From Paraburkholderia hospita (GTDB taxonomy: Bacteria > Pseudomonadota > Gammaproteobacteria > Burkholderiales > Burkholderiaceae), in the NCBI RefSeq assembly GCF_002902965.1, contig NZ_CP026106.1, forward strand, positions 1,302,001-1,366,000: a stretch of DNA of 64,000 nt. The letters run 5' to 3'. Both the position numbers and the translations under genes were made by a program. Position 1 is the stretch's first letter; the number at the start of each line of letters is the position of its first letter. Below the pieces are notes generated by a model. That model had not been told where the DNA came from. It made no database searches and saw only the letters and a program-made list of their open reading frames with translations. Shown here one piece after another: positions 1 through 64,000 of the stretch.

Positions 1-382
1 GGTCTTGCACTGCTTGCACGGCGGCTTCGCCCTTCAGGTCCTTGTGCGTTTTCACCCAGCGGGCAGCGCGCACGATCTCAAGCGGATACGTCGATGCCAT
101 CAGGACTTGCGATAGCAGCGAGTCGGGATAGAGCGCAATCGGTGCGACTAGCGCCTCGATTTCTTCCGGCGGAAATTGCCGGGCCTGAGGCTCGGGCGTC
201 GAGGCCGGGAGTGGGACCGACGCTGGGGCCGCGACAGAGGCTACGGCTGGCGCGGAAGCCGGCACAGAAGCCGGCGCCGAAGCGGGCTGGGTCTGAGCCT
301 GCTGATCCTGTTGTTTCGATGGGCAGCCCGCCAACAGGACGACGAGGCTGGTGCTCAACAGTCGTGCAATCCTTATGGACAT
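1..382 (-). CDS. DUF3300 lipoprotein, C-terminus cut by window edge
   Basis: Reading leftward from the ATG at 382, the product begins with a short basic-hydrophobic leader ending in a lipobox (LLAGC, Cys at about residue 20). A long Pro/Ala/Ser/Gln linker follows, then the DUF3300 signature (IEALVAPIALYPDSLLSQVL...STYPLEIV.AARW). The family is of unknown function; the leader predicts a lipid-anchored envelope protein. An AGGGGTGG ribosome site precedes the start. Only about 127 codons are visible. It is transcribed divergently from the outer-membrane gene at 883. Confidence 0.8.
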   Translation of the reverse strand, partial: MSIRIARLLSTSLVVLLAGCPSKQQDQQAQTQPASAPASVPASAPAVASVAAPASVPLPASTPEPQARQFPPEEIEALVAPIALYPDSLLSQVLMASTYPLEIVRAARWVKTHKDLKGEAAVQAVQD

Positions 383-882
383 GGCCACCCCTGTTTCTTC
401 GTCAGGCAGCGAAACGTTCCAGGGCGTCGACCGCACAAGGCCGCATGAGCAGGCGGATGAATTCGCTGATTGATAGATTGACGCGACGCTGCACTACGAT
501 TCGATGGTTTATCACTCACTAGATTAGTACTCGATGCACGATCGGTACAGTTAGATGCAGTGTGATCGAATACTGAAAGTCAGAAAAATGACGGTTCGCA
601 CAAAGTACTCCATCGGGAAGTTGGCGCAAGAGCGGCATTCAATTAGAGTCATCGAGAGGAGAAAAGCCATGCGGCGCGTCGACACGACGAGCATAGTGTG
701 CGCTGCCTTCGATCCCACATGAGTTCACGCAACCATCTTTACTGAAACAATCCGGCCAATGGATTCGCTTTTCGCATTGATCGTGATGCCTGTTTCGGGT
801 AGTGAATGCCATGTTCATTTCGTTCGTCCGTGGGAATCCGGAATCTGGCAGCGATGTCCATCGCGCGCACAGGGTTACCACC
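383..882. other. Divergent intergenic region, no firm gene
   Basis: This 500-bp AT-richer gap separates two divergent envelope genes and presumably carries both promoters. The only coding hint is a 17-codon frame starting at 669 behind a strong GAGAGGAG ribosome site and ending at 722. It could be a leader peptide or chance. No repeat or tRNA is visible. Confidence 0.4.
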
Positions 883-2088
883 ATGCGGACGGGAATTCGC
901 AGTGGCTCTGCGAAGCGTTTGACAAGACAAAGGCGTCCTCGTCGTAACGGGTTGTTCCGGGCAACGTGGGTTGCAGCGATTTTTTCGGCTATCGTCTTCA
1001 CGTCGGTTGATGCGCGCGCGGGTGATGAAACCCTCAGTTTCACGGACCCGGATGACGGGCAATTCGACGTAAGCGACTTCCTGCTCAAACACAAAGGCGC
1101 GTTACCCGTACCCATCCTGATCACCGAGCCCGCTGTCGGCTACGGCCTTGGACTCGGACTATTGTTCTTTTCCGATCCGGACTCTGACGCCGGGGCGGGT
1201 CCTCCCCGCGATAGCAAGGAGCGCGTGCCGCCGAACGTCACGGCACTGGGCGGCCTGTACACCCAGAACGGTACATGGGCCGCCGCCGCGGGTCACTTCC
1301 ACACCTGGGACGATGACAGATACCGATACATTGGTGCGATTGCCAAAGTGGACGCACATCTGGACTACTTTGGCCTTTCGAGTCAGCCGAGATCCTATAC
1401 GCTCCAAGGTGTTGCGTTGATCCAGCAAATGCTGATGCGTATCGGCAACAGCCGCTGGTATGCGGGTTTGCGCTATATCTTTTTCGATTCGTCGTCCACG
1501 TTCGGTTCTGGCGAAGCACCGGGAGAACTGGGCAGCGTGCAAAAAGATCAGCGCATCAGCGCCGGCAGTATCGTGGTGGACTATGATTCCCGAGACAATA
1601 TTTTCTACCCGGGCGAAGGCAGTTTCCTCGAGATCGAGGCGCAGGCCGCCAGGACGGCTTTCGGCGGCACGCAAAACTACGATATCTACGCTGCGCGCGG
1701 CTACACATGGCAACCGTTGACGCATACGCTGATACTTGGCCTGCGCGTGGACAGCAGATTTTCCAGCGGTGACATTCCGTTTTACGCACAACCGTATGTC
1801 GATCTGCGTGGCGTTCAGAAGGGCCGGTACCAGGACAGAAATGCCGTGACGGCCGAAATTGAACTGAGATGGGATCTCGTTCCCCGGTGGTCATTGCTCG
1901 GCTTTACAGGCGTGGGGAAGGCATATGGACGATGGCACAGCTTTTCTGAATCGCAGAATGTACAGAGCGTCGGCGCGGGCGTGCGCTATCTGATCGCACG
2001 CAAGCTCGGCCTCGCGGTAGGCATCGACGTAGCACATAGCAAGGATCAGAACGCGTTCTACATACAGGTCGGCAGCGCGTGGCGGTGA
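883..2088 (+). CDS. Outer-membrane surface-antigen (D15/BamA-like) beta-barrel protein
   Basis: The product is 401 aa. A basic N-terminus and hydrophobic stretch end at an Ala-Arg-Ala signal-peptidase site near residue 46. The mature part begins with a short acidic segment. It then shows the bacterial surface-antigen barrel pattern: alternating aromatic strands, the conserved VVDYDSRDNIFYPGEG turn and a C-terminal strand ending in aromatic-Arg. There are no POTRA domains, so it is a solitary barrel rather than BamA itself. The ATG at 883 follows AGGG by about 8 bases. An upstream in-frame ATG at 802 would only add a non-signal extension. It leads a run of three barrel genes on the same strand. 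Confidence 0.75.
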   Translation: MRTGIRSGSAKRLTRQRRPRRNGLFRATWVAAIFSAIVFTSVDARAGDETLSFTDPDDGQFDVSDFLLKHKGALPVPILITEPAVGYGLGLGLLFFSDPDSDAGAGPPRDSKERVPPNVTALGGLYTQNGTWAAAAGHFHTWDDDRYRYIGAIAKVDAHLDYFGLSSQPRSYTLQGVALIQQMLMRIGNSRWYAGLRYIFFDSSSTFGSGEAPGELGSVQKDQRISAGSIVVDYDSRDNIFYPGEGSFLEIEAQAARTAFGGTQNYDIYAARGYTWQPLTHTLILGLRVDSRFSSGDIPFYAQPYVDLRGVQKGRYQDRNAVTAEIELRWDLVPRWSLLGFTGVGKAYGRWHSFSESQNVQSVGAGVRYLIARKLGLAVGIDVAHSKDQNAFYIQVGSAWR

Positions 2089-2125
2089 CTGAATCGATGT
2101 GCCTGCCCATCACAGGATGAGACGG

Positions 2126-2935
2126 ATGAAGACGATGCGTGGCGAGATTCTCGGTGCGGTCGCTTTATGCGCTGCGATTCGGAGTGTAGAAGCCAGCCCC
2201 ATTGACTTGTCGAACGCTTTGCCGAATTTTATCGGAGGCGGTATCGGGTCGACGACGGAGTATGCGGGTGGCAAGGACCGGATAGTCGGTGTCGTGCCGG
2301 GCATGCGCTATGTGACCAGTGGTGGTCACTTGCTGGAATGGTATGGAACCTACGCACAATATAACTTCGGCGACCTGGCGGGCTTCCAGTGGGGCCCTGC
2401 CTTGGCGTTGCGACTGGGCCGGCGAAACGTCGACGACCCCGTGGTTTCGCAGGTTCACAGCGTGGACACGACGCTGGAAGGCGGCGGCTTCGTCGGATAC
2501 GAATACAGTCACGTTGGCGATATCCCGTATCGCCTGCGTGGAGAGGTCACGGTAGTCACGAATGCAGACGCGGTCTATTCAGGCGCGCGCATCTCGCTGA
2601 ACACCAGCGCGTGGTTCCCGATCCATCAGCGGATGTTCGTCGGAGGCGGACTGGGGGCAACCTGGGTGAGTGCAGGCTTCAACGAAACCTATTACGGCGT
2701 AACGGCAGAGGACGCCGCCAGAAGCGGACTGCCCGTGTATACGCCGGGCGGAGGACTGAATCAGGTGACCGGCTGGCTTGCCGCGATCTATCAGATCAAT
2801 CCGAGCTGGTATGCAGGCGCGATGATTTACTACCAGCGCATCAGCGGGGACGCAGCCGGCAGCCCGATCGTCACGCAGCGGGGTACGCGGAACCAGCTCA
2901 CCTATGGAGTCGGCATTGCTTACGCCTTTCGCTAA
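2126..2935 (+). CDS. MipA/OmpV family outer-membrane protein
   Basis: The product is 269 aa with a cleavable signal peptide (cleavage near VEAS). The body matches the MipA/OmpV barrel family, with repeated Gly- and aromatic-rich strands (VGVVPGMRYVTSGG, LEGGGFVGYEY), WYAGAMIYYQRISGDAAGSPIV near the C-terminus and a final phenylalanine-Arg. In E. coli MipA scaffolds murein synthesis with MltA. Other members are porin-like, so the function here is open. The ATG at 2126 lies 8 bases after AGGA; in-frame ATGs at 2117 and 2135 are alternatives. It starts 37 bases after the D15-like gene, so co-transcription is likely. Confidence 0.75.
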   Translation: MKTMRGEILGAVALCAAIRSVEASPIDLSNALPNFIGGGIGSTTEYAGGKDRIVGVVPGMRYVTSGGHLLEWYGTYAQYNFGDLAGFQWGPALALRLGRRNVDDPVVSQVHSVDTTLEGGGFVGYEYSHVGDIPYRLRGEVTVVTNADAVYSGARISLNTSAWFPIHQRMFVGGGLGATWVSAGFNETYYGVTAEDAARSGLPVYTPGGGLNQVTGWLAAIYQINPSWYAGAMIYYQRISGDAAGSPIVTQRGTRNQLTYGVGIAYAFR

Positions 2936-2945
2936 TGTTTTGCCC

Positions 2946-2981
2946 GCATCGGTTGGCAGCATCCGTTGGCAGCATCCGTTG
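2946..2981. repeat. 13-bp tandem repeat, 2.8 copies
   Basis: The unit GCATCSGTTGGCA occurs at 2946-2958 and 2959-2971, with a 10-base partial copy at 2972-2981. It lies just past the MipA/OmpV stop codon in the gap before the next barrel gene. It is probably slippage-derived. Confidence 0.7.
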
Positions 2982-3080
2982 GCCGGATCCCATGTCGACA
3001 GATTGACGAAGCGGATTTGAACAACCACGATATAAAGAATGAGCCGCGGCTTCAGCAACCCGGCGTGTTTCCAGAGCCGC

Positions 3081-3111
3081 GCACGGCCGCCGGGCGATAG
3101 CCTGGCCGTGC
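3081..3111. terminator. Possible hairpin between outer-membrane genes
   Basis: An 8-bp perfect stem (GCACGGCC / GGCCGTGC) with a 15-base loop lies in the gap between the second and third barrel genes. No U-tract follows, so it is only a weak terminator candidate. Confidence 0.3.
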
Positions 3112-3182
3112 CGCGTCAACGGGCGGAGACTGGTCGCCACTAAAGGAAAGCAACCTGACGCGTCAATTGACAGGGGGGCTTG

Positions 3183-4241
3183 ATGCGGTTTCGCACCATT
3201 GAGTCAGCTTGCAGTCTCGGAGACGATCGCCAAGGCACACTGGAGACGGCCATCTTCCGGCGGCCACGGCCGCGTTGCACGTTATTCCTGGCGATGTGCG
3301 CGGGCCTGATCGTCGCCTTGCTGTCGCTTCCGGCACACGCCCAGCAAACATCGGGTCAACAACTATCGAACCGCACCGTTATCGGCGGCAACGTGAAGCA
3401 GCACGCCGACGCGGTGCTCGCTGTGATGAGCTACACGACGGTCCCCGATGTCACGACCAGTTCGCTTTCGATCAACAATGGCACTTCCGGAAATCCTGGC
3501 TTCGGTCAGTCGCAACTGGGGGGCGGGTTTACGATCAGCAAGTCCTTCCCGTTGTATGTAGAGGGCACGCTCGCCTATAGCCGCTACGACCCGACGTTCG
3601 TCGCCACGGACGGTGCCCAGCAGCGTGCATTGCCAACCCGATGGAACACTTTCAGCAGCACGGTCGGTATCGGCTGGGATTTCCGGATCACGGATGAACT
3701 CGTATTCCGCCCGATTCTCAACGGTACGATTGGACGCGTATCGAGCGATCTGAAACTCGGGCAGTCGGTCGTCAACCATGTGACAGACAGCAACCTCCAG
3801 TTCCTGGAGAATGGATCGCTCGATGCATATGGCTATGGCGGCTCGCTCGTGCTCGACTACGAACACTACCGCGCAAACTATGAGATTGACGCTGAATTGC
3901 GCGCGACGGATATCTACCTGCGCAGCTTCGGTAGCTCGTCGGAGGCCGTTCAGGGTTCGGCCATGGCGCAGCAAGTGAGCCTGTGGACGCGCTGGCGTGC
4001 GCCGACAGGCTGGCACGCACTCGACCGGCCCATCCGCTATGTGCTGGAACTGGCCTACTCGCATTACTTCGGCGACAGCGCCGGGGTGCTCGGTTTCAAC
4101 GATCTCACGTCGTTGGGCGTTGGACTCGAACTCGACAGCAGCAAATATCCGATCGTCATCACCCGCACGCGAGCCCTCGTGAGATATGTTTTTGGACACA
4201 ACGTGCATGGCGTGTCGTTCGGATTTGCCGTGAGCTTTTAA
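3183..4241 (+). CDS. Solitary autotransporter-type outer-membrane barrel protein
   Basis: The product is 352 aa. A long basic N-region is followed by a hydrophobic core and an AHA-Q signal cleavage site near residue 54. The mature protein is a run of amphipathic strands resembling the Omp_AT solitary outer-membrane autotransporter barrel family: YVEGTLAYSRYDP, TVGIGWDFRITDELVFRP, the closing VSFGFAVSF. There is no passenger domain. The ATG at 3183 follows a GGGGGG tract; a TTG just before it is possible. It is the third barrel gene in a row. The function is unknown. Confidence 0.65.
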   Translation: MRFRTIESACSLGDDRQGTLETAIFRRPRPRCTLFLAMCAGLIVALLSLPAHAQQTSGQQLSNRTVIGGNVKQHADAVLAVMSYTTVPDVTTSSLSINNGTSGNPGFGQSQLGGGFTISKSFPLYVEGTLAYSRYDPTFVATDGAQQRALPTRWNTFSSTVGIGWDFRITDELVFRPILNGTIGRVSSDLKLGQSVVNHVTDSNLQFLENGSLDAYGYGGSLVLDYEHYRANYEIDAELRATDIYLRSFGSSSEAVQGSAMAQQVSLWTRWRAPTGWHALDRPIRYVLELAYSHYFGDSAGVLGFNDLTSLGVGLELDSSKYPIVITRTRALVRYVFGHNVHGVSFGFAVSF

Positions 4242-4340
4242 GTGCATCGGCGCAACCCTCATCTGAGCTTTCAGTGGCGTTCAAACCACGTCACCGGCAT
4301 CAAGGAATCGGGCGAGGCTGTCAGCGACTGCCGCACGGAA

Positions 4341-4358
4341 TGAGACTAAAGTCCAATA
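4341..4358 (+). promoter_or_regulatory. DosR/DevR-like box, copy 1
   Basis: TGAGACTAAAGTCCAATA has an imperfect dyad core GACTAAAGTCC. This fits the GACTWWAGTCC core of the mycobacterial DosR/DevR box. A TAGATT -10-like hexamer lies 21 bases downstream, and the MscS-type gene starts 85 bases after the box. Closely related boxes recur at 23488 and 28770. Confidence 0.6.
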
Positions 4359-4442
4359 ACGCCCTTGGGATAGAGCGCCTAGATTGAATAAGTCTCCAGG
4401 CCACCATACCCTCAAAAGGAGGACCGTCCGGAAGCGTTCTCG

Positions 4443-6785
4443 ATGAACCCATTCACGCGGCGTCAGTTCATTCGTGTTCAGCACTTCGCCAGCGAACGCA
4501 CGCGCGTATCGGTTCGCGTAGGCGCGTCAAGCGCTGGCGTGGGGAGGGGTGTGCCGTCCTTCCGCACGTGGCCAGTGGTAGCCTGCTTCCTGATCGCGCT
4601 TGGCGCTTGCATCATTCCGGCCGATGCCGCGCCTCTGCCCGCCGCGCTGCAAAGTATCGTCAACACCGCGACGGGAGCCGCATCGCCAGTCCCGGCATCG
4701 CAACCCGCATCTGCATCTTCCCCTGCCAGCGAGGCTGAGCTTGCGCGCTCGCTGGACACCTTGATCGATACGCTCGACAACGACACAAAACGCAATGCGC
4801 TCGTTACCCAGCTAAAAGGGCTACGAGACGCCAGCCAGCATGGTGCGCCCGCAGCGCCTGCACCAGCTAAAGGCGATCTGCTCGGCGCGATCGCGTCCGG
4901 CCTCGCATCCGTCGAGACGAATCTGAACGAAGGTCGCACACCACTGCGTTTCTGGGCGACCCGTTTCAGCGGGGCAGCCAGCGAACTGCGAGCGATCCTC
5001 ACAGGTTCGCGTGGGGAATCATTCGGCAAACTTCTGATCGGCATGGCTGTGACGCTTGCGGGATGGGGCGGTTGCGCAGGCTTGCTGGTCTATTTGCAGC
5101 GACGCATCTGTGCGCGTTATGGCTGGCATGTCGCACTCGCGCCGAATCCGACGTCGCTCGACATGCTGGGCTTCGCTTTGCGGCAGACCGGACCCTGGAT
5201 CGTCGCGTTCGTGGCAGTGCTGCTGTTCGTGCAGGCAATGCCCGATGCGCTCGGCCGAACCCTTGGGCTTGTGATTGCCTATGCGATCGTCGTGGGATCG
5301 ATCTTCTCGGCGATCTGCATGATCGTGTTCTCCGTGTTCGGTACGGCACATCGGCGCGTCGCCGTCCAGCAGTTGCTTACGCAGGGTCTTTGGCCGCTCT
5401 TTGCAATCGGAGCATGTGGCGCGCTTGGCGACGCAACGGCCAATCCGGAGGTGATACGCCTGCTCGGCGTGAATTTAGCCGGGCTCGTGTCGAGCTTCGC
5501 CAATATGGTGGCGGCCATTTTGATCGGTTACTTTGCGCTCGCTTACCGGCGGCCCGTCACGCACCTGATAAGCAACCGCGCCTATTCGCGCAGGCGCGAT
5601 CACAAGTTCGCCACGGAAGCGCTCGATATTCTCGCGTCACTGTGGCATATCCCGATCCTGCTGATCGCGATCGCATCCGTCGTCGCAATCATTGACGGGC
5701 GCGGTGAGGAGGGGAACGTCCTGCAACCGTCTCTTCTCAGCGCGCTGTTTCTTGTTCTCACGCTGTTCGTGTCTGCGTTGCTGCTGCATCTGACGCGTCG
5801 TAAGGACTCGCGCGTGCAGCGCCGGGCGCCGCACCTGATGCGACTGTTGCGCTTCGCCACCATGTTGTTCCTTCTCGCGATATGGCTCGCGTACATCCGG
5901 TTTGAACTGGTGCTGTGGAGTGGTCCAATCGCCCGGTTGATCAGACACAACGCGATGACGCCTGGCTTCAGGCATGCGCTAATCGCCATTATCGCGACGG
6001 TTTTTGGCGCATGGTTCATGTGGATTCTCATCGATACCGTTATCCTCGAAACATTGGGCCCGAGCAATTCACGCAACAAGACACTCGATCCGGGCGTGCG
6101 AGCACGCACGATGTTGCCGTTGGTGCGCAACGCGATATTCGTGACGGTTGTGAGCCTGGCAGCCATCATCGGCGCCGCGAGTCTTGGGATCAATCTGACA
6201 CCTCTGCTGGCAGGCGCGGGAGTGATCGGTCTTGCAGTGGGCTTCGGTGCGAAGTCGCTGGTCACGGATCTGATTACGGGACTCTTCATCATTGTCGAGG
6301 AGACGATCTCGGTAGGTGACTGGATCGAGGTCGACGGTGCCCACGCCGGCACTGTGATGGACCTGACCATCCGCACGGTGCGGCTGCGCGACGGGCAAGG
6401 CGCGGTTCACACGATCCCGTTCTCGCAGATCAAGATCGTCAAGAATCTTTCGCGCGACTTCGCCAACGCTGTATTCGAAGTAAGACTGCCATTCTCAGCC
6501 GACATAGACGAAGTCACTCGGATGATCGTGCAAGTCGGGGCCGACCTGACCGAAGATTCTCGCTTTCGCGACGAAATTCTCGGTCCCATCGAAGTGTGGG
6601 GGCTCGACCGGTTTGATGCCAACTGGATCGTGGTAAAAGGCCAGATCAAGACGCGGCCGCTACAGCAATGGAGCGTGGCGCGTGCTTTCAATGCACGGCT
6701 GAAGCTCGTGATGGACAGGGCCGGTATCGAGATCCCGGTGCCGCAGATGCAGCTGCACGCATCGCCGAAGGAGCGCAACCTGTGA
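4443..6785 (+). CDS. MscS-family mechanosensitive ion channel
   Basis: The product is 780 aa, a large MscS homologue of the YbiO/MscM type. A signal-like hydrophobic segment lies near residues 40-60, then an Ala/Pro/Ser-rich periplasmic stretch to about 150. Several membrane segments follow (about 195-540), and the canonical MscS pore and beta domain lies at about 560-670 (LLAGAGVIGLAVGFGAKSLVTDLITGLFI, then VGDWIEVDG..GTV). It should gate under membrane tension and release osmolytes. GGAAG lies 8 bases before ATG 4443; a stronger AGGAGG sits 20 bases upstream. The DosR-like box at 4341 suggests regulation shared with the genes at 23.9-31.9 kb. Confidence 0.85.
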   Translation: MNPFTRRQFIRVQHFASERTRVSVRVGASSAGVGRGVPSFRTWPVVACFLIALGACIIPADAAPLPAALQSIVNTATGAASPVPASQPASASSPASEAELARSLDTLIDTLDNDTKRNALVTQLKGLRDASQHGAPAAPAPAKGDLLGAIASGLASVETNLNEGRTPLRFWATRFSGAASELRAILTGSRGESFGKLLIGMAVTLAGWGGCAGLLVYLQRRICARYGWHVALAPNPTSLDMLGFALRQTGPWIVAFVAVLLFVQAMPDALGRTLGLVIAYAIVVGSIFSAICMIVFSVFGTAHRRVAVQQLLTQGLWPLFAIGACGALGDATANPEVIRLLGVNLAGLVSSFANMVAAILIGYFALAYRRPVTHLISNRAYSRRRDHKFATEALDILASLWHIPILLIAIASVVAIIDGRGEEGNVLQPSLLSALFLVLTLFVSALLLHLTRRKDSRVQRRAPHLMRLLRFATMLFLLAIWLAYIRFELVLWSGPIARLIRHNAMTPGFRHALIAIIATVFGAWFMWILIDTVILETLGPSNSRNKTLDPGVRARTMLPLVRNAIFVTVVSLAAIIGAASLGINLTPLLAGAGVIGLAVGFGAKSLVTDLITGLFIIVEETISVGDWIEVDGAHAGTVMDLTIRTVRLRDGQGAVHTIPFSQIKIVKNLSRDFANAVFEVRLPFSADIDEVTRMIVQVGADLTEDSRFRDEILGPIEVWGLDRFDANWIVVKGQIKTRPLQQWSVARAFNARLKLVMDRAGIEIPVPQMQLHASPKERNL

Positions 6786-6840
6786 TCACGCCCGACGACA
6801 GCATTGCATAGCGGAACGTGCACGAACCGCAGCCGGCATC

Positions 6841-6881
6841 GAAAGCGGCGGCGTAGGCGTATATATACCGCCGCCGCTTTC
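6841..6881. terminator. Bidirectional terminator hairpin
   Basis: A 13-bp perfect stem (GAAAGCGGCGGCG and its complement) encloses a 15-base loop containing TATATATA. It lies between the convergent MscS gene and the minus-strand catabolic operon. The arms carry AAAG and CTTTC at their ends, giving a short U-run in either direction. Confidence 0.65.
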
Positions 6882-6893
6882 TGCGAAACGCGC

Positions 6894-7964
6894 CTACGAC
6901 GGAATGATCCGTTCCCGCTTCAACCTGTCGAACAATGCAAAGAACGCATCCGGTGTGCTCTGGTAATCGAGGAACCCGGCTTTACGGCTTTTGCTCATGT
7001 CCGTCAAAACTTCCATCGGACGTCCGAGGTCGGCGTCCGTATGCCACCACGACACGAGCCTGTCGATGCCTGCTTCCTTCAATTGATAGCGGCTCGCGAT
7101 TTCCGCCCATTGCCTGCTCGCCTCCTGCATGCGATGTTCGAGCGGACGAGTCTCACCATCGAAAGGCGCAGGCTCGATGCCGAAGTATTGCGCCAACTGC
7201 GACCACATCCATTTCCACCGGAACACGTCGCCATTGACGACGTTGAAGTCCTCGTTGAGCGCGTTGGGCGACGTGGATGCCCACTCGAGATGCCGCGCGA
7301 GCAGGCGGGCGTCGGTCATATCCGTGAGACTGTTCCATTGCGCGGGCGAACCGGGAAACACGAACGGCTGCCCCGTTTCCTTGCACAGCGTCGCGTACAC
7401 GGCGAGCGTGACGCCCATATTCATCGCGTTGCCGAGCGCGAAGCCGATGATCGTATGCGGCCGATGCACGCTCCAGCTGAAGCCATATTGACGCGCTGCT
7501 TCGAACAGCCGGTCTTCCTGCTCGTAGTAGAAGTTGTCGACGGGCTGCCGGCCCTGTTCCTCGCGAAACGGCGTGAGCGGCACACTGCCCTGCGCATACG
7601 CTTCGAAAGGCCCGAGGTAATGCTTGAGCCCGGTGACAAGCGCGGCATGTTCGAGCTTGCCGGAAGGGCCGAGCGCGTCCAGCACGTGACGGACCATTGC
7701 GCCGTTCACTTCGATGTTCTCGCGCTCGGTTGCCTGTCGCGACCACGCGGTAAAGAAGGCGTGACTGAAATGCTGCCCCTGCAGCGCGTCGGCAACGGAG
7801 CTCGCCGAAGTCAGATCGGCTGTGACGGATTCGATGCCGTCGGGCGCCTTCGTGCGGCCGCGCGAGAGACCAGTCACGTTCCAGCCTCCGCATGCGAGTA
7901 GATGTTGCGCGAGATTGCCGCCGACGATGCCCGTCGCGCCAATGATGAGTGCCCGTTTGTCCAT
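6894..7964 (-). CDS. PRISE-type short-chain reductase (progesterone 5-beta-reductase/iridoid synthase-like)
   Basis: The product is 356 aa. An N-terminal NAD(P)-binding motif (GATGIVGG, residues 9-16) is followed by the PRISE active-site features. Lys114 lies in GLKHYLGPFEAY and Tyr146 in NFYYEQED, with the same 32-residue spacing as Lys147/Tyr179 of plant progesterone 5-beta-reductase, plus WSVHRP. PRISE enzymes reduce activated C=C bonds of enones with NADPH. It is the last gene of the hydroxyquinol operon, 75 bases after maleylacetate reductase. Reduction of a cyclohexenone-type intermediate is plausible but inferred. Confidence 0.8.
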   Translation of the reverse strand: MDKRALIIGATGIVGGNLAQHLLACGGWNVTGLSRGRTKAPDGIESVTADLTSASSVADALQGQHFSHAFFTAWSRQATERENIEVNGAMVRHVLDALGPSGKLEHAALVTGLKHYLGPFEAYAQGSVPLTPFREEQGRQPVDNFYYEQEDRLFEAARQYGFSWSVHRPHTIIGFALGNAMNMGVTLAVYATLCKETGQPFVFPGSPAQWNSLTDMTDARLLARHLEWASTSPNALNEDFNVVNGDVFRWKWMWSQLAQYFGIEPAPFDGETRPLEHRMQEASRQWAEIASRYQLKEAGIDRLVSWWHTDADLGRPMEVLTDMSKSRKAGFLDYQSTPDAFFALFDRLKRERIIPS

Positions 7965-8039
7965 GTAGAGTAAAAGAATCGAAAAGTAGCTGTGGTTGCA
8001 GGAAGAATCTGCGGATGCATGCTTCGTTAAAGGAAGCGC

Positions 8040-9119
8040 CTACACGCTTTCGAACGTCCGGCTGTCTGGCCGTATGCCATCGAAAGCACATGCCAGCAAG
8101 CGATGTACCGCTTCATAAGAGAGCGGCCGAGGGTTGTAATAGGGCGCCTGCATTGCGGCCGTGGCCGCCGTGTGAATATCGGATGACCGCAGGCCCAGCG
8201 CTTCGAGAGACGCTGGCGCATGAAGCGAGCGGCCAAGGTCGTGCAGCGCGGCAGCGGGTTCTTGCGTGTCCAGCGCCTTGCACAGACGTTCGTGCGCCGC
8301 TGGCGCGGCCGGCAGATTGAACGCCATCGAGTAAGGCAGCATCACCGCATGGGTTTCTGCGTGCGGCAGATTGAACATACCGCCGAGCGTGTGGCACAGC
8401 TTGTGATGCAATGCCATGCCGACGCTGCCCAGCACAGTCCCGCACAGCCATGCGCCGTACTGGGCGGCTTCGCGCGCCGCGATATCGTTGGGTTTTTCGA
8501 CGATGCGCGGCAACGCGCGCGCGAGGCTGCGGATACCTTCTTCCGCAAACAGCGACATCACGGGATTGGCGTCCTGCGCATAGAGGCCTTCGGCGGCATG
8601 CGCGATCGCGTTGAGGCCACTCGTCGCCGACAGCGCCGCCGGCAAGGTCAGTGTGAGGCACGCGTCGTAGATCACGGTGCGCGGCAGCACGCGATAGCTC
8701 TTGCCCGTCTTTTTCTCGCTGGCCGACGTCATGCCGTAGATAGGCGTGACTTCGGAGCCGGCGTACGTGGTCGGGATGGCGAGGATCGGCAACGAGGTTT
8801 CGAGCGCGATGGCTTTCGCGAGTCCGAGTGTCGACCCGCCGCCCGCCGCGACCAGTCCATCCGCGCCCGCCGCGAGCGCCGCCGCGACCCCTTCCTGCGC
8901 AGTTTCGACAGGCACGTGCATGACGGCCCGATCGAACACGTCCGCGCAGTGCTCGCCCGCGAGCTTGCGCACGCGGTCGGCGAGAAAGCGCTGCTCCGGC
9001 GTGCAGAGCACGAGCGCGCGCCGGATGCACAGTTCGTCCAGTTCGTCGGCGAGGCGCTCGATCGCTCCCGAGCCGAACACGATGCGGCCGGGCCGGCCGG
9101 TGTAGGTGAAGGCAATCAT
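8040..9119 (-). CDS. Maleylacetate reductase
   Basis: The product is 359 aa of the iron-alcohol-dehydrogenase fold. It opens with FTYTGRPGRIVFGSGAI and carries GADGLVAAGGGSTLGLAKAIAL and PTTYAGSEVTPIYGMT, both typical of maleylacetate reductases. The later HHKLCHTLGG and NLPHAETHAVMLPY regions also fit. It reduces maleylacetate to 3-oxoadipate with NAD(P)H. The start at 9119 overlaps the stop of the dioxygenase by ATGA, so the two ring-cleavage steps are translationally coupled. A longer in-frame reading upstream is rejected because it would run inside the dioxygenase gene. Confidence 0.9.
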   Translation of the reverse strand: MIAFTYTGRPGRIVFGSGAIERLADELDELCIRRALVLCTPEQRFLADRVRKLAGEHCADVFDRAVMHVPVETAQEGVAAALAAGADGLVAAGGGSTLGLAKAIALETSLPILAIPTTYAGSEVTPIYGMTSASEKKTGKSYRVLPRTVIYDACLTLTLPAALSATSGLNAIAHAAEGLYAQDANPVMSLFAEEGIRSLARALPRIVEKPNDIAAREAAQYGAWLCGTVLGSVGMALHHKLCHTLGGMFNLPHAETHAVMLPYSMAFNLPAAPAAHERLCKALDTQEPAAALHDLGRSLHAPASLEALGLRSSDIHTAATAAMQAPYYNPRPLSYEAVHRLLACAFDGIRPDSRTFESV

Positions 9120-9979
9120 GAGGATCGGCTCAGAACGAAGTCGAACGCGAGCGTGCTGAATGGTGTCGCCATTACCGTGCCGTCGGGCGCGGTGCCGCTC
9201 TCGTGGCGAATCCACGGCGCGATCAGCGACGAGCGCACACCGAACACAGCATCCGAGTCCAGGTAGCGATCGCCTTCGCGGAAGACATGCGTGACGAGCC
9301 GTTCGTAGCCGGGCGCCGTAATCATGAAATGCAGATGCGCAGGCCGCCACGGATGACGTCCCAGCGCCTCGAGCATGCGACCCACGGGACCATCGTGCGG
9401 AATCGGATACGGCTCCGCCACGATCGAGCGAAAGTGATAGCGACCATCGGGAAGGCTGTGCAGCACGCCTCTTGCGCGATGCGTGTCGGCGTTGCTGTGC
9501 TGGACGTCGTAGAAACCTTCGGCGTCCGCCTGCCACACTTCGATGCGCGCGCAGCTCACCGGCTCGCCGTCCGGGCCGCGCACCACGCCCGACACGAAGC
9601 ACGGTTCGCCGCGCGCACCGTTGGCGACGTCGTCGCCGTTACGATACTCGGGCGCGTTGTCGACGAAGAAGGGACCGAAGACCGTCGCTTCCGTACATCC
9701 GCTGGGCTTGCGATGCGCCATTGCCGTCACTAGCATCGAAAGGCCCAGCGTATCCGACAGCAGAATGAATTCCTGGCGGCGGTCGTCGGTGATATGGCCG
9801 ACGTCGGTGAGAAAGCGGATGCCAGCTTCCCATTCGCGCTCGGTCAGGCCGACTTCGCGAGCGAAGGCGTGCAGATGCCGCACGAGACTCGTGACGATCG
9901 TCTTGAGCCGCTCATCGGGTGCGTGTTCGTGGCGTGCAAGCACGGCATCCGTGATGGTGTTCTCGTCGAGGTTTCGCAT
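9116..9979 (-). CDS. Hydroxyquinol 1,2-dioxygenase (intradiol)
   Basis: The product is 287 aa. An N-terminal helical dimerisation domain (1-95) precedes the intradiol dioxygenase beta-sandwich. The Fe(III) ligands align as Tyr157 (GFYDVQ), Tyr191 (EPYPIPHDGP), His215 and His217 (RPAHLHF). It cleaves hydroxyquinol (1,2,4-trihydroxybenzene) between C1 and C2 to maleylacetate. Pairing with the adjoining maleylacetate reductase favours hydroxyquinol over catechol as substrate. It lies mid-operon, 21 bases after the YciI gene. Confidence 0.9.
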   Translation of the reverse strand: MRNLDENTITDAVLARHEHAPDERLKTIVTSLVRHLHAFAREVGLTEREWEAGIRFLTDVGHITDDRRQEFILLSDTLGLSMLVTAMAHRKPSGCTEATVFGPFFVDNAPEYRNGDDVANGARGEPCFVSGVVRGPDGEPVSCARIEVWQADAEGFYDVQHSNADTHRARGVLHSLPDGRYHFRSIVAEPYPIPHDGPVGRMLEALGRHPWRPAHLHFMITAPGYERLVTHVFREGDRYLDSDAVFGVRSSLIAPWIRHESGTAPDGTVMATPFSTLAFDFVLSRSS

Positions 9980-10000
9980 GAATCGATTCCGTTGGTCTGA

Positions 10001-10285
10001 CTAGCGGTTGTCGACGCGCTTGAGGAACGGTCGGATATCGACGGTGCGCCAGATTCCCGCCTTGTTGAACGGGTCGTTGCTGTTGAAGCGCATCACGTCG
10101 CCGATCTCATCCGCTTCGTAAAGAAAGAAACTGCCGATCATCGTTTCCTGATCGCCTGCCAGCAGCGGGCCCGACATGACCATCTTGACGGGCGACGTGG
10201 CCAGATAAGCCTTGTGTTCTTCGTAATGGGCAAGACGGCGTTCGACCATGTTGTCGTGGTCGAGGCAATAGACGGTGTAGTGCAT
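10001..10285 (-). CDS. YciI family protein
   Basis: The product is 94 aa with the YciI ferredoxin-like fold pattern: MHYTVYCLDH start, R..YE.H..YL, a GPL segment, a Gly-Ser-Phe-Phe strand (IGSFFLYEADEIGDV) and a final basic patch. The conserved His/Asp pair seen in this family is present near residue 9-10. Members are small enzymes or accessory proteins, some in chloroaromatic pathways. AGGAG precedes the ATG by 5 bases. It sits between the dehydrogenase and the dioxygenase in the hydroxyquinol operon. Its exact role is unknown. Confidence 0.8.
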   Translation of the reverse strand: MHYTVYCLDHDNMVERRLAHYEEHKAYLATSPVKMVMSGPLLAGDQETMIGSFFLYEADEIGDVMRFNSNDPFNKAGIWRTVDIRPFLKRVDNR

Positions 10286-10314
10286 CGCGACTCCTAAATG
10301 AGGTGAGAAAGAAT

Positions 10315-11223
10315 TCAGCGGGAAAGGCCGGCTTGCGCTTCGACGGCACGCACGATGGAGAAGAAGTCCAGATCCGCTCCGTCGCCCTGAGCGTAACGCG
10401 CGAACTGCTCGCGCACGAGCGCCGCGGCTGTCATCGGTACGCCGGCTTCGACGCCCGCATCGACCACGAGCGACATGTCCTTGAGCATTTGCCGCGACGA
10501 GAAGGCAGGGGAGAAGTCCCGCTTCTTCAGCGGATCGAGTTTGTATTTGACAAGGGGCGACGCGGCGACGCTGTCGCCGATCACATCCAGCATCTCGGCC
10601 CAGTCGAGGCCGCCCTTCGTGCCGAGCGTCAACGCTTCGGCAAGCAGCACGGCCGTCGAGCCGACGAGGTGATTGATGGCGAGCTTCAGATAGCGTGCCT
10701 GCTGATCCTCGCCGACATAGTACTGGCGCGTCGACATCGCCTGGAAGACGGGCAATGCGAGGCCGTACGCGTCTTTCGGGCCCGATGCGAACACGGTCAA
10801 CTGGGCCTTGTCGGCGAGGACCGTGCTGCCCGAAACGGGCGCGCAGATGTAGCCGATGCCGCGCTTGCGCGCCGCATCGCGAACCTCGCCCGACGCCGCG
10901 GGCGATACCGTGCTCATGTCGATATAGACGGCACCGTCGTTCGCGTTTTCGATCACGCCATGTGTGCCGTGCGCGACCTTACGCAGTACGGCGTCGTCCG
11001 GGATGATCGAGAAGACGAGAGGCGCCGAACGCGCGACGCTGCTGACATCTTCTGCGCGGCGCGCGCCGAGTCGAACGGCCTCGTCGACGCGTTCTGCGTC
11101 GACGTCGTACACGGTTACGTCGAATCCTGCGGCGAGCAGATTGCGCACGATGGGCGTGCCCATCTTGCCGAGCCCGATCCAGCCTATCTGTTGTGCGTTG
11201 TGCTTTTCTTGCGTGTGCGGCAT
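10315..11223 (-). CDS. NAD(P)-dependent beta-hydroxyacid dehydrogenase family protein
   Basis: The product is 302 aa of the 3-hydroxyisobutyrate dehydrogenase superfamily. It has an N-terminal Rossmann motif (GLGKMG, residues 17-22), the substrate loop STVSP, the family segment APVSGSTVLADKAQLTVFASG and catalytic Lys in LKLAINHLVGST, then an all-helical C-domain. Relatives oxidise beta-hydroxy acids or reduce semialdehydes such as tartronate semialdehyde. It starts 4 bases after the zinc dehydrogenase stop. In this operon it may act on a polyol-derived acid; the substrate is not deducible. Confidence 0.8.
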   Translation of the reverse strand: MPHTQEKHNAQQIGWIGLGKMGTPIVRNLLAAGFDVTVYDVDAERVDEAVRLGARRAEDVSSVARSAPLVFSIIPDDAVLRKVAHGTHGVIENANDGAVYIDMSTVSPAASGEVRDAARKRGIGYICAPVSGSTVLADKAQLTVFASGPKDAYGLALPVFQAMSTRQYYVGEDQQARYLKLAINHLVGSTAVLLAEALTLGTKGGLDWAEMLDVIGDSVAASPLVKYKLDPLKKRDFSPAFSSRQMLKDMSLVVDAGVEAGVPMTAAALVREQFARYAQGDGADLDFFSIVRAVEAQAGLSR

Positions 11224-11227
11224 GTCG

Positions 11228-12298
11228 TCACCGTGTCTGGGGATTGATGAGAATCTTCATCTTGTCGCTGCCTTTGTCGCTCAGCACGTCGAAGCCTTTC
11301 TCAACGACATCGTCGGCATCGATCAGATCGTGGATGAGCTTTTCAACGGGGAATTTGCCGTTCGCGATCATGCCGATGATGCGCGGCCAGATCGTGACGG
11401 GGTAACACCACGTTCCTTCTATCCGAATATCCTTCAGCGACCATTTCATCGGATCGACACTCGCTGTGCCGACATGCAGGCCCGCCTGAACGACGGCGCC
11501 CGCCGAACGCACGGCATCGACGCAGGCGTTCAGCGCATGCTGGTTGCCCGCGCATTCGATCGCCACGTCGACGCCGACACCTTCTGTCAGGTCGCGAATC
11601 TTTTGCGGAAGCTCGCCATCGGATGGATCGAAGATGTCGGTCGTGACGCCGAAGCTGGCCATCTTCGCGGCGCGCGCCGCGTTGGGTTCGCTGACGAAAA
11701 TCTTCGTGGCGCCCGCTGCATGGCAGGCGAGCGCCGCGAGCACGCCGATCGGGCCTGCGCCAGTAATCAGCACCGTCGAACCGACCGTGACGCCGCCCCG
11801 GTCCACTGCATACAGTGCAACGGCAGCGGGTTCGATCAACGCTCCCTGCTTGTCGCTGACGCTGTCGGGCAGGCGGTTCGCGTGATAGTCGTTGAGCACC
11901 GTGTATTCGGCCATGCCGCCGCCGTCCCAGCTCAGCCCGACGCAGCCCATCTTCGTGCACAGATGGCGCATGCCGCGCGCGCAGTAATAGCACTGACCGC
12001 ACGACGCGAGCGGCATCACCGAGATGCGGTCGCCGCGTTGCACGTTCTTCACGTCCTTGCCGACTTCGACGACCTCCGCGCTGAATTCATGGCCCAGAAC
12101 CTGAGGCGCTTTTGCGCCCGTCAATGCATGCGGCTCGGTGGGCACGACGATGGGACCCGCCTGATACTCATGCAGATCGGTGCCGCAGATGCCGCACCAC
12201 AGCGGCTTGACGATCATCTGGTTCGCGCCCATGCCCGTCGGGTCCGGTACGTTTTCGACCCGGATATCGTGCGCACAATGAAAACGCACTGCTCTCAT
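11228..12298 (-). CDS. Zinc-dependent medium-chain alcohol/polyol dehydrogenase
   Basis: The product is 356 aa. The catalytic zinc site is CGICGTDLHEY with GHEFSAEVVEVG. The structural zinc Cys cluster is CGQCYYCARGMRHLC, and the NAD site is GAGPIGVLAALAC. The sequence resembles 2,3-butanediol, threonine and sorbitol dehydrogenases, so a secondary-alcohol or polyol substrate is likely. The ATG at 12298 follows AAGGAG. It lies 56 bases downstream of the permease genes, which ties it to the imported compound as a probable first oxidation step. Confidence 0.85.
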   Translation of the reverse strand: MRAVRFHCAHDIRVENVPDPTGMGANQMIVKPLWCGICGTDLHEYQAGPIVVPTEPHALTGAKAPQVLGHEFSAEVVEVGKDVKNVQRGDRISVMPLASCGQCYYCARGMRHLCTKMGCVGLSWDGGGMAEYTVLNDYHANRLPDSVSDKQGALIEPAAVALYAVDRGGVTVGSTVLITGAGPIGVLAALACHAAGATKIFVSEPNAARAAKMASFGVTTDIFDPSDGELPQKIRDLTEGVGVDVAIECAGNQHALNACVDAVRSAGAVVQAGLHVGTASVDPMKWSLKDIRIEGTWCYPVTIWPRIIGMIANGKFPVEKLIHDLIDADDVVEKGFDVLSDKGSDKMKILINPQTR

Positions 12299-12354
12299 AT
12301 TCGACTCCTTGGTTAGTCGGGCCATTTCCAATGGCCTCGTGTGGATCTGGAAAT

Positions 12355-13326
12355 TCAGCGCTGCCGGCGGCTCACGTAGCACGCGGATGCGCCGATGATG
12401 ATCACGCCCTTGACGATGATCTGCGCCTGCACGGGCATGCCGATCAGCAGCACGATGTTGAAGACGATGACGAGAATTGCTGCGCCCGCAAGTCCGCCCA
12501 GCAGCGAGCCGCGGCCGCCGGAGAGCGCGAGGCCGCCCATCACTGCGGCGACGATCGAATCGAGTTCGAAGCCGCGCCCCACCCAGTTGTCGACGATGCC
12601 GACATAGCCCGACAGGATCAGTCCCGCCAGCCCGGCAAGCAGCGCGCTGATCACGTAGCAGGCGATGCGCACGGTGTCGGGACTCACGCCGACCAGTCTC
12701 GCGGCGACGGCGTTGCCGCCCACCATGTACACACGTCGCCCGAACGTGGACAGATGCAGCAGCGTGCCGAATACGATCGCGCACGCGATCAGCAACAGCA
12801 CGTTGACGGGCACGGCCGCGATCGAGCCTGTTCCCAGCACGTGAAAGAGCGGTGGAACGTTGCCTGACGGCGCGCCTTGCGTGTAGGCGAAGCGCAGACC
12901 GTCGAGCACGACGGCTGTGGCGAAGGTTGCGAGAAACGGCGACACCTGACGCTTCGTGACGAGCAGACCGTTGAGTAGCCCCGCACCGATGCACAGCACG
13001 AGCGTGACGCCGAAGATGGCAGGGGCTGAATGGTTCGTGTCGTCGAACGCGGTGGCGATCACGGCCGCCGTCGCCATCACGGAGGCAACCGACAGATCGA
13101 GTCCGCCCACGAGAATGACGAACACCTGGCCAATCACGACGATGCCGAGCGGCGCGAACTGCACCAGCATGTTGACGACGTTGTCGGCGCGAAGGAAAGC
13201 AGGCGACCATGCGCCCGAAAGCGCAATCAGCGCCACGAGAAACAGATAGATGCCATAGCGTCGCGCGACACCGAGTGACAGCGTGCGCGCCGGTGTGGCG
13301 TCGCTGCGCGGAGCAACCGAGTTCAT
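12355..13326 (-). CDS. Ribose-type ABC importer permease 2
   Basis: The product is 323 aa with about nine hydrophobic segments and the RbsC-family signature GGLDLSVASVMA near residue 70. It also has the GGRGSLLGGLAGA region near residue 265. It forms the membrane channel with the adjoining permease; import is powered by the ATPase at 14260. Its ATG overlaps the stop of permease 1 by 4 bases. Confidence 0.85.
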   Translation of the reverse strand: MNSVAPRSDATPARTLSLGVARRYGIYLFLVALIALSGAWSPAFLRADNVVNMLVQFAPLGIVVIGQVFVILVGGLDLSVASVMATAAVIATAFDDTNHSAPAIFGVTLVLCIGAGLLNGLLVTKRQVSPFLATFATAVVLDGLRFAYTQGAPSGNVPPLFHVLGTGSIAAVPVNVLLLIACAIVFGTLLHLSTFGRRVYMVGGNAVAARLVGVSPDTVRIACYVISALLAGLAGLILSGYVGIVDNWVGRGFELDSIVAAVMGGLALSGGRGSLLGGLAGAAILVIVFNIVLLIGMPVQAQIIVKGVIIIGASACYVSRRQR

Positions 13327-14276
13327 GCGAGCCTCCGTTTCTGCTGGACGTTGACGCAGACGGCCGCGATGATCGCGATACCCTGCACGATGAGCTGATA
13401 CTGCGACGGCACGCCAGCGAAGTTGATCAGGTTGTTGAGCATGCTGAGTAGATACACGCCGAGCAGCGTACCGATGACGCCGCCACGCCCTCCGCTCAGA
13501 ATCGTGCCGCCGACGACAACGGGCGTAATCGACGCAAGCGTGTAGTTCGCGCCGAGATACGGTTGGCCCGAGCCGAACTGGGCAGCGAGATAGATGCCCG
13601 TCATGCCTGCGCAGAGTGACGAGAACGTGTAGACGAACAGAATGACGCGTTTGCGCGGAATGCCCGATAGCGTCGCCGCGTTGTCGTCGTCGCCGACGAG
13701 GTAGACGTATCGGCCGAGGCGCGTATTGCGCATGAAATACGACACGCAGCCATAGAGGAGCAGCACGACGGTGGCGGTGACGGGCACATTAGCGTATCGG
13801 CCGTAGGCCAGCGCGTCGAAGCCGTCCGGCACGCTGCCCACGGGGCCGTTCGCGTAGTACAGGATGCCGCCTTGCAGCACGGCACCCATACCCAGCGTCA
13901 CGATTAGCGGATGGACGCGCAGCCAGAGCACGAGCAGACCATTGGCCAGTCCCACGAGGACGGACAGCGCAATCGCGACCGAAATCGCCACGCCCCATCC
14001 GCCTCGTGTGGCATCCGACAAACCCGAGGTGAGCGTCGCCGCGACGCTGATCAGCGAGCCGACAGACAGATCGATGCCGCCTGTTAGAACGGCGAGTGTC
14101 TGCCCGAGCGCGACGAGCGCGAGTCCCGTCGACTGCTGATGGACGTTCAGCAGATTGGACAGGGTCGAAAAGCGGTCGTTGACGCTGGCCCCCGCGATGA
14201 ACAGCACCGCAATCAGGCCCGCAACGATATATACGGCCGCGTTCGGTGCGACGCGACGCCTAATGAGCGAACGCAT
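13323..14276 (-). CDS. Ribose-type ABC importer permease 1
   Basis: The product is 317 aa, paralogous to the next permease, with the RbsC-like GGIDLSVGSLISV motif and GGRGGVIGTLLG near the C-terminus. The ATG at 14276 lies 5 bases after GGGAGG and overlaps the ATPase 3' end by 17 bases. An upstream start is less likely. Two different permease genes imply a heterodimeric channel. Confidence 0.85.
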   Translation of the reverse strand: MRSLIRRRVAPNAAVYIVAGLIAVLFIAGASVNDRFSTLSNLLNVHQQSTGLALVALGQTLAVLTGGIDLSVGSLISVAATLTSGLSDATRGGWGVAISVAIALSVLVGLANGLLVLWLRVHPLIVTLGMGAVLQGGILYYANGPVGSVPDGFDALAYGRYANVPVTATVVLLLYGCVSYFMRNTRLGRYVYLVGDDDNAATLSGIPRKRVILFVYTFSSLCAGMTGIYLAAQFGSGQPYLGANYTLASITPVVVGGTILSGGRGGVIGTLLGVYLLSMLNNLINFAGVPSQYQLIVQGIAIIAAVCVNVQQKRRLA

Positions 14277-15834
14277 GAGTGCCTCCCGTCTGCGCGAATT
14301 GCGCGCCACCCGTCGCGAGCGCCATGATGTCGTGCTCGGTCATCTGCTCGCCGCTGACTTCGCCCGCAATTCGCCCCTCGCGCATCACCAGGACGCGGTC
14401 GGACATGCCGATCACTTCCTGCAACTCGGAACTGATCATCAGGATGCCGAGTCCGCGATTCGTCAGTTCGCGCATCAGTCGATAGATTTCCGCCTTCGCG
14501 CCGATGTCGACGCCGCGTGTCGGTTCGTCGAGAATCAGTACACTGGTGCACACGCGTACCCATCGGCTGATGAGCACCTTCTGCTGGTTGCCGCCTGACA
14601 GCGTCGCGACGCTGCCCGCAGGCCGCGCGCCCGCGATGCCGTATTCGCGGATAGCATCCGCGCCTGCTGTACGTTCTTCCCTTGCTCGCAGCAATCCAAA
14701 ACGGGACACACGCTGGAGGGTTGTCGCGGTGACGTTCTGCGCGACGTTCAGGTACATCAGCAAGCCTTCTGATTTGCGGTCTTCCGTGACGAAGCCGAGA
14801 CCGAGGCGGATCGCCGTTGCAGGCGTCATGCGCGCGTGGCGCGCGCCGCGCACTTCGATTGTGCCGCGCGCGGGCAGGGCGCCGAACACGCCCGACGCGA
14901 GTTCGGTGCGGCCCGAGCCGACCATGCCGGCGAGTCCGACGATTTCGCCGGCGCGTACGGACAGCGAAGCATCGAATACGCGATTGCCGACCTGCAGACC
15001 TCCGACATTCATCAGCACCGTGCCGCCCGGCTCCAGCGTCGGTTTTGGCGGATAGATATCCTTCATTTCGCGGCCGACCATCATCCGCACGAGACCGGCA
15101 CGCGTCGTTTCCGACACGGCTTGTGTGCCGATCTTGCGGCCGTCCTTCATGACGGTCACGCGGTCGCACAGTTCGAAGATTTCATCCAGACGGTGCGAGA
15201 TATAGACAATCGCGACGCCGCGCTCGCGCAGTACGCGCAGCCGTTCGAACAATAGCTGAACCTCCTTGCCGGCGATGACTGCTGTCGGTTCGTCGAGTAT
15301 CAGGACGCGTATCTCGCTTGCCATCGCCTTCGCAATCTCGACCATCTGCTGGCTGGCGACAGAGAGCGCGCCGACACGCTCGCGCGGATCGAGTTGCACG
15401 CCGAGTTCGTGCAGCAACGTGGCGGCGCGTTCGTTCATCGCGCGATGGTCGATCGTGCCCAGCCGCGTGCGGGGCTCGATTCCGGCGAAGATGTTTTGCG
15501 CCACGCTCGATTGCGGAAACAGCACGAGTTCCTGATAGATGATGTGAACGCCGTGCGCCTTTGCGTCGGCGGGAGACTTCCACGTAATAGGCTGACCGTC
15601 GAAGCGCAATGCGCCTTCGTCGGGTACGTAGGCGCCCGCGAGCACTTTCATCAGCGTCGATTTACCCGCGCCGTTTTCGCCGACCAGCGCGTGAATTTCG
15701 CCGCCGCGCACGCCGAAGCTCACGGCATCGAGACTCTTGACGCCGGGGAACTGCTTGGTGATGCCGCTGACTTCGATGACGTCGGACGGCGCGGAGAGGC
15801 TATCGCGTGACGGACTGGATGCGGGCTGGTTCAT
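14260..15834 (-). CDS. Ribose-type ABC importer ATP-binding protein (two ATPase domains)
   Basis: The product is 524 aa with tandem nucleotide-binding domains as in RbsA/MglA. The first has Walker A GENGAGKST, a Q-loop, the degenerate signature LSVASQQMVEIAKA and Walker B ILDEPTA. The second has the usual degenerate Walker A GMVGSGRTE, signature LSGGNQQKV and Walker B ILDEPTRGVDIGAKAE. It energises uptake of a sugar-like solute. The ATG overlaps the stop of the binding-protein gene (ATGA). Confidence 0.9.
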   Translation of the reverse strand: MNQPASSPSRDSLSAPSDVIEVSGITKQFPGVKSLDAVSFGVRGGEIHALVGENGAGKSTLMKVLAGAYVPDEGALRFDGQPITWKSPADAKAHGVHIIYQELVLFPQSSVAQNIFAGIEPRTRLGTIDHRAMNERAATLLHELGVQLDPRERVGALSVASQQMVEIAKAMASEIRVLILDEPTAVIAGKEVQLLFERLRVLRERGVAIVYISHRLDEIFELCDRVTVMKDGRKIGTQAVSETTRAGLVRMMVGREMKDIYPPKPTLEPGGTVLMNVGGLQVGNRVFDASLSVRAGEIVGLAGMVGSGRTELASGVFGALPARGTIEVRGARHARMTPATAIRLGLGFVTEDRKSEGLLMYLNVAQNVTATTLQRVSRFGLLRAREERTAGADAIREYGIAGARPAGSVATLSGGNQQKVLISRWVRVCTSVLILDEPTRGVDIGAKAEIYRLMRELTNRGLGILMISSELQEVIGMSDRVLVMREGRIAGEVSGEQMTEHDIMALATGGAQFAQTGGTHAFAH

Positions 15835-16985
15835 TTCTCACCCGGCAGCTTGATCTTGAACGTCGACGGGTTGTAGTCCGCTCCCATGCCGCCGTCGATG
15901 ATCTTGTCGGGCGGGCCCTTCGCATCGACCACCTGATCGATGTACTGGTCGGGATGCGGCACCGACGCCGTCTCGTCGCCACGCGTCAGCGCGATCTGCG
16001 GACTGATCTCGTAGATCTTCGGCAACGGTTGACCTTGCAGCACCTTGAGCGCGACATCGAGCGACGTGCCGCCCATCGAAGGCGGATAGCCGATTTCGAG
16101 CATCGGAATCTTGTACTTCAACGCGAGTTGCAACGGGCCGTTGAGGTCGGCTGTCGTGTGCGGCGGAATTTCGCCGGGCTTGAAACCGGCCGCGAGGAAT
16201 GCTTCGATCGAGCCCGCGACGGGCAAGCCGTGCGCGCACCATACGGCGTTGATGGTGTGCCCGTACTTCGCGATCATGGCCTGCATCTGCTGCTTGGCCT
16301 TCACGGGGCTCCAGTCCGAGTAGACCGTGTCGAGCACCTTGATGCCGGGGTATTGCGAGAACACTTCATGCGCGGCCGCTTCGCGGTCGGCGCTGACGCT
16401 GGAACCCGCCTGGCCTGCCAGCATGATGACGTTGCCCTTGCCGTGCAGCTTCTCGACGATCCATTGCGCCCACACGCGGCCCATCATCGCATCCGAACCC
16501 GTCACGAACGAAACAAAGTTGTCCGATGAAATGCGCCGGTCGACCATCACGACCGGGATGCCCTGTTTCATCGCGCGCGTGACGACGGGATCGAGCGCCT
16601 TCTGCGTGTTGGCGCTGACGATCAGCAGATCCACACCGCGCGAGATCAGGTCCTGAATGTCGGCGGCCTGTTTCGCGTCGTCCATGTTCCCGTTTGTAAT
16701 CAGCAACTGCTTGATGAGGTCGGGATGCTCGGACGCGGCCTTCATCAGCGAGTGTTGCATCACGACGCGCCAGCTGTCGCCGAGTCCCGCATTCGAAAAG
16801 CCGATCACGTAGGGCGGTTTCTTCTTGAACTTCGCCGTGTCGGAGAACGGAATCTGCACGGCGGGATTGAACAGAAACGTGCGCGGCGCGCCGGTGTAGT
16901 CCGCGCGCGCGGCACAGGAAGCCGTCAGGATGAAAGCCGCTGCGGCGAATACGCACGCACGGTGAAAGCGGGTCGAACGACGCAT
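15831..16985 (-). CDS. Ribose-type periplasmic substrate-binding protein
   Basis: The product is 384 aa with a classical signal peptide (basic start, hydrophobic core, cleavage near ARA-D). It then matches the Peripla_BP_4 (RbsB/XylF-like) fold: PYVIGFSNAGLGDSWRVVMQHSL, QDLISRGVDLLIVSANTQKALDP, GIPVVMVDRR. It is the first gene of the ten-gene catabolic operon and defines the imported solute, which cannot be named from sequence. Sugar- and cyclitol-type ligands are usual for the family. It is divergent from the XRE regulator. Confidence 0.85.
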   Translation of the reverse strand: MRRSTRFHRACVFAAAAFILTASCAARADYTGAPRTFLFNPAVQIPFSDTAKFKKKPPYVIGFSNAGLGDSWRVVMQHSLMKAASEHPDLIKQLLITNGNMDDAKQAADIQDLISRGVDLLIVSANTQKALDPVVTRAMKQGIPVVMVDRRISSDNFVSFVTGSDAMMGRVWAQWIVEKLHGKGNVIMLAGQAGSSVSADREAAAHEVFSQYPGIKVLDTVYSDWSPVKAKQQMQAMIAKYGHTINAVWCAHGLPVAGSIEAFLAAGFKPGEIPPHTTADLNGPLQLALKYKIPMLEIGYPPSMGGTSLDVALKVLQGQPLPKIYEISPQIALTRGDETASVPHPDQYIDQVVDAKGPPDKIIDGGMGADYNPSTFKIKLPGEK

Positions 16986-17168
16986 GAGTGTCTCCGTAAA
17001 TGTTCTGATATCTGTCGGAAGACACGCGCGTTGTCTCGCTACGCTTCAACGCGGCTGGCTGCCACATGCACGGGTAACGGGTTCTATAATCTGGCGTTAC
17101 CGATGCTGGATACAGCGTGCTTCCCGACGGCGCCAATGTGGCATGGTTGACGGAGCGCATCTAGCAAT

Positions 17169-17188
17169 TGCCATTACTAGTAATGGCA
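17169..17188. promoter_or_regulatory. 20-bp perfect palindrome, probable operator
   Basis: TGCCATTACTAGTAATGGCA reads the same on both strands. It lies 30 bases before the XRE regulator start and 184 bases before the divergent catabolic operon. A TATAAT hexamer lies upstream at 17085-17090. Position and symmetry suit a dimeric regulator, probably the adjacent XRE protein controlling itself and the operon. Confidence 0.6.
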
Positions 17189-17217
17189 GTAACAGGGAAG
17201 GCAGAAGGAGCCGAGAC

Positions 17218-18138
17218 ATGGAGAAGCAGCAGCGCCTGAACGAACTGGCCGATTTTCTGAGGACGCGCCGCGCACGTCTACGACCTGAGGACATCGACTT
17301 TCCGAGCGGCAGCCGCCGCAAGACACCGGGCCTGCGCCGCGAAGAAGTGGCCGAGCGTGCTGGCATCAGCGTCACCTGGTATGCGTGGCTCGAACAGGGC
17401 AGGGAAGTGAATGTGTCGTTCAAGACGATCGAAAGCCTCGCCAATGCGCTGAAGCTTTCGCCGCACGAGCGCACGCATCTGTTCGAGCTTGCCAATCACT
17501 ACACGCCGCCTGGCCCGTATCCCATCGCGCAGAACGTGACGGATACCGTTCGGCGCATGCTCGATCAGCTTGGCAACATGCCGGCGTATGTCGTCGACGG
17601 CAACTGGAACTATGTGACGTGGAACGAGGCCGCCGTGCGCGTGTTCGCCGACTTCCGCAAGATGCCTGCGGGCCGCTGCAATCTGCTGTGGTTCACGTTT
17701 CAGCAAGACGGCGCGCGTGCGCTCTTTCAGGGCTGGGACGCCTATGCAAAATGCGTGCTGGCGCAGTTTCGCGGCGACTACATTCTTCGGCCTTCGGGCG
17801 AAGTGTTTTTACGCGATCTCGTCGAAGAGCTGAACGATACGGATGCTGATTTCTGCCGCTGGTGGGCCGAACACGAAGTGCTCAAGCGCAGCGACTGGCG
17901 CAAGGTCATCGAGCATCCGGTAGCAGGGGTGCTGGAACTGGATGCGCTGTCGCTGGAAGTGCCCGATGCGCCGGGGATGCGCATCATGGTCTACACGCCG
18001 GCGCCGTCGACGGATACTGCGCAGCGCATCGAGGCGCTGATGAAAGCCGATTGCGCGGCGACAACCCAGTTCGAGGCCGCAACAGTGCTCGACACATTCA
18101 GAAAAGCGCGGGTGTCGAAGACCGGGCAAAGCCGTTGA
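17218..18138 (+). CDS. XRE/MmyB-like transcriptional regulator
   Basis: The product is 306 aa. An N-terminal helix-turn-helix domain (about 1-90) carries the family marker SRRKTPGLRREEVAERAGISVTWYAWLEQGR. A MmyB-like ligand-binding domain follows (about 110-280; VVDGNWNYVTWNEAA, GRCNLLWF). MmyB-type regulators usually control an adjacent divergent dehydrogenase or catabolic gene. AGAAGGAG precedes ATG 17218. It is the obvious candidate regulator of the hydroxyquinol operon. Confidence 0.85.
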   Translation: MEKQQRLNELADFLRTRRARLRPEDIDFPSGSRRKTPGLRREEVAERAGISVTWYAWLEQGREVNVSFKTIESLANALKLSPHERTHLFELANHYTPPGPYPIAQNVTDTVRRMLDQLGNMPAYVVDGNWNYVTWNEAAVRVFADFRKMPAGRCNLLWFTFQQDGARALFQGWDAYAKCVLAQFRGDYILRPSGEVFLRDLVEELNDTDADFCRWWAEHEVLKRSDWRKVIEHPVAGVLELDALSLEVPDAPGMRIMVYTPAPSTDTAQRIEALMKADCAATTQFEAATVLDTFRKARVSKTGQSR

Positions 18139-18459
18139 TGACACAGGGCTCGGTATAAACCCTGGATTGTGCGATGCAAGGTGCCATTGCCCTGTAACGA
18201 CGCGGTGGCACAACTTCATGCACGAAATGCGTGCACGCTTTTCGGCGTTGGACTTCGAGACGACGTAATTCGGACAGCCAGGACGCGTATTATGAAAATA
18301 CCCCGTTCGGGCTCGTCTCCGATCGACGTATGACAGTGCGGTTGAGCCTGGTGCTGCATAGCGGCAGTGCTCGCGCTCAACGCTTATCCGACCAGATGCG
18401 GCAGCGCCGGCTCGTACGTCAAGGCTCGGCGTGAGCATCGATGTGCGAGAGGGCATCCC
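18139..18459. other. Intergenic region
   Basis: No supportable gene is present between the XRE regulator and the YbdK-type ligase. A TATTATGAAAAT stretch near 18289 could be part of the ligase promoter. I see no repeat or hairpin. Confidence 0.4.
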
Positions 18460-19587
18460 ATGCTGCAGCCATTTGCGTCATCTGATCCGTTCACGATGGG
18501 AGTCGAACTCGAAGTTCAGGTCGTCAATACCCATGATTACAACCTGACGAAGGCGGCGACGGAGTTGCTGAACCGGGTGAGCGAGCAGACTTTTGCGGGC
18601 GCGATCAAGCCGGAGACGACAGAGGGGATGATCGAGCTGGCGACAGGCATATGCCAGAATTTCGATCAGGCGAGGAGCGAATTGCAGGTGCTTCGCGATA
18701 CCCTGGTCCGGGCAGCGGATTTTCTGAATGTCGGAGTGTGCGGCGGCGGCACAAACTTCTTCCAGAACTGGTACGACCAGCGTTCCGACGGGCGCGAACG
18801 CTCCGAATATCTGATGGGGCTGTATGGCGCGCTGTACCAGCAGTTCACGATCTTTGGCCAGCACGTGCATGTAGGCTGCCCGGATCCTGATTCGGCGCTT
18901 GTTCTATTGCATTCGCTTTCGCGTTACGTTCCGCACTTCATCGCGTTGGCTGCTTCCTCGCCGTATGTGCAGGGGAGCGACACGAAGTTCCAGTGTGCCC
19001 GGCTGAATTCGGTTGCGCCATTTCCCTTGTCGGGGCGAGCGCCGTTCGTGACGACGTGGTCGGAGTTCGAAGCATATTTCGAGCGCATGGCGAACACTGG
19101 CCTCGTCAAAAGCCTGAAGGATTTCTACTGGGATATACGTCCAAGCCCGGGATACGGCACGATCGAGATACGTGTCATGGACACACCGCTACGCGTCGAA
19201 TGGGCCGCCGCGATCGCCGCGTATATCCAGGCGGTTGCGCGTTATCTGCTGGTTGATAAGCCTTTGCGCCTCAGTGAGCGTGATTACGAAGTGTATCGGA
19301 CGAACCGGTTCATGGCCTGCCGCTATGGACTGGATGGTCTATGCGTGAATCCGGAGACCGGGCATCGCGGTCCGATTCGGGGCGACGTTCTTGTCACGCT
19401 GGACGCGGTCGCTGAGCATGCGCGCATTCTGGGCGCGGAGGAAGGCCTGGATATCGTCAAGCGTACTCTGACTGAAGGTGTCAGCGACGCAATGTGGTTG
19501 CGCCGCATCTACGGCGTACATAGTTCATTGCATGAGGTTGCCCGCCAGCAATGTCAGGTCTGGCGTGGCGCGCAGATGCCGGGATAG
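18460..19587 (+). CDS. YbdK-type carboxylate-amine ligase (glutamate-cysteine ligase family 2)
   Basis: The product is 375 aa. It matches the GCS2/YbdK family: [11 protein letters not shown] at the start, [26 protein letters not shown], and [20 protein letters not shown]. coli YbdK shows weak glutamate-cysteine ligase activity, so the true substrate here is open. GAGAGGG precedes ATG 18460. It is a stand-alone gene closed by a terminator at 19588. Confidence 0.85.
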
Positions 19588-19615
19588 ACGCGGGATTCTG
19601 CGGACCCGTGTTTTT
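19588..19615 (+). terminator. Rho-independent terminator
   Basis: The stem ACGCGGG / CCCGTGT (one G-T pair) with a 10-base loop is followed by TTTT. It starts one base after the YbdK-type gene stop codon. Confidence 0.65.
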
Positions 19616-19855
19616 CGGTTCCATGCACGCGATTGAAGAGACAGTCGAAGGCATATTGACAGCGGAAGAGCACGTCCGCTGCACCCGTGGCGGATAGCGG
19701 ATATCGTAGCCGGCATGCATTGGTTCGCGATTGCTTTCGGAAGAAGCGGTTTCGTCGACAGTCGCGAGCCGATATCCCGTTGTACCTGCACGTTGTCGCG
19801 TACGCACGCGAATTGACGGGCTGCTTTGCGCCTGCGAGGGTGCGGAGGTAGCGCC

Positions 19856-20794
19856 ATGGCTGTGCCGACAGATTTCCAGCTGCGAAAAATCCCGCTCAAA
19901 CACGGGTCTGGTTCCATGCCTGCTATTGGGTTCGGCACGCTGATCCCCGATGCAGCCACGACCAGGACGGCTGTCTACGATGCGCTGACGGAGGGGTATC
20001 GACACTTCGACTGTGCAGAGCGATATAGAAACGAGGGCGAGGTGGGAGAGGCCTTGCACAAAGGGCTCGCGGACAATGGGATGGCGCGCGATGAGGTCTT
20101 TGTTACGACCAAGCTCTGGAACTCAAACCATCGGCCCGAGCGCGTTCCGCTGGCTTTCGAAGCAAGCTGCACGAAGCTTGGAATCGACTATCTGGATCTG
20201 TACCTGATACATACGCCATTCGCGTTCCAGCCGGGAGACGACCAGGACCCGCGCGATAAAAATGGCGACGTCATCTACGACGACGGTGTCACGTTGCTCG
20301 ACACATGGCGTGCGATGGAAGCGCTCGTCGACGGTGGGAGATGCCGGGCGATCGGACTGTCCGACATTACGTTGAATGAACTGCAACCCCTATATGAGGC
20401 GGCAAGAATCAAACCGGCGGCGGTGCAGGTCGAAGCCCATCCGTATCTTCCGGAGACGGAGCTTCTCGAGTTCTGCAACGCGAATGGGATCATATTTCTG
20501 GCCTTCGCTCCGCTGGGGCATGGAATAAGGCCGGGTCCGCTCGATGATGCCGTGGTCGCAACGATCGCTGCGCGTGTGGAGAAAACACCGGCGCAGGTTC
20601 TGCTCGCCTGGGCCGTGCAACGTGGCACGGCTATGCTGACCACGCCAAAGACAGCAACTCGCGCGCGGGAAAACTTCAATATCGCCGCGCTCCCTGCAGA
20701 CGCGTTCGAAGAGATCAATCAGATTCAGACCCGACGGCGATATAACGAAGTCGTGAAGACGGGCACGCCAGGATTCATTCCGTCGCGCAAATGA
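19856..20794 (+). CDS. Aldo/keto reductase
   Basis: The product is 312 aa, a TIM-barrel AKR. The catalytic tetrad is visible: Asp and Tyr in HFDCAERYRNE, Lys in VTTKLW and His in YLIHTP. The cofactor-binding C-terminal part has the usual TPKTATRARENFNI. It reduces aldehydes or ketones with NADPH; the substrate is unknown. GGAGG lies 7 bases before ATG 19856. It lies about 100 bases upstream of the MOSC fusion gene in the same direction and may be co-transcribed. Confidence 0.85.
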   Translation: MAVPTDFQLRKIPLKHGSGSMPAIGFGTLIPDAATTRTAVYDALTEGYRHFDCAERYRNEGEVGEALHKGLADNGMARDEVFVTTKLWNSNHRPERVPLAFEASCTKLGIDYLDLYLIHTPFAFQPGDDQDPRDKNGDVIYDDGVTLLDTWRAMEALVDGGRCRAIGLSDITLNELQPLYEAARIKPAAVQVEAHPYLPETELLEFCNANGIIFLAFAPLGHGIRPGPLDDAVVATIAARVEKTPAQVLLAWAVQRGTAMLTTPKTATRARENFNIAALPADAFEEINQIQTRRRYNEVVKTGTPGFIPSRK

Positions 20795-20899
20795 GCGCCG
20801 CATACCGCCCTTGTTGACGAAGCGCTTGACGCGTCAGGGCGTTGGACGCGTCGCGGGAATGACGCGCACTGCCGGGAATCGTATAGAGGTGTGACTGAC

Positions 20900-22663
20900 A
20901 TGGCACGACTGCTATCGGTGAATGTTGGCCTCCCGCGCGACATCGAATGGAATGGGCGGACCGTGCATACGGGAAGCTGGAAACTTCCGGTGCAAGGGCG
21001 ATGTGTCGCTAGGCGTCTGGGCCTTGACGGTGACGGCCAAGGGGATCTTGGCGGACATGGCGGAGAACAACGCGCCGTGCTGGCCTATCAGATCGATTCG
21101 TATCGACACTGGCAAGCGTTTCTGCACAGGCAGGAATTCGGCTTTGGACAGTTCAGCGAGAACTTTACGATCGATGGATTGCCGGACCGTGAGGTATGTA
21201 TCGGAGATGTCTACCAGATAGGTCATGCGATATTTGAAGTCACGCAGCCGCGCGTAACCTGCTATCGCCTTGGCATTCGCATGGACGAGCCGCGCATGGC
21301 GGCCTTGTTGACCTCCAGCGGACGCCCGGGGTTCTATCTGCGTGTCCTGCAGGAAGGCGACGTGGGCGCTGGCGACGAGATCATCAAGCTGCGTGGGGCG
21401 AAGGCGCAGATGACCGTCGAAGAGATCAATGCGCTGCTGTATTCGCCTGCCCATCCACGTGATCGATTGGAGCGTGCATTGTGTATCGAGGCTCTGTCAC
21501 CGGGATGGCGAACGTCGTTCAACACACTACTCGGCAGCATCGAGGCAGGCGCGACTAGCGGCAACGCGGGGCTTGCGCCCGCCGCGGCGTCGAATGCGGT
21601 TGCGCCTGGTTTTCGACAACTTGTAGTCGTAGCAATCCAGCGAGAGTCCGCCGACGTTCTCTCGTTCGTATTCGAGGCGCCGGATGGACTGCCACTTCAG
21701 CAGGCTCGTCCGGGGCAATATGTTGTGTTGCGTCTGAAACAGAGCGCTGAAGATCCGCCGTTCTTTCGGAGCTATTCGCTCTCAGGTGCGCCGTCGACAG
21801 GCCGATATCGCATCAGCGTGAAGGTCGAGCCGAACGGGGCGGCCGGCACCTATCTTGGCGATCGTGTTCGCGTGGGAGATACGCTCGATGTCAGCGCTCC
21901 GCGCGGGGACTTCGTCCTCAAGGACGGAATCAATCCCGTTGTATTGCTGAGTGCTGGAATCGGCGTGACGCCTGTTCTCTCGATGCTGGATGCACTGGCG
22001 GCGGCGGGGTCCGCTCGGCAGGTTCTCTGGATTCATGCGGCCCGCGATGGCAAGCATCATCCTTTCGGTGCCGAATCCAGGCGCCTGCTCAACATGCTCG
22101 AGCACGGACGCGACTACGTTTGCTACAGCGCGCCGGCGGCGAGCGATCGTATCGGTGACGACTTCGACGACACGGGTCGTGTGTCGCAAATGGCGTTGGA
22201 AAAGATCGGCCTTCCCGTGGATGCCGATGTCTATCTTTGCGGGCCGACATCGTTCATGGACGACATGAAGCGAACGCTGGAAGGCATGGGCGTTCCGAAT
22301 TCGCGACTTCACATGGAGCGCTTCGGCGGTGTGGAGTCGCTGAATCCAGGTATTACGGACACGTCGGTGCGTGCCCCGCATCTGCCGCTTGCAGAGGTCG
22401 CCGAGGGGCCGCTGGTGTCGTTCGCACGCAGTGGTATCGCCGCACATTGGAACACGCTTTCCTACCAAAGTATTCTGGAACTGGCCGAAGCCTGCGACGT
22501 ACCCGTCCGATGGTCGTGCCGGACGGGAATATGTCACAACTGCGAGAGCGGGCTTGTTTCGGGAGCGATTGCCTATGCACCGGAGCCGCTGGACAATCCT
22601 GCCGATGGCAATGTGCTTATTTGCTGCGCACGACCTGTGGGAGACGTCGTAGTGGATTTGTGA
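20900..22663 (+). CDS. MOSC-FAD/NAD reductase-2Fe-2S ferredoxin fusion protein
   Basis: The product is 587 aa with three modules. A YiiM-like MOSC domain (about 1-210; GDGQGDLGGHGGEQRAV, FGENF-like SENFTIDG, conserved Cys in RVTCYRLG) binds molybdenum cofactor. An oxidoreductase follows, with FAD (RSYSLSG, about 240-340) and NAD (LLSAGIGVTPVLSML, about 350-460) sites. A plant-type ferredoxin domain follows (Cys540, Cys545, Cys548 and Cys575 or 576). The layout suggests electrons pass from NAD(P)H through FAD and the cluster to the Mo site, as in N-hydroxylated compound or sulfoxide reductions. AGAGGTG precedes ATG 20900. Confidence 0.85.
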   Translation: MARLLSVNVGLPRDIEWNGRTVHTGSWKLPVQGRCVARRLGLDGDGQGDLGGHGGEQRAVLAYQIDSYRHWQAFLHRQEFGFGQFSENFTIDGLPDREVCIGDVYQIGHAIFEVTQPRVTCYRLGIRMDEPRMAALLTSSGRPGFYLRVLQEGDVGAGDEIIKLRGAKAQMTVEEINALLYSPAHPRDRLERALCIEALSPGWRTSFNTLLGSIEAGATSGNAGLAPAAASNAVAPGFRQLVVVAIQRESADVLSFVFEAPDGLPLQQARPGQYVVLRLKQSAEDPPFFRSYSLSGAPSTGRYRISVKVEPNGAAGTYLGDRVRVGDTLDVSAPRGDFVLKDGINPVVLLSAGIGVTPVLSMLDALAAAGSARQVLWIHAARDGKHHPFGAESRRLLNMLEHGRDYVCYSAPAASDRIGDDFDDTGRVSQMALEKIGLPVDADVYLCGPTSFMDDMKRTLEGMGVPNSRLHMERFGGVESLNPGITDTSVRAPHLPLAEVAEGPLVSFARSGIAAHWNTLSYQSILELAEACDVPVRWSCRTGICHNCESGLVSGAIAYAPEPLDNPADGNVLICCARPVGDVVVDL

Positions 22664-22787
22664 TTTTGTGTGCCAATTCGAGGAAATACGTTCGGTTCCC
22701 GTACTTAATTAATTGATTGTCGCACCCTGTGATGTGGGACCAGGGGCACGTCTGACGTGTCCGACGAAACGTCATGGGTGAACGGAC

Positions 22788-22832
22788 CTGGATATGTCGG
22801 CGCATTGCGATGCAATGCGCCGACATATCCAG
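22788..22832. repeat. 45-nt perfect inverted repeat (21-bp arms, 3-nt loop)
   Basis: The arms run 22788-22808 and 22812-22832 with loop GAT; all 21 pairs match. The left arm starts CTGGATATGTCGG and ends GCATTGC. It lies 125 bases after the MOSC-fusion stop, in a gap, without a U-tract. Such a long perfect arm exceeds a normal terminator. Confidence 0.8.
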
Positions 22833-22936
22833 CTGTACGCCTGTCGTCAGAAGCATGGCGAGCCGCCCAACGCGGCCCAACCACACGATACCCAGTGCTA
22901 TAGTTGTTCCATCACTCTTCTGCGATCCCGACTCCC

Positions 22937-23305
22937 ATGTTTTGCGACGCATGCGACGGAATGCTACAGAGCGCTACCCCTGTTCCCCATCCACAGTTGC
23001 AGAAATTACCTTGTTCGACGAGGCTGCGTCCACTGGGTCGCCGCCCGCTCGAAGTGTGCAGATATCGCTGTCTTCAGTGTGGGGTGAACTGGATGCTCGA
23101 AACTGACATGTCGAATGCAGACGAGCACGAGTGGATCTGTCTCTACCATTCATCGAGCATTCTCGCGCCCGGCAGCGTTTCGGCTCTCACTTCGCAGCTG
23201 GAAGCAGATTCTCCAACGGTCACGCGTGTGAACGCCGCTCATGCGGTGGGCCCGGAACGGCCCTATCAAATGTTGATTCGGCTAGGATCGCTTCCCTTCG
23301 TCTGA
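22937..23305 (+). CDS. Small Cys-rich hypothetical protein (possible zinc-binding)
   Basis: The product is 122 aa. It begins MFCDACDGML and has a second Cys pair in YRCLQCGVNWMLETD, spaced like a zinc ribbon (two C-x2-C knuckles about 45 residues apart), followed by EWICLYHSSSI. The remainder is low in recognisable motifs. No ribosome site is obvious before ATG 22937; a TATAGT hexamer lies about 40 bases upstream. I do not recognise a family, and function is unknown. Confidence 0.45.
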   Translation: MFCDACDGMLQSATPVPHPQLQKLPCSTRLRPLGRRPLEVCRYRCLQCGVNWMLETDMSNADEHEWICLYHSSSILAPGSVSALTSQLEADSPTVTRVNAAHAVGPERPYQMLIRLGSLPFV

Positions 23306-23915
23306 CGAACAAAGAAAGCAAAGCTGAGCGATAGCAGCAGGTGAATTGACTTTGCGAAACTTCTGTTCGCAATGGGTTCGCCGGTCTTTGAAAGCCACCT
23401 CCTATTTTGCGACCGTTTAACGACAAATGGCTCAGCGCAACTGACCGTGGATTTTCGCAAGATCAATCAACGCCGCCCAACCAGTCATTAGACCAAAGTC
23501 CAATACAAACTTTTGTTCAACGTGTATAGGCTGAAATTCTCTACCTGCGGGCCACGGGGGAGCTTGTCTTACAATTCATGAATATGGCCTGAAGAGAATC
23601 CGGGTGCGAGCCCAATCTACGACCACAAGAAGGCGGAAGCCAGGAAGAAGCGCGATGCTGCGACTAAAACCGCCCATCACGGCATGAGTCAGTAAAAGTG
23701 CTTTTCATTCGCAAGGTATCACGCGTTCGCGGCTGAATGTGAATGGAACTGGTGCAGGTTCGCGGCAAGACATGAGACCTTTGCAGACCAGCTTCAACAG
23801 TGGCATTACGTCAGTATCAGTGCGTGTTTCACCCTGCCAGGCCGACGGTGCCGATTTGGGCACGCCCTGATTTGTCGCCGGCAAATGCTCAGGGTGACCT
23901 GCCGGGAGGATAGTC
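23306..23915. other. Intergenic region holding the second DosR-like box
   Basis: This 610-bp gap contains the DosR-like box at 23488 and, 410 bases further, the AI-2E-type gene. A 37-codon open stretch at 23582-23692 (WPEENPGASPIYDHKKAEARK at its core) lacks a start codon in frame. It could be a frameshifted small gene. Nothing else is supportable. Confidence 0.4.
23488..23505 (+). promoter_or_regulatory. DosR/DevR-like box, copy 2
   Basis: TTAGACCAAAGTCCAATA is an imperfect dyad matching copy 3 at 17 of 18 positions. A TATAGG -10-like hexamer starts exactly 19 bases after the box, the same spacing as in copy 3. The box would overlap the -35 region, as expected for a class II activator. Confidence 0.6.
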
Positions 23916-25019
23916 ATGCTGCTCACACCGGATACCCAAGGGGTGCTGTCCCGGCAATTGCTCGATGTACTGATCCGCGCTGGACTTGTCGCCGTTCTGG
24001 CCATCTTCTGTTTCCGGATCTTTGCCCCGTTCCTCAACCTCATGGTTTGGGCATTGATCCTTGCAATCACGCTGTATCCGCTACAGGTCAGGCTTCGGCG
24101 TTCGCTCGCCGGCAAGGATGGCCTGATTGCCACGGTGATCATCCTCTGCGCGTTTGTGGTAATTCTCGTGCCGACCTATCTGCTGGGCGTCGCGGTCGCG
24201 AGTTCGATCGAGCGGGCGATGGCCATTTTCAGGAGCGGCAGCTTCCAGATTCCGCCACCGGATCAATCCGTGGCCGCCTGGCCGTTAATAGGCCAGCGGA
24301 TTTATGACTTCTGGACGCAGGCTTCGACCGATCTCACTGGGCTCGCGCAGAAGTTCGCACCTCAACTCAAGGAAGCCGGGCTCGCGATCCTCGGCACGGT
24401 CACGGGCCTGGGTGCGGGACTGCTGGTCTTTTTCGTTGCGCTTATAGTCGCTGGCATTTTCATGGCGCATGGAGAGAAGGGCTATCAATCTTCAGTGCAG
24501 ATTGCCTCGCGCATCTCGGGTCCCGAGAACGGCCAGCAGATTGCCGATTTATGCACGTCGACCATTCGGGCGGTGGCGCAGGGTGTGGTCGGTATTGCGT
24601 TCATCCAGATGCTGCTCATCGGCATCGCGTTCATCGTCATGGGTATTCCCGGCGCGGGCCTGCTCGCGCTCGCCGTGCTGCTGATCGGCATCATGCAGTT
24701 ACCCGCAACGCTGATTACAGTACCCGTCATCATTTTCGTGATTGTTACGCAGGGGGTAAGCACGGCGACCGTCATATTCTCCGTCTACGTTTTCGTTGCC
24801 GGTCTGGCCGATAACGTGCTCAAACCACTGTTGTTGGGCCGTGGCGTCGCGGTGCCGATGCCCGTGGTGCTGATCGGTGCGATCGGGGGCATGGTGACGG
24901 GCGGCGTCATTGGGCTCTTCATCGGTCCCGTCATGCTCGCCGTGGGTTACCAGCTGTTCTGGCGATGGGTGAAAGACCAGCCGGCATCCGGGCAGCGCCA
25001 GACACTCGAACAACCCTAA
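23916..25019 (+). CDS. AI-2E family (PerM-like) membrane transporter
   Basis: The product is 367 aa with about eight membrane segments in the AI-2E/PerM arrangement: two or three N-terminal helices, a soluble region (about 85-150), then a C-terminal bundle. Family motifs include GIPGAGLLALAVLLIGIMQLP and the closing ADNVLKPLLLGRGVAVPMPVVLIGAIGG...GLFIGPV. Members export autoinducer-2 or other small solutes, or exchange cations. GGGAGGA precedes the ATG. It lies 50 bases upstream of a tripartite efflux operon. Confidence 0.85.
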   Translation: MLLTPDTQGVLSRQLLDVLIRAGLVAVLAIFCFRIFAPFLNLMVWALILAITLYPLQVRLRRSLAGKDGLIATVIILCAFVVILVPTYLLGVAVASSIERAMAIFRSGSFQIPPPDQSVAAWPLIGQRIYDFWTQASTDLTGLAQKFAPQLKEAGLAILGTVTGLGAGLLVFFVALIVAGIFMAHGEKGYQSSVQIASRISGPENGQQIADLCTSTIRAVAQGVVGIAFIQMLLIGIAFIVMGIPGAGLLALAVLLIGIMQLPATLITVPVIIFVIVTQGVSTATVIFSVYVFVAGLADNVLKPLLLGRGVAVPMPVVLIGAIGGMVTGGVIGLFIGPVMLAVGYQLFWRWVKDQPASGQRQTLEQP

Positions 25020-25069
25020 TACCCGGGGACCACGCCGTGTCGCCTCCAATGCTCCCACGCGGGGTGGCG

Positions 25070-26611
25070 ATGCCGCTTCGGACAGTGTTGCTAATCGGGA
25101 GCCTCACGGGCTTCATGAATGGGTGCATGCGCGTGGGCCCGGACTTTCATCCGCAGCATGAGGGGTGGAGCGAGCACTGGAGCAGCGCATCGATCGGGCA
25201 GGTCACGCAGCAGGGGGCGCAGCCCGATGCGCGTCAGTGGTGGGAGATTTTCGGCGACGAGAACCTCGAGCGTCTGATCGCGCAAGCCGATGCAAACAAC
25301 GGCGACCTGAAGATCGCCGGCCTGCGCGTGATCGAGGCCCGCGCGCAGCTCGGCATCGCGCTTGCGGGACGCTACCCCCAGCTGCAGCAGGTCAACGCCG
25401 ACGTGCTTTACTCGGCGCGCAAGCGCTCGGATGGATTCAACCCGCGCTCGGGTGCCTACTGGCAATACGGCACGGGCTTCAGCATCGGCTGGGAACTCGA
25501 CTTCTGGGGGCGTTTTAGCCGCGCAATCGAGTCGGCCGACGCCACATTCTTTGCGGCGCAATCGAATCGCGACGCAGCGTTGGTCCTGTTACATGCGCAA
25601 GTCGCCGATACCTACTTCACGCTGCGCACGGCCGAGGCGCGCCTGCGCATCGCGCGCGACAACGCCCGGTTGCAGAAGCGCAGCTACGACATCGCGCAAA
25701 AGCTCTTCAAGAGCGGCGAGACGGATGAGCTGGACTTCCAGCAGGCCAAAACGCAGTATCTGGGCACGCTGAGCAGCATCCCCGAACTCGAGAGCCAGAT
25801 CGTGCTCGCGCGTCACGCGCTGTCCGTGCTGACGGGGCGACCACCCGGTCCGCTGCCGGAGCTCGACGTGCAGTCCGGCAAGGAGGGCGTGATCCCGCTC
25901 GTCGATCATGCCGTGCTGCAGGACGTGCCAGCCGATCTGCTATTGCGCCGCCCCGACGTTCGTGCTGCCGAGTATCAGATGGCCGCACAGTCGGCGCTGA
26001 TCGGCGTGGCGAAAGCCGATCTCTATCCATCGGTGTCGCTGGTGGGCTCGCTCGTCTGGAGCGCGAGTTCGCTCACCGGCTCACCGAACACGCTGGCCGT
26101 GGTAGCCGGCCCGAGCGTCACGTGGAACGTGTTCGATCATGGCCGGATCATCAACAACGTGCGCGTGCAGGACGCCCGGCTGCAACAGTTGACGATCGCC
26201 TATCAGAACACCGTGCGCGAAGCCGCACGGGAAGCTGATGATGCCGCGACCGCACTGATCGCCGCATTGCAGCGGGACACCATTCTGAACGACGCTCAAG
26301 GGGCCGCGCGGCGCTCCCTCACGCTTGCCAATACGATCTACCGCGAAGGGTATTCAGACTTCCAGCGCGTGCTCGATGCCCAGCGCGCGCTGTTCGCGCA
26401 GCAGGATGCGTACATCGTCAACCGCAGCAATGCCGTGGGCAGTCTGATCGCGCTGTACAAGGCGCTCGGCGGAGGCTGGTACGCGGAGCAGCCGATCGTC
26501 GATCCGGCGACCCGTGCGCAGATGCAGGAACGCACCGACTGGGGTGATCTGCTGACCAAGCCGGGCGCGCCGTCGGCTGCCGCCATTCCGTCCTCAGGTC
26601 CGTCCCAATGA
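25070..26611 (+). CDS. NodT-family outer-membrane efflux lipoprotein
   Basis: The product is 513 aa. A 19-residue leader ends in a Cys (GFMNGC) that would be lipidated. The mature part starts RVGPDFHPQ as in TolC/OprM-type efflux channels, and shows two OEP repeats, with helical coiled regions around 160-230 and 370-440. ATG 25070 follows GGGGTGG; an upstream GTG at 25037 after GGGGA is an alternative. Its stop overlaps the adaptor start (ATGA). With the next two genes it forms an export system. Confidence 0.85.
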   Translation: MPLRTVLLIGSLTGFMNGCMRVGPDFHPQHEGWSEHWSSASIGQVTQQGAQPDARQWWEIFGDENLERLIAQADANNGDLKIAGLRVIEARAQLGIALAGRYPQLQQVNADVLYSARKRSDGFNPRSGAYWQYGTGFSIGWELDFWGRFSRAIESADATFFAAQSNRDAALVLLHAQVADTYFTLRTAEARLRIARDNARLQKRSYDIAQKLFKSGETDELDFQQAKTQYLGTLSSIPELESQIVLARHALSVLTGRPPGPLPELDVQSGKEGVIPLVDHAVLQDVPADLLLRRPDVRAAEYQMAAQSALIGVAKADLYPSVSLVGSLVWSASSLTGSPNTLAVVAGPSVTWNVFDHGRIINNVRVQDARLQQLTIAYQNTVREAAREADDAATALIAALQRDTILNDAQGAARRSLTLANTIYREGYSDFQRVLDAQRALFAQQDAYIVNRSNAVGSLIALYKALGGGWYAEQPIVDPATRAQMQERTDWGDLLTKPGAPSAAAIPSSGPSQ

Positions 26612-27735
26612 GCGACACGCCCGGGACCTCCCATGCTGCGCCGACGCCGGCGCCATCGCCCGACGCCGATCCATCGGGCAGGGCGATGAAGTGGATTGTC
26701 GGCCTGATCGTCGTGAGCCTGATCTGGTATCTGCTCGCCGACCGCTTTACGCCTTACACGCAACAGGCACGTGTACAGGCCTATGTCGTGCCCGTCGCCG
26801 CGGAAGTATCGGGACAGGTGACGCGCGTTCTCGTGCACAACAACCAGGAAGTCAACGCGGGTGACGTGCTGTTCGAAATCGATAGCGGGCAATACCGCAT
26901 TGCCGCCGATCGCGCACGGGCCGACCTCGACTCCACGCGCCGTCAGGTCGGCGCCAGCACGGCCGGCATCGATTCGGCGCTCGCATCGCTGCGGGCGGCC
27001 GTCGCGAACGAGACCAAGGCGCGGCAGGACAGCGAGCGCCTCGAACGGCTGTATCGAGAAGACGAAGGCACGGTCTCGCTTCGACGCCTCGAGGTGGCGC
27101 GCGCGACGCACGAGCAGGCTCAAAGCCAGGTTGCCGCAGCGCGTGCCGAAGTGGAGCGTGCACGCGAGCAGCAGGGCGGTCACGACGCAGAAAACGCGCA
27201 GTTGCGCAGCGCGGCGGCTGCCGTCCAGAAGGCTGAACTCGATCTGGCCAACACGCGGATCACGGCCCGCACAGGTGGCGTCATCACCGATCTGCGCGCC
27301 GAGGTCGGCCAGTTCGCGGCGGCGGGCAATCCGGTGATGACACTGATCGCGATTCGTAGCGTGTGGGTCAGCGCCGATATGACTGAGAACAACCTGGGCC
27401 ACCTCCAGCCCGGCACGCCCGTGGCGATCGCACTGGACGCACTGCCGGGCGAAGTCTTCGAAGGGCGGGTCCGCAGTATCGGTTATGGCGTGAGCGTGGG
27501 GCAGAGCGCGCCCCCCGGCAGTCTGCCCACCGTGCAGAACAGCCGCGACTGGCTGCGTCCCGCCCAGCGTTTTCCGGTGATCGTCGAATTCGACCCGAAT
27601 GAGCGCGCACGTCTGCACAACATCCGCGTTGGCGGGCAGGCCGAGGTGATGGCGTTTCCGAGTCAGGGCAATCCGCTCAATCCGCTGGGTCGCGTGTTTC
27701 TGCGCGTGATGAGCTGGGTCTCCTATCTTTACTGA
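26608..27735 (+). CDS. HlyD/EmrA-type membrane fusion (adaptor) protein
   Basis: The product is 375 aa. A Pro/Ala-rich cytoplasmic tail and one membrane helix (about 28-46) are followed by a biotinyl-lipoyl half (VPVAAEVSGQVTRVLVHNNQEVNAGDVLFEID). A long coiled-coil hairpin (about 95-195) follows, then the second lipoyl half (ARTGGVITDLRAEVGQF). It bridges the inner-membrane DUF2955 protein and the NodT channel, as in AaeA/EmrA systems. Confidence 0.9.
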   Translation: MSDTPGTSHAAPTPAPSPDADPSGRAMKWIVGLIVVSLIWYLLADRFTPYTQQARVQAYVVPVAAEVSGQVTRVLVHNNQEVNAGDVLFEIDSGQYRIAADRARADLDSTRRQVGASTAGIDSALASLRAAVANETKARQDSERLERLYREDEGTVSLRRLEVARATHEQAQSQVAAARAEVERAREQQGGHDAENAQLRSAAAAVQKAELDLANTRITARTGGVITDLRAEVGQFAAAGNPVMTLIAIRSVWVSADMTENNLGHLQPGTPVAIALDALPGEVFEGRVRSIGYGVSVGQSAPPGSLPTVQNSRDWLRPAQRFPVIVEFDPNERARLHNIRVGGQAEVMAFPSQGNPLNPLGRVFLRVMSWVSYLY

Positions 27736-27740
27736 CGTCG

Positions 27741-28754
27741 ATGGCAAACACACTCCAGCTCCCCGGTCGCCGTGCGCTGCGCGTTGCCACAGGGACGGCA
27801 CTCTGCCTCGCGGTCAGTTTCGCGCTGGACCTGCCGATTCCCGTGGTCGGGCCGGTGTTCGCCGTCTTTCTGCTGGCGACGCAAAACCGGCCACTGTCGT
27901 TCAAGGCAGGCATCGCATTCGCGCTGGTCGTCGCATTGACCACGGGCAGCGGCTTGCTCCTTGTTCCGCTGCTTCGTCATTACGCGTTCGCTGGCGTGAT
28001 GATCACGGGTCTCATGCTCTTTCTTGCCTTTCGCTACGGATTGCGCGGCGGGAACAATCTGGTCGCGACCTTTCTGGTGGCGGGACTGACGATGATCTCC
28101 GCAGCGGGTACAGCTGACTTCCAGTTAGCCGTGACGGTCGTTGGCGCGCTGGTGCAGGGGCTCGTGCTTGCCGTGGTGGTGTCGGCCGTGGTTCACCGGC
28201 TGTTTCCCGAACCCATGAGCGCGCGGCGGCAGCCTGCCGCGCCCGTCATGCCGAACGATCTGGCCGTACGCGTTGCGCTGCGCGCCGCGCTCGTGGTCAT
28301 GCCGGTCTACCTGCTCGCGATGGCCGATCCGGCGAGTTACATGCCGATCATCATGAAGTCCGTCAGCCTCGGCAGGCAGAGCTGCACCACGACGGCCCGC
28401 AGTGCGGCGCGCGATCTCATCGGCTCTACGTTGCTAGGCGGCCTGCTAGCGGTCGCGTTCTGGTTTGCCCTCAGGCTCTTCGTGGACCTGTGGATGTTCT
28501 TCCTGTGGATGCTGCTGTTCGGTCTGCTGGTGGGACGCAAGCTTTATCGCATCAGCCCGACGCGTTACTCGCCGGGTTTCTGGCTGAACAGCCTCGTCAC
28601 GATGATCATCCTGCTCGGCCAGTCGGTGCAGGATAGCGTGGCAGGCAAGGACGTCTACAGTGCATTCGCGGTACGTATGGGACTCTTTCTGGCTGTGACG
28701 GTCTACGCATGTCTGACGCTTCAGCTCTTTGACCGCTACGGCCGGGCACACTGA
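27741..28754 (+). CDS. DUF2955 inner-membrane efflux protein (FUSC-like)
   Basis: The product is 337 aa with two clusters of membrane helices (about 18-145 and 180-330) separated by a short cytoplasmic stretch. The pattern matches DUF2955, related to fusaric-acid-resistance/AaeB exporters. It starts 5 bases after the adaptor gene, completing the OM channel-adaptor-permease set. It probably exports an aromatic acid or similar toxic compound; the substrate is inferred only. Confidence 0.8.
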   Translation: MANTLQLPGRRALRVATGTALCLAVSFALDLPIPVVGPVFAVFLLATQNRPLSFKAGIAFALVVALTTGSGLLLVPLLRHYAFAGVMITGLMLFLAFRYGLRGGNNLVATFLVAGLTMISAAGTADFQLAVTVVGALVQGLVLAVVVSAVVHRLFPEPMSARRQPAAPVMPNDLAVRVALRAALVVMPVYLLAMADPASYMPIIMKSVSLGRQSCTTTARSAARDLIGSTLLGGLLAVAFWFALRLFVDLWMFFLWMLLFGLLVGRKLYRISPTRYSPGFWLNSLVTMIILLGQSVQDSVAGKDVYSAFAVRMGLFLAVTVYACLTLQLFDRYGRAH

Positions 28755-28769
28755 CACGCTGATTTCTGA

Positions 28770-28787
28770 TTAGACCAAGGTCCAATA
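28770..28787 (+). promoter_or_regulatory. DosR/DevR-like box, copy 3
   Basis: TTAGACCAAGGTCCAATA lies 16 bases after the DUF2955 gene. AATAGA starts 19 bases downstream, and TATACA is a nearer alternative at 28799. A strong AGAGGAG ribosome site follows at about 28818. The downstream genes are a possible 44-codon frame and the KefB-type/VIT/YSC84 block. Confidence 0.6.
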
Positions 28788-28830
28788 CCGCCGGTGCTAT
28801 ACAGTGAATAGACTTAAAGAGGAGCGCGTG

Positions 28831-28965
28831 ATGCCTTTTGACGATTCCGCGATTGATCATGTTCGCTGGCAGAGGCGGACGACTCTCCGAGACGGGAGAG
28901 GCAGAAGCCAGACGGTTACCGCAAACCGAATCGCCCCATTAAATACGTTCCGGAGAAAGGTCTAG
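28831..28965 (+). CDS. Possible 44-aa small protein downstream of DosR-like promoter
   Basis: ATG 28831 lies 6 bases after AGAGGAG, one of the best ribosome sites in the window, and about 20 bases after the likely start of transcription. The product (MPFDDSAIDHVRWQRR...) is polar and basic with no recognised domain. A different frame is also open through the 3' half, so coding is uncertain. If not translated, this stretch is the leader of the KefB-type mRNA. Confidence 0.35.
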   Translation: MPFDDSAIDHVRWQRRTTLRDGRGRSQTVTANRIAPLNTFRRKV

Positions 28966-29160
28966 CCGCGATCGGGTGAAGCCAAGGCGCCGCGTTCTGT
29001 TTCACGTCTTCCGAAGAAGGCACGCCGCAGCGAGATAGCTTGCCACCCCAGCCCTGATCAATCGCGCAGACCGTCTCCCCTGGTCGGCGACGAGGTTCCG
29101 CGGCCAGTCCACAATGCGTTGCTTCGAGCTCTGTCGAAGGTCTGTTCAGGAGAACACCAG

Positions 29161-30339
29161 ATGACAAAGTTGCTGGTCGACGTGGTCATCTTTCTTGCGT
29201 CGGCGCTGATCGCCGTGCCGCTGGCGGTCCGCCTCGGCTTTGGGGCCGTACTTGGCTACCTGGTGGCGGGCATCATGATCGGCCCGTGGGCACTGAAGCT
29301 GGTGACCGACATCGACGCGATCCTCCATTTTTCCGAGTTGGGCATCGTGCTGATGATGTTCGTGATCGGACTTGAAATGAGGGTCGACGCCCTATGGGCG
29401 ATGCGCCGCACCATCTTTGGCTACGGCACAATGCAGATGACCGTCTGTGCCGCGGCGTTGTCGGGGATTTTCCTGATGTTAGGGTTGCCCTGGCGTATTG
29501 CGTTGGCGGGCGGGCTTGCGCTCTCGCTGTCATCGACCGCAATGGTGATGTCCGAACTTCAGGAGCGTAAGTTAATGGATATGCCAACGGGCCGTGCCGG
29601 GTTCGGCATTCTCCTGTTTCAGGACATGGCAGCTATCCCGCTGATTGCTCTCCTGCCGTTGCTTGGACCGGCGGTGCCCACCCCCGCAGCGGAACCGGGT
29701 TGGCTCGTAGCTTTGAAAGCACTGGCCATGCTTGGTGCGATAACGCTCGTCGGCCGCTACCTGTTGCACATCGTGCTGCGTTTGATCACCAGCATTGGCG
29801 TTCCAGAAATTTTCACCGCGTTTGCACTGCTGTGGATAGTGGGCATCTCATTGCTCATGGAGAGCGTTCATCTGTCAATGTCTTTGGGCGCCTTTGTCGC
29901 AGGGGTACTGCTCGCGGATTCGGACTATCGCCACCAGGTCGAAGTCGACATGGCGCCCTTCAAGGGCCTGTTGCTCGGTTTGTTTTTCATTGCAGTGGGA
30001 ACGTCAATCGATTTTGGTGTGTTGATGCGCGAGCCGGTACGTGTCGCGATACTCGTCGTGGCACTGGTCGGTATCAAGGCGATCGCGCAGTGGTTTCTTG
30101 CGAATAGATTCGGCGTGCCGCCATCGCAACGCGGCTACTTCGCGATTCTGCTGTCACAAGGCGGCGAGTTCGCGTTTGTGGTGATGGCCGCTTCACTGGC
30201 TGCGGGGGTTATCGATCAGCGACAGTCGTCCCTTGTCACGCTGGTCGTTGCGCTATCGATGGTCTCGACGCCTTTACTGTTGCTCGTGCACCGCCGGCTG
30301 TTGCAGCCATTCGCCAGTCGTGAGGTCGGAGAAGGGTAG
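29161..30339 (+). CDS. KefB/CPA2-type cation:proton antiporter, transport domain only
   Basis: The product is 392 aa with about 11-12 membrane segments of the Na/H-exchanger fold. Motifs typical of KefB/KefC are present: LGYLVAGIMIGPWAL, FSELGIVLMMFVIGLEM, GLALSLSSTAMVM, LFQDMAAIPL, and LLSQGGEFAFV. KefB and KefC have a C-terminal RCK/TrkA-N domain and reach about 600 aa; this protein stops after the membrane part, so nucleotide or glutathione control is absent or supplied elsewhere. AGGAGAAC precedes ATG 29161. Confidence 0.85.
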   Translation: MTKLLVDVVIFLASALIAVPLAVRLGFGAVLGYLVAGIMIGPWALKLVTDIDAILHFSELGIVLMMFVIGLEMRVDALWAMRRTIFGYGTMQMTVCAAALSGIFLMLGLPWRIALAGGLALSLSSTAMVMSELQERKLMDMPTGRAGFGILLFQDMAAIPLIALLPLLGPAVPTPAAEPGWLVALKALAMLGAITLVGRYLLHIVLRLITSIGVPEIFTAFALLWIVGISLLMESVHLSMSLGAFVAGVLLADSDYRHQVEVDMAPFKGLLLGLFFIAVGTSIDFGVLMREPVRVAILVVALVGIKAIAQWFLANRFGVPPSQRGYFAILLSQGGEFAFVVMAASLAAGVIDQRQSSLVTLVVALSMVSTPLLLLVHRRLLQPFASREVGEG

Positions 30340-30404
30340 TCGAGAGGATCCATTGCGTAGCCGGATCGTGGATTACTCGGGGGCCGTTGATTGCGACGAA
30401 TCCC

Positions 30405-30431
30405 TTCTTGCCTGATGTAATCAGGCAAGAA
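30405..30431. repeat. 27-nt perfect hairpin (12-bp arms, GTA loop)
   Basis: TTCTTGCCTGAT and its exact complement flank loop GTA. It lies between the KefB-type stop and the ribosome site of the VIT-like gene. It has no U-tract in the plus direction, so it may be an attenuator, RNA stabiliser or processing site rather than a full terminator. Confidence 0.7.
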
Positions 30432-30451
30432 CCACAAGGAGTCCAGCTGAA

Positions 30452-31096
30452 ATGTCAAACGAACGCGAACCCTTGCTTGACCCAATCGACAGAGTGAGCG
30501 AGATCGTCTTTGGTGTGCTGATGGCACTGTCGTTCACGGGTGCCCTCAGCGTTGCGACCGCCGGCCACCAGGAAGTCCGGACGATGATGCTCACCGCGCT
30601 CGGCTGCAACCTCGCCTGGGGGCTGGTGGATGCCGTCATGTGTCTCATACGCACAGCAACTGAGCGACGCAGGAAGGTTACATTGCTGGCGCGGCTTCGG
30701 GCGACACAAGACAAGGCCGAATCGCACCACTTGATTAAAGATGCGCTCCCGCAACTTCTCGCATCCATCGTCCAGCCTGCGGCGCTCGACTCACTGCACC
30801 AGGGGCTCCTTACCGTACGCGAGCCGGCTGTCCGGCTTGACGGGAGAGACTATGCCGCCGCATTCGGCGTATTCGCGCTCGTCGTCCTGGCGACTTTCCC
30901 GGTCGTGATTCCATTCATGTTCATTTCAAAAGTCGTGCTGGCATTGCGCGTCTCAAACGCACTGGCGGTTGTCACGCTCTTCATCTGCGGTTTTGCGCTC
31001 GGTCGGCACACCGGCGGAAGACCGTTGGTGTCCGGTCTCGCAATGTCCGGAATTGGCGTCGCGCTGCTTGCAATCATCATCGCTTTAGGGGGCTGA
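30452..31096 (+). CDS. VIT/CCC1-like integral membrane protein
   Basis: The product is 214 aa. It starts with a cytoplasmic stretch and the VIT-like LDPIDRVSEIVFGVLMALSFTGAL, has about five membrane helices and a charged middle loop (about 70-130), and ends in a helical pair. VIT/CCC1 proteins move iron or manganese across membranes, but the metal-binding helix is not clear here. AAGGAG precedes the ATG. It is 112 bases downstream of the antiporter and probably co-transcribed, with a hairpin between. Confidence 0.65.
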   Translation: MSNEREPLLDPIDRVSEIVFGVLMALSFTGALSVATAGHQEVRTMMLTALGCNLAWGLVDAVMCLIRTATERRRKVTLLARLRATQDKAESHHLIKDALPQLLASIVQPAALDSLHQGLLTVREPAVRLDGRDYAAAFGVFALVVLATFPVVIPFMFISKVVLALRVSNALAVVTLFICGFALGRHTGGRPLVSGLAMSGIGVALLAIIIALGG

Positions 31097-31268
31097 TTCG
31101 GAGCTTGGCAACGGATTATCGGCTACCGCAGGGCGAACACCTGCCTGAAGCGCTTTCTGCTTCTGTGAAATTGCAACCGGGGCGCGTGACAGGACAATTG
31201 TTGGTGGAGTACATCCTTTAGACCATTGCAGCAACACGGTTTGACCGTGAACCATGATGGAGGTAACC

Positions 31269-31856
31269 ATGCACAGAAGAACTTTTATACGGACGGGTAG
31301 CGCTGCGCTCGCTGTTTCGGGCCTTACGCTGGCGGGTTTCACATCGACACTGAGCGACGCCCTCGCCGGCGAGTCCAACTCAGCGAAACGGCAGGAAATC
31401 GACGCCAAGGTCCACGCGACCTTATCGCGGCTGTACGAGACAGTCAAAGGTTCAAAGGAACTCGTCGGCAAGGCGAATGGCGTTCTCGTGTTCCCATCCG
31501 TGCTGAAGGTCGGCTTCATCGCCGGCGGCGAATACGGCGAAGGCGCATTGCACGTAGGTGGGAAGTCGGTTGGTTACTACAGCACGGTGTCGGGCTCATT
31601 CGGCTTGCAGGCAGGCGCACAATCGAAGGCCGTCATCTTTCTGTTCATGACGCATGATGCGCTCAGCAAGTTTCGCAATTCCAAAGGCTGGTCGGTCGGT
31701 GGCGAAGGGTCGGTCGCGCTGCTGAAGGTCGGCGCGAACGGAGCGATCGATACGACGACGGCCACCGCGCCCGTCCAGGCGATCGTGCTGACCAATGCCG
31801 GCCTGATGGGCGATGTTTCGCTCTCAGGCACTAAAGTTTCGCGCCTGAAAATCTGA
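31269..31856 (+). CDS. YSC84-family periplasmic protein with Tat-like leader
   Basis: The product is 195 aa. The N-terminus carries a twin-arginine pattern (RRTFIRTG) and hydrophobic core, with cleavage near LAGES. The body is the YSC84 (SYLF/BPS28-like) domain: KANGVLVFPSVLKVGFIAGGEYGEGAL, SGSFGLQAGAQSKAVIFLFM, and SVGGEGSVALLKVGANG. The eukaryotic SYLF domain binds phosphoinositides; the bacterial role is unknown, often stress-related. GGAGG precedes ATG 31269. An imperfect CACGGT-TTG-ACCGTG dyad lies just upstream at 31235. Confidence 0.8.
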   Translation: MHRRTFIRTGSAALAVSGLTLAGFTSTLSDALAGESNSAKRQEIDAKVHATLSRLYETVKGSKELVGKANGVLVFPSVLKVGFIAGGEYGEGALHVGGKSVGYYSTVSGSFGLQAGAQSKAVIFLFMTHDALSKFRNSKGWSVGGEGSVALLKVGANGAIDTTTATAPVQAIVLTNAGLMGDVSLSGTKVSRLKI

Positions 31857-31982
31857 TGATGGAGCTTGCTGTGTTTGCCTGGCCAGGTTTCAACCGATCG
31901 ACGCAATGTAGTTGTCGTCACGCCAGATCGGCAACCGGGTGCGCGCGCCCGCAAACCACGGTTTTCCCGCTCACATCGGCGC

Positions 31983-33416
31983 TCAGCGCGCAAGCTGCGC
32001 CTTCGCAAGCCGGCCCAGGCGCCGGACGCCATCTTCGACACGTTCGCTCCAGAGGTGCCCGGCGCTCAGTCTCAGGCAATTGCGAAAGCGCCGGCTCGCG
32101 GAGAAGACGTCGCCGGGCGCAAAGCAGATGCCTTGCTCGAGGGCTTCCTCGAAGAGTTCGCGTGAATCGAAGCCCCTCGGCAGTTCGAGCCAGAGCATAA
32201 AGCCGCCTGCTGGCCGGCTCACTTTCGTGTCGGCCGGGAAGCTTGCCTCGATCGCACGCGTCATGCGCGCGAGGTTCTGTTCGAAGACGCGGCGGATACG
32301 GCGCAAGTGCGTGTCGTAGGCGCCGCTTTCCAGGAAGTCCGCGAGCGCGATTTGCGGCAGGGCGGGCCCGCACAGCGTGAACGCGAGCTTGCGCTCCATC
32401 AGCTGCTGCGTATAGGCGCCCGCTGCGATCCAGCCGATCCGGTATCCAGGCGCAAGACTCTTCGAGAACGAACTGCAGTAGATCGTATTGGCGCCGCCTT
32501 CGAGCGCGGTGAACGGCTTCGGCCGCTCGCGTCCGAAGTAGATCTCACCGTATACATCGTCTTCGATCAGCGGCACGGCATGCCGCGCAAGCACGGCGAG
32601 AAGCGCCAGTTTGTCGGCCTCCGCCATCGTGGAGCCGAGCGGATTGTTGAAACTCGACGACAGCACGCAGGCCGCCACGTGTTCCGTATCGAGCAGGTGT
32701 GCGAGTGCGCCGACGTCGATGCCGCGCGTCGGGTGGGTCGGCAACTCGAAGGCCTTCAGACCCAGCACTTCGATCGTATGGAGCAGTCCAAAGTAGGTGG
32801 GCGATTCGATCGCGATCGTATCGCCGCGCTTCGCGACGGCGGTGAGCGCGAGGGTCAGCGCCTCGGTGCAGCCTGCCGTGACGAGCACGTCGTCGGGCGA
32901 CAGCGCATGCCCGAGGCGCATCGCGCGCTTAGCAATTTCGCGGCGTAAGCGCGGTTCGCCATGCGGTGGGCAATAGCCGTTGTACCGCACGCTTTGTCGA
33001 CGTGCGGCACGTGCGAGCGCGAGGTCGAGCCGCTTCGTTTGCAGAAGCGCCGAGTCGGGGAAGGCGCAACCGAGCGGCACGAGTGCAGGGTTCGACGCAT
33101 GTTCGAGCAGCGTCGCCACGACCCCACTGACCGAGACGGCCGACGCTTTCGTTCGCGCTCGCGAGGTCGACGGCAACGCGAGCGTGCTGCGCGGCGACGC
33201 CGCGACGTAAAAGCCGGACTGCGGCCGCGCGACCAGGATGCCGCGATCTTCGAGCAGACGGTACGCCTGTAGCGCGGTGGCGATACTGATCCTGTGCTGC
33301 TCACTGACGGCGCGCACGGACGGCAGCCGCACGCCCGGTGCGAGCGCGCCGTTGTCGATCATGCCGACGATGAGTTCGGCCAACTGCTCGTAACGGTATG
33401 AAGTGTGCGTGTCCAT
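31983..33416 (-). CDS. MocR-type GntR/aminotransferase regulator
   Basis: The product is 477 aa. An N-terminal GntR winged helix (1-72; LPSVRAVSEQHRISIATALQAYRLLEDRGIL) is joined to a class I aminotransferase-like domain (about 100-470). The PLP-binding lysine is Lys319 in SSFSKSLAPGYRIGW. MocR proteins sense PLP or amino compounds and usually control a divergent gene. Here that is the aminotransferase at 33668. Direct repeats in the shared gap (33475-33514) are a plausible binding site. Confidence 0.85.
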   Translation of the reverse strand: MDTHTSYRYEQLAELIVGMIDNGALAPGVRLPSVRAVSEQHRISIATALQAYRLLEDRGILVARPQSGFYVAASPRSTLALPSTSRARTKASAVSVSGVVATLLEHASNPALVPLGCAFPDSALLQTKRLDLALARAARRQSVRYNGYCPPHGEPRLRREIAKRAMRLGHALSPDDVLVTAGCTEALTLALTAVAKRGDTIAIESPTYFGLLHTIEVLGLKAFELPTHPTRGIDVGALAHLLDTEHVAACVLSSSFNNPLGSTMAEADKLALLAVLARHAVPLIEDDVYGEIYFGRERPKPFTALEGGANTIYCSSFSKSLAPGYRIGWIAAGAYTQQLMERKLAFTLCGPALPQIALADFLESGAYDTHLRRIRRVFEQNLARMTRAIEASFPADTKVSRPAGGFMLWLELPRGFDSRELFEEALEQGICFAPGDVFSASRRFRNCLRLSAGHLWSERVEDGVRRLGRLAKAQLAR

Positions 33417-33474
33417 GAAAGCATCGCGACAGAAGATTCACGATTATCGATCGGGCGGTCGCGGCTCGCCAAGC

Positions 33475-33514
33475 GAAATTGTGATGGTTGATTCAGTCGG
33501 AAATTGTGACTGTT
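33475..33514. promoter_or_regulatory. Direct repeats in MocR divergent promoter
   Basis: GAAATTGTGATGGTT (33475-33489) and GAAATTGTGACTGTT (33500-33514) are direct repeats differing at two positions and spaced 25 bp start to start. Direct half-sites about two turns apart are typical of MocR binding. Confidence 0.45.
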
Positions 33515-33584
33515 ATGGTCGGCCCGCGAGCGCTACGATGCGTGTGTTCCGATCGCGTCCGTAAGAGCACAGACGTTCGCATGG

Positions 33585-33624
33585 GGTGACTTAAACCCGG
33601 TGACTCAAACCCGGTGACTCAAAC
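33585..33624. repeat. 14-bp tandem repeat, 2.9 copies
   Basis: GGTGACTYAAACCC occurs at 33585-33598 and 33599-33612, with a 12-base partial at 33613-33624. It lies 44 bases before the aminotransferase start and may be in its 5' leader. Confidence 0.7.
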
Positions 33625-33667
33625 GGATCGCCCATCGAAGAATTCACAGTCCATACAAGGCAAAGGC

Positions 33668-34867
33668 ATGAACGCTTCTCAGCAGCGTGTCGACGAACAA
33701 CAACTGTCACGATCGAACAGCGAAAATGCGAGAGAGTGGCGCGGTCGCTTTCCCTACAACGAGATCATTTCGCTGCTCGACGTGAACCGGCCATTCAACC
33801 TGGCGGAGAGCACATCGCAGGACCTGACGCTTGGGGAACTGCTGGACCTCTCGGGTCTTGAGCGTATCCGTGATCTGAAGCTTGGCTATGGCAAATCGGC
33901 GGGTGCGCAAGCGCTTCGCGAGGCCATTGCGGATGCCTGCAAAGTCCCTGCCGGGCAGATAGTGACGACGCAAGGCACCGCGCTCGGACTCTTTCTTCTT
34001 GCATTCGAAGTTTGCCGACCTGGCGACGAAGCTGTCCTCGCGACACCATGCTTTCCGCCGAGCCGCGACTGTCTGCTTGGCGCCGGCGTCAGCGTCCGCG
34101 AGGTCAGGTTATCGTTCGAGAATGGATATCGACTGGATCTGGAGCAGCTTGCAGCGAGCCTGTCGCTGAACACGAAGCTGGTGAGCATTGCTTCGCCTCA
34201 GAATCCAAGTGGTGTTCAGACATCTCGCGCTGATATCGAAAAGCTCCTTGTGTTGATGGAGAGGCGCTCTCCGGGAGCGATACTTTTTATCGACGAGACC
34301 TATCGCGAGGCAACCTATGGCGACGATGTCGCGATCGACAGTTTTGCGGGGCTCGACTCGCGTATCGTCACCGGCGCGTCGGTATCGAAAGCGCTTGGCG
34401 CGCCGGGCTTGCGCACAGGCTGGCTCACGGTAGCGGACCCCGATCTGCGATCGCGCCTGACCGTCGCGAAGATGAACACCGTCATCTCGGGCTCGGTGCT
34501 CGACGAAGCGCTCGCCGCCGCGCTGCTGCGTAACCGGGAAGGTGTGCTTGCATCGCGACGTCATTTGCTAGCCGGCGCCCTCGAGGAACTGGCGACCTGG
34601 TGCGAGCGCGAACAAAAACGCATCGAGTGGGTCCGCCCCGATGCCGGCGCGCTGTGCTGCTTGCGTCTACGTCGTGACGCATTCGACGATGTTGCCGTAT
34701 CGCGTTTCTGGGATCTGCTGCCTCGCTACGACTTGCAACTGGCCTGCGGAACATGGTTTGGAGAAAGCGATCGTGTATTTCGCCTGGGCTTTGGTTATTT
34801 GCCGGCTGCTCGTCTTGGATCGGCGCTGGCGGCTCTTTCGTCGGCCCTGGATGCCGTTAGCGCATGA
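33668..34867 (+). CDS. PLP-dependent class I/II aminotransferase
   Basis: The product is 399 aa with the fold-type I pattern: LKLGYGKSAGAQALREAIA, TTQGTALGLFLLAFEV, SPQNPSG, FIDETYREATYG and PLP lysine Lys241 in GASVSKALGAPGLRTGW. It transaminates an unknown amino acid; general similarity is to the capreomycidine/enduracididine-type and valine-pyruvate-like group. ATG 33668 follows AAGGC; a GTG/ACT-rich upstream extension from 33614 lies inside a tandem repeat and is less likely. It is divergent from, and probably controlled by, the MocR regulator. Confidence 0.75.
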   Translation: MNASQQRVDEQQLSRSNSENAREWRGRFPYNEIISLLDVNRPFNLAESTSQDLTLGELLDLSGLERIRDLKLGYGKSAGAQALREAIADACKVPAGQIVTTQGTALGLFLLAFEVCRPGDEAVLATPCFPPSRDCLLGAGVSVREVRLSFENGYRLDLEQLAASLSLNTKLVSIASPQNPSGVQTSRADIEKLLVLMERRSPGAILFIDETYREATYGDDVAIDSFAGLDSRIVTGASVSKALGAPGLRTGWLTVADPDLRSRLTVAKMNTVISGSVLDEALAAALLRNREGVLASRRHLLAGALEELATWCEREQKRIEWVRPDAGALCCLRLRRDAFDDVAVSRFWDLLPRYDLQLACGTWFGESDRVFRLGFGYLPAARLGSALAALSSALDAVSA

Positions 34868-34926
34868 CGGATCTGAGATCACGCTGCATGCAGCACGCCG
34901 GATAGCCGGAACCTTCACTTCTAGAC

Positions 34927-35664
34927 ATGTCGGGTCAAGCCATGAAAGTAAAAATCGCCTATATCGATGAACCGCCGTTCTACTGGACTGGTCCCGATGG
35001 TTCCGTAACGGGATCGGATATCGAACTGACCGATGTGGTACTGCGCGCGATCGGTGTGACATCCATCGAACATCATTTGACCTCGTTCGAAGAATTTCTG
35101 CCTGGCGTACGCGAAGGTCGCTGGGACATGAGCGTGCCGATTTTTGTGACGGCTGAGCGTGCAGAGCACGTTGCATTCAGCGTGCCCGTCTGGGCGCTGA
35201 GCGATGGATTCGTCGTGCACGACGGCAATCCAAAAACACTGACGAGCTACAGGGCCGTAGCAGAGCGTAACGACGCGCGGTTAGGGATTATTACTGGTCA
35301 GGTACAGCTCAACTCCGCGAAGTTGGCGGGCGTGCGTGATGACCAGATTGTGATGTTCAAGGACCAGCCGGAGGCAGTTGCTGCGCTACTCGCAGGAAAG
35401 ATAGACGCATTCGCTGGAACGGCCGTCGGGAACCGCGTGGTTGCCAGTGCAAACAAGGAACTGGAAGCGGTCGCACATGCGATGAGCAAGGAAACGGGAG
35501 CACCTGTCGGCGCCTTCTCGTTCAATAAGGACAATACTGCTCTTTTGCAGGCCGTGAATGAACAGTTGCGCAAGTACCTCGGTTCGGCGGACCATCGCGC
35601 GCGCATGGCGAAGTACGGCATCACGGAAGCGGAAATCGACAGCGTAGCGACTGCAAAAGGTTGA
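34927..35664 (+). CDS. Polar amino-acid binding protein (SBP_bac_3) lacking a signal peptide
   Basis: The product is 245 aa. It reads as a complete type II solute-binding fold: IAYIDEPPFYWTGPDGSVTGSDIELTDVVLRAIG, RWDMSVPIFVTAERAEHVAFSVPVW, then a second lobe and LRKYLGSADHRARMAKYGITEAEI. There is no signal peptide, since the fold begins within ten residues of either start (34927 or 34942), and no permease or ATPase is next to it. It may act in the cytosol as a sensor or carrier, or have lost its leader. It lies between the aminotransferase and PhzF genes. Confidence 0.7.
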   Translation: MSGQAMKVKIAYIDEPPFYWTGPDGSVTGSDIELTDVVLRAIGVTSIEHHLTSFEEFLPGVREGRWDMSVPIFVTAERAEHVAFSVPVWALSDGFVVHDGNPKTLTSYRAVAERNDARLGIITGQVQLNSAKLAGVRDDQIVMFKDQPEAVAALLAGKIDAFAGTAVGNRVVASANKELEAVAHAMSKETGAPVGAFSFNKDNTALLQAVNEQLRKYLGSADHRARMAKYGITEAEIDSVATAKG

Positions 35665-35695
35665 CCAACACCCTATCCAGCTAGTTGGAGACACT

Positions 35696-36571
35696 ATGAA
35701 AAGATCATATAAGGTAGTTGACGTGTTTACCTCGCGACCGCTGCTGGGCAATCCGGTTGCCGTGGTGCTCGACGCGGAGGGTTTGTCCACGGACGAGATG
35801 CAAGCCATCGCGCGCTGGACGAATCTTTCGGAAACGACGTTTGTCCTTCCGCCTACGACAGACGAAGCGGACTATCAGTTGCGGATTTTCACGCCGCGCA
35901 GTGAGCTTCCGTTTGCTGGGCATCCGACACTCGGCAGTGCTCATGCCATTCTGGAAGCGGGTCGTGTGACACCTCGCGCAGGCGGGCGATTGATTCAGCA
36001 ATGCGGCATTGGCCTCGTCGAGTTGACGATAGGAGAGCAACCAGGAGACCGCCAGCTGGCCTTCGATCTCCCGCCCGCAAAGATCGAGCCGCTGCACGCA
36101 GCAGATATTGCAGATCTCGAACTCATTCTCGGCTGCAAAGTCGACACCCGGACTGCGCCGGCCATCGTGAACGTCGGCCCCATTTGGGTCATCGCGCAGA
36201 TGGACGGTGCGGCTACCGTAGTCAATCTGCGGCCGGATCTCGCGAGGTTGGCGGACTTCGAGCGCCGCCTCGGCGTCACGGGTCTGACCGTATTCGGTAC
36301 TCACGACGGTGGAGATGCGGCGATAGAAGTGCGTACCTTCGCACCGTCATGTGGCGTGGAGGAGGATCCTGTCTGTGGAAGCGGAAATGGCAGTGTCGCT
36401 GCATTCCAGTGGAAGCGCGGCCTGTTGCCCGCCGACGGCGGACGCTATGTGGCGACACAGGGACGCAGTGTCGGTCGGGATGGACGAATCGAGGTGAACG
36501 TGGATACGAGCGGGAATGTACGCATCGGCGGTTCCTGTGTCACCTGTGTGGACGGCTCGCTGACGCTCTGA
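35696..36571 (+). CDS. PhzF-family isomerase/epimerase
   Basis: The product is 291 aa. The two-lobe PhzF fold is evident: YKVVDVFTSRPLLGNPVAVVLDA, the catalytic glutamate Glu46 in NLSETTFV, the FAGHPTLGSAH motif and the second-lobe EEDPVCGSGNGSVA. PhzF enzymes catalyse proton transfer isomerisation, as in phenazine synthesis, but many relatives act on unknown amino or hydroxy acids. GGAG precedes the ATG. It is 31 bases after the solute-binding protein. Confidence 0.85.
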   Translation: MKRSYKVVDVFTSRPLLGNPVAVVLDAEGLSTDEMQAIARWTNLSETTFVLPPTTDEADYQLRIFTPRSELPFAGHPTLGSAHAILEAGRVTPRAGGRLIQQCGIGLVELTIGEQPGDRQLAFDLPPAKIEPLHAADIADLELILGCKVDTRTAPAIVNVGPIWVIAQMDGAATVVNLRPDLARLADFERRLGVTGLTVFGTHDGGDAAIEVRTFAPSCGVEEDPVCGSGNGSVAAFQWKRGLLPADGGRYVATQGRSVGRDGRIEVNVDTSGNVRIGGSCVTCVDGSLTL

Positions 36572-36626
36572 AAGCCGCGCTGGGTAGGGCATTGGATGGT
36601 CCGTAGCCAACATTAAGTATGTCGAA

Positions 36627-37385
36627 ATGAATATCCATTCATCCACGATTGAAGCAGCGTTCAGTTTTATTTCGGTGAAGAATCCATTCGATGGTGTCGA
36701 AGTGAGCACCGTCGTGAATATCCCACCGGAAGGCGTGCAGATGTTGATTGACAGCGCGAAAGAGGGTGCACGCGCGTGCCGCAGCCTTTCGCGTCATGAG
36801 CGTGCTCGTGTGCTCGAAGCCTGCGCATCGATGGTGGAGCGCGATAAGGACACGTTTGCCGATCTCATTGTCGCGGAAGCCGGTAAGACGATCAGGCAGG
36901 CAAAAAGAGAAGTGCTGCGCTGCGTGAACACGCTCAAGCTGTCCGCCGACGAAGCGCGCCGAAACGGAGGTGAGGTCGTACCGTTCGACGCATATGCCGG
37001 ATCGGAAAACCGGCAGGGATGGTTCACCCGGGAACCGCTCGGCATCATCGTCGCCATCACGCCGTACAACGATCCACTCAACCTGGTTGCACACAAGCTT
37101 GGACCAGCGATCGCCGGGGGCAATGCCGTGGTGCTCAAGCCGTCCGAACTCGCGCCACTTTCGGCTATCAAGCTGGTCAACTATCTTCGCCTCATCACCT
37201 CGGCGGTGTCGCTTGGCCATGACGAGACACTGATCGTGCACGTCGGAAAGGATGGGCGAGGGGGATCCGAGTGCTATCCGGACGTGTTCCGGGAATATGG
37301 TCACCTGCGCCTGTCGATCGGTCTGGAAGATCCGGGCGATTTGATAGCGGATATCAGGGCGGCCCTTGAGGAGACCTTCGACTGA
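36627..37385 (+). pseudogene. Chimeric remnant: aldehyde dehydrogenase N-terminus joined to Cys/Met PLP-enzyme C-terminus
   Basis: The frame is open for 252 aa but joins two families. Residues 1-184 follow the aldehyde dehydrogenase coenzyme domain ([39 protein letters not shown]). The sequence then switches to the C-terminal tail of a cystathionine-synthase/O-acetylhomoserine-type PLP enzyme ([21 protein letters not shown]...[24 protein letters not shown]). The catalytic Cys/Glu half of the dehydrogenase and the PLP lysine domain of the other enzyme are missing. An internal deletion with its junction near 37176 explains this. It should have no activity of either kind. Confidence 0.75.
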
Positions 37386-37833
37386 TAGTCGATGCGCTGA
37401 GTTGTGGGAAGTACGCGGGGCTTCGTTAGCGCGGCATGCGGCGAGCGCTGGAACGATGGTGAATGTCGATAGAGGAGACAATTTCTCACCGCGTGCCGCT
37501 TTTCCTGCAAGATATTTGCAACGCCAAGTGTGCGCTGTCCCACCTAGATCCCTGTCGCTGCGCCACCCGATGTTCTATCGTCGATCTGAGGCAGTGTGTT
37601 CAGACAAAACAGTGACCGGCGCGAACATCTGTGCTCCAATAACCAGCGTCTTTTGACAAAAGGCACTGTCCAATCGTTTTTTATCAGTCGAGAGAGCGAC
37701 GGTTGACGAGTGCGCCATTGCAAATTTCAGCGCTTCACGGCGGAGCTGACCACAACTCGAAATGGCCTGTGTGCGCAGGCTACCTGCACCCGTCAAATGA
37801 TCAGGGGAGTTCAAATTTCCAGGAGCGAATTTC
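37386..37833. other. Intergenic region ahead of the SIR2/TIR-STAND module
   Basis: No gene is supportable in these 448 bases. The part at 37640-37690 is AT-rich and contains TTGACA (37653-37658) and a CTTTTG-A-CAAAAG dyad. It may hold the promoter of the TIR gene. No tRNA or attachment-site duplication is visible. Confidence 0.4.
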
Positions 37834-39201
37834 GTGGAAGAACTCGACGAATTCTTCTGGAGTGACCTTCTCGACTACATCGATGAAGGGCGGGTCATTG
37901 CGGTGGTCGATGACGGGCTGCTGCCCGTCAGTCAGGACGGTCAATCCATGGGGTTCGATGCGCTTGTCGCCACCCGGCTGGCAGAAAAGCTCCGCATCGG
38001 CCTGACCGAGTTCGACAACCCTCCGCGGCTGGATGACGTCGTCAGCCGTTATCTGCTACTGCCGCGCGCGCGCAAGGAAGACCTGTACGTTCGCACCTCT
38101 CAGGTCGTGAGAGACCTGGCGATCGAGCCTCCTCAAGCGTTGCTGGACCTCGCCGCCGTGTCCCCGTTCGATCTGTTCGTGACGCTTTCGTTCGACGGCT
38201 TGCTGACTCGCGCCATCGACCTTGTCCGTCACGGCGGGGAAACGCGCACTTCCGTTGTGAGCTTCTCCCCAAATCGGCCTGCCGATCTACCGCTCCCTCG
38301 CGGGCGCCTGACCACGCCAACCGTGTTCCATCTGCTCGGGCGCCAATCGTCAGCGCCCGATTGGGTGATCTGCGACGAGGATCGCCTGGAGTTCCTTCAC
38401 GCGTTGCAGGACGACGCGCGTCGTCCGAAGCTGCTGTTCGATGCGTTGCGCGACGACCATCTGCTGCTGCTCGGTTGCCGGCTGCCGGACTGGCTCGCGC
38501 GCTTTTTCCTGCGCGCAGCCAAGAACGAGCGGCTCTCGTCACCTCGCCAGACGGTGGAGTACCTGATCGATCCAATGGCGGCGCGCGACCCCGCGTTGAA
38601 AGCTTTCCTCGCCGACTTCAGCCCGGCGACCCGCGTCGTGTCGCTGGAGCCGACCGTCTTCTGCGCCGAGCTGCGCTCCCGCTGGAGCCAGCGTCATCCC
38701 ACGGGCGTTGCGCAGGCACCGTCGGCACCCGTCGTGCCGCGCGCCATCGAGGGGGCGGTGTTCATCAGCTATTCGAGTCAGGATACAGACGCCGTGCAAG
38801 GTCTCGCTCGCGAACTCGATGCTGCAGGCATCGACGTATGGTTCGACCGGAGTGAGCTGCGGGGCGGCGATGATTGGGAGCGCAGTATCCGGCGCGGCGT
38901 GGACACCAGCAGCCTGTTCATGCCCGTGATTTCGCGCGCCACGCAAGACCCGGACCGGCGGCGGGACTACTTCTGGCGCGAGTGGATGGCCGCCGACGAG
39001 CGCGCTCGCGGCATGGCGCCCGACGAACCCTTCCTCGTCCCGGTGGTGATCGACGACACGCCCAAGTACGGCGACTGGCTTCCCGACCGCTTTCGCTCCG
39101 CCCAATGGATGACGCTGCCGGGCGCACGCACTGACGAGACGTTCGTCGCGCACGTGCGCGATCTATACCGGCAAATCTCCAGCCGCTGCCGGCGGAGCTG
39201 A
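37834..39201 (+). CDS. SIR2-like/TIR two-domain protein (candidate NAD-cleaving effector)
   Basis: The product is 455 aa. Residues about 10-280 resemble the SIR2_2 fold (EGRVIAVVDDGLLPV, FDLFVTLSFDGLL, VFHLLGR, LLLGCRLPDWLARFFLR). The canonical GAG and Asn-containing catalytic motifs are altered. Residues 309-450 are a TIR domain: VFISYSSQDTDAVQGLARELDAAGIDVWFDRSEL..GDDW, with a putative catalytic Glu383 in YFWREW. TIR and SIR2 domains in defence systems deplete NAD. GTG 37834 follows AGGAGCG by 8 bases. The STAND gene starts one base after the stop, implying one complex or pathway. Confidence 0.8.
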   Translation: MEELDEFFWSDLLDYIDEGRVIAVVDDGLLPVSQDGQSMGFDALVATRLAEKLRIGLTEFDNPPRLDDVVSRYLLLPRARKEDLYVRTSQVVRDLAIEPPQALLDLAAVSPFDLFVTLSFDGLLTRAIDLVRHGGETRTSVVSFSPNRPADLPLPRGRLTTPTVFHLLGRQSSAPDWVICDEDRLEFLHALQDDARRPKLLFDALRDDHLLLLGCRLPDWLARFFLRAAKNERLSSPRQTVEYLIDPMAARDPALKAFLADFSPATRVVSLEPTVFCAELRSRWSQRHPTGVAQAPSAPVVPRAIEGAVFISYSSQDTDAVQGLARELDAAGIDVWFDRSELRGGDDWERSIRRGVDTSSLFMPVISRATQDPDRRRDYFWREWMAADERARGMAPDEPFLVPVVIDDTPKYGDWLPDRFRSAQWMTLPGARTDETFVAHVRDLYRQISSRCRRS

Positions 39202-39202
39202 T

Positions 39203-42200
39203 ATGGCTGATGAAGCGGTTGAATCTGGGCACGAAGGACTGTCGGCAGAGGCGCTGACGCCGACGCGCCCCTGGCCAGGCCTCGCGTCTTTCACTGAGGC
39301 GGACCAGTACTTTTTCCGCGGCCGGGAGAACGAGGCGGAAGAACTCGCGCGGCTGGTGCGCCGTGAAGTACTGACCGTCCTGTTCGGCCGCTCGGGGTTA
39401 GGAAAGACCTCGTTGCTCAATGCGGGACTTTTTCCGCGTTTGCGCGAGAATCTGCACGTGCCCGTGATGATACGTCTCGCGCACGGCGCCGCTTTGCCGC
39501 TGCGCGACCAGGTCTGGCAGGCGCTCGCCGCCGCTTGCAGCGCCGCTGGTGTCGACGCAACCGCGCCGCTGCCGGAGGCGTCATTGTGGGAACACTTTCA
39601 TCGCGCCGGCGCCGGGTTCTGGAACACGCGCAACCGGGCTGTGATACCTGTGCTGGTTTTCGACCAGTTCGAAGAGTTGTTCACGCTCGGCCAGGTCGAC
39701 GAGGAGACGCGCCGTCGCGCTGCCAGCTTCGTCAACGAGCTTTCAGACCTGATTGAAAACCGGCCGCCGGAAGCGTTGCGTCAAGCGCTCGATTCCGGCG
39801 CGGTACCCGCGCAGAGCATCGATTTCAGCCGTCGGGACTGCAAGGTCGTCCTGAGCTTTCGCGAAGACTTCCTGGCGGACGTGGAAGGCTTGCGCGTGAA
39901 CATCCCGTCGCTAATGCGCAACCGATACCGCCTGTTGCCGATGGACGGCTACCAGGCCCGAGCGGTGATCGACAGCGGCGGCGCGCTCGTGGCGCCGATG
40001 GTGGCCGAACGCATCATCGGTCTCGCGTGGCGCAATCGCGCCGAAGCGCCTTCGGCAGACGACTACAGCCGGATGGAGGTCGATCCCGCGCTCCTGAGCG
40101 TGATCTGCAGCGAACTCAATTTGCGTCGTATCGCACAGGGTAGCGATCACATCGGTGCCGAGCTGGTGGCGAGCGCCGAGCGCGAGATACTGGTCGATTT
40201 CTATGAGCGCTCACTGCGAGACGTCGACCCGCGTGTGCGCGTGTTTATCGAGGATGAGCTGATCACGGACGCTGGCCATCGGGACAGCTATGCGCTCGAT
40301 GATGCGCTCGTGCTGCCCGGTATCTCACGCACCGATATCGAGCGGCTCGTGGCTGGCCGGCTGCTGCGCGTCGATGAACGCTTCGGCGTGCGCAGGCTCG
40401 AACTTACCCATGATGTGCTGACGCGCGTTGTCAAGGACAGTCGCGATGCGCGGCAGGCCCGTGACGCGGCGGCCGCGGCGGCCGCGCGCGTGCGTGAGGC
40501 GTTGGAGATACAGCGGCGTAACCGTCGCAACGCGATGTGGGTTGGCGCCGCCTTCGTGTTTGCAATGGCTTTGCTGCTCGGTGCGGGATACGCCGCATAC
40601 GAAGCGACGGTGCAACGACACCGTGCGAGTATCGCGCAGAATGACGCCGTAGCCGCGAAGCAGCAGTTGGTCAAGGAGACCGAGAAATCGATCCAGGCGA
40701 AGCTCGCAATCGAGGAAGCCCAGCAACAGATGCAGCGGGCGGCAGTGGAGTTGCAAAAGATGGGCGACTCCGCAGCCGAGGCAGATCGTCGTGCGAAAGA
40801 GGCGCAGGCGGTCGCAGTGAAGGACGCCGAGTTGGCAGCGATTCAGCAGAAGCGGGCAGACGAAGCCACCGCGCATGCCGGGCAACTGACTCGCGATGCG
40901 ATTATCTCCGGCGTGATTGCCAACGCCAGCGCCGAGGACGCGGAGCATCCCGATCGCGCGCTGCTGCTGGGCGCCGAAGCCAGCCACGCCGCCCCAGTGC
41001 GACTGGATGCGCAGCTTGCGCAACTAGCGCGGCTGATTGCTGACGAAGGCGTGCACAAGATGATGCGGATCGGCGATAAGGTGACCGCGTCAGCAACCAG
41101 CCCTGACGGCAAACGGATGGCCATGGGCACCAACGGTGGCGACGTCATCGATCTGGACCTGACGACCTGGACCGTGCTGCGGCGCTGGAGAGGCCACGAA
41201 GCGGCCGTGCTGGCGTTGGCGTACGACCAGGACGCGTCACGTCTCATATCCGCCGATGCAAAGAGTACCGTCATCGCCTGGCAAGCGCGCGATGCGAAGG
41301 AAATCGGGCGTGTCTCTGTCGGCGATGCCCCCGACATCAAAAAGATTGTCGTCAGTCACCACGGCCAGTTCGTCGCGGTTGCAGGCCATTCAGTTCACGT
41401 GTTGACGATGCCCGGCCAACCGGGTGTCCCAGTGCTGAAGCGCCTTGGCACTGGCGACGGTCAATGCCTTGGATTCGACCGCGACGACGCCACGCTGCTC
41501 TATGGTTCCGGGGATAGCATTGTCGTCGCACCGCTCCCCGGCACCGGCACTGGCACCGAGGCCGGCACCGGGACCGCACCGTCGCCCAGGGCCACACGCC
41601 CCTTGCTCGCGCGCACACCCGACTGCCGGTTCGATGCGTTGCTCCACGCCAACCCCGACGGCAAGCGCGTCGTCGAGCTTCGCGACGAATCAACGGACTC
41701 GGTCATCGGAACGTTGGACGCAGGCGAAGGCGAAGGCGAACTACAGGCGGTCTTCGAGTCCGGAGGCGGCTTTTTTGCGCTTCGAAATGGCCGAACGACC
41801 AGCGTGTGGAAGATACAACCTCTGCAAAAGATCGGCACGGTTGCGGATGAAAGCGGCAAGGCCGTTCGCATGTCATTGAGCCCGGACGGCCGCTGGCTGG
41901 CCACAGCCCTGGCCAACGGCCAGGAGATCGTTCAGCCGACCAGCGGCGGCCGGGCCCGAGTCAAGACCAGGCAAGGACAGCGCGTTGCCGCCTTCCAGTT
42001 TTCGCCGAATGGGGACACCGTCGCGTACCAGATCGATCAACAGGAGACGCTGTACACCATATGGTCGCTCGCGCCAGGGTCGGTGTTGCGGTCCGGCAAA
42101 TCCCTGTACCACGCCGAGGAGGTGGAATTCAACCGCAACGGCAAGGTTCTGGCGACCGTTCCCGCAGGCACGGATATCGCCGACTTCTGGAATCCTGATG

Positions 42201-43081
42201 ATGCTGCGCAATTGCGCAGCGAACGGGGCATGCGCCGCGCCGAATTTAGTCCTGATGGTTCGCTCCTCGCTATTCAGCGCGCCAACGGCACTGTCGATGT
42301 ACTGGAGATGACGGGCCATGCCCGTCTGCAGCTTCAGAAGCCGGTGGATGCCGAAGTAGAGCGCTTTGCTATAAGTTGGGACAATCGACGCCTTGCGATC
42401 ACGCTGTCCGATGGTTCGATTCATGTGTACGAGATCACCCGGGCCGGACACGAAACCGTGCTGTCGGGGAAGCGCGAGTCCGAAGTCGTCGCGTTTAGCC
42501 CCGACGGCCGGGTGCTCGCGGTGGCGGGCGGCGATGGCGTCGTGCGCCTGTTCCGCTTCGGGTCGCAAAAGGCCATGACAGAATTGCCTGATCCGCATAA
42601 GGATCGCGTGCGTCAGCTGGCATTCAGTCCTGACGGCAAGCGGCTCGTATCGGGGGGCGACGATGAGATGGCGATCCTGCACGACGTCGAAAGCGGACAA
42701 ACCGTGGCCAAATTCGGCCCTCATGACGGCCCGGTTGACCGGCTGGTGTTCATTGGCAACGGCGAGGCGCTCGTCAGCGGTGACGCGAAGGGGGAACGCC
42801 AGGTGTGGGACCTCCGCAAGGGGAGCCAACTGGCCCGGCTGCGTGCCGCGGGCGGCATTGTATCAAGCGTGGACATCAGTCCAGGCGGACGTCGCGTGGC
42901 CGTGCTGCATGAGGATCAGACCGTGTCGCTGCGTAACTGGGACAGCGAGTCGATGCTGGCAGATGCTTGCGCGATTGCGAATCGGAATCTTGACTGTGCG
43001 GAGTGGCGGCAGTTTATGTCGGGGGTGCCTTATCGGAAGACGTGTGCGGCGTTGCCTGCGCCGAAGCCGGTTTGTCAGTGA
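39203..43081 (+). CDS. STAND (nSTAND1-like) NTPase with membrane segment, coiled coil and WD40 propeller
   Basis: The product is 1292 aa. The N-terminal entry motif (PWPGLASFTEADQYFFRGRENE) precedes Walker A GRSGLGKT (62-69) and Walker B VLVFDQFEEL (150-159), with arginine-rich sensor and winged-helix-like regions to about 420. A single membrane segment lies at about 445-468, then an Ala/Gln/Glu-rich coiled coil (475-575). At least eleven WD40-like blades follow (627-1245; recurrent SPDGKRLVSGG-type turns). A Gly/Thr/Ala linker at about 780 splits them, and a conserved Cys-rich tail ends the protein. STAND proteins oligomerise on ligand sensing. Its partner is the adjacent TIR protein. Confidence 0.85.
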   Translation: MADEAVESGHEGLSAEALTPTRPWPGLASFTEADQYFFRGRENEAEELARLVRREVLTVLFGRSGLGKTSLLNAGLFPRLRENLHVPVMIRLAHGAALPLRDQVWQALAAACSAAGVDATAPLPEASLWEHFHRAGAGFWNTRNRAVIPVLVFDQFEELFTLGQVDEETRRRAASFVNELSDLIENRPPEALRQALDSGAVPAQSIDFSRRDCKVVLSFREDFLADVEGLRVNIPSLMRNRYRLLPMDGYQARAVIDSGGALVAPMVAERIIGLAWRNRAEAPSADDYSRMEVDPALLSVICSELNLRRIAQGSDHIGAELVASAEREILVDFYERSLRDVDPRVRVFIEDELITDAGHRDSYALDDALVLPGISRTDIERLVAGRLLRVDERFGVRRLELTHDVLTRVVKDSRDARQARDAAAAAAARVREALEIQRRNRRNAMWVGAAFVFAMALLLGAGYAAYEATVQRHRASIAQNDAVAAKQQLVKETEKSIQAKLAIEEAQQQMQRAAVELQKMGDSAAEADRRAKEAQAVAVKDAELAAIQQKRADEATAHAGQLTRDAIISGVIANASAEDAEHPDRALLLGAEASHAAPVRLDAQLAQLARLIADEGVHKMMRIGDKVTASATSPDGKRMAMGTNGGDVIDLDLTTWTVLRRWRGHEAAVLALAYDQDASRLISADAKSTVIAWQARDAKEIGRVSVGDAPDIKKIVVSHHGQFVAVAGHSVHVLTMPGQPGVPVLKRLGTGDGQCLGFDRDDATLLYGSGDSIVVAPLPGTGTGTEAGTGTAPSPRATRPLLARTPDCRFDALLHANPDGKRVVELRDESTDSVIGTLDAGEGEGELQAVFESGGGFFALRNGRTTSVWKIQPLQKIGTVADESGKAVRMSLSPDGRWLATALANGQEIVQPTSGGRARVKTRQGQRVAAFQFSPNGDTVAYQIDQQETLYTIWSLAPGSVLRSGKSLYHAEEVEFNRNGKVLATVPAGTDIADFWNPDDAAQLRSERGMRRAEFSPDGSLLAIQRANGTVDVLEMTGHARLQLQKPVDAEVERFAISWDNRRLAITLSDGSIHVYEITRAGHETVLSGKRESEVVAFSPDGRVLAVAGGDGVVRLFRFGSQKAMTELPDPHKDRVRQLAFSPDGKRLVSGGDDEMAILHDVESGQTVAKFGPHDGPVDRLVFIGNGEALVSGDAKGERQVWDLRKGSQLARLRAAGGIVSSVDISPGGRRVAVLHEDQTVSLRNWDSESMLADACAIANRNLDCAEWRQFMSGVPYRKTCAALPAPKPVCQ

Positions 43082-43214
43082 GAGGGGTGTTGGTGGGTGA
43101 TGTGGGTGAGCTTGGTCGATGTGGGTTATGACTATGATGAAGTTGACGCCATCTCCATTTTCGCGTTGGGATATTGTCTTCGATAACTAATCTCTGATAT
43201 TGAGGAATTTGACG

Positions 43215-43994
43215 ATGAAGCTGATATATACGCCGTTCCCTGCGACAAAGGCAGGTAATTTAGCATCAGTGCTCGCTAAAAGACCCGATGCTGCCAAAGG
43301 CTTTGAGAACAATCAGCGGATTTACGCCCCCAAAAGGAACGATGACAACTACATCAAGAGCGAAGCGCAGCCCCTTGATCTTTCCGACGGGGATGAACTG
43401 CTAATCAACGCGCATTGCAACGCAGGGTTGGACTATCTTTCGACAAACGTCAAATGTGAAACGGACAAAGATGTCGAAAAAAAAGTTACCGCTTCGCAAT
43501 TAGTTCTCCAGTTGGCCGCGCACGGCCTCAAAAAGGAGCGTAACGTAAAGATCAAGTTATGGGTATGCAAGGGAGGGCAGGATGGTGCGTTCGACAAAGA
43601 GTCGTTCGCCAAAAGGTTCTCCAAGGCGATGTTCGAAGCGGGTTATCAGAGTTGCCGTATTTTTGCTTATACAGAATCTCTAATGCAGCAATACGGATCA
43701 ATAGATACGGAAGATCCCCACGAAAAAGGTGTTCACAGACGCAGCAATAACGAAAAAAAACAATTTGACGATTACATTGAAAAATTAAAGACGAACCCTG
43801 AAACGCCTCAGAATAGAACGTTGAAGAGGCTGCTTGCTATTTCTAAATCCGAAGAAGACGCGAAAAGTAAGCTACGACCACTTTGGGAGTCGACCCGCGA
43901 TCACGCCGTCGTGACACCAGGCCTGCGAGCCAGCAATTTCCGTAAGGAATTTCGTGACGGCAAAATCGTCGATCATGTTTCAACTACTGACTGA
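43215..43994 (+). CDS. Hypothetical protein, possible caspase-like (clan CD) Cys peptidase
   Basis: The product is 259 aa, visibly AT-richer than its neighbours and rich in Lys. A strand ending in His67-Cys68 (ELLINAHCNAG) is followed 50 residues later by a strand ending in Cys118-Lys-Gly-Gly (VKIKLWVCKGG). A helix (FAKRFSKAMFEAGY) and another strand (CRIFAYTESL) come next. This His-then-Cys order at strand ends is that of caspase/C80-type peptidases. The assignment is structural guesswork. AGGA precedes ATG 43215. It lies 133 bases after the STAND gene on the same strand and could be a third module component or separate cargo. Confidence 0.6.
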   Translation: MKLIYTPFPATKAGNLASVLAKRPDAAKGFENNQRIYAPKRNDDNYIKSEAQPLDLSDGDELLINAHCNAGLDYLSTNVKCETDKDVEKKVTASQLVLQLAAHGLKKERNVKIKLWVCKGGQDGAFDKESFAKRFSKAMFEAGYQSCRIFAYTESLMQQYGSIDTEDPHEKGVHRRSNNEKKQFDDYIEKLKTNPETPQNRTLKRLLAISKSEEDAKSKLRPLWESTRDHAVVTPGLRASNFRKEFRDGKIVDHVSTTD

Positions 43995-44424
43995 AGAATT
44001 TTTACGCCCGGCTGTTCCATCGGGTGTCCGGCAGGTTTCGAAGTGAACCGGCCGTTGGAATGGCGACTTTTTGTGTTTCGTGAACGACAATTACTGGCAG
44101 AAAGCACCAATTCGAGAACGCTCTGCGGAGCGGTCGTTGAGATTCTCAGTGACTGCTCACTGGCATCAGATGTGAACGAGAACTACCGGCCAACTCCTGC
44201 CACTCGCCGGTGCGCGCCCGCAGACGCTCAAACGGCCGATCCTCAGGAGGCAGCGGACCTCCACTTGCCATCCATCTCGTTGGGCCATCGGCCACTTTTG
44301 CTTGTCTTCGTCACCTCCCTGGCTAGAGTGAAAAGTACCGTAGGTACCTGCTTGAGGGCAGTCGGCCGTCGCGAATCGCGCGGACGGCAGACGGGCGCGC
44401 GAGTTGCGCCGACTGGGAGGTAAC
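43995..44424. other. Intergenic region
   Basis: Between the AT-rich gene and the repeat protein I find no recognised gene. A 126-codon open frame (44043-44423) starts with GTG but has no domain, no ribosome site and poor coding character. I treat it as noncoding. Confidence 0.35.
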
Positions 44425-44859
44425 ATGAAACGCTTCATTGCGAGGCTCGGAATGAGCATGACCCCGAAGCTGACGTGGGGCACCGCGGCAGGCGTGGTTC
44501 TGCTGGCGTGCTCCGTCTTTTTCCCGTCAGCGTATGCTCAGCCCGTTACCACAGGCCCACTCAGCATCACCGGGTCGGCCGTCGTCCGCGGACCGTTGAC
44601 CGTCGATGGCTCGCTGACAGTGGCCGGTGACATCTACGCCCGCGGGCCGATCACGGCGGCCTGGATTGAACGGATTCCGCCCAACGATCCGGCAGTACGC
44701 AGGCGCGGGGGAGGAAACACGTTCGATGGGCCGCTCACTGTGCACGGTCCGCTGATCGTGCACGGCGATCTGGAAGTGGATGGCCCGATCACCATCGGCG
44801 GCCCCGTCGGTGCTGTCGGGCGCGTGGATGCCGAGGGGCCGATTACCGAGCGCCGTTGA
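44425..44859 (+). CDS. Secreted beta-helix-like repeat protein
   Basis: The product is 144 aa. A signal peptide or N-terminal anchor (hydrophobic 17-33, cleavage near AYAQP) is followed by short repeats of the form G-P-L-x-V-x-G-x-L-x-V-x-G-D. Examples are RGPLTVDGSLTVAGDI and DGPLTVHGPLIVHGDLEVDGPITIGGP. A polar insert (about 85-97) separates two repeat blocks. The pattern resembles bactofilin or polymer-forming beta-helix proteins, but in an exported form. GGGAGG precedes ATG 44425. Function is unknown. Confidence 0.7.
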   Translation: MKRFIARLGMSMTPKLTWGTAAGVVLLACSVFFPSAYAQPVTTGPLSITGSAVVRGPLTVDGSLTVAGDIYARGPITAAWIERIPPNDPAVRRRGGGNTFDGPLTVHGPLIVHGDLEVDGPITIGGPVGAVGRVDAEGPITERR

Positions 44860-44967
44860 ATGTGCGTCGGGCGAGATGTCTGGAGGTCTGTAGCGTTTGG
44901 CAGGTTGCCGCCGGTTATCGAAATTTGTTGTTTCCAGGGACGTGTGTTGTCCAACGGCCCGCAATAG

Positions 44968-45096
44968 GAGCGCAACGCGTTCCTGCTGTTATGCCTCACG
45001 CGCGCGGAGCGGGAGATGTTGTCAGGCATACTGAAGAAGCTGACGCACCAGGCTCACGCGATGCTCGATCAGGAGCGCGAGGAAGCGGAACTTTGA
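44968..45096 (+). pseudogene. Possible C-terminal remnant of a MarR-type regulator
   Basis: A 42-codon open stretch without a start codon (preceded by TAG) reads ERNAFLLLCLTRAEREMLSG then ILKKLTHQAHAMLDQEREE. This resembles the last helix pair of MarR regulators (LT..ER..L...L.KL). No matching DNA-binding part remains upstream. The call is tentative. The rest of the gap 44860-45261 shows nothing. Confidence 0.35.
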
Positions 45097-45261
45097 TCCG
45101 CGGGGGATTTGTCTCAGGCGTGTCGCATAACCAGCCGGCTCAATGCCTGCTCGCTCGGTTCGCACGCGCCATCGAACGAGTTCGATGGCGCGACTACTGT
45201 GCTCCAGGCGTGATCATCATGGCAACCATCGCCGGTGCGCCAGTGATGGAGTGTCAATCAA

Positions 45262-46752
45262 CTACTGCGGCAGCGCGGCCAGTGCGATCTCACTCGCGCT
45301 GTCCAATTGCTCGACGTGCCAGCACTTTTCGATCAATGCACGCGTTTGAGTTGGCGAAAGAATGCCGTCGGCGAGGTCGGCGAACTTCTTCTCGAGTTGC
45401 TGATCGGTCATCGGCACTTCGGTGCTGCCGATCGCATGCTGAATAAACTTGTGCAACTTGCGGCCATCCTTGAGCGTGATGGTCATGTCGACCTGTTCGG
45501 GCTTGATCGCGGGATCGATGATTGCGTTCACCTTCTCGCGCAGGGCAACCGTCACCGGGTCGCGCACTTTCGCGTCGCTGAACTGTTTTTCGCCGCCCGC
45601 GCCGTCGATCACGGCAATCGCGACCGCATGATAGATGCTGAACTTGCCTTCGAGCCCGATCTGCGGCGTCTTCTTGCCGGTCAGTTCGATGACGAGCGGA
45701 TGCACGCGAAGATCAATATGGTCGATCTGATCGGCCGTCAGGTGATATTGATTGCGAAGCTGGATTGCCGCGTCGATTGCCGGATGAATGACGATGCCGC
45801 ACGCAAACGGCTTGTAGGTGTTCAGCGTCGATTCGTAACGCGTGCCCAGCGCTTCGGTGATTTCGCGGTAATCCTGTTTGGTGCTGATGGTGTTCGCCCA
45901 ACCCCGCTTCGCTTCGATCATGCCATCCGAACTGGTGTAGTCCCTGGCAGCCAGCAGAGCCGCGAAGATGCCGTTCGCGGCCGCGCGCCCCGGGTTGAAG
46001 CTCTTGTTCATCGAACCGAACGATTCGCGCAAGCCGACCGGCTGAGACGCCGCAAGGCCCAATGCCCAAACCATTTGCTGAACGCTTAGCCCCATCAGCT
46101 TGCCCGTTGCCGCCGCCGAGCCGAATACGCCGCATGTGCCCGTGATGTGCCAGCCGACATCGTAGTGATTGGGATACACCGCATTGCCGATCCGCAATTC
46201 CGTTTCGACGCCTAGCACGAGCGCGTTCAAAAAATCCTTGCCCGACACGGGATGGTATTGCGAGTACGCCAGAATCGCGGAAGCGACGGGCCCTGCCGGG
46301 TGAATGATCGTCTTCAGATGCGTGTCGTCGTAGTCGAAGATATGGCTGCTGACGCCGTTGATGAAGGCCGCGTTCATGATGTCGAAGCGCTCGCTGCGGC
46401 CCAGCAGGTTCGCCTGTGGCGGCCCCGAGAATGGCGTCAGGGCGGCGACCGCGCGATTCACCGTTTCATCGTGCGAACCGCCGACAGCAACGCCGACCCA
46501 GTTCATCAAGGTTCGCACGCCTTCCTTGCGGGCGGGCGCGGGCAAGTCCTGGTAACCGGTCTTGACGATGAACTCCGCGAGGATGCGCGTGACCTTCGGC
46601 GGGCGTGCATTTGTGCTGCTAGCGGGCGCAGGCGCGGAAGCGGGCGCGGCGGTATCGGGCGAGTCGGCGAAAACCGCCTTGCTGGCGGCCGCCGATGCCA
46701 AAGCTCCAACGGCACTGGTTTTCAGAAAGCGTCGTCGGTCGATGACGGACAT
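45262..46752 (-). CDS. MmgE/PrpD family protein with twin-arginine signal
   Basis: The product is 496 aa. A Tat leader (DRRRFLKTSAVGALASAAASKAVFA) and an Ala/Pro linker (to about 50) precede a full MmgE/PrpD domain: NWVGVAVGGSHDETV, AAFINGVSSHIFDYDDTHLKTIIHPAG, GTCGVFGSAAATGKLMGLS and LKDGRKLHKF. Family members dehydrate 2-methylcitrate or decarboxylate cis-aconitate/itaconate in the cytosol, so a Tat-exported version is unusual. It is divergent from the GntR gene at 47045, with candidate GntR operators between. Confidence 0.85.
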   Translation of the reverse strand: MSVIDRRRFLKTSAVGALASAAASKAVFADSPDTAAPASAPAPASSTNARPPKVTRILAEFIVKTGYQDLPAPARKEGVRTLMNWVGVAVGGSHDETVNRAVAALTPFSGPPQANLLGRSERFDIMNAAFINGVSSHIFDYDDTHLKTIIHPAGPVASAILAYSQYHPVSGKDFLNALVLGVETELRIGNAVYPNHYDVGWHITGTCGVFGSAAATGKLMGLSVQQMVWALGLAASQPVGLRESFGSMNKSFNPGRAAANGIFAALLAARDYTSSDGMIEAKRGWANTISTKQDYREITEALGTRYESTLNTYKPFACGIVIHPAIDAAIQLRNQYHLTADQIDHIDLRVHPLVIELTGKKTPQIGLEGKFSIYHAVAIAVIDGAGGEKQFSDAKVRDPVTVALREKVNAIIDPAIKPEQVDMTITLKDGRKLHKFIQHAIGSTEVPMTDQQLEKKFADLADGILSPTQTRALIEKCWHVEQLDSASEIALAALPQ

Positions 46753-46859
46753 CGGTTTGTCTCCTTCGGGTTTGATGTTCGATGAGGCTGGGTGCGGCGG
46801 CTCATGGCCTTCGATCGCACGCCTCTGTGGTTGTCGTACCTTGATGCGAAACGCTAAAA

Positions 46860-46867
46860 TGTCGACA
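46860..46867. promoter_or_regulatory. Candidate FadR-type GntR operator 1
   Basis: TGTCGACA is a perfect 8-bp dyad within AAAATGTCGACACTTT, of the T-G-T-N2-A-C-A type bound by many FCD GntR regulators. It lies about 110 bases upstream of the PrpD start and 178 bases before the GntR gene. Confidence 0.35.
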
Positions 46868-46920
46868 CTTTGCGTATTCTAAATAGGAAAACCGTGATTT
46901 CGCAAGGCGCAGAACGCGCA

Positions 46921-46928
46921 GTGTACAC
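46921..46928. promoter_or_regulatory. Candidate FadR-type GntR operator 2
   Basis: GTGTACAC is a perfect 8-bp dyad containing TGTACA, 61 bases from operator 1 in the same divergent gap. Confidence 0.3.
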
Positions 46929-47044
46929 ACTTGGAGGGTGAACCCAGAAAGGCCGCGCGCATTGCCACGCGCCGCCGAAGAAGGGCCGTTTGCTAGAATC
47001 GCCCGGAAACCGGGCCGGCGATCCCGGACGTAAGGGGAACTGCG

Positions 47045-47761
47045 GTGAATCAGAATGTCGACAGAAGCAAGCTCGAGGAGGACGGTGAATCGTCGCGTGT
47101 CGGCGAGATCGTCGACTGGGTGGCGCGCGGCATCATTGAAGGGCGCCTTTCGCCGGGCGACGATCTGAACTCCGTCGATCTCGCGAAACGGTTCAACGTC
47201 AGCCGCACACCAGTGCGCGAAGCGCTGTTCGTGTTGAGTCGCGAAGGATTGGTCGACTGGTCGCCGCGCAGGCGTCCACGGGTGTCGGCGCTGAAGTTGG
47301 TGGACGTGCGCGAGATCTATCAGTTGCGCGCGATTCTTTACGCACAGGTATCGACGGCCATCGTCGAACGCGCCACCGACACTGACATCGAATCGCTATG
47401 GCATGCCCATGGTCGTCTTGCGGAGGCCGCCGCTCAAGGCGACGTCGACGGCTATTTCTGGGCAAATGTCGCATTTCGCGACGAAGAACTTCGGGTATGC
47501 GGCAACGGCATCTTCAAGGAGGTGCTGGATTCGATGCGCATGCGTACCAACCGTTTGCGCCGGTTGAGCACGTCGTTGCCGGGGCGTTTGCAGCGTTCGT
47601 GCTCCGATCATCAGCGCTTGTGCGAAGCCTACGCGGAGCGAGACGGCGTGCTGGCCGCAGCGCTCAACCGGTCGATCGTGTTCAGCGCGCTTCAGGCAAT
47701 CGAACAGGCGTGGGAGCAGGTGCCTGTTGGCGTTGACAGCGTCGGCGCTGACGAGAGGTAG
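47045..47761 (+). CDS. GntR/FCD family transcriptional regulator (first of two)
   Basis: The product is 238 aa. A winged helix at about 15-80 (RGIIEGRLSPGDDLNSVDLAKRFNVSRTPVREALFVLSREGLV) precedes an FCD helical ligand-binding domain (about 90-220). FCD regulators respond to carboxylic or amino-acid effectors. GTG 47045 follows AAGGGGA by 7 bases. It is divergent from the MmgE/PrpD gene and upstream of a second GntR gene. Confidence 0.85.
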   Translation: MNQNVDRSKLEEDGESSRVGEIVDWVARGIIEGRLSPGDDLNSVDLAKRFNVSRTPVREALFVLSREGLVDWSPRRRPRVSALKLVDVREIYQLRAILYAQVSTAIVERATDTDIESLWHAHGRLAEAAAQGDVDGYFWANVAFRDEELRVCGNGIFKEVLDSMRMRTNRLRRLSTSLPGRLQRSCSDHQRLCEAYAERDGVLAAALNRSIVFSALQAIEQAWEQVPVGVDSVGADER

Positions 47762-47957
47762 TCGGCGTCTCTTTCAAGAACGAGATTGCGCGATAAACAG
47801 CAATCGACGATCGGAGCACATGCCCTCCGGATATCAGCAGCAACGCAGCGGCATGATGTCGGCTCCCGATCACGACGTCCGTCGACTTTCCCCCGTCGTC
47901 CGCATATCTCCCTCTCAAATCAAATCCAAGGGTTTTCCCCTATTTGGCCGCTTTATT

Positions 47958-47976
47958 GGATTGATATATTGAATCC
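47958..47976. promoter_or_regulatory. Inverted repeat upstream of second GntR gene
   Basis: GGATTGATATATTGAATCC has 5-bp inverted arms around an AT-rich centre; it probably overlaps the promoter of the GntR gene at 48039. Confidence 0.35.
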
Positions 47977-47978
47977 AC

Positions 47979-47992
47979 GGATACAAATATCC
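47979..47992. promoter_or_regulatory. Second inverted repeat upstream of second GntR gene
   Basis: GGATACAAATATCC has 5-bp arms and lies 3 bases past the previous dyad. The shared GGAT/ATCC ends suggest two sites for one regulator. Confidence 0.35.
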
Positions 47993-48038
47993 AGTCTTAC
48001 AAATTAATTTCATTTCGAGCAAGCCGATCAGGCAGACC

Positions 48039-48710
48039 ATGGAAGAAAGCGTTCATTCCTTTCGCGCAGGATTCGCCGTCACGGCGGAAGAAGAGGCATA
48101 TGCCTATGTGCTGTATCGCATCCGCATGGGTAAGTACCGCGCCGGCGACCGCCTGATCCCCGAAGAGATAGCGGCCGAGATCGACACGAGCCGCATGCCC
48201 GTGCGCGAAGCATTCCGCAGGCTCGCAAGCGAGGGTCTCGTCGTCATCAGGCCAAACCGCGGCGCGATCGTCCGCGGGCTGGATGCCGACGAAATGGAAG
48301 AGGTCTTCTGCATGCGTGGCGCGCTCGAGGGACTTGCAGCGAAGCTGGCGCTGCCGGGCATCATGCCCGCGCACATCGCTGAACTCGCACGGCTGATCGA
48401 AGTGATGGAAAGCCACGAGCAGGACGCGCATCAGTGGGTGAGCGCGCATCGGAATTTCCATGAGTATCTGTGTCAGTTGAGCGGCCGCAAACGTCTGGTC
48501 GCGCAGATTGCCGGACTGCATACCGTCGTCGAGCCTCACATGCGTCTGTGGCTGCAACTTGCCGACAAGCAGATGACTTCGCGCGACGACCACACGACGA
48601 TCATCGACGCCATCAAAAGCGGTGACCCCATGGCCGTCGAGGCGACCGTGCGAGAGCACATCGAAGCGACGGTGCCGGCGCTGCGTCAATGGATGACGTC
48701 GGGCCGCTAG
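48039..48710 (+). CDS. GntR/FCD family transcriptional regulator (second)
   Basis: The product is 223 aa. The winged helix (about 22-85; RMGKYRAGDRLIPEEIAAEIDTSRMPVREAFRRLASEGLV) is followed by the FCD domain with metal-type His positions (HRNFHEYL, HTVVEPHMRLW, REHIEATV). It directly precedes the amino-acid importer and probably regulates it. A TTCATC-GT-GATGAA hairpin followed by a T-run lies just after its stop codon (48723), a possible terminator or operator. Confidence 0.85.
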   Translation: MEESVHSFRAGFAVTAEEEAYAYVLYRIRMGKYRAGDRLIPEEIAAEIDTSRMPVREAFRRLASEGLVVIRPNRGAIVRGLDADEMEEVFCMRGALEGLAAKLALPGIMPAHIAELARLIEVMESHEQDAHQWVSAHRNFHEYLCQLSGRKRLVAQIAGLHTVVEPHMRLWLQLADKQMTSRDDHTTIIDAIKSGDPMAVEATVREHIEATVPALRQWMTSGR

Positions 48711-48827
48711 GAAAACAGGCTATTCATCGTGATGAATTTTTCATAAATATTAGTTGTACGAATATAAAACGAGTGCGACGGAAACACATAGCCGCGCGTG
48801 ACTTACACCAACCTTTTGAGCCTCGAC

Positions 48828-49622
48828 ATGAAACGACTCGTGAAGAATCTGCTGGGACTGGCCATCTGCGTGCTGGCCCTGAATGCACATGCGAAGGAAT
48901 GGAAAGACATTCGCATCGGCTACGAGGGCGCTTATCCGCCGTTCTCGTCGATTCAGCCGGACGGCAAACCGGTGGGCTTCGATATCGACATCATTCACGC
49001 ACTATGCGCGCAGATGCATGCGAACTGCACGCTGGTACAGATCAACTGGGACGGCCTGATTCCCGCATTGCAGGCCGAGAAGATCGACGCGATCGTCGCG
49101 TCCGTTGCGATCACGGCTGAGCGTAAGCAGAAAGTCGACTTCACGGAAAAGTACTACAACTCGCCACGCAGACTGATCGCATCGAAAGCGAGCCCGATCA
49201 AGGACGCAACGCCTGCCGAACTGAAGGGCAAGCGCGTCGGCGTGCAGCGGGGCACGCTGGCCGATAAGTATGCGAGTGCGTACTGGGCGCAGGGCGGCGT
49301 GCAGATCGTGCGCTATGCGACGCAGGACGAGGCTTATATGGATCTTCGCTCGGGCCGTCTCGACGCAGGGCTGCAGGACGCGACGGCTGCATACAGCGCA
49401 TTTCTGACCAAACCGGAAGGCGAGAACTTCAAGTTCATCGGGCAGCCGATTCTCGGCGCGACGCCGGAACAGAAGGCGCTGCTCGGTGAAGGCTATGGCA
49501 TCCCCGTGCGCAAGGGAGATGACGATCTGAAGCAGCAGTTCAACCAGGCTATCGACGCGATCCGCGCAAACGGCGTGTATCTGTCGATCGAGAAGAAGTA
49601 CTTCAATTTCGACATCTACTGA
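48828..49622 (+). CDS. Polar amino-acid ABC importer, periplasmic binding protein
   Basis: The product is 264 aa with a clear signal peptide (cleavage at AHA-K, about residue 22). It is of the SBP_bac_3/HisJ type: IRIGYEGAYPPFSSIQPDGKPVGFDIDIIHALC, VASVAITAERKQKVDFTEKYYNSPRRLIA, LKGKRVGVQRGTLADKYA. The ligand is likely a basic or polar amino acid or derivative. ATG 48828 has only a weak ribosome site. It is the first gene of a four-gene importer. Confidence 0.85.
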   Translation: MKRLVKNLLGLAICVLALNAHAKEWKDIRIGYEGAYPPFSSIQPDGKPVGFDIDIIHALCAQMHANCTLVQINWDGLIPALQAEKIDAIVASVAITAERKQKVDFTEKYYNSPRRLIASKASPIKDATPAELKGKRVGVQRGTLADKYASAYWAQGGVQIVRYATQDEAYMDLRSGRLDAGLQDATAAYSAFLTKPEGENFKFIGQPILGATPEQKALLGEGYGIPVRKGDDDLKQQFNQAIDAIRANGVYLSIEKKYFNFDIY

Positions 49623-49689
49623 TATTGCCGGCAAGGCGCCGCGAGCGCACGTCTGTCGCGGCCTCCAACAAGTCATCACAGGCGGAACC

Positions 49690-50388
49690 ATGCTCGAACT
49701 CCAGCGGTATTTCCCCGCGCTTTTACAGGGCGCCGGAATTACGCTCGTCCTCGCTGTGCTGTCCGTGGTGCTCGCGGTGTGCCTGGGCATGGCTGGCGCG
49801 GTGGCAAAGCTGTACGGCTCGCGGGCGGTCGTCTCGATGGCTTCGGCCTACACGACGCTGGTCCGCGGTGTGCCCGAGTTCGTGATGATGCTGCTCGTGT
49901 TTTACGGCGGGCAACTGATCCTCAACCAGCTGGCGTCATGGGTGGGTCTTCATGCACCGGACGTCAACGCTTTCGTTGCGGCCGTGTTGACTATCGGTTT
50001 CATCTTCGGCGCCTATTACACGGAGACGTTTCGCGGCGCGATTCTGAGCGTGCCGCGCGGCCAGATGGAGGCGGCGCGTGCCTACGGCTTTTCGGGCTGG
50101 CTTGCGTTCCGACGCATCCTGTTCCCACAGATGATGCGCCTCGCGCTTCCCGCTGCCGTCAATAACTGGCTGGTTCTGCTCAAGGCGACGGCCATTGCGT
50201 CGCTGATCGGCCTGCACGACGTGATGTTCATTGCCGACCAGGCGGGCCGCACGACGCAGGCACCGATGACGTTCTACCTTGCGGCCTGCGCGGTGTATCT
50301 GGTGGTGACATCGGGCTCGACGGCCTGTCTTGCGCGCGCACGCACGTATCTTCACAGAGGTGTTCGGGAAGGGAGCCTGCACCGATGA
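49690..50388 (+). CDS. Polar amino-acid ABC importer permease (HisQ-type)
   Basis: The product is 232 aa with about five membrane segments and the EAA loop EAARAYGFSGWLAFRRILFPQ that docks on the ATPase. TTLVRGVPEFVMMLL and the first helix arrangement match HisQ/ArtQ. Its stop overlaps the next permease start by ATGA. Confidence 0.85.
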   Translation: MLELQRYFPALLQGAGITLVLAVLSVVLAVCLGMAGAVAKLYGSRAVVSMASAYTTLVRGVPEFVMMLLVFYGGQLILNQLASWVGLHAPDVNAFVAAVLTIGFIFGAYYTETFRGAILSVPRGQMEAARAYGFSGWLAFRRILFPQMMRLALPAAVNNWLVLLKATAIASLIGLHDVMFIADQAGRTTQAPMTFYLAACAVYLVVTSGSTACLARARTYLHRGVREGSLHR

Positions 50389-51110
50389 CATATGAACAGC
50401 TCGGACAACTGTTTGCTTCGTACGCGAGCGGCCTGTGGGTAACAGTTCAGCTCACGGTTTTCTCTCTCGTGCTGGGTTTGCTGATCGCCATTCCGCTCGC
50501 CGTGCTGCGTGTGTCGCCCAACCGTATCGTCAGTGGCCCTGTTGCGGTTTACACATGGTTCATGCGCGGCACGCCGTTACTCGCGCAACTGATGATCGTG
50601 TACTACGGGTTCGGCCAGTTCCAGTGGATGCAGGACGCGTGGCAGCGCGGCACGCCCATTCTTTCGTTGTTGCGCGATCCCTACGACTGCGCGCTGATTG
50701 CGCTGACGGCGAACACCTGTGCCTACACGACGGAGATTCTGGCGGGCGCATTGCGCGCAACACCGTACGGCGAGATCGAAGCAGCGCGAGCCTACGGCAT
50801 GAGCCAGCTCACGACATGGAGAAGAATTCTTCTGCCCTCGGCGCTGCGCCGCTTCATTCCTGCGTATAGCAACGAAGTGATTCTGATGCTGCACGGTACG
50901 TCGCTTGTGAGCGCCATCACGATCGTCGATCTGACGGGCGTCGCGCGCGATTTCTATGCGAACTACTACGCGCCGTTCGAAGCATTCATCTCCGTCGGGA
51001 CCGTGTACTTCGGGCTGACCACCATCATCACACTTCTGGTCCGCCTCACCGAACGCCGATACCTGGTTTATCTGCGCCCCCAGAACTTTGCCACACTCGC
51101 TAAAAGCTAG
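50385..51110 (+). CDS. Polar amino-acid ABC importer permease (HisM-type)
   Basis: The product is 241 aa with about five membrane segments, the [16 protein letters not shown] motif and the EAA loop [20 protein letters not shown]. It pairs with the HisQ-type permease as a heterodimer. The ATPase gene starts 10 bases after its stop. Confidence 0.85.
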
Positions 51111-51120
51111 AACTCGCCAT

Positions 51121-51885
51121 ATGAATGCATTGACTGTCGAAAATCTGCACAAACGCTATGGCGATAACGAAGTACTCAAGGGCGTTTCGCTGTCCGCAAA
51201 AAGCGGTGACGTGATCAGCATGATCGGCTCGTCGGGGTCCGGCAAGAGCACGTTCCTGCGGTGCATCAACTTTCTCGAATCGCCGTCGTCGGGCCGCGTG
51301 AGCCTCAACGGAAATGAAGTACGCACCTCGACCAACGGAAGCGGCGAAATCCGCATCAGCGATCCCGCGCAACTGAGGCAAATGCGCACGCGCCTCGCGA
51401 TGGTCTTCCAGCACTTCAATCTCTGGGCGCACATGACCGTGCTGGAGAACGTCATGGAAGCGCCGAGGCACGTGCTGAAGCTGACCAGGGCCGAGGCCAC
51501 GGAACGGGCTGGGCGCTATCTGGAGCAGGTCGGCATGACGCGTTTCGCGGATGCTTACCCGTCGCACCTGTCGGGTGGACAACAGCAGCGGGTTGCGATT
51601 GCGCGGGCGCTCGCGATGGAGCCCGAAGCGCTGCTCTTCGATGAACCCACGTCGGCGCTCGACCCGGAACTCGTCGGCGATGTGCTCAAGGTCATGCGCG
51701 ATCTCGCGGAAGAGGGCCGCACGATGATCGTGGTCACACATGAAATGGGCTTTGCGCGCGAGGTTTCCAACCATGTGGTCTTTCTTCATCAGGGTGTGAT
51801 CGAAGAAGAAGGGCATCCACGTGAAGTCATGAAAACGCCTCGAAGCGAGCGCCTTCAGCGATTCCTGTCCGGAGCCATGAAGTAG
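51121..51885 (+). CDS. Polar amino-acid ABC importer ATPase (HisP-type)
   Basis: The product is 254 aa with Walker [11 protein letters not shown]-loop ([18 protein letters not shown]), signature [15 protein letters not shown], Walker [15 protein letters not shown] and the switch His in VVTHEMGFA. It drives the importer. An upstream in-frame start at 51088 would overlap the permease, so ATG 51121 is preferred. Confidence 0.9.
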
Positions 51886-51943
51886 TCCCAATGCCGCACG
51901 ACGAGAACCCAAACGTGGATGAGACGAATCAAGGAACCAACCC

Positions 51944-53314
51944 ATGCAAAACCTGAAACAGAACGACATCAATCACTACCTTCACCCCTACACCAATCTC
52001 AGTCTTCATCGCGAAGTCGGACCGATGGTGATCGAGCGCGGCGAAGGTGTCTACGTCTACGATTCCGAGGGCAATCGATATCTCGAAGGACTCGGCGGGC
52101 TTTTCTGCGCATCGCTCGGTTTTAGCGAAACACGGCTCGCGGATGCTGCCGACAGGCAGATGAGAAAGCTGCCGTTCTATCATGCGTTCGGGCACAAGTC
52201 GTCGGAACCTTCCATTCTGCTGGCTGAGAAGCTGATTTCGATGGCTCCCGTGCCGATGTCGAAGGTGTTCTTCGCGAACTCCGGGTCCGAGGCCAACGAT
52301 ACGGCCGTCAAGCTGATCTGGTATTTCAACAACGCGATCGGCCGGCCGCAGAAGAAGAAAATCATCTCGCGTACACGCGCCTACCATGGCGTGACGATTG
52401 CGTCGGCGAGCCTTACGGGGCTGCAGAACAATCATCGCGACTTCGACTTGCCTATCGACAGGATTCTGCACACCGACTGCCCGCATTTCTATCGATACGG
52501 TTTGCCTGGCGAGAGCGAAGAACAGTTCGCCACCCGCTGCGCCGAGTCGCTTGAACGACTGATTCTCGAAGAGGGCGCGGACACCATCGCGGCGTTTTTT
52601 GCGGAACCCGTCATGGCGTCCGGTGGCGTGATCGTGCCACCTGCCACGTATATGGAGAAGGTTCAGGCCGTGCTGAAGCGCCACGACATTCTGCTCGTGG
52701 CCGACGAAGTCATCTGCGGTTTCGGACGCACGGGGAACATGTTCGGTTCGCAGACTTTCGGCATGCAGCCCGACATGATCACGATGGCCAAGCAGCTATC
52801 CGCAGGCTATCTGCCTATCTCTGCGTTGATGGTCAACGAGCGCATCTATCGCGGCCTCGTCACGGAGAGCGAGAAGATCGGCACATTCGGGCACGGGTTC
52901 ACGTACAGCGGTCATCCCGTGTGCGCAGCCGTCGCGCTGGAGACGCTGAAGATATACGAGCAGGACGGCATTCTCGAACATGTGAGAGCCGTCACGCCGC
53001 ACTTCCAGGAGCGCGTGGCCGAACTTGGGCGACATCCGCTCGTCGGCGAAGCGCGTGGCGTTGGCCTGCTTGCCGCCGTCGAGCTGGTGGCGGACAAGGC
53101 GAGCAGGGAGCCTTTCGCGCCGTCCGAGGGCGTCGCGGCCTATGCCGGCACGCGTGCGTTGTCGCATGGACTGATCACGCGTGCGTTGGGCGACACCGTC
53201 AATTTCTGCCCGCCGCTCATCGTGACCCGCGCGCAAATCGATGAAATGTTCGATGCCGCCAAGCGCGCGCTCGACGATACGCTCGCGTGGCGCAAGACGC
53301 TGAACAACAACTGA
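51944..53314 (+). CDS. Class III (omega) aminotransferase
   Basis: The product is 456 aa with the class III fold: YLEGLGGLFCASLGF, FFANSGSEANDTAVKL, SRTRAYHGVT, FFAEPVMASGGVIVPP, LLVADEVICGFGRTG and PLP lysine Lys283 in MAKQLSAGYLP. These enzymes transfer omega- or beta-amino groups to pyruvate or 2-oxoglutarate. AAGGA precedes the ATG. It follows the importer by 58 bases and probably acts on the imported amine or its gamma-glutamyl hydrolysis product. Confidence 0.85.
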   Translation: MQNLKQNDINHYLHPYTNLSLHREVGPMVIERGEGVYVYDSEGNRYLEGLGGLFCASLGFSETRLADAADRQMRKLPFYHAFGHKSSEPSILLAEKLISMAPVPMSKVFFANSGSEANDTAVKLIWYFNNAIGRPQKKKIISRTRAYHGVTIASASLTGLQNNHRDFDLPIDRILHTDCPHFYRYGLPGESEEQFATRCAESLERLILEEGADTIAAFFAEPVMASGGVIVPPATYMEKVQAVLKRHDILLVADEVICGFGRTGNMFGSQTFGMQPDMITMAKQLSAGYLPISALMVNERIYRGLVTESEKIGTFGHGFTYSGHPVCAAVALETLKIYEQDGILEHVRAVTPHFQERVAELGRHPLVGEARGVGLLAAVELVADKASREPFAPSEGVAAYAGTRALSHGLITRALGDTVNFCPPLIVTRAQIDEMFDAAKRALDDTLAWRKTLNNN

Positions 53315-53331
53315 TGGGACGGGCAAACAGC

Positions 53332-54924
53332 ATGAGAGATTTCGAGCAACCGGGACGATCGCTGGTGATGTCGAAGGACGGTATGGCGGCGACATCGCAT
53401 CCCGCTTCGACGCTTGCCGCCGTGAAGATTCTGGAGGCGGGCGGTAATGCAATGGATGCGGCGATTGCGGCCTGCGCCGCGCAGTGTGTGGTCGAGCCCG
53501 GCTCGACGGGGATAGGCGGCGATTGCTTCGCGTTGTATTCGCGCGGCGGCGGCGACGACATCATCGCCTTCAATGGCTCCGGATGGGCGCCGCAGGCGGC
53601 CAGCGTGTCCGTGCTCAGGTCGATGGGCGTTTCGTCGATCGAGCGCCATTCGCCTCATGCCGTGACGGTGCCGGGCGCCGTCGACGCATGGGCGACGCTG
53701 GCGCGCGATCATGGCTCGATGCCGTTCAAGTCGCTGTTTGCCTCGGCGATCAAACTGGCGAGCGAGGGCTACGCCGTGGCGCCGCGCGCGGCAGCCGACT
53801 GGGCGAATCAGGCCGCATTGCTGCGGCTGGACAAGACGAGCCGCGAGCAGATGCTGATCGAAGGCGCTCCACCGGCGGCGGGAACGCTTCACCGGCAGCC
53901 GTTGCTCGCGAAGTCGCTGATGGCCATCGCCGAAGCAGGTCCGCGAGTGTTCTACGAGGGCTTTATCGCGGAGGATATGGTCGAGTGTCTGAAGAGTAAG
54001 GGCGGCCTGCACACGCTGGACGACTTCGCGCAGTATCGCGGCGAATACGTGAAGCCCATCAAGGCGAGCTTCCGCGGCTACGAGGTGCATGAGTGTCCGC
54101 CGAATGGGCAGGGCATCATTGCGCTGCTGATACTCAAGATTCTCGAAGGATTCGATGCGACCGACGATCCACTCGGCGCTGACCGGCTGCACCGCGAAAT
54201 CGAGGCGACGCGGCTTGCGTATTCGATCCGCGATGCGCTGCTCGGCGATCCGCGCGGCCAGCCGCTCGATATCGACTGGCTGCTGTCGGACGAAACCGTC
54301 TCGACACTGCGCGCCCGAATCTCACTCGAGCGCGCCATGACCGACGTGTCGACGTACCGACCCGCCGATCACAAGGACACGGTCTATATCTGCGTCGTCG
54401 ACAAAGACCGCAATTGCGCGAGCTTCATCAACTCGCTCTTTCATCCTTTTGGCAGCGTGATCATGGCGCCGCACAGCGGCGTGATGCTGCACAACCGCGG
54501 ACAGAGCTTTGCCGTCGAAGAAGGGCATCCCAATGCCATCGCGCCGCACGCAAGACCGATGCACACCATCATTCCCGGCATGGTCACGAAGAACGGCAAA
54601 GTGCAGATGACCTTCGGCGTGATGGGCGGCCACTATCAGGCGATGGGGCACGCTCACTTTCTGTCGAAGGTGCTGGACTACGGGCTGGACATGCAGTCGG
54701 CCATCGCATTGCCGCGCGTGTTTCCGCAACCGGGCACGGGTGTCGTCGAAGCTGAATCTACGTTGCCGGCGGCAACGCGTGACGAACTGACCCGGCGCGG
54801 ATTCAGGCTGGCGCCGCCGAACTGGGCCATCGGCGGCGCGCAGGCGATCTGGATCGACTGGGAAAACGGTACGCTTGCCGGTGCGTCGGACCATCGCAAA
54901 GACGGCTGCGCATTGGGCATCTGA
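53332..54924 (+). CDS. Gamma-glutamyltransferase-family Ntn hydrolase (no signal peptide)
   Basis: The product is 530 aa. The large-subunit start (AATSHPASTLAAVKILEAGGNAMDAAIA..CVVEPGSTGIGGDCFALY) and the small-subunit region are both complete. The autocatalytic nucleophile is Thr350 in KDTVYICVVDKDRN, followed by HPFGSVIM. No leader is present, so the enzyme should be cytosolic, unlike periplasmic GGT. It may hydrolyse an imported gamma-glutamyl compound. ATG 53332 is preferred over 53314, which has no ribosome site. Confidence 0.8.
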   Translation: MRDFEQPGRSLVMSKDGMAATSHPASTLAAVKILEAGGNAMDAAIAACAAQCVVEPGSTGIGGDCFALYSRGGGDDIIAFNGSGWAPQAASVSVLRSMGVSSIERHSPHAVTVPGAVDAWATLARDHGSMPFKSLFASAIKLASEGYAVAPRAAADWANQAALLRLDKTSREQMLIEGAPPAAGTLHRQPLLAKSLMAIAEAGPRVFYEGFIAEDMVECLKSKGGLHTLDDFAQYRGEYVKPIKASFRGYEVHECPPNGQGIIALLILKILEGFDATDDPLGADRLHREIEATRLAYSIRDALLGDPRGQPLDIDWLLSDETVSTLRARISLERAMTDVSTYRPADHKDTVYICVVDKDRNCASFINSLFHPFGSVIMAPHSGVMLHNRGQSFAVEEGHPNAIAPHARPMHTIIPGMVTKNGKVQMTFGVMGGHYQAMGHAHFLSKVLDYGLDMQSAIALPRVFPQPGTGVVEAESTLPAATRDELTRRGFRLAPPNWAIGGAQAIWIDWENGTLAGASDHRKDGCALGI

Positions 54925-55106
54925 CCAGTCCCGGCGGGTACGACCGGCTGCACGCCACTACGTCGATGTGCATAGGGTTTATACCTATTCCAACAACATT
55001 CAATTGTTCTGCGAGGGCTTAATTACGAGCCGCCTCCGGCCTAGACTTGCATCACTGAAACGCAAACGGGTGTTTGCGAAGCAATCAAAGCCTGGAGGTA
55101 AGTATC

Positions 55107-55391
55107 ATGAAACTCGTTCAATCGCTCGTTGTTGCTGCTGCCCTCGCAATCCCCGCTGTCTCGTCGTTCGCCCAATCCAACGACGCGGCCGCACCAATCA
55201 ATACGCAGGCCGCGCATACGGTCGCGGCTGCTGGGGATGTCGGCGGCGTCGCCGATGGCACGTCGGCGTCGGGTAGCCATCACGAACTGCGTTCGTTCCG
55301 CAGCGCTGTTTCCCGCGTGGGCCACAAAATCGAGGGCTCGATCCGCCCGGATGCAAATGATGGAATGAAGCCGGTGTATTTCGGTTCGTAA
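55107..55391 (+). CDS. Small exported hypothetical protein
   Basis: The product is 94 aa with a signal peptide (MKLVQSLVVAAALAIPAVSSFAQ). The short mature part is Ala/Gly/Ser-rich, ends HKIEGSIRPDANDGMKPVYFGS and has no Cys. It resembles the leader of DUF4148-type small periplasmic proteins but lacks their conserved body. GGAGG precedes ATG 55107 by 8 bases. A hairpin terminator follows at 55409. Function is unknown. Confidence 0.65.
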   Translation: MKLVQSLVVAAALAIPAVSSFAQSNDAAAPINTQAAHTVAAAGDVGGVADGTSASGSHHELRSFRSAVSRVGHKIEGSIRPDANDGMKPVYFGS

Positions 55392-55408
55392 ATCCCGGAT
55401 TGATTGCA

Positions 55409-55450
55409 GGGGCGACTGTCGACGTATCGGTGTCTGACAGTTGTCGCCCC
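55409..55450 (+). terminator. Hairpin terminator with bulge
   Basis: GGGGCGAC pairs with GTCGCCCC, extended by TGTC/GACA across a 3-base bulge. It lies 18 bases after the small exported protein stop codon. No long U-run follows. Confidence 0.5.
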
Positions 55451-55538
55451 GTTGAGGTATTCGCTTCGAGACGCGCAGGCGTGCCTGCGCGTGTCTGTTT
55501 TCCTTCTTCTGCTATCTCGCTGCACCCTGCAAGGTCAT

Positions 55539-57272
55539 TCAATAAACGCGGGACAGAAAACCCTGGATCTGCGCCACCACACCCGCGCCTTCACCCACTG
55601 CAGAAGCGACACGCTTGGTGGACCCTGAGCGAACATCGCCAATCGCGAAAACACCTTCGACGCTCGTCTGCAACGATATCGACAGCATGTTCGCATCGGG
55701 AAGATCGATGCCCGTCCGTACGAAACCGTGGTTGTCGAGCGAGATGCCGCATGTGTTGAGCCAGCTCGTGTTGGGATCCGCGCCGATGAATACGAACAGG
55801 TGATGGATGGTCATATTCCCTTCGATTCCCCCGGCGCCGCGATAGTGCACACGTTCGAGACGCTCGGTTCCTTCGAGCGCGGTCAGTTCGACCCGCGTAT
55901 GAACCGTCACGTTCGGCAGCGCCAGGACGCGCTCGATCAGGTAGTGCGACATGCTGTCCTCGAGCTTCGCGCCTCGAATGAACATGTGCACATGCTCGGC
56001 GTGTGATGCGAGAAACACGACAGCCTGTCCCGCCGAATTACCACCTCCGATCAGCAACACTGGCTCTTTGCGGCATAGCTTTGCTTCGATCGGCGTAGCC
56101 CAGTAATAGACGCCACGGCCTTCGAAACGCTCAAGATCCTCGACGACGGGTCGCCGGTACTCTGCGCCCGTCGCGATTACAACAGTGCGCGCGGTGATTC
56201 GATGGCCATTGGTAAGCTCCACGACGGGCGGTTGCTTGTCGCAATACAACGCCTTGACCTCGCACGGGATGCCGATATGCGCACCGAACTTCTGCGCCTG
56301 AACGAAAGCGCGGTCCGCGAGCGCGTGACCCGTGATGCCGGTAGGGAAACCGAAAAAATTTTCGATGCGTGCGCTCGCGCCGGCCTGGCCACCGGGTGCG
56401 CGACAGTCGAGCACCGCGACCGACAATCCCTCGGATGCTGCGTAGACGGCTGCCGCCAGTCCAGCGGGACCCGCGCCGACGATTGCCACGTCATAGACAT
56501 GGGCCGGGTCGAAGTCGGGAATCAGTCCAAGACACGACGCAAGTTGCCCCTCATCAGGGTTGCGCAGCACCGTGCCGTTTGGACAGACAACGAGCGGAAA
56601 GTCATCCCGATGAGGTGTCAGTCCTTCGAGTAGCGCGACGGAATCGGCGTCCTGTTCCGCATCGAGTGTGACGTTTGGATACGTGTTTCGGCGCAGGAAA
56701 TTCTGCAACGCGAGCAGCCGGGGATTCCCGGGCGCGCCGACCAGAACGGCGCCGTTCACGCGTTCCATTGCAACGAAGCGCCTGAGAATCAGCGCGCGCA
56801 TGATCTTTTCGCCCAGCTCGGCTTCACCGATCAGAAGCGGACTGAGGTCGTCGGGCCGGACCAACACAGCTTCGACATCTTCAATGACACAAGAATCCAC
56901 GAAGGAAGGCTTGTTCGAAAACTGGTTCACGTCAGAAGTGAATTCGCCGCGGTGCGTGAAAGTGTGAATGATCTGCTCGCGGCCGAGGCCATCGCGGGCG
57001 ACAGCCCGGATCTTGCCCGACAGCAGCACAAACATGCCCGGGGTGCGCTCTCCAACCCGATAGATCATTGTGCCTTTGGGGTAGCGCGACACTCTGCCAA
57101 AGCGCCGAACTCTGCTGATTTCAGCTTCCGTGAGGATGGGAAACAGTTGCTGGAGGCGTGGATGACTGCGCACGAACGGGGCGTCGGTCACCGTATCGTC
57201 GTCGCTGCGGGTCTCGCCTTCTGCGGGCTGAGGGAAGGGCGTAGCGCCGCCCGGTATGGACTCGTTGCTCAT
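55539..57272 (-). CDS. Cyclic-nucleotide-domain/thioredoxin-reductase-like flavoprotein without CxxC
   Basis: The product is 577 aa. A cNMP-binding domain (about 40-165; GMFVLLSGKIRAVARDG, FTSDVNQFS) and a linker lead to a thioredoxin-reductase-like FAD/NAD core. That core has VAIVGAGPAGLAAAVYAASEG (about 260), LDCRAPGGQAG, VVIATGAEYRRP, and VLLIGGGNSAGQAVVFLA. Where thioredoxin reductase has CATC, this protein reads YWATPIE; no C-x2-C exists anywhere. It therefore cannot reduce thioredoxin by the standard dithiol. ATG 57272 follows GGAGGAGG. Confidence 0.8.
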   Translation of the reverse strand: MSNESIPGGATPFPQPAEGETRSDDDTVTDAPFVRSHPRLQQLFPILTEAEISRVRRFGRVSRYPKGTMIYRVGERTPGMFVLLSGKIRAVARDGLGREQIIHTFTHRGEFTSDVNQFSNKPSFVDSCVIEDVEAVLVRPDDLSPLLIGEAELGEKIMRALILRRFVAMERVNGAVLVGAPGNPRLLALQNFLRRNTYPNVTLDAEQDADSVALLEGLTPHRDDFPLVVCPNGTVLRNPDEGQLASCLGLIPDFDPAHVYDVAIVGAGPAGLAAAVYAASEGLSVAVLDCRAPGGQAGASARIENFFGFPTGITGHALADRAFVQAQKFGAHIGIPCEVKALYCDKQPPVVELTNGHRITARTVVIATGAEYRRPVVEDLERFEGRGVYYWATPIEAKLCRKEPVLLIGGGNSAGQAVVFLASHAEHVHMFIRGAKLEDSMSHYLIERVLALPNVTVHTRVELTALEGTERLERVHYRGAGGIEGNMTIHHLFVFIGADPNTSWLNTCGISLDNHGFVRTGIDLPDANMLSISLQTSVEGVFAIGDVRSGSTKRVASAVGEGAGVVAQIQGFLSRVY

Positions 57273-58269
57273 CACTCATCCTCCTCCAGCGGCTAGCGAG
57301 TGAAACTGCGGCCGACACGGTCAAGCGCGTCGCTATCTGAACGAACCAATGACTGACGACCTTCGGCTGCCGATAACGGCCTGAACGAAGCATCTCAAGC
57401 GAGAGGGCGCTGCTGAGTGAAATTTTCGGCTTGGAACTCGCTCCGGAAGGTGGTGCGCAACTCAGCTTTGATGCGGTCCCGCAGGTCTGCGTTGCCTCGG
57501 GGCCAATCTTGCCGAGGAAATGTTGCGGCAGCCATCCTCCGATTCCCCATACCATGCCAACGCGGGCCATTCGCGTGCCCTTGACGAGAGGCCGTTGTTT
57601 GCCATCGAGTCGAAGCGGGCGTCATGACGTCGCTTGACGCGTGCAGGAACAATCGACGAAAAATGCCTCACACGCACGCCGTTAAGCAGGATTTGGATCG
57701 TCTCAACGCGTAATCTTATCGACCTGGCGAATGCCGCGCATCCAAGGTGTCATCGAATCGGCTCGCGATGCCAGGTCTCCCGAATAGTGAAGCAAGGGAG
57801 TCGAGATATCTGCTCGATTGCGTTGCGGAATTTTTCAGGTCTATTTCGCAGGGACAATGATGTCGGTGATCAATTAACGGGAAAAACGAGCGCTATTACG
57901 TATCGTGATACTCTGCGAGGCGACTATTCGTTTGATCCATAAGAACAGACTAAGTCTTTGCTTTGCGGATGAAACGTTCGGTATTATTTGCCTGAGTCAG
58001 TGTTTTGACTGATGGTTTCGGGTCGGTCACGGAACTGCACCGCGGACGCCCGAGAGGGCCGCCAACGACGATATTGTCTGGGCTTGACAGGAGGTGAGCG
58101 CGTCGAGGTTGGCTGGTTCGCCTTCCTTGAGCGCTCGGCCGATTATCTTACCCTTTCTCGCAGCCCCATACGGCCGAAGGTGTCTCAAACTCTCGATGAA
58201 GGTCAGATGTGAGACGACTGCGTTCACGGAGCTTTTGACACGAAAGCCGACTGAGGACGTTGCTCTTGT
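57273..58269. other. Intergenic region with decay remnant
   Basis: Apart from the remnant above, this 1-kb gap has no supportable gene. It becomes AT-rich at 57800-58010 and contains a near-perfect AGACTAAGTCT dyad near 57950. Open frames here lack ribosome sites and recognisable domains. Confidence 0.35.
57355..57603 (-). pseudogene. Decayed C-terminus of a zinc-type alcohol dehydrogenase/quinone reductase relative
   Basis: Reading leftward, frame 1 gives KGTRMARVGMVWGIGGWLPQ then HFLGKIGPEATQ. The text then jumps to another frame (LRDRIKAELRTTFRSEFQAE, up to about 57415) and back to SALSLEML. Together these form the tail of an MDR-type reductase, broken by at least two indels, with no N-terminal two thirds. 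The sequence ends near 57355. Confidence 0.5.
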
Positions 58270-59385
58270 TCAGTCGACCGTCCGCATGGACAGTTCGGCC
58301 TCCTTGATGTTCGCTACCGGTTGAAGAATCGAACCATCGAATGTTCTGGGTTCACGTTTTTGCAACAGCACTTTCGGCAAGTCAGGGTTGGCTAGCGCAC
58401 CGCGTCCTATCGTCACCAGATCTGCACCGTTTTCCAATGCGTTGGCGATTCGATCCGCTGTATGCAAGTTGCCATTCGCAAGGATCGTGACGTCCGGTGC
58501 ATAGCGACGGGCCAGCGCGATGAGGCTATCTGTCTCGCCTTCGAATGCAGGCTGCCACGCTTCGTGTTCAGTGACGTGAATGAAGTCTGCGCCTGCAGCG
58601 GCCAGCGTGCCGAAGATCACTTCGGCATCGCTTCGCGCACCCGGCCACTTCGCCGTGAAATCATTGACTTTGCCTTGGGAGATTCGAATGCCGACGGGTA
58701 CTGCGTTTCCAATGCCCAGTTTCACTTCCTTTACGACGTCGGCGAGCAACTGGACGCGCGCATTCGTGTCTCCGCCCCAACGGTCTGTTCTGCGATTGGT
58801 CTCTGCCGTCAGGAACTGGTCGAGCAGATAGCCATTGGCGCCGTGAATCTCCACCGCATTGAAGCCTGCGATATTCACAGCGCGCCGGGCAGCGCTCACA
58901 AAGCCCTCTACGACCTCATCGATTTCGCGCGCTGTCATCTGCCTCGGTTCCGGGTAGAGGCCCTCGCCAAAGTAGAACTCCATCTGCTTGCCTTTAGGAC
59001 GCACTGCTGATGGTCCCACAGTGCCCGTTCGATAGAAATTGCCTTGACTCAGCGCGCCTGCATGCATGAGCTGTGCGACGACATGCGCGCCCCGCTTCTG
59101 CATGTCCCGGATGAAAGCCGTCCAGCCCCGGGCTTGCTCGTCGTCCGCCAGGCCCGGCTGAAACCGGTATCCTTGCGAGAACGCCTTGTCGGTATAGATT
59201 CCCTCAGTTGTCACGAGACCGAAGCCGCCTTCCGCAAAGCGCAGGTAGTAGTCGAACATGGTCTGCGTCGGATGACCGTTTTCGGTGGCGGTAATGCGGG
59301 TCATCGGGGCGACTGCAAGGCGGTTTCTCACTGCGATGCCGTCGCGTTGATAAGGGGAAAGGATCAGGGAAGTCGTATCGGTCAT
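58270..59385 (-). CDS. Old Yellow Enzyme family NADH:flavin oxidoreductase
   Basis: The product is 371 aa, an FMN TIM-barrel. It has RNRLAVAPMTRITATENGHPT, VEIHGANGYLLDQFL, NRRTDRWGG and LANGNLHTADRIANALENGADLVTIGRGALANPDL. The HGANGYL and RTDRWGG segments are the FMN and substrate region of OYE-type ene-reductases. It reduces C=C bonds of enones; the substrate is unknown. An upstream extension of 59 residues is unsupported. It is divergent from the LysR regulator at 59491. Confidence 0.85.
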   Translation of the reverse strand: MTDTTSLILSPYQRDGIAVRNRLAVAPMTRITATENGHPTQTMFDYYLRFAEGGFGLVTTEGIYTDKAFSQGYRFQPGLADDEQARGWTAFIRDMQKRGAHVVAQLMHAGALSQGNFYRTGTVGPSAVRPKGKQMEFYFGEGLYPEPRQMTAREIDEVVEGFVSAARRAVNIAGFNAVEIHGANGYLLDQFLTAETNRRTDRWGGDTNARVQLLADVVKEVKLGIGNAVPVGIRISQGKVNDFTAKWPGARSDAEVIFGTLAAAGADFIHVTEHEAWQPAFEGETDSLIALARRYAPDVTILANGNLHTADRIANALENGADLVTIGRGALANPDLPKVLLQKREPRTFDGSILQPVANIKEAELSMRTVD

Positions 59386-59447
59386 TTTGCTGCTCGCGTC
59401 GAAGAGAAGGTGAGTGCATGGTAGGCGCCGCGAGCACCGGGAAACAG

Positions 59448-59459
59448 ACATTGGAATGT
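59448..59459. promoter_or_regulatory. LysR-type dyad in OYE/LysR divergent gap
   Basis: ACATTGGAATGT has 5-bp inverted arms around GG. It lies 31 bases before the LysR start and 62 bases before the OYE start, a position typical of LysR autoregulatory sites. Confidence 0.4.
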
Positions 59460-59490
59460 GAAGCCGCTCTAACACTTTTGGATATAAACG

Positions 59491-60393
59491 ATGCTTCTTC
59501 CAGACGTTCGAACCTTTCTGGCTGTCGCATCGGCGGGAAGCCTGTCTGCTGCGGCCCGACAACTCGACGTCGTGCCGATGCAGGTGTCACGACGGATAGC
59601 GGCGCTGGAGGAAGATCTTGGCGTGCGCCTTTTTCATCGGACGACCCGATCGCTGACCTTGACCGCCGAGGGCGAAGCTTTCATCCCGTATGCCAGAGCG
59701 ATGGCAGACGCAGAGACGGGCGCGCGAGCCGAACTCGGCCCATCACCGGGCAGTGCGTCGGGGGTGCTGCGCATGACGGCTCCAAGCGGTTTCGGGCAGT
59801 CGGTCGTGTTACCGATGCTCCCCGCTTTACTGGAAGCGAATCCTGACCTTCGTATCGATATCGATCTGTCTGACCGTCAGGTCGATATCGTGGGACAGGG
59901 GCTTGACGTGGCGTTGCGGATTGCGCCGCTGGAAGATTCCGAACTGGTGGCGAAGAAGATCGCGCCAAACCCTCGACTGATCTGCGCGGCGCCCGCGTAT
60001 CTGAAGAAGCATGGGCGTCCTGCCAGAGTTTCCGAACTGGACGATCACGCCTGCATCCGGTTGAGCGCGGTGAGGCAGTGGCCGCTCATCGTGAACGGAG
60101 CATTGATACGCAAGCACGTGGACGCTTACGTCACTACAACCAGCGTCGAAGCGGCACGCACGGCTGCCGTGCAAGGGCTGGGACTTGCCCAGTTGACCTA
60201 CTGGGACGTATTTCGACAGTTGGCCGACAAGTCGCTGGAGCAGATTCACCTGGAGGACGCGACGATGGAGGATCTGTCGGTCTGGGCCGTCATGCCGAGC
60301 CGACGTTATGTGCCGAACCGGGTGAGTGTTTTTCTTGACGCACTTCGAAATCAGATCGCCGAGCTTGGTCGAAGCCTCGGTCGCGCACCGTGA
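59491..60393 (+). CDS. LysR family transcriptional regulator (divergent from OYE gene)
   Basis: The product is 300 aa. The N-terminal winged helix is canonical (VRTFLAVASAGSLSAAARQLDVVPMQVSRRIAALEEDLGVRLFHRTTRSLTLTAEG), and the effector domain spans about 88-295. It resembles the CrgA/DsdC-like subgroup. Its probable target is the divergent ene-reductase gene. Confidence 0.85.
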   Translation: MLLPDVRTFLAVASAGSLSAAARQLDVVPMQVSRRIAALEEDLGVRLFHRTTRSLTLTAEGEAFIPYARAMADAETGARAELGPSPGSASGVLRMTAPSGFGQSVVLPMLPALLEANPDLRIDIDLSDRQVDIVGQGLDVALRIAPLEDSELVAKKIAPNPRLICAAPAYLKKHGRPARVSELDDHACIRLSAVRQWPLIVNGALIRKHVDAYVTTTSVEAARTAAVQGLGLAQLTYWDVFRQLADKSLEQIHLEDATMEDLSVWAVMPSRRYVPNRVSVFLDALRNQIAELGRSLGRAP

Positions 60394-60772
60394 TGAGGTT
60401 CCGGATTCGGCCATGAAGGGTCACTCGCGTTTTGTGCCACTCTGACATTCAGACGGCGGCGCAGTCCGGCAAAGCGGCCATTCGATCTCTGTCTCCCACA
60501 TTGTTAGGGTAAGGCGAGGCCTTGCTGTCACGCGTCGATCGGACGGCGCCGGGCACCGAGCACGTCGCCGTGCCCCACGGGAAGCATGTCGTCCTGTCGA
60601 AATAGAATAACCCGCGCGGGATGCCGCGTTCGACGTGACCACGGCCTACTCACGGTCGGCGCCTGCCGGTGCTTCGCGATTGGCGTAGATCGATATCCGG
60701 CCACGAACGGATGCTTCCAGGACGGCCCTTCCCAGCACAAAATCGCCGGGGCAACGGGCGCGCACCCATTAC
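60394..60772. other. Intergenic region between convergent LysR genes
   Basis: In 379 bases I find no gene. Open frames on the minus strand (60421-60740) have no domain or ribosome site, and I do not see a terminator with a U-run. Confidence 0.35.
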
Positions 60773-61690
60773 CTAGACGGCATATCGGATGATGCTCTGA
60801 TCTTGAACGTTTGCGACCAACTCGTCGGCACGAGATAAAAGCCGAAGGAGCAATGGAGTCGTATTTGCGTTGTTGTATCCCAGGACGAGATCGATTGTCG
60901 GAGGCACGTCGTCAAGCGCCCGGGCAACAACATTCGGTGTCAGCATATTTTGCGCATACAGGGGGATAAGCGTGACGCCACCCGTGGACGTGACGAGTGA
61001 CATTGCCGACGGCAGATTCTCGCCTTCATACTCCGCCCTGAGCGTGATCCCGACTTTCGATGCGTAATCCTCAATCACGGATTTCAATACCGGAGACGTC
61101 CTCGCTGAACTGACGTAAATTTCGCGGGCAAGATCCTGCGGCCGAATCTTTTTGCGTGACGTCAGGCGATGATCCGCCGGCAGCACGGCGATCAGGGGCT
61201 CCTTTGCCAAGAACTTGAAGGACAGGCCAGAGGTTTGCGTCTCCGGGCGAAGAAAGGCAACGTCCAGTTTCCCTCGCATCAGCCTGAGAGCAAGTTCTGG
61301 GGAGGACTGACTGCACAGCGTTATTTCGGCCTCAGGCGCCTCCTCCCGGAGGATGCGTAGAGCATGGGGTAGCCACACAACTTCCTGCCCGGCAAGGAAA
61401 CCCATGGACAAGACAGGCTTTTCCGGCTGTTCCGCCCGCCGCGCGCCGTCAGTAGCCGCTTCAACTTGCAACAGCGCCAGGCGCGCGTGATCAAGGAAAA
61501 CTCTCCCGGCGGCGGTGAGCGCTACGCCACGTGCCTGGCGCTCCAGCAACTTCACACCGACTTCGGATTCCAGGTCGCGAATCTGCCGGCTCAACGACGG
61601 CTGCGACGTGTGCAGTCTCCGCTGAGCGGCCGTCAATAGGCTGCCTTCCTCCGCAACGGCAACGAAATATCGCAAATGTCGAAGTTCCAT
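60773..61690 (-). CDS. LysR family transcriptional regulator (BenM/CatM-like)
   Basis: The product is 305 aa. The winged helix opens MELRHLRYFVAVAEEGSLLTAAQRRLHTSQPSLSRQIRDLESEVGVKLLERQARGVALT. This is the start typical of BenM/CatM/HcaR-type regulators of aromatic metabolism. The effector domain spans about 90-290. It is divergent from the alpha/beta hydrolase region, and a 17-bp dyad lies just upstream at 61702. Confidence 0.85.
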   Translation of the reverse strand: MELRHLRYFVAVAEEGSLLTAAQRRLHTSQPSLSRQIRDLESEVGVKLLERQARGVALTAAGRVFLDHARLALLQVEAATDGARRAEQPEKPVLSMGFLAGQEVVWLPHALRILREEAPEAEITLCSQSSPELALRLMRGKLDVAFLRPETQTSGLSFKFLAKEPLIAVLPADHRLTSRKKIRPQDLAREIYVSSARTSPVLKSVIEDYASKVGITLRAEYEGENLPSAMSLVTSTGGVTLIPLYAQNMLTPNVVARALDDVPPTIDLVLGYNNANTTPLLLRLLSRADELVANVQDQSIIRYAV

Positions 61691-61701
61691 TGGATCTCCG
61701 A

Positions 61702-61718
61702 TATGCCTTCAAGGCATA
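61702..61718. promoter_or_regulatory. 17-bp palindrome upstream of LysR gene
   Basis: TATGCCTT-C-AAGGCATA is a perfect dyad around one base, 12 bases upstream of the LysR start. It is a likely autoregulatory LysR binding site. Confidence 0.55.
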
Positions 61719-61839
61719 GGTAAAGTCTTACAAAGCCTTTGTCCTCAGGGAAAGGGACGCCTATCTTTGCAGTAGCTTCCGTCTATGCATCGACGGAAGG
61801 ACCGCAGTCAAACGAGTCGAATCCTGGAAGGAGAGGGCA

Positions 61840-61941
61840 ATGTCTATAGATTCCAAGCTTAGCATCGTGTTTTGCCACGGCACTCCATCGCAGCGTTGTC
61901 GGAGTGCGCTCCGCTCGCACGTTTTCAGATGCGCATTGTGA
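61840..61941 (+). pseudogene. Possible 33-codon truncated alpha/beta-hydrolase start
   Basis: ATG 61840 follows AAGGAGAGGG, a strong ribosome site. The frame reads MSIDSKLSIVFCHGTPSQR and stops after 33 codons. SIVFCHG is the first beta-strand and oxyanion segment of many alpha/beta hydrolases. The rest does not continue that fold. It may be a degenerate upstream copy of the hydrolase at 62032, or a short leader. The remainder of 61691-62031 shows no gene. Confidence 0.3.
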
Positions 61942-62031
61942 AATAAGACTTCGAAAGAAGCCGCTGGCAGCGTTCTCGATGCCTCGCGGAGCACCAACAC
62001 TTCAATCAATCTCTTATAGGAGGTACCAGCG

Positions 62032-62850
62032 ATGCCTACGATCACCACTCCGGACGGCGTAAAGATCTTCTACAAGGACTGGGGGTCCGGTCAGCCGATC
62101 GTCTTCAGCCATGGCTGGCCCCTGTCGGCCGACGACTGGGACGCCCAGATGATGTTTTTCCTTCACCACGGCTACCGGGTGATCGCCCATGACCGGCGTG
62201 GGCACGGTCGGTCCGAGCAAGTCGGCACCGGCAACGACATGGACCACTGGGTCGCCGACCTCGCTGCACTGACCGAACACCTCGGCGTCCGCGACGCGAT
62301 CCACATCGGGCACTCCACCGGCGGCGGCGAGGTGGCCCGCTACGTCGCTCGCCACGAGGAGCGGGTCGCCAAGGCAGTGCTGGTGGCCTCTTTGACGCCG
62401 AACATGGTGAAAACCGACGCGAACCCTGCAGGTCAGCCGCGGGAGTGGTTCGACGCGGTTAAGTCAGGCGTGCTTGGCAACCGGTCGGAGTTTTACCGGG
62501 CAGTCCCGGAGGGTCCGTTCTATGGATTCAACCGTCCCGGCGCCAAGCCGTCTGAGGCGGTGATCGCGAACTGGTGGCGCCAGGGCATGGCCGGCAGCGC
62601 CCAGGCCCACTACGAGACCGTATTCTCCTGGCTGGAGGACTACACCGAAGATCTGAAGAAGATCACTGTGCCGGTACTGGTCATGCATGGCGAAGACGAC
62701 CAGATCGTCCCGTTCGCCAGTTCGGTGCCCCGCGCGGTCGACCTGCTCGCGAACGGTGTGCTGAAGACATACTCTGGCTTCCCGCACGGCATGCTGACTA
62801 CCCACGCGGACGTCCTCAACCCCGACCTTCTCGAGTTCATCAAATCCTGA
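62032..62850 (+). CDS. Alpha/beta hydrolase (non-heme haloperoxidase/arylesterase type)
   Basis: The product is 272 aa with nucleophile Ser95 in GHSTGGG, the oxyanion segment FSHGWPLSADDWD, DRRGHGRSE, acid Asp in MHGEDDQIVPF and His in SGFPHGML. This is the cofactor-free chloroperoxidase/arylesterase group. It hydrolyses esters and can perhydrolyse carboxylic acids; the natural substrate is unknown. AGGAGGT lies 8 bases before the ATG. The codons are strongly GC-ended. Confidence 0.85.
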   Translation: MPTITTPDGVKIFYKDWGSGQPIVFSHGWPLSADDWDAQMMFFLHHGYRVIAHDRRGHGRSEQVGTGNDMDHWVADLAALTEHLGVRDAIHIGHSTGGGEVARYVARHEERVAKAVLVASLTPNMVKTDANPAGQPREWFDAVKSGVLGNRSEFYRAVPEGPFYGFNRPGAKPSEAVIANWWRQGMAGSAQAHYETVFSWLEDYTEDLKKITVPVLVMHGEDDQIVPFASSVPRAVDLLANGVLKTYSGFPHGMLTTHADVLNPDLLEFIKS

Positions 62851-62882
62851 CGGGACGCCAGCCTGAACCAGAACCAGGCAAT

Positions 62883-62915
62883 TCGAGTGGCGCGCTCCAC
62901 GGGTGCGCCACTCGA
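62883..62915. terminator. Hairpin after alpha/beta hydrolase gene
   Basis: An 11-bp perfect stem (TCGAGTGGCGC / GCGCCACTCGA) encloses an 11-base loop, 33 bases after the hydrolase stop. There is no U-tract. The rest of 62851-63235 holds no supportable gene. Confidence 0.45.
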
Positions 62916-63235
62916 CCTACGTGTCCGCTTAGGGTCGGTTTGGAGCGTTCGCTGTCGGACCCGATGCGGCCAATATCGGTCTGTCGGCGCGCATCGCGCG
63001 GCAGGTTGCCTTGATAAGGGACCGCGGCATATCGTCCTCTGAATTTGCGTTCAGGATGGGTAATGACGTGGACCTGATTCGTGAACTGCCTGGCTGGCCA
63101 GTAAGCCATCCCGCCGGAACCACAACTCAGCCGTTAAGAAACAGGTTCTTATCCTTACGCGTACGCCCGTCATCGCTAGTCAGTATCCTGGACGGCGCCC
63201 GCTTGAGTCAGTTGATCGTCAATCTGCTAGAAGGA

Positions 63236-64000
63236 TCAGGGCTTTGGCGCGACCTGCACAATAACCTTGCCGAAGTTATGTCCTTCCAGCATGCCGAGAA
63301 ATGCCGCTGGCGCCTTCTCCAGACCTTCGACGATATCTTCCTTGTAACGAATCCGTCCTTCGCCGATACCGTCGGACACGATACGCAGAAACTCGGGATA
63401 GTGTTCGTCGGCAAACTCGTAGTTGATGAAGCCTCGCACCAGCAGGCTTTTTGTCAGTATCTGGCGCATCGTGGCCGCAAGCTGGTCGTTGGCGTTATTC
63501 CGATCGCCGCCGTATTGCGCGATGAGGCCGCACACTGGCACACGCGCGAAGCGGTTGAGCAGAGGCAGTACTGCCTGCCATATCTTGCCGCCGACGTTCT
63601 CGAAGTACACATCGATTCCATCCCGACAAGCCGCAGCCAACTGTTCGGCCATGTCAGGCGCGCGATGGTCGATCGCGGCGTCGAAGCCGAGTTCGTCCAG
63701 CAGGTAGCGGCATTTCTCCGAACCGCCGGCGATGCCGACTGCCCGCGCCCCGGCTATCCGCGCGAGCTGTCCGACGAGCGAGCCGACGGGACCACTGGCC
63801 GCCGCAACCACGACGGTGTCGCCGGGTTTGGGCTTGCCGATCAATATGAGGCCGGCGTACGCGGTGAATCCCGGCATGCCGAGCACGCCGAGCCGGGCTG
63901 AAGGTGCCGAGAGAGCGGGGTCGACCTTGCGCACTCCCGTACCGTCGATCACCGCATAGTCGCACCATCCGGTTGGAGCGAGCACGAGTTCACCTGCGCG
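63236..64000 (-). CDS. NADPH-dependent MDR reductase (CurA/leukotriene B4 12-hydroxydehydrogenase-like), N-terminus beyond window
   Basis: The visible 254 residues read leftward from the window end. They match the zinc-free MDR reductase family: GELVLAPTGWCDYAVIDG, LGVLGMPGFTAYAGLILIGKPKPGDTVVVAAASGPVGSLVGQLARIAGARAVG, DVYFENVGG, and RYKEDIVEGLEKAPAAFLGMLEGHNFGKVIVQV. These enzymes reduce C=C bonds of enals or enones with NADPH. About the first 80-90 residues lie outside. Confidence 0.85.
   Translation of the reverse strand, partial: RAGELVLAPTGWCDYAVIDGTGVRKVDPALSAPSARLGVLGMPGFTAYAGLILIGKPKPGDTVVVAAASGPVGSLVGQLARIAGARAVGIAGGSEKCRYLLDELGFDAAIDHRAPDMAEQLAAACRDGIDVYFENVGGKIWQAVLPLLNRFARVPVCGLIAQYGGDRNNANDQLAATMRQILTKSLLVRGFINYEFADEHYPEFLRIVSDGIGEGRIRYKEDIVEGLEKAPAAFLGMLEGHNFGKVIVQVAPKP

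Follow-up and report, generated by a model that had tools for sequence, protein, structure and literature searches.

A conserved SIR2-TIR and nSTAND1 gene pair in Paraburkholderia hospita as a probable NLR-like conflict system

Three open reading frames (ORFs) that follow one another on a contig of Paraburkholderia hospita raise the question of whether they form a bacterial counterpart of NLR-type immunity, and which of them belong to it. They lie in a window of 64,000 nt (the whole stretch of DNA analyzed here, whose positions are used throughout) taken from a genome of 11.5 Mb assembled in six contigs. The first-pass annotation had proposed a defence module of three components resembling an animal apoptosome set: a SIR2-like/TIR effector, a membrane STAND-WD40 sensor and a possible caspase-like peptidase. 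The features are listed below.

37834..39201, forward strand: gene of the SIR2-like and TIR protein (SIR2-TIR), 455 aa, GTG start
37834..38703, forward strand: SIR2-fold region, residues ~1-290, catalytic Asn and His replaced (S119, L168)
38758..39126, forward strand: TIR domain, residues 309-431, catalytic Glu383 conserved
39203..43081, forward strand: gene of the nSTAND1, transmembrane, coil-like region and WD40 protein (STAND), 1292 aa
39269..40432, forward strand: nSTAND1 NTPase and following part, residues 23-410, with Walker A GRSGLGKT, DQFEE, RED and ELTHD
40532..40600, forward strand: predicted transmembrane helix, residues 444-466, positive residues on the NTPase side
41033..43078, forward strand: WD40 beta-propeller, putative sensor region, residues 611-1292, predicted extracytoplasmic
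43215..43994, forward strand: third ORF, 259 aa, GC 0.47, 133 bases downstream of the STAND gene

An AGGAG-type site was seen by eye upstream of the GTG start of the SIR2-TIR gene, and a single base separates its TGA from the ATG of the STAND gene. This confirms the one-base spacing described previously and makes co-translation probable. On the upstream flank, a short ORF (36627-37385) starts as an aldehyde dehydrogenase fragment and ends with similarity to the C-terminus of a Cys/Met PLP enzyme (below the family cut-off). A relative in the genus (L115) presents a 479-aa ORF at this position instead, which suggests that this is probably a deletion scar upstream of the pair. On the downstream flank, a small protein (44404-44859) gave weak bactofilin-like and repeat matches (E 0.04-0.13, below the cut-off), and its DNA is kept across many genomes of the genus.

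Adjacency and matched divergence of the two genes

Loci were gathered with the SIR2-TIR query alone. All 23 loci that combine SIR2 and TIR parts (the window and 22 others, in Pseudomonadota and Verrucomicrobiota) were followed immediately, on the same strand, by an nSTAND1 relative. The recurrence of nSTAND1 at all 22 other loci indicates that this adjacency goes beyond chance. The source genome itself contributes one of these loci, a SIR2-TIR paralog (L019). Ten (L022-L031) come from other species, the range extending from Variovorax, at 69% identity, to Opitutaceae and further Verrucomicrobia, and three (L059-L061) from two additional genomes in the phylum sample. The rest are a megaplasmid locus of Paraburkholderia caribensis (L062) and seven loci in seven other genomes of the genus (L114-L118, L129 and L130). 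Five of the latter (L114-L118) were first obtained with DNA spanning both genes and were found again with SIR2-TIR alone. The STAND gene is truncated by a contig end at L023, L026, L029 and L031, and interrupted genes were observed for SIR2-TIR at L030 and for STAND at L115. The two genes overlap or have possible starts within 42 nt at 21 of the 23 loci, with a 4-nt overlap possible at nine of them and the one-base spacing at seven (the window, L114-L118 and L129); a gap of roughly 150-400 nt separates them at L023 and L024. Isolated genes of unconserved adjacency had been named as the pattern that would count against a defence module, and none of the 23 loci presented it.

We then compared the pairwise distances of the two proteins, which were strongly correlated (r=0.984 for 20 loci; r=0.956 for 16 loci after removal of four near relatives) and unmatched in 5000 permutations. 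This indicates that the SIR2-TIR and nSTAND1 genes are inherited as a unit. One search was partly circular (its alignment contained the five strong loci that it recovered) and was discounted as independent evidence. At the DNA level, a search of 144 genomes of the genus, whose counts are lower bounds with two candidates scored per genome, identified matching blocks in G999 (95%), G973 (94%), G912 (90%), G932 (90%) and G904 (72-80%). The pair is under purifying selection within the genus over this range of 72-95% DNA identity.

The search of other species also returned seven loci (of 17) whose match was confined to the TIR part, and these were left out (L032-L038). By Pfam, six of these have TIR and TPR domains and L033 has only TIR; no nSTAND1 relative was found beside any of the seven by BLAST. 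They form a separate TIR group with C-terminal TPR repeats (except L033), the TIR being 41-50% identical to that of the window. Finally, no clear fusion of TIR to the same nSTAND1 clade was found among the long TIR ORFs (nine stretches read).

The STAND-WD40 protein and the genomic setting of the pair

The 1292-aa ORF matched the Pfam family nSTAND1 (PF20703) with 98.4 bits against a curated cut-off of 27.1 (E=9e-28), and WD40 repeats were detected in the same ORF. Among 14 aligned nSTAND1 partners, the P-loop, Walker B and winged-helix motifs were intact in all, with S64, G65, G67, K68, D154-E158, R220-D222 and H403-D404 invariant. The window protein contains one hydrophobic segment (about residues 443-466). 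Of 18 partners, five of which belong to one close clade (the window, L114 and L116-L118), 17 have a segment of this kind (19-residue mean >1.6) immediately behind the NTPase part; the partner at L025 has a borderline helix (mean 1.49). It is the sole hydrophobic segment in 16 of the 18 partners, the one at L117 presenting a second, marginal segment inside the NTPase (1.61). The NTPase side of the helix carries the excess of positive residues in 17 of 18, L030 being the exception with the opposite bias. Since the ATP- and NAD-using domains are necessarily cytoplasmic, a single crossing would place the repeat domain on the other side, and the WD40 sensor is predicted from the helix and charge bias to lie outside the cytoplasm. 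An even number of cysteines after the helix was counted in 10 of 12 partners (close clade counted once), a post hoc observation that we do not use as proof. The 1879-aa partner at L061 (6569-12205, reverse strand) carries WD40 and Sel1 repeats. Its tail contains eight cysteines in about 60 residues, which suggests a folded extracytoplasmic end, as such tails usually lie outside the cytoplasm.

The C-terminal half varies much more than the switch. WD40-type matches were found by Pfam in 11 of 13 partners (none in L059 and L062), those of L019 being weak, and L024 presented a sub-threshold TPR match. Between the window and Variovorax, identity is 41% for the WD40 region and 43% for the coil-like stretch, against 75% for the NTPase, 72% for the SIR2-like region and 65% for TIR. 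The dN/dS ratios range from 0.14 to 0.48 for the coil-like stretch and from 0.16 to 0.37 for WD40; all are below 1, and no positive selection on the sensor was seen in these comparisons. The ratio of the coil-like stretch equals or exceeds that of WD40 in most comparisons, so the sensor is not alone in diverging fast. Even so, a switch and effector that stay constant beside a fast, apparently exchangeable C-terminal half fit an arms race.

The pair is sparsely distributed. SIR2-TIR was found in at least 8 of 141 genomes of the genus (11 candidates scored per genome). In the phylum sample, at least 59 of 398 genomes presented a match (4 candidates scored per genome), with both SIR2 and TIR in at least three of them (at least five loci) and a single domain in the rest. 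Eleven of the 249 genomes of the family sample matched the SIR2-TIR query and both parts were present only in the source genome, while one of six matches in plasmid records covered both parts. No relative was found in viral contigs.

No defence island is visible at the window locus, where the neighbours within about 15 kb look catabolic, transport-related or regulatory by eye. A Pfam scan of the neighbours at 10 of the 22 other loci identified conflict-type genes at four and none at six. TPR-S and SLATT genes adjoin the paralog L019; calcineurin, CHAT peptidase and TPR-S genes lie upstream at L062; CHAT (upstream of the pair) and TPR-S genes, partly broken, are present at L130; and L129 presents a calcineurin gene and a sub-threshold TIR match about 8 kb away. 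The P. caribensis MBA4 locus (L062, 920-12359) reads in full calcineurin, CHAT peptidase, GDSL-like (sub-threshold), TPR-S, SIR2-TIR and an nSTAND1 gene without recognised repeats. TIR, calcineurin and SLATT are described as parts of conflict systems in the accessible text of Kaur et al. (PMC7159879). Linkage to defence genes, proposed earlier as a check, is seen at four of the ten scanned sister loci and was not seen at the other six or at the window locus.

These observations bear on whether the pair is instead a signalling device for envelope stress or development, with TIR as an adaptor or as the source of a NAD-derived regulatory messenger, and with no role against invaders. The predicted outward-facing membrane sensor, the window locus without a visible defence island and the purifying selection within the genus are all compatible with such a device. 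However, the sparse distribution, the faster divergence of the C-terminal half and the TPR-S, SLATT and CHAT neighbours at some sister loci fit conflict systems better, and we consider this explanation unlikely. It is likely that the pair represents a two-protein NLR-like conflict system, probably directed against phages or mobile elements, in which the membrane STAND sensor would activate the cytosolic TIR NADase in trans. The defence role is suggested by catalytic conservation (see below), the fast C-terminal half and the CHAT, TPR-S and SLATT genes at some sister loci.

The SIR2-TIR protein and the third ORF

The SIR2-TIR ORF matched Pfam SIR2_2 at residues 114-250 (E=1.3e-8) and TIR_2 at residues 309-431 (E=3.7e-20), and its AlphaFold model has a mean pLDDT of 80. 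Glu383 is the E of the TIR motif W-R-E-W. In the 20 SIR2-TIR sequences compared, five of which belong to one close clade (the window, L114 and L116-L118), the catalytic Glu of TIR is intact in all and the catalytic Asn and His of the SIR2-like part are both lost in all. A comparison set of 20 SIR2_2 matches was examined, from which L086, L090 and L091 were set aside, their match beginning past the Asn motif; among the remaining 17, Asn is missing in L074 and His in L074 and L082. TIR domains can act as pure scaffolds; here, the TIR fold retains the catalytic glutamate expected of a NADase. The loss of the SIR2 residues together with the retention of the TIR Glu suggests that TIR is the credible NADase of this protein, and the SIR2-like region has a SIR2 fold without catalytic residues, making it an apparent pseudoenzyme. 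Both domains had been regarded as NAD-depleting effectors in the first-pass annotation, of which the TIR part stands as a putative activity and the SIR2 part is not supported.

It is very unlikely that the SIR2-like region is active despite its altered motif and that the protein is a double NADase: its fold matches active SIR2 NADases (VIA-align structural comparison) and it is under strong purifying selection (dN/dS 0.07-0.16), yet both catalytic positions are lost in every sequence, and the accessible text of a DSR2 study (PMC10973363) uses the N133A/H171A double mutant as an inactive control, the positions being equated by motif.

The third ORF was correctly described as a same-strand, low-GC neighbour with a His/Cys pair: its GC content is 0.47, against 0.64-0.66, and a low-confidence model places His after one predicted strand and Cys after the next. 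This AlphaFold model (two-row alignment, mean pLDDT 44, pTM 0.34) is unusable. Searches of Pfam, NCBIfam, PADLOC, PDB, plasmids, phages and viral contigs were negative at the limits used, and two PHROG matches (E 0.067 and 0.3) were disregarded. Relatives were detected by protein searches in 1 of 249 family genomes, 1 of 274 class genomes and 2 of 141 genus genomes. They consist of a paralog in its own genome on contig C3 (L020), away from any pair, and a copy in G999, on a different contig from the pair of that genome. The His/Cys pattern is common to the third ORF and L020 (8599-9261) by eye. These two divergent copies and the G999 counterpart form an orphan protein family with a possible His/Cys dyad. 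A peptidase identity is possible. Scans for repeats around the third ORF, promoters and terminators revealed nothing above chance.

No counterpart of the third ORF was found beside the other 22 pairs, 17 of which are informative with more than 3 kb of visible downstream DNA (this DNA is missing or shorter than 330 bases at L023, L026, L028, L029 and L031). The genus blocks in G999, G973, G912 and G932 end at positions 43077-43088, around the STAND stop at 43081, and that of G904 ends at 43063; downstream of the pair, the stretches examined in these five genomes contained no relative of the third ORF. We rejected it as a member of the system: it was found at no other pair and the genus alignment stops at the end of STAND. 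It looks like a separate low-GC arrival. The CHAT genes upstream of the pair at L062 and L130 are caspase-like but different genes. Of the co-occurrence of three proteins proposed initially, only that of SIR2-TIR and STAND is therefore found. It is very unlikely that the three genes form one apoptosome-like module, with a caspase-like peptidase and the TIR protein both activated by STAND-WD40. In its favour, the third ORF lies 133 bases downstream on the same strand, the strand-His/strand-Cys order of its low-confidence model resembles the family pattern of clan CD peptidases and CHAT genes lie upstream of two pairs, but it was found at only one of 23 pairs (18 with visible downstream DNA), its few relatives lie beside no pair and its GC content is low.

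Proposed mechanism and relation to known systems

The two-gene reading, a TIR effector with a membrane STAND-WD40 partner, is supported by adjacency at 23/23 loci, matched divergence, STAND motifs in 14/14 and TIR Glu in 20/20 sequences. The mechanism that we propose draws directly on gene order, domain content, the predicted SIR2-TIR fold, residue loss and retention, matched divergence, sparse distribution and the faster divergence of the C-terminal half; direct binding, membrane topology, NADase activity, the trigger and defence itself are inferred. The nSTAND1 protein would cross the membrane once, so that the NTPase lies in the cytoplasm and the C-terminal repeats, as the sensor, face the opposite side. 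Binding of a trigger by the sensor would lead to NTP-dependent oligomerisation of the STAND part, and the STAND cluster would recruit the cytosolic SIR2-TIR partner, whose SIR2-fold region may have no catalytic part and serve instead as a scaffold for oligomerisation or docking. Brought together in this way, the TIR domains would be switched on and consume NAD+, by hydrolysis or conversion, so that the cell is arrested or a signal is made, and TPR-S, SLATT or CHAT proteins may respond to this TIR signal at some sister loci.

No description of the SIR2-TIR and nSTAND1 pair was found in searches of the open-access literature (subscription papers fell mostly outside their scope), in agreement with the first-pass annotation, which did not recognise it as a named system, and PADLOC recognises only the TIR part. 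Conflict systems with nSTAND1 and TIR effectors are described in general in the accessible text of two papers (PMC8195603, PMC10907252), where nSTAND1 is the central switch, TIR or peptidase effectors are encoded alongside and the sensor is C-terminal. Relative to what is described there, the effector of our pair is a separate SIR2-like and TIR protein directly upstream, its sensor, most often WD40, follows a predicted transmembrane helix and Pfam recognised no adaptor domain of the effector-associated type. This suggests that the pair is a novel variation on known systems. APAF-1 and TEP1-type proteins also combine a STAND NTPase with WD40 propellers, a death or TIR-like effector being placed N-terminally, as given in the accessible text of PMC13174449, whereas our pair is bacterial, membrane-anchored by prediction and has a separately encoded effector, so that the likeness is one of plan only.

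Thoeris ThsA (SIR2-SLOG) similarly carries a Rossmann-like domain C-terminal to its SIR2 fold. By VIA-align, SIR2-TIR and ThsA chains superpose over 370-380 residues with an rmsd of about 15, which indicates that domain placement differs. In contrast to Thoeris, the pair presents a C-terminal TIR with its catalytic Glu and a SIR2 part in which none of 20 sequences keeps Asn or His; it has no separate ThsB-type TIR gene, TIR being in the SIR2 protein with nSTAND1 as its neighbour. From immunity combining TIR with a caspase-like protein (type IV Thoeris), the pair differs in that no conserved caspase-like partner was found, the third ORF lying beside one of 23 pairs. The effector of Avs5 (SIR2-STAND) is fused to STAND, whereas ours is encoded in trans: its STAND partner is a separate ORF in which nSTAND1 begins at residue 23, leaving no N-terminal effector fusion, unlike Avs/AVAST. 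Relative to Avs5, other Avs and bNACHT, the SIR2 part also lacks catalytic residues and STAND has a predicted transmembrane helix. Finally, the pair differs from the short Argonaute systems SPARSA and SPARTA in that neither APAZ nor Argonaute was recognised by Pfam.

More tentatively, the pair might be a bacterial transmembrane NLR, in which an outside beta-propeller would signal through one helix to the STAND switch and so activate a TIR NADase with a SIR2 scaffold. Such a receptor would be a two-protein counterpart of Toll-like receptors in plan. It could sense invaders at the envelope, either ahead of DNA entry or while it takes place, whereas the phage proteins recognised by Avs-type sensors are cytosolic.

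The core of the finding is stronger than the first-pass annotation could know, while two of its details, the third gene and SIR2 activity, proved wrong or lack support. The two-gene core is real and conserved. It probably acts as a membrane alarm in which the large membrane-spanning sensor would switch on a partner enzyme that destroys NAD during attack, much as animal and plant immune receptors are built. For annotation, these results distinguish two genes that robustly form a system from a third whose proximity is misleading. They also provide a natural, conserved case of a SIR2 NADase fold as an apparent pseudoenzyme beside an apparently live TIR, which bears on the recurrence of SIR2 and TIR together in immunity. 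The predicted outward-facing sensor, left undeveloped earlier, is the most interesting point: if this topology is true, a bacterial NLR-type immunity that senses attack from outside the cytoplasm becomes a directly testable question.
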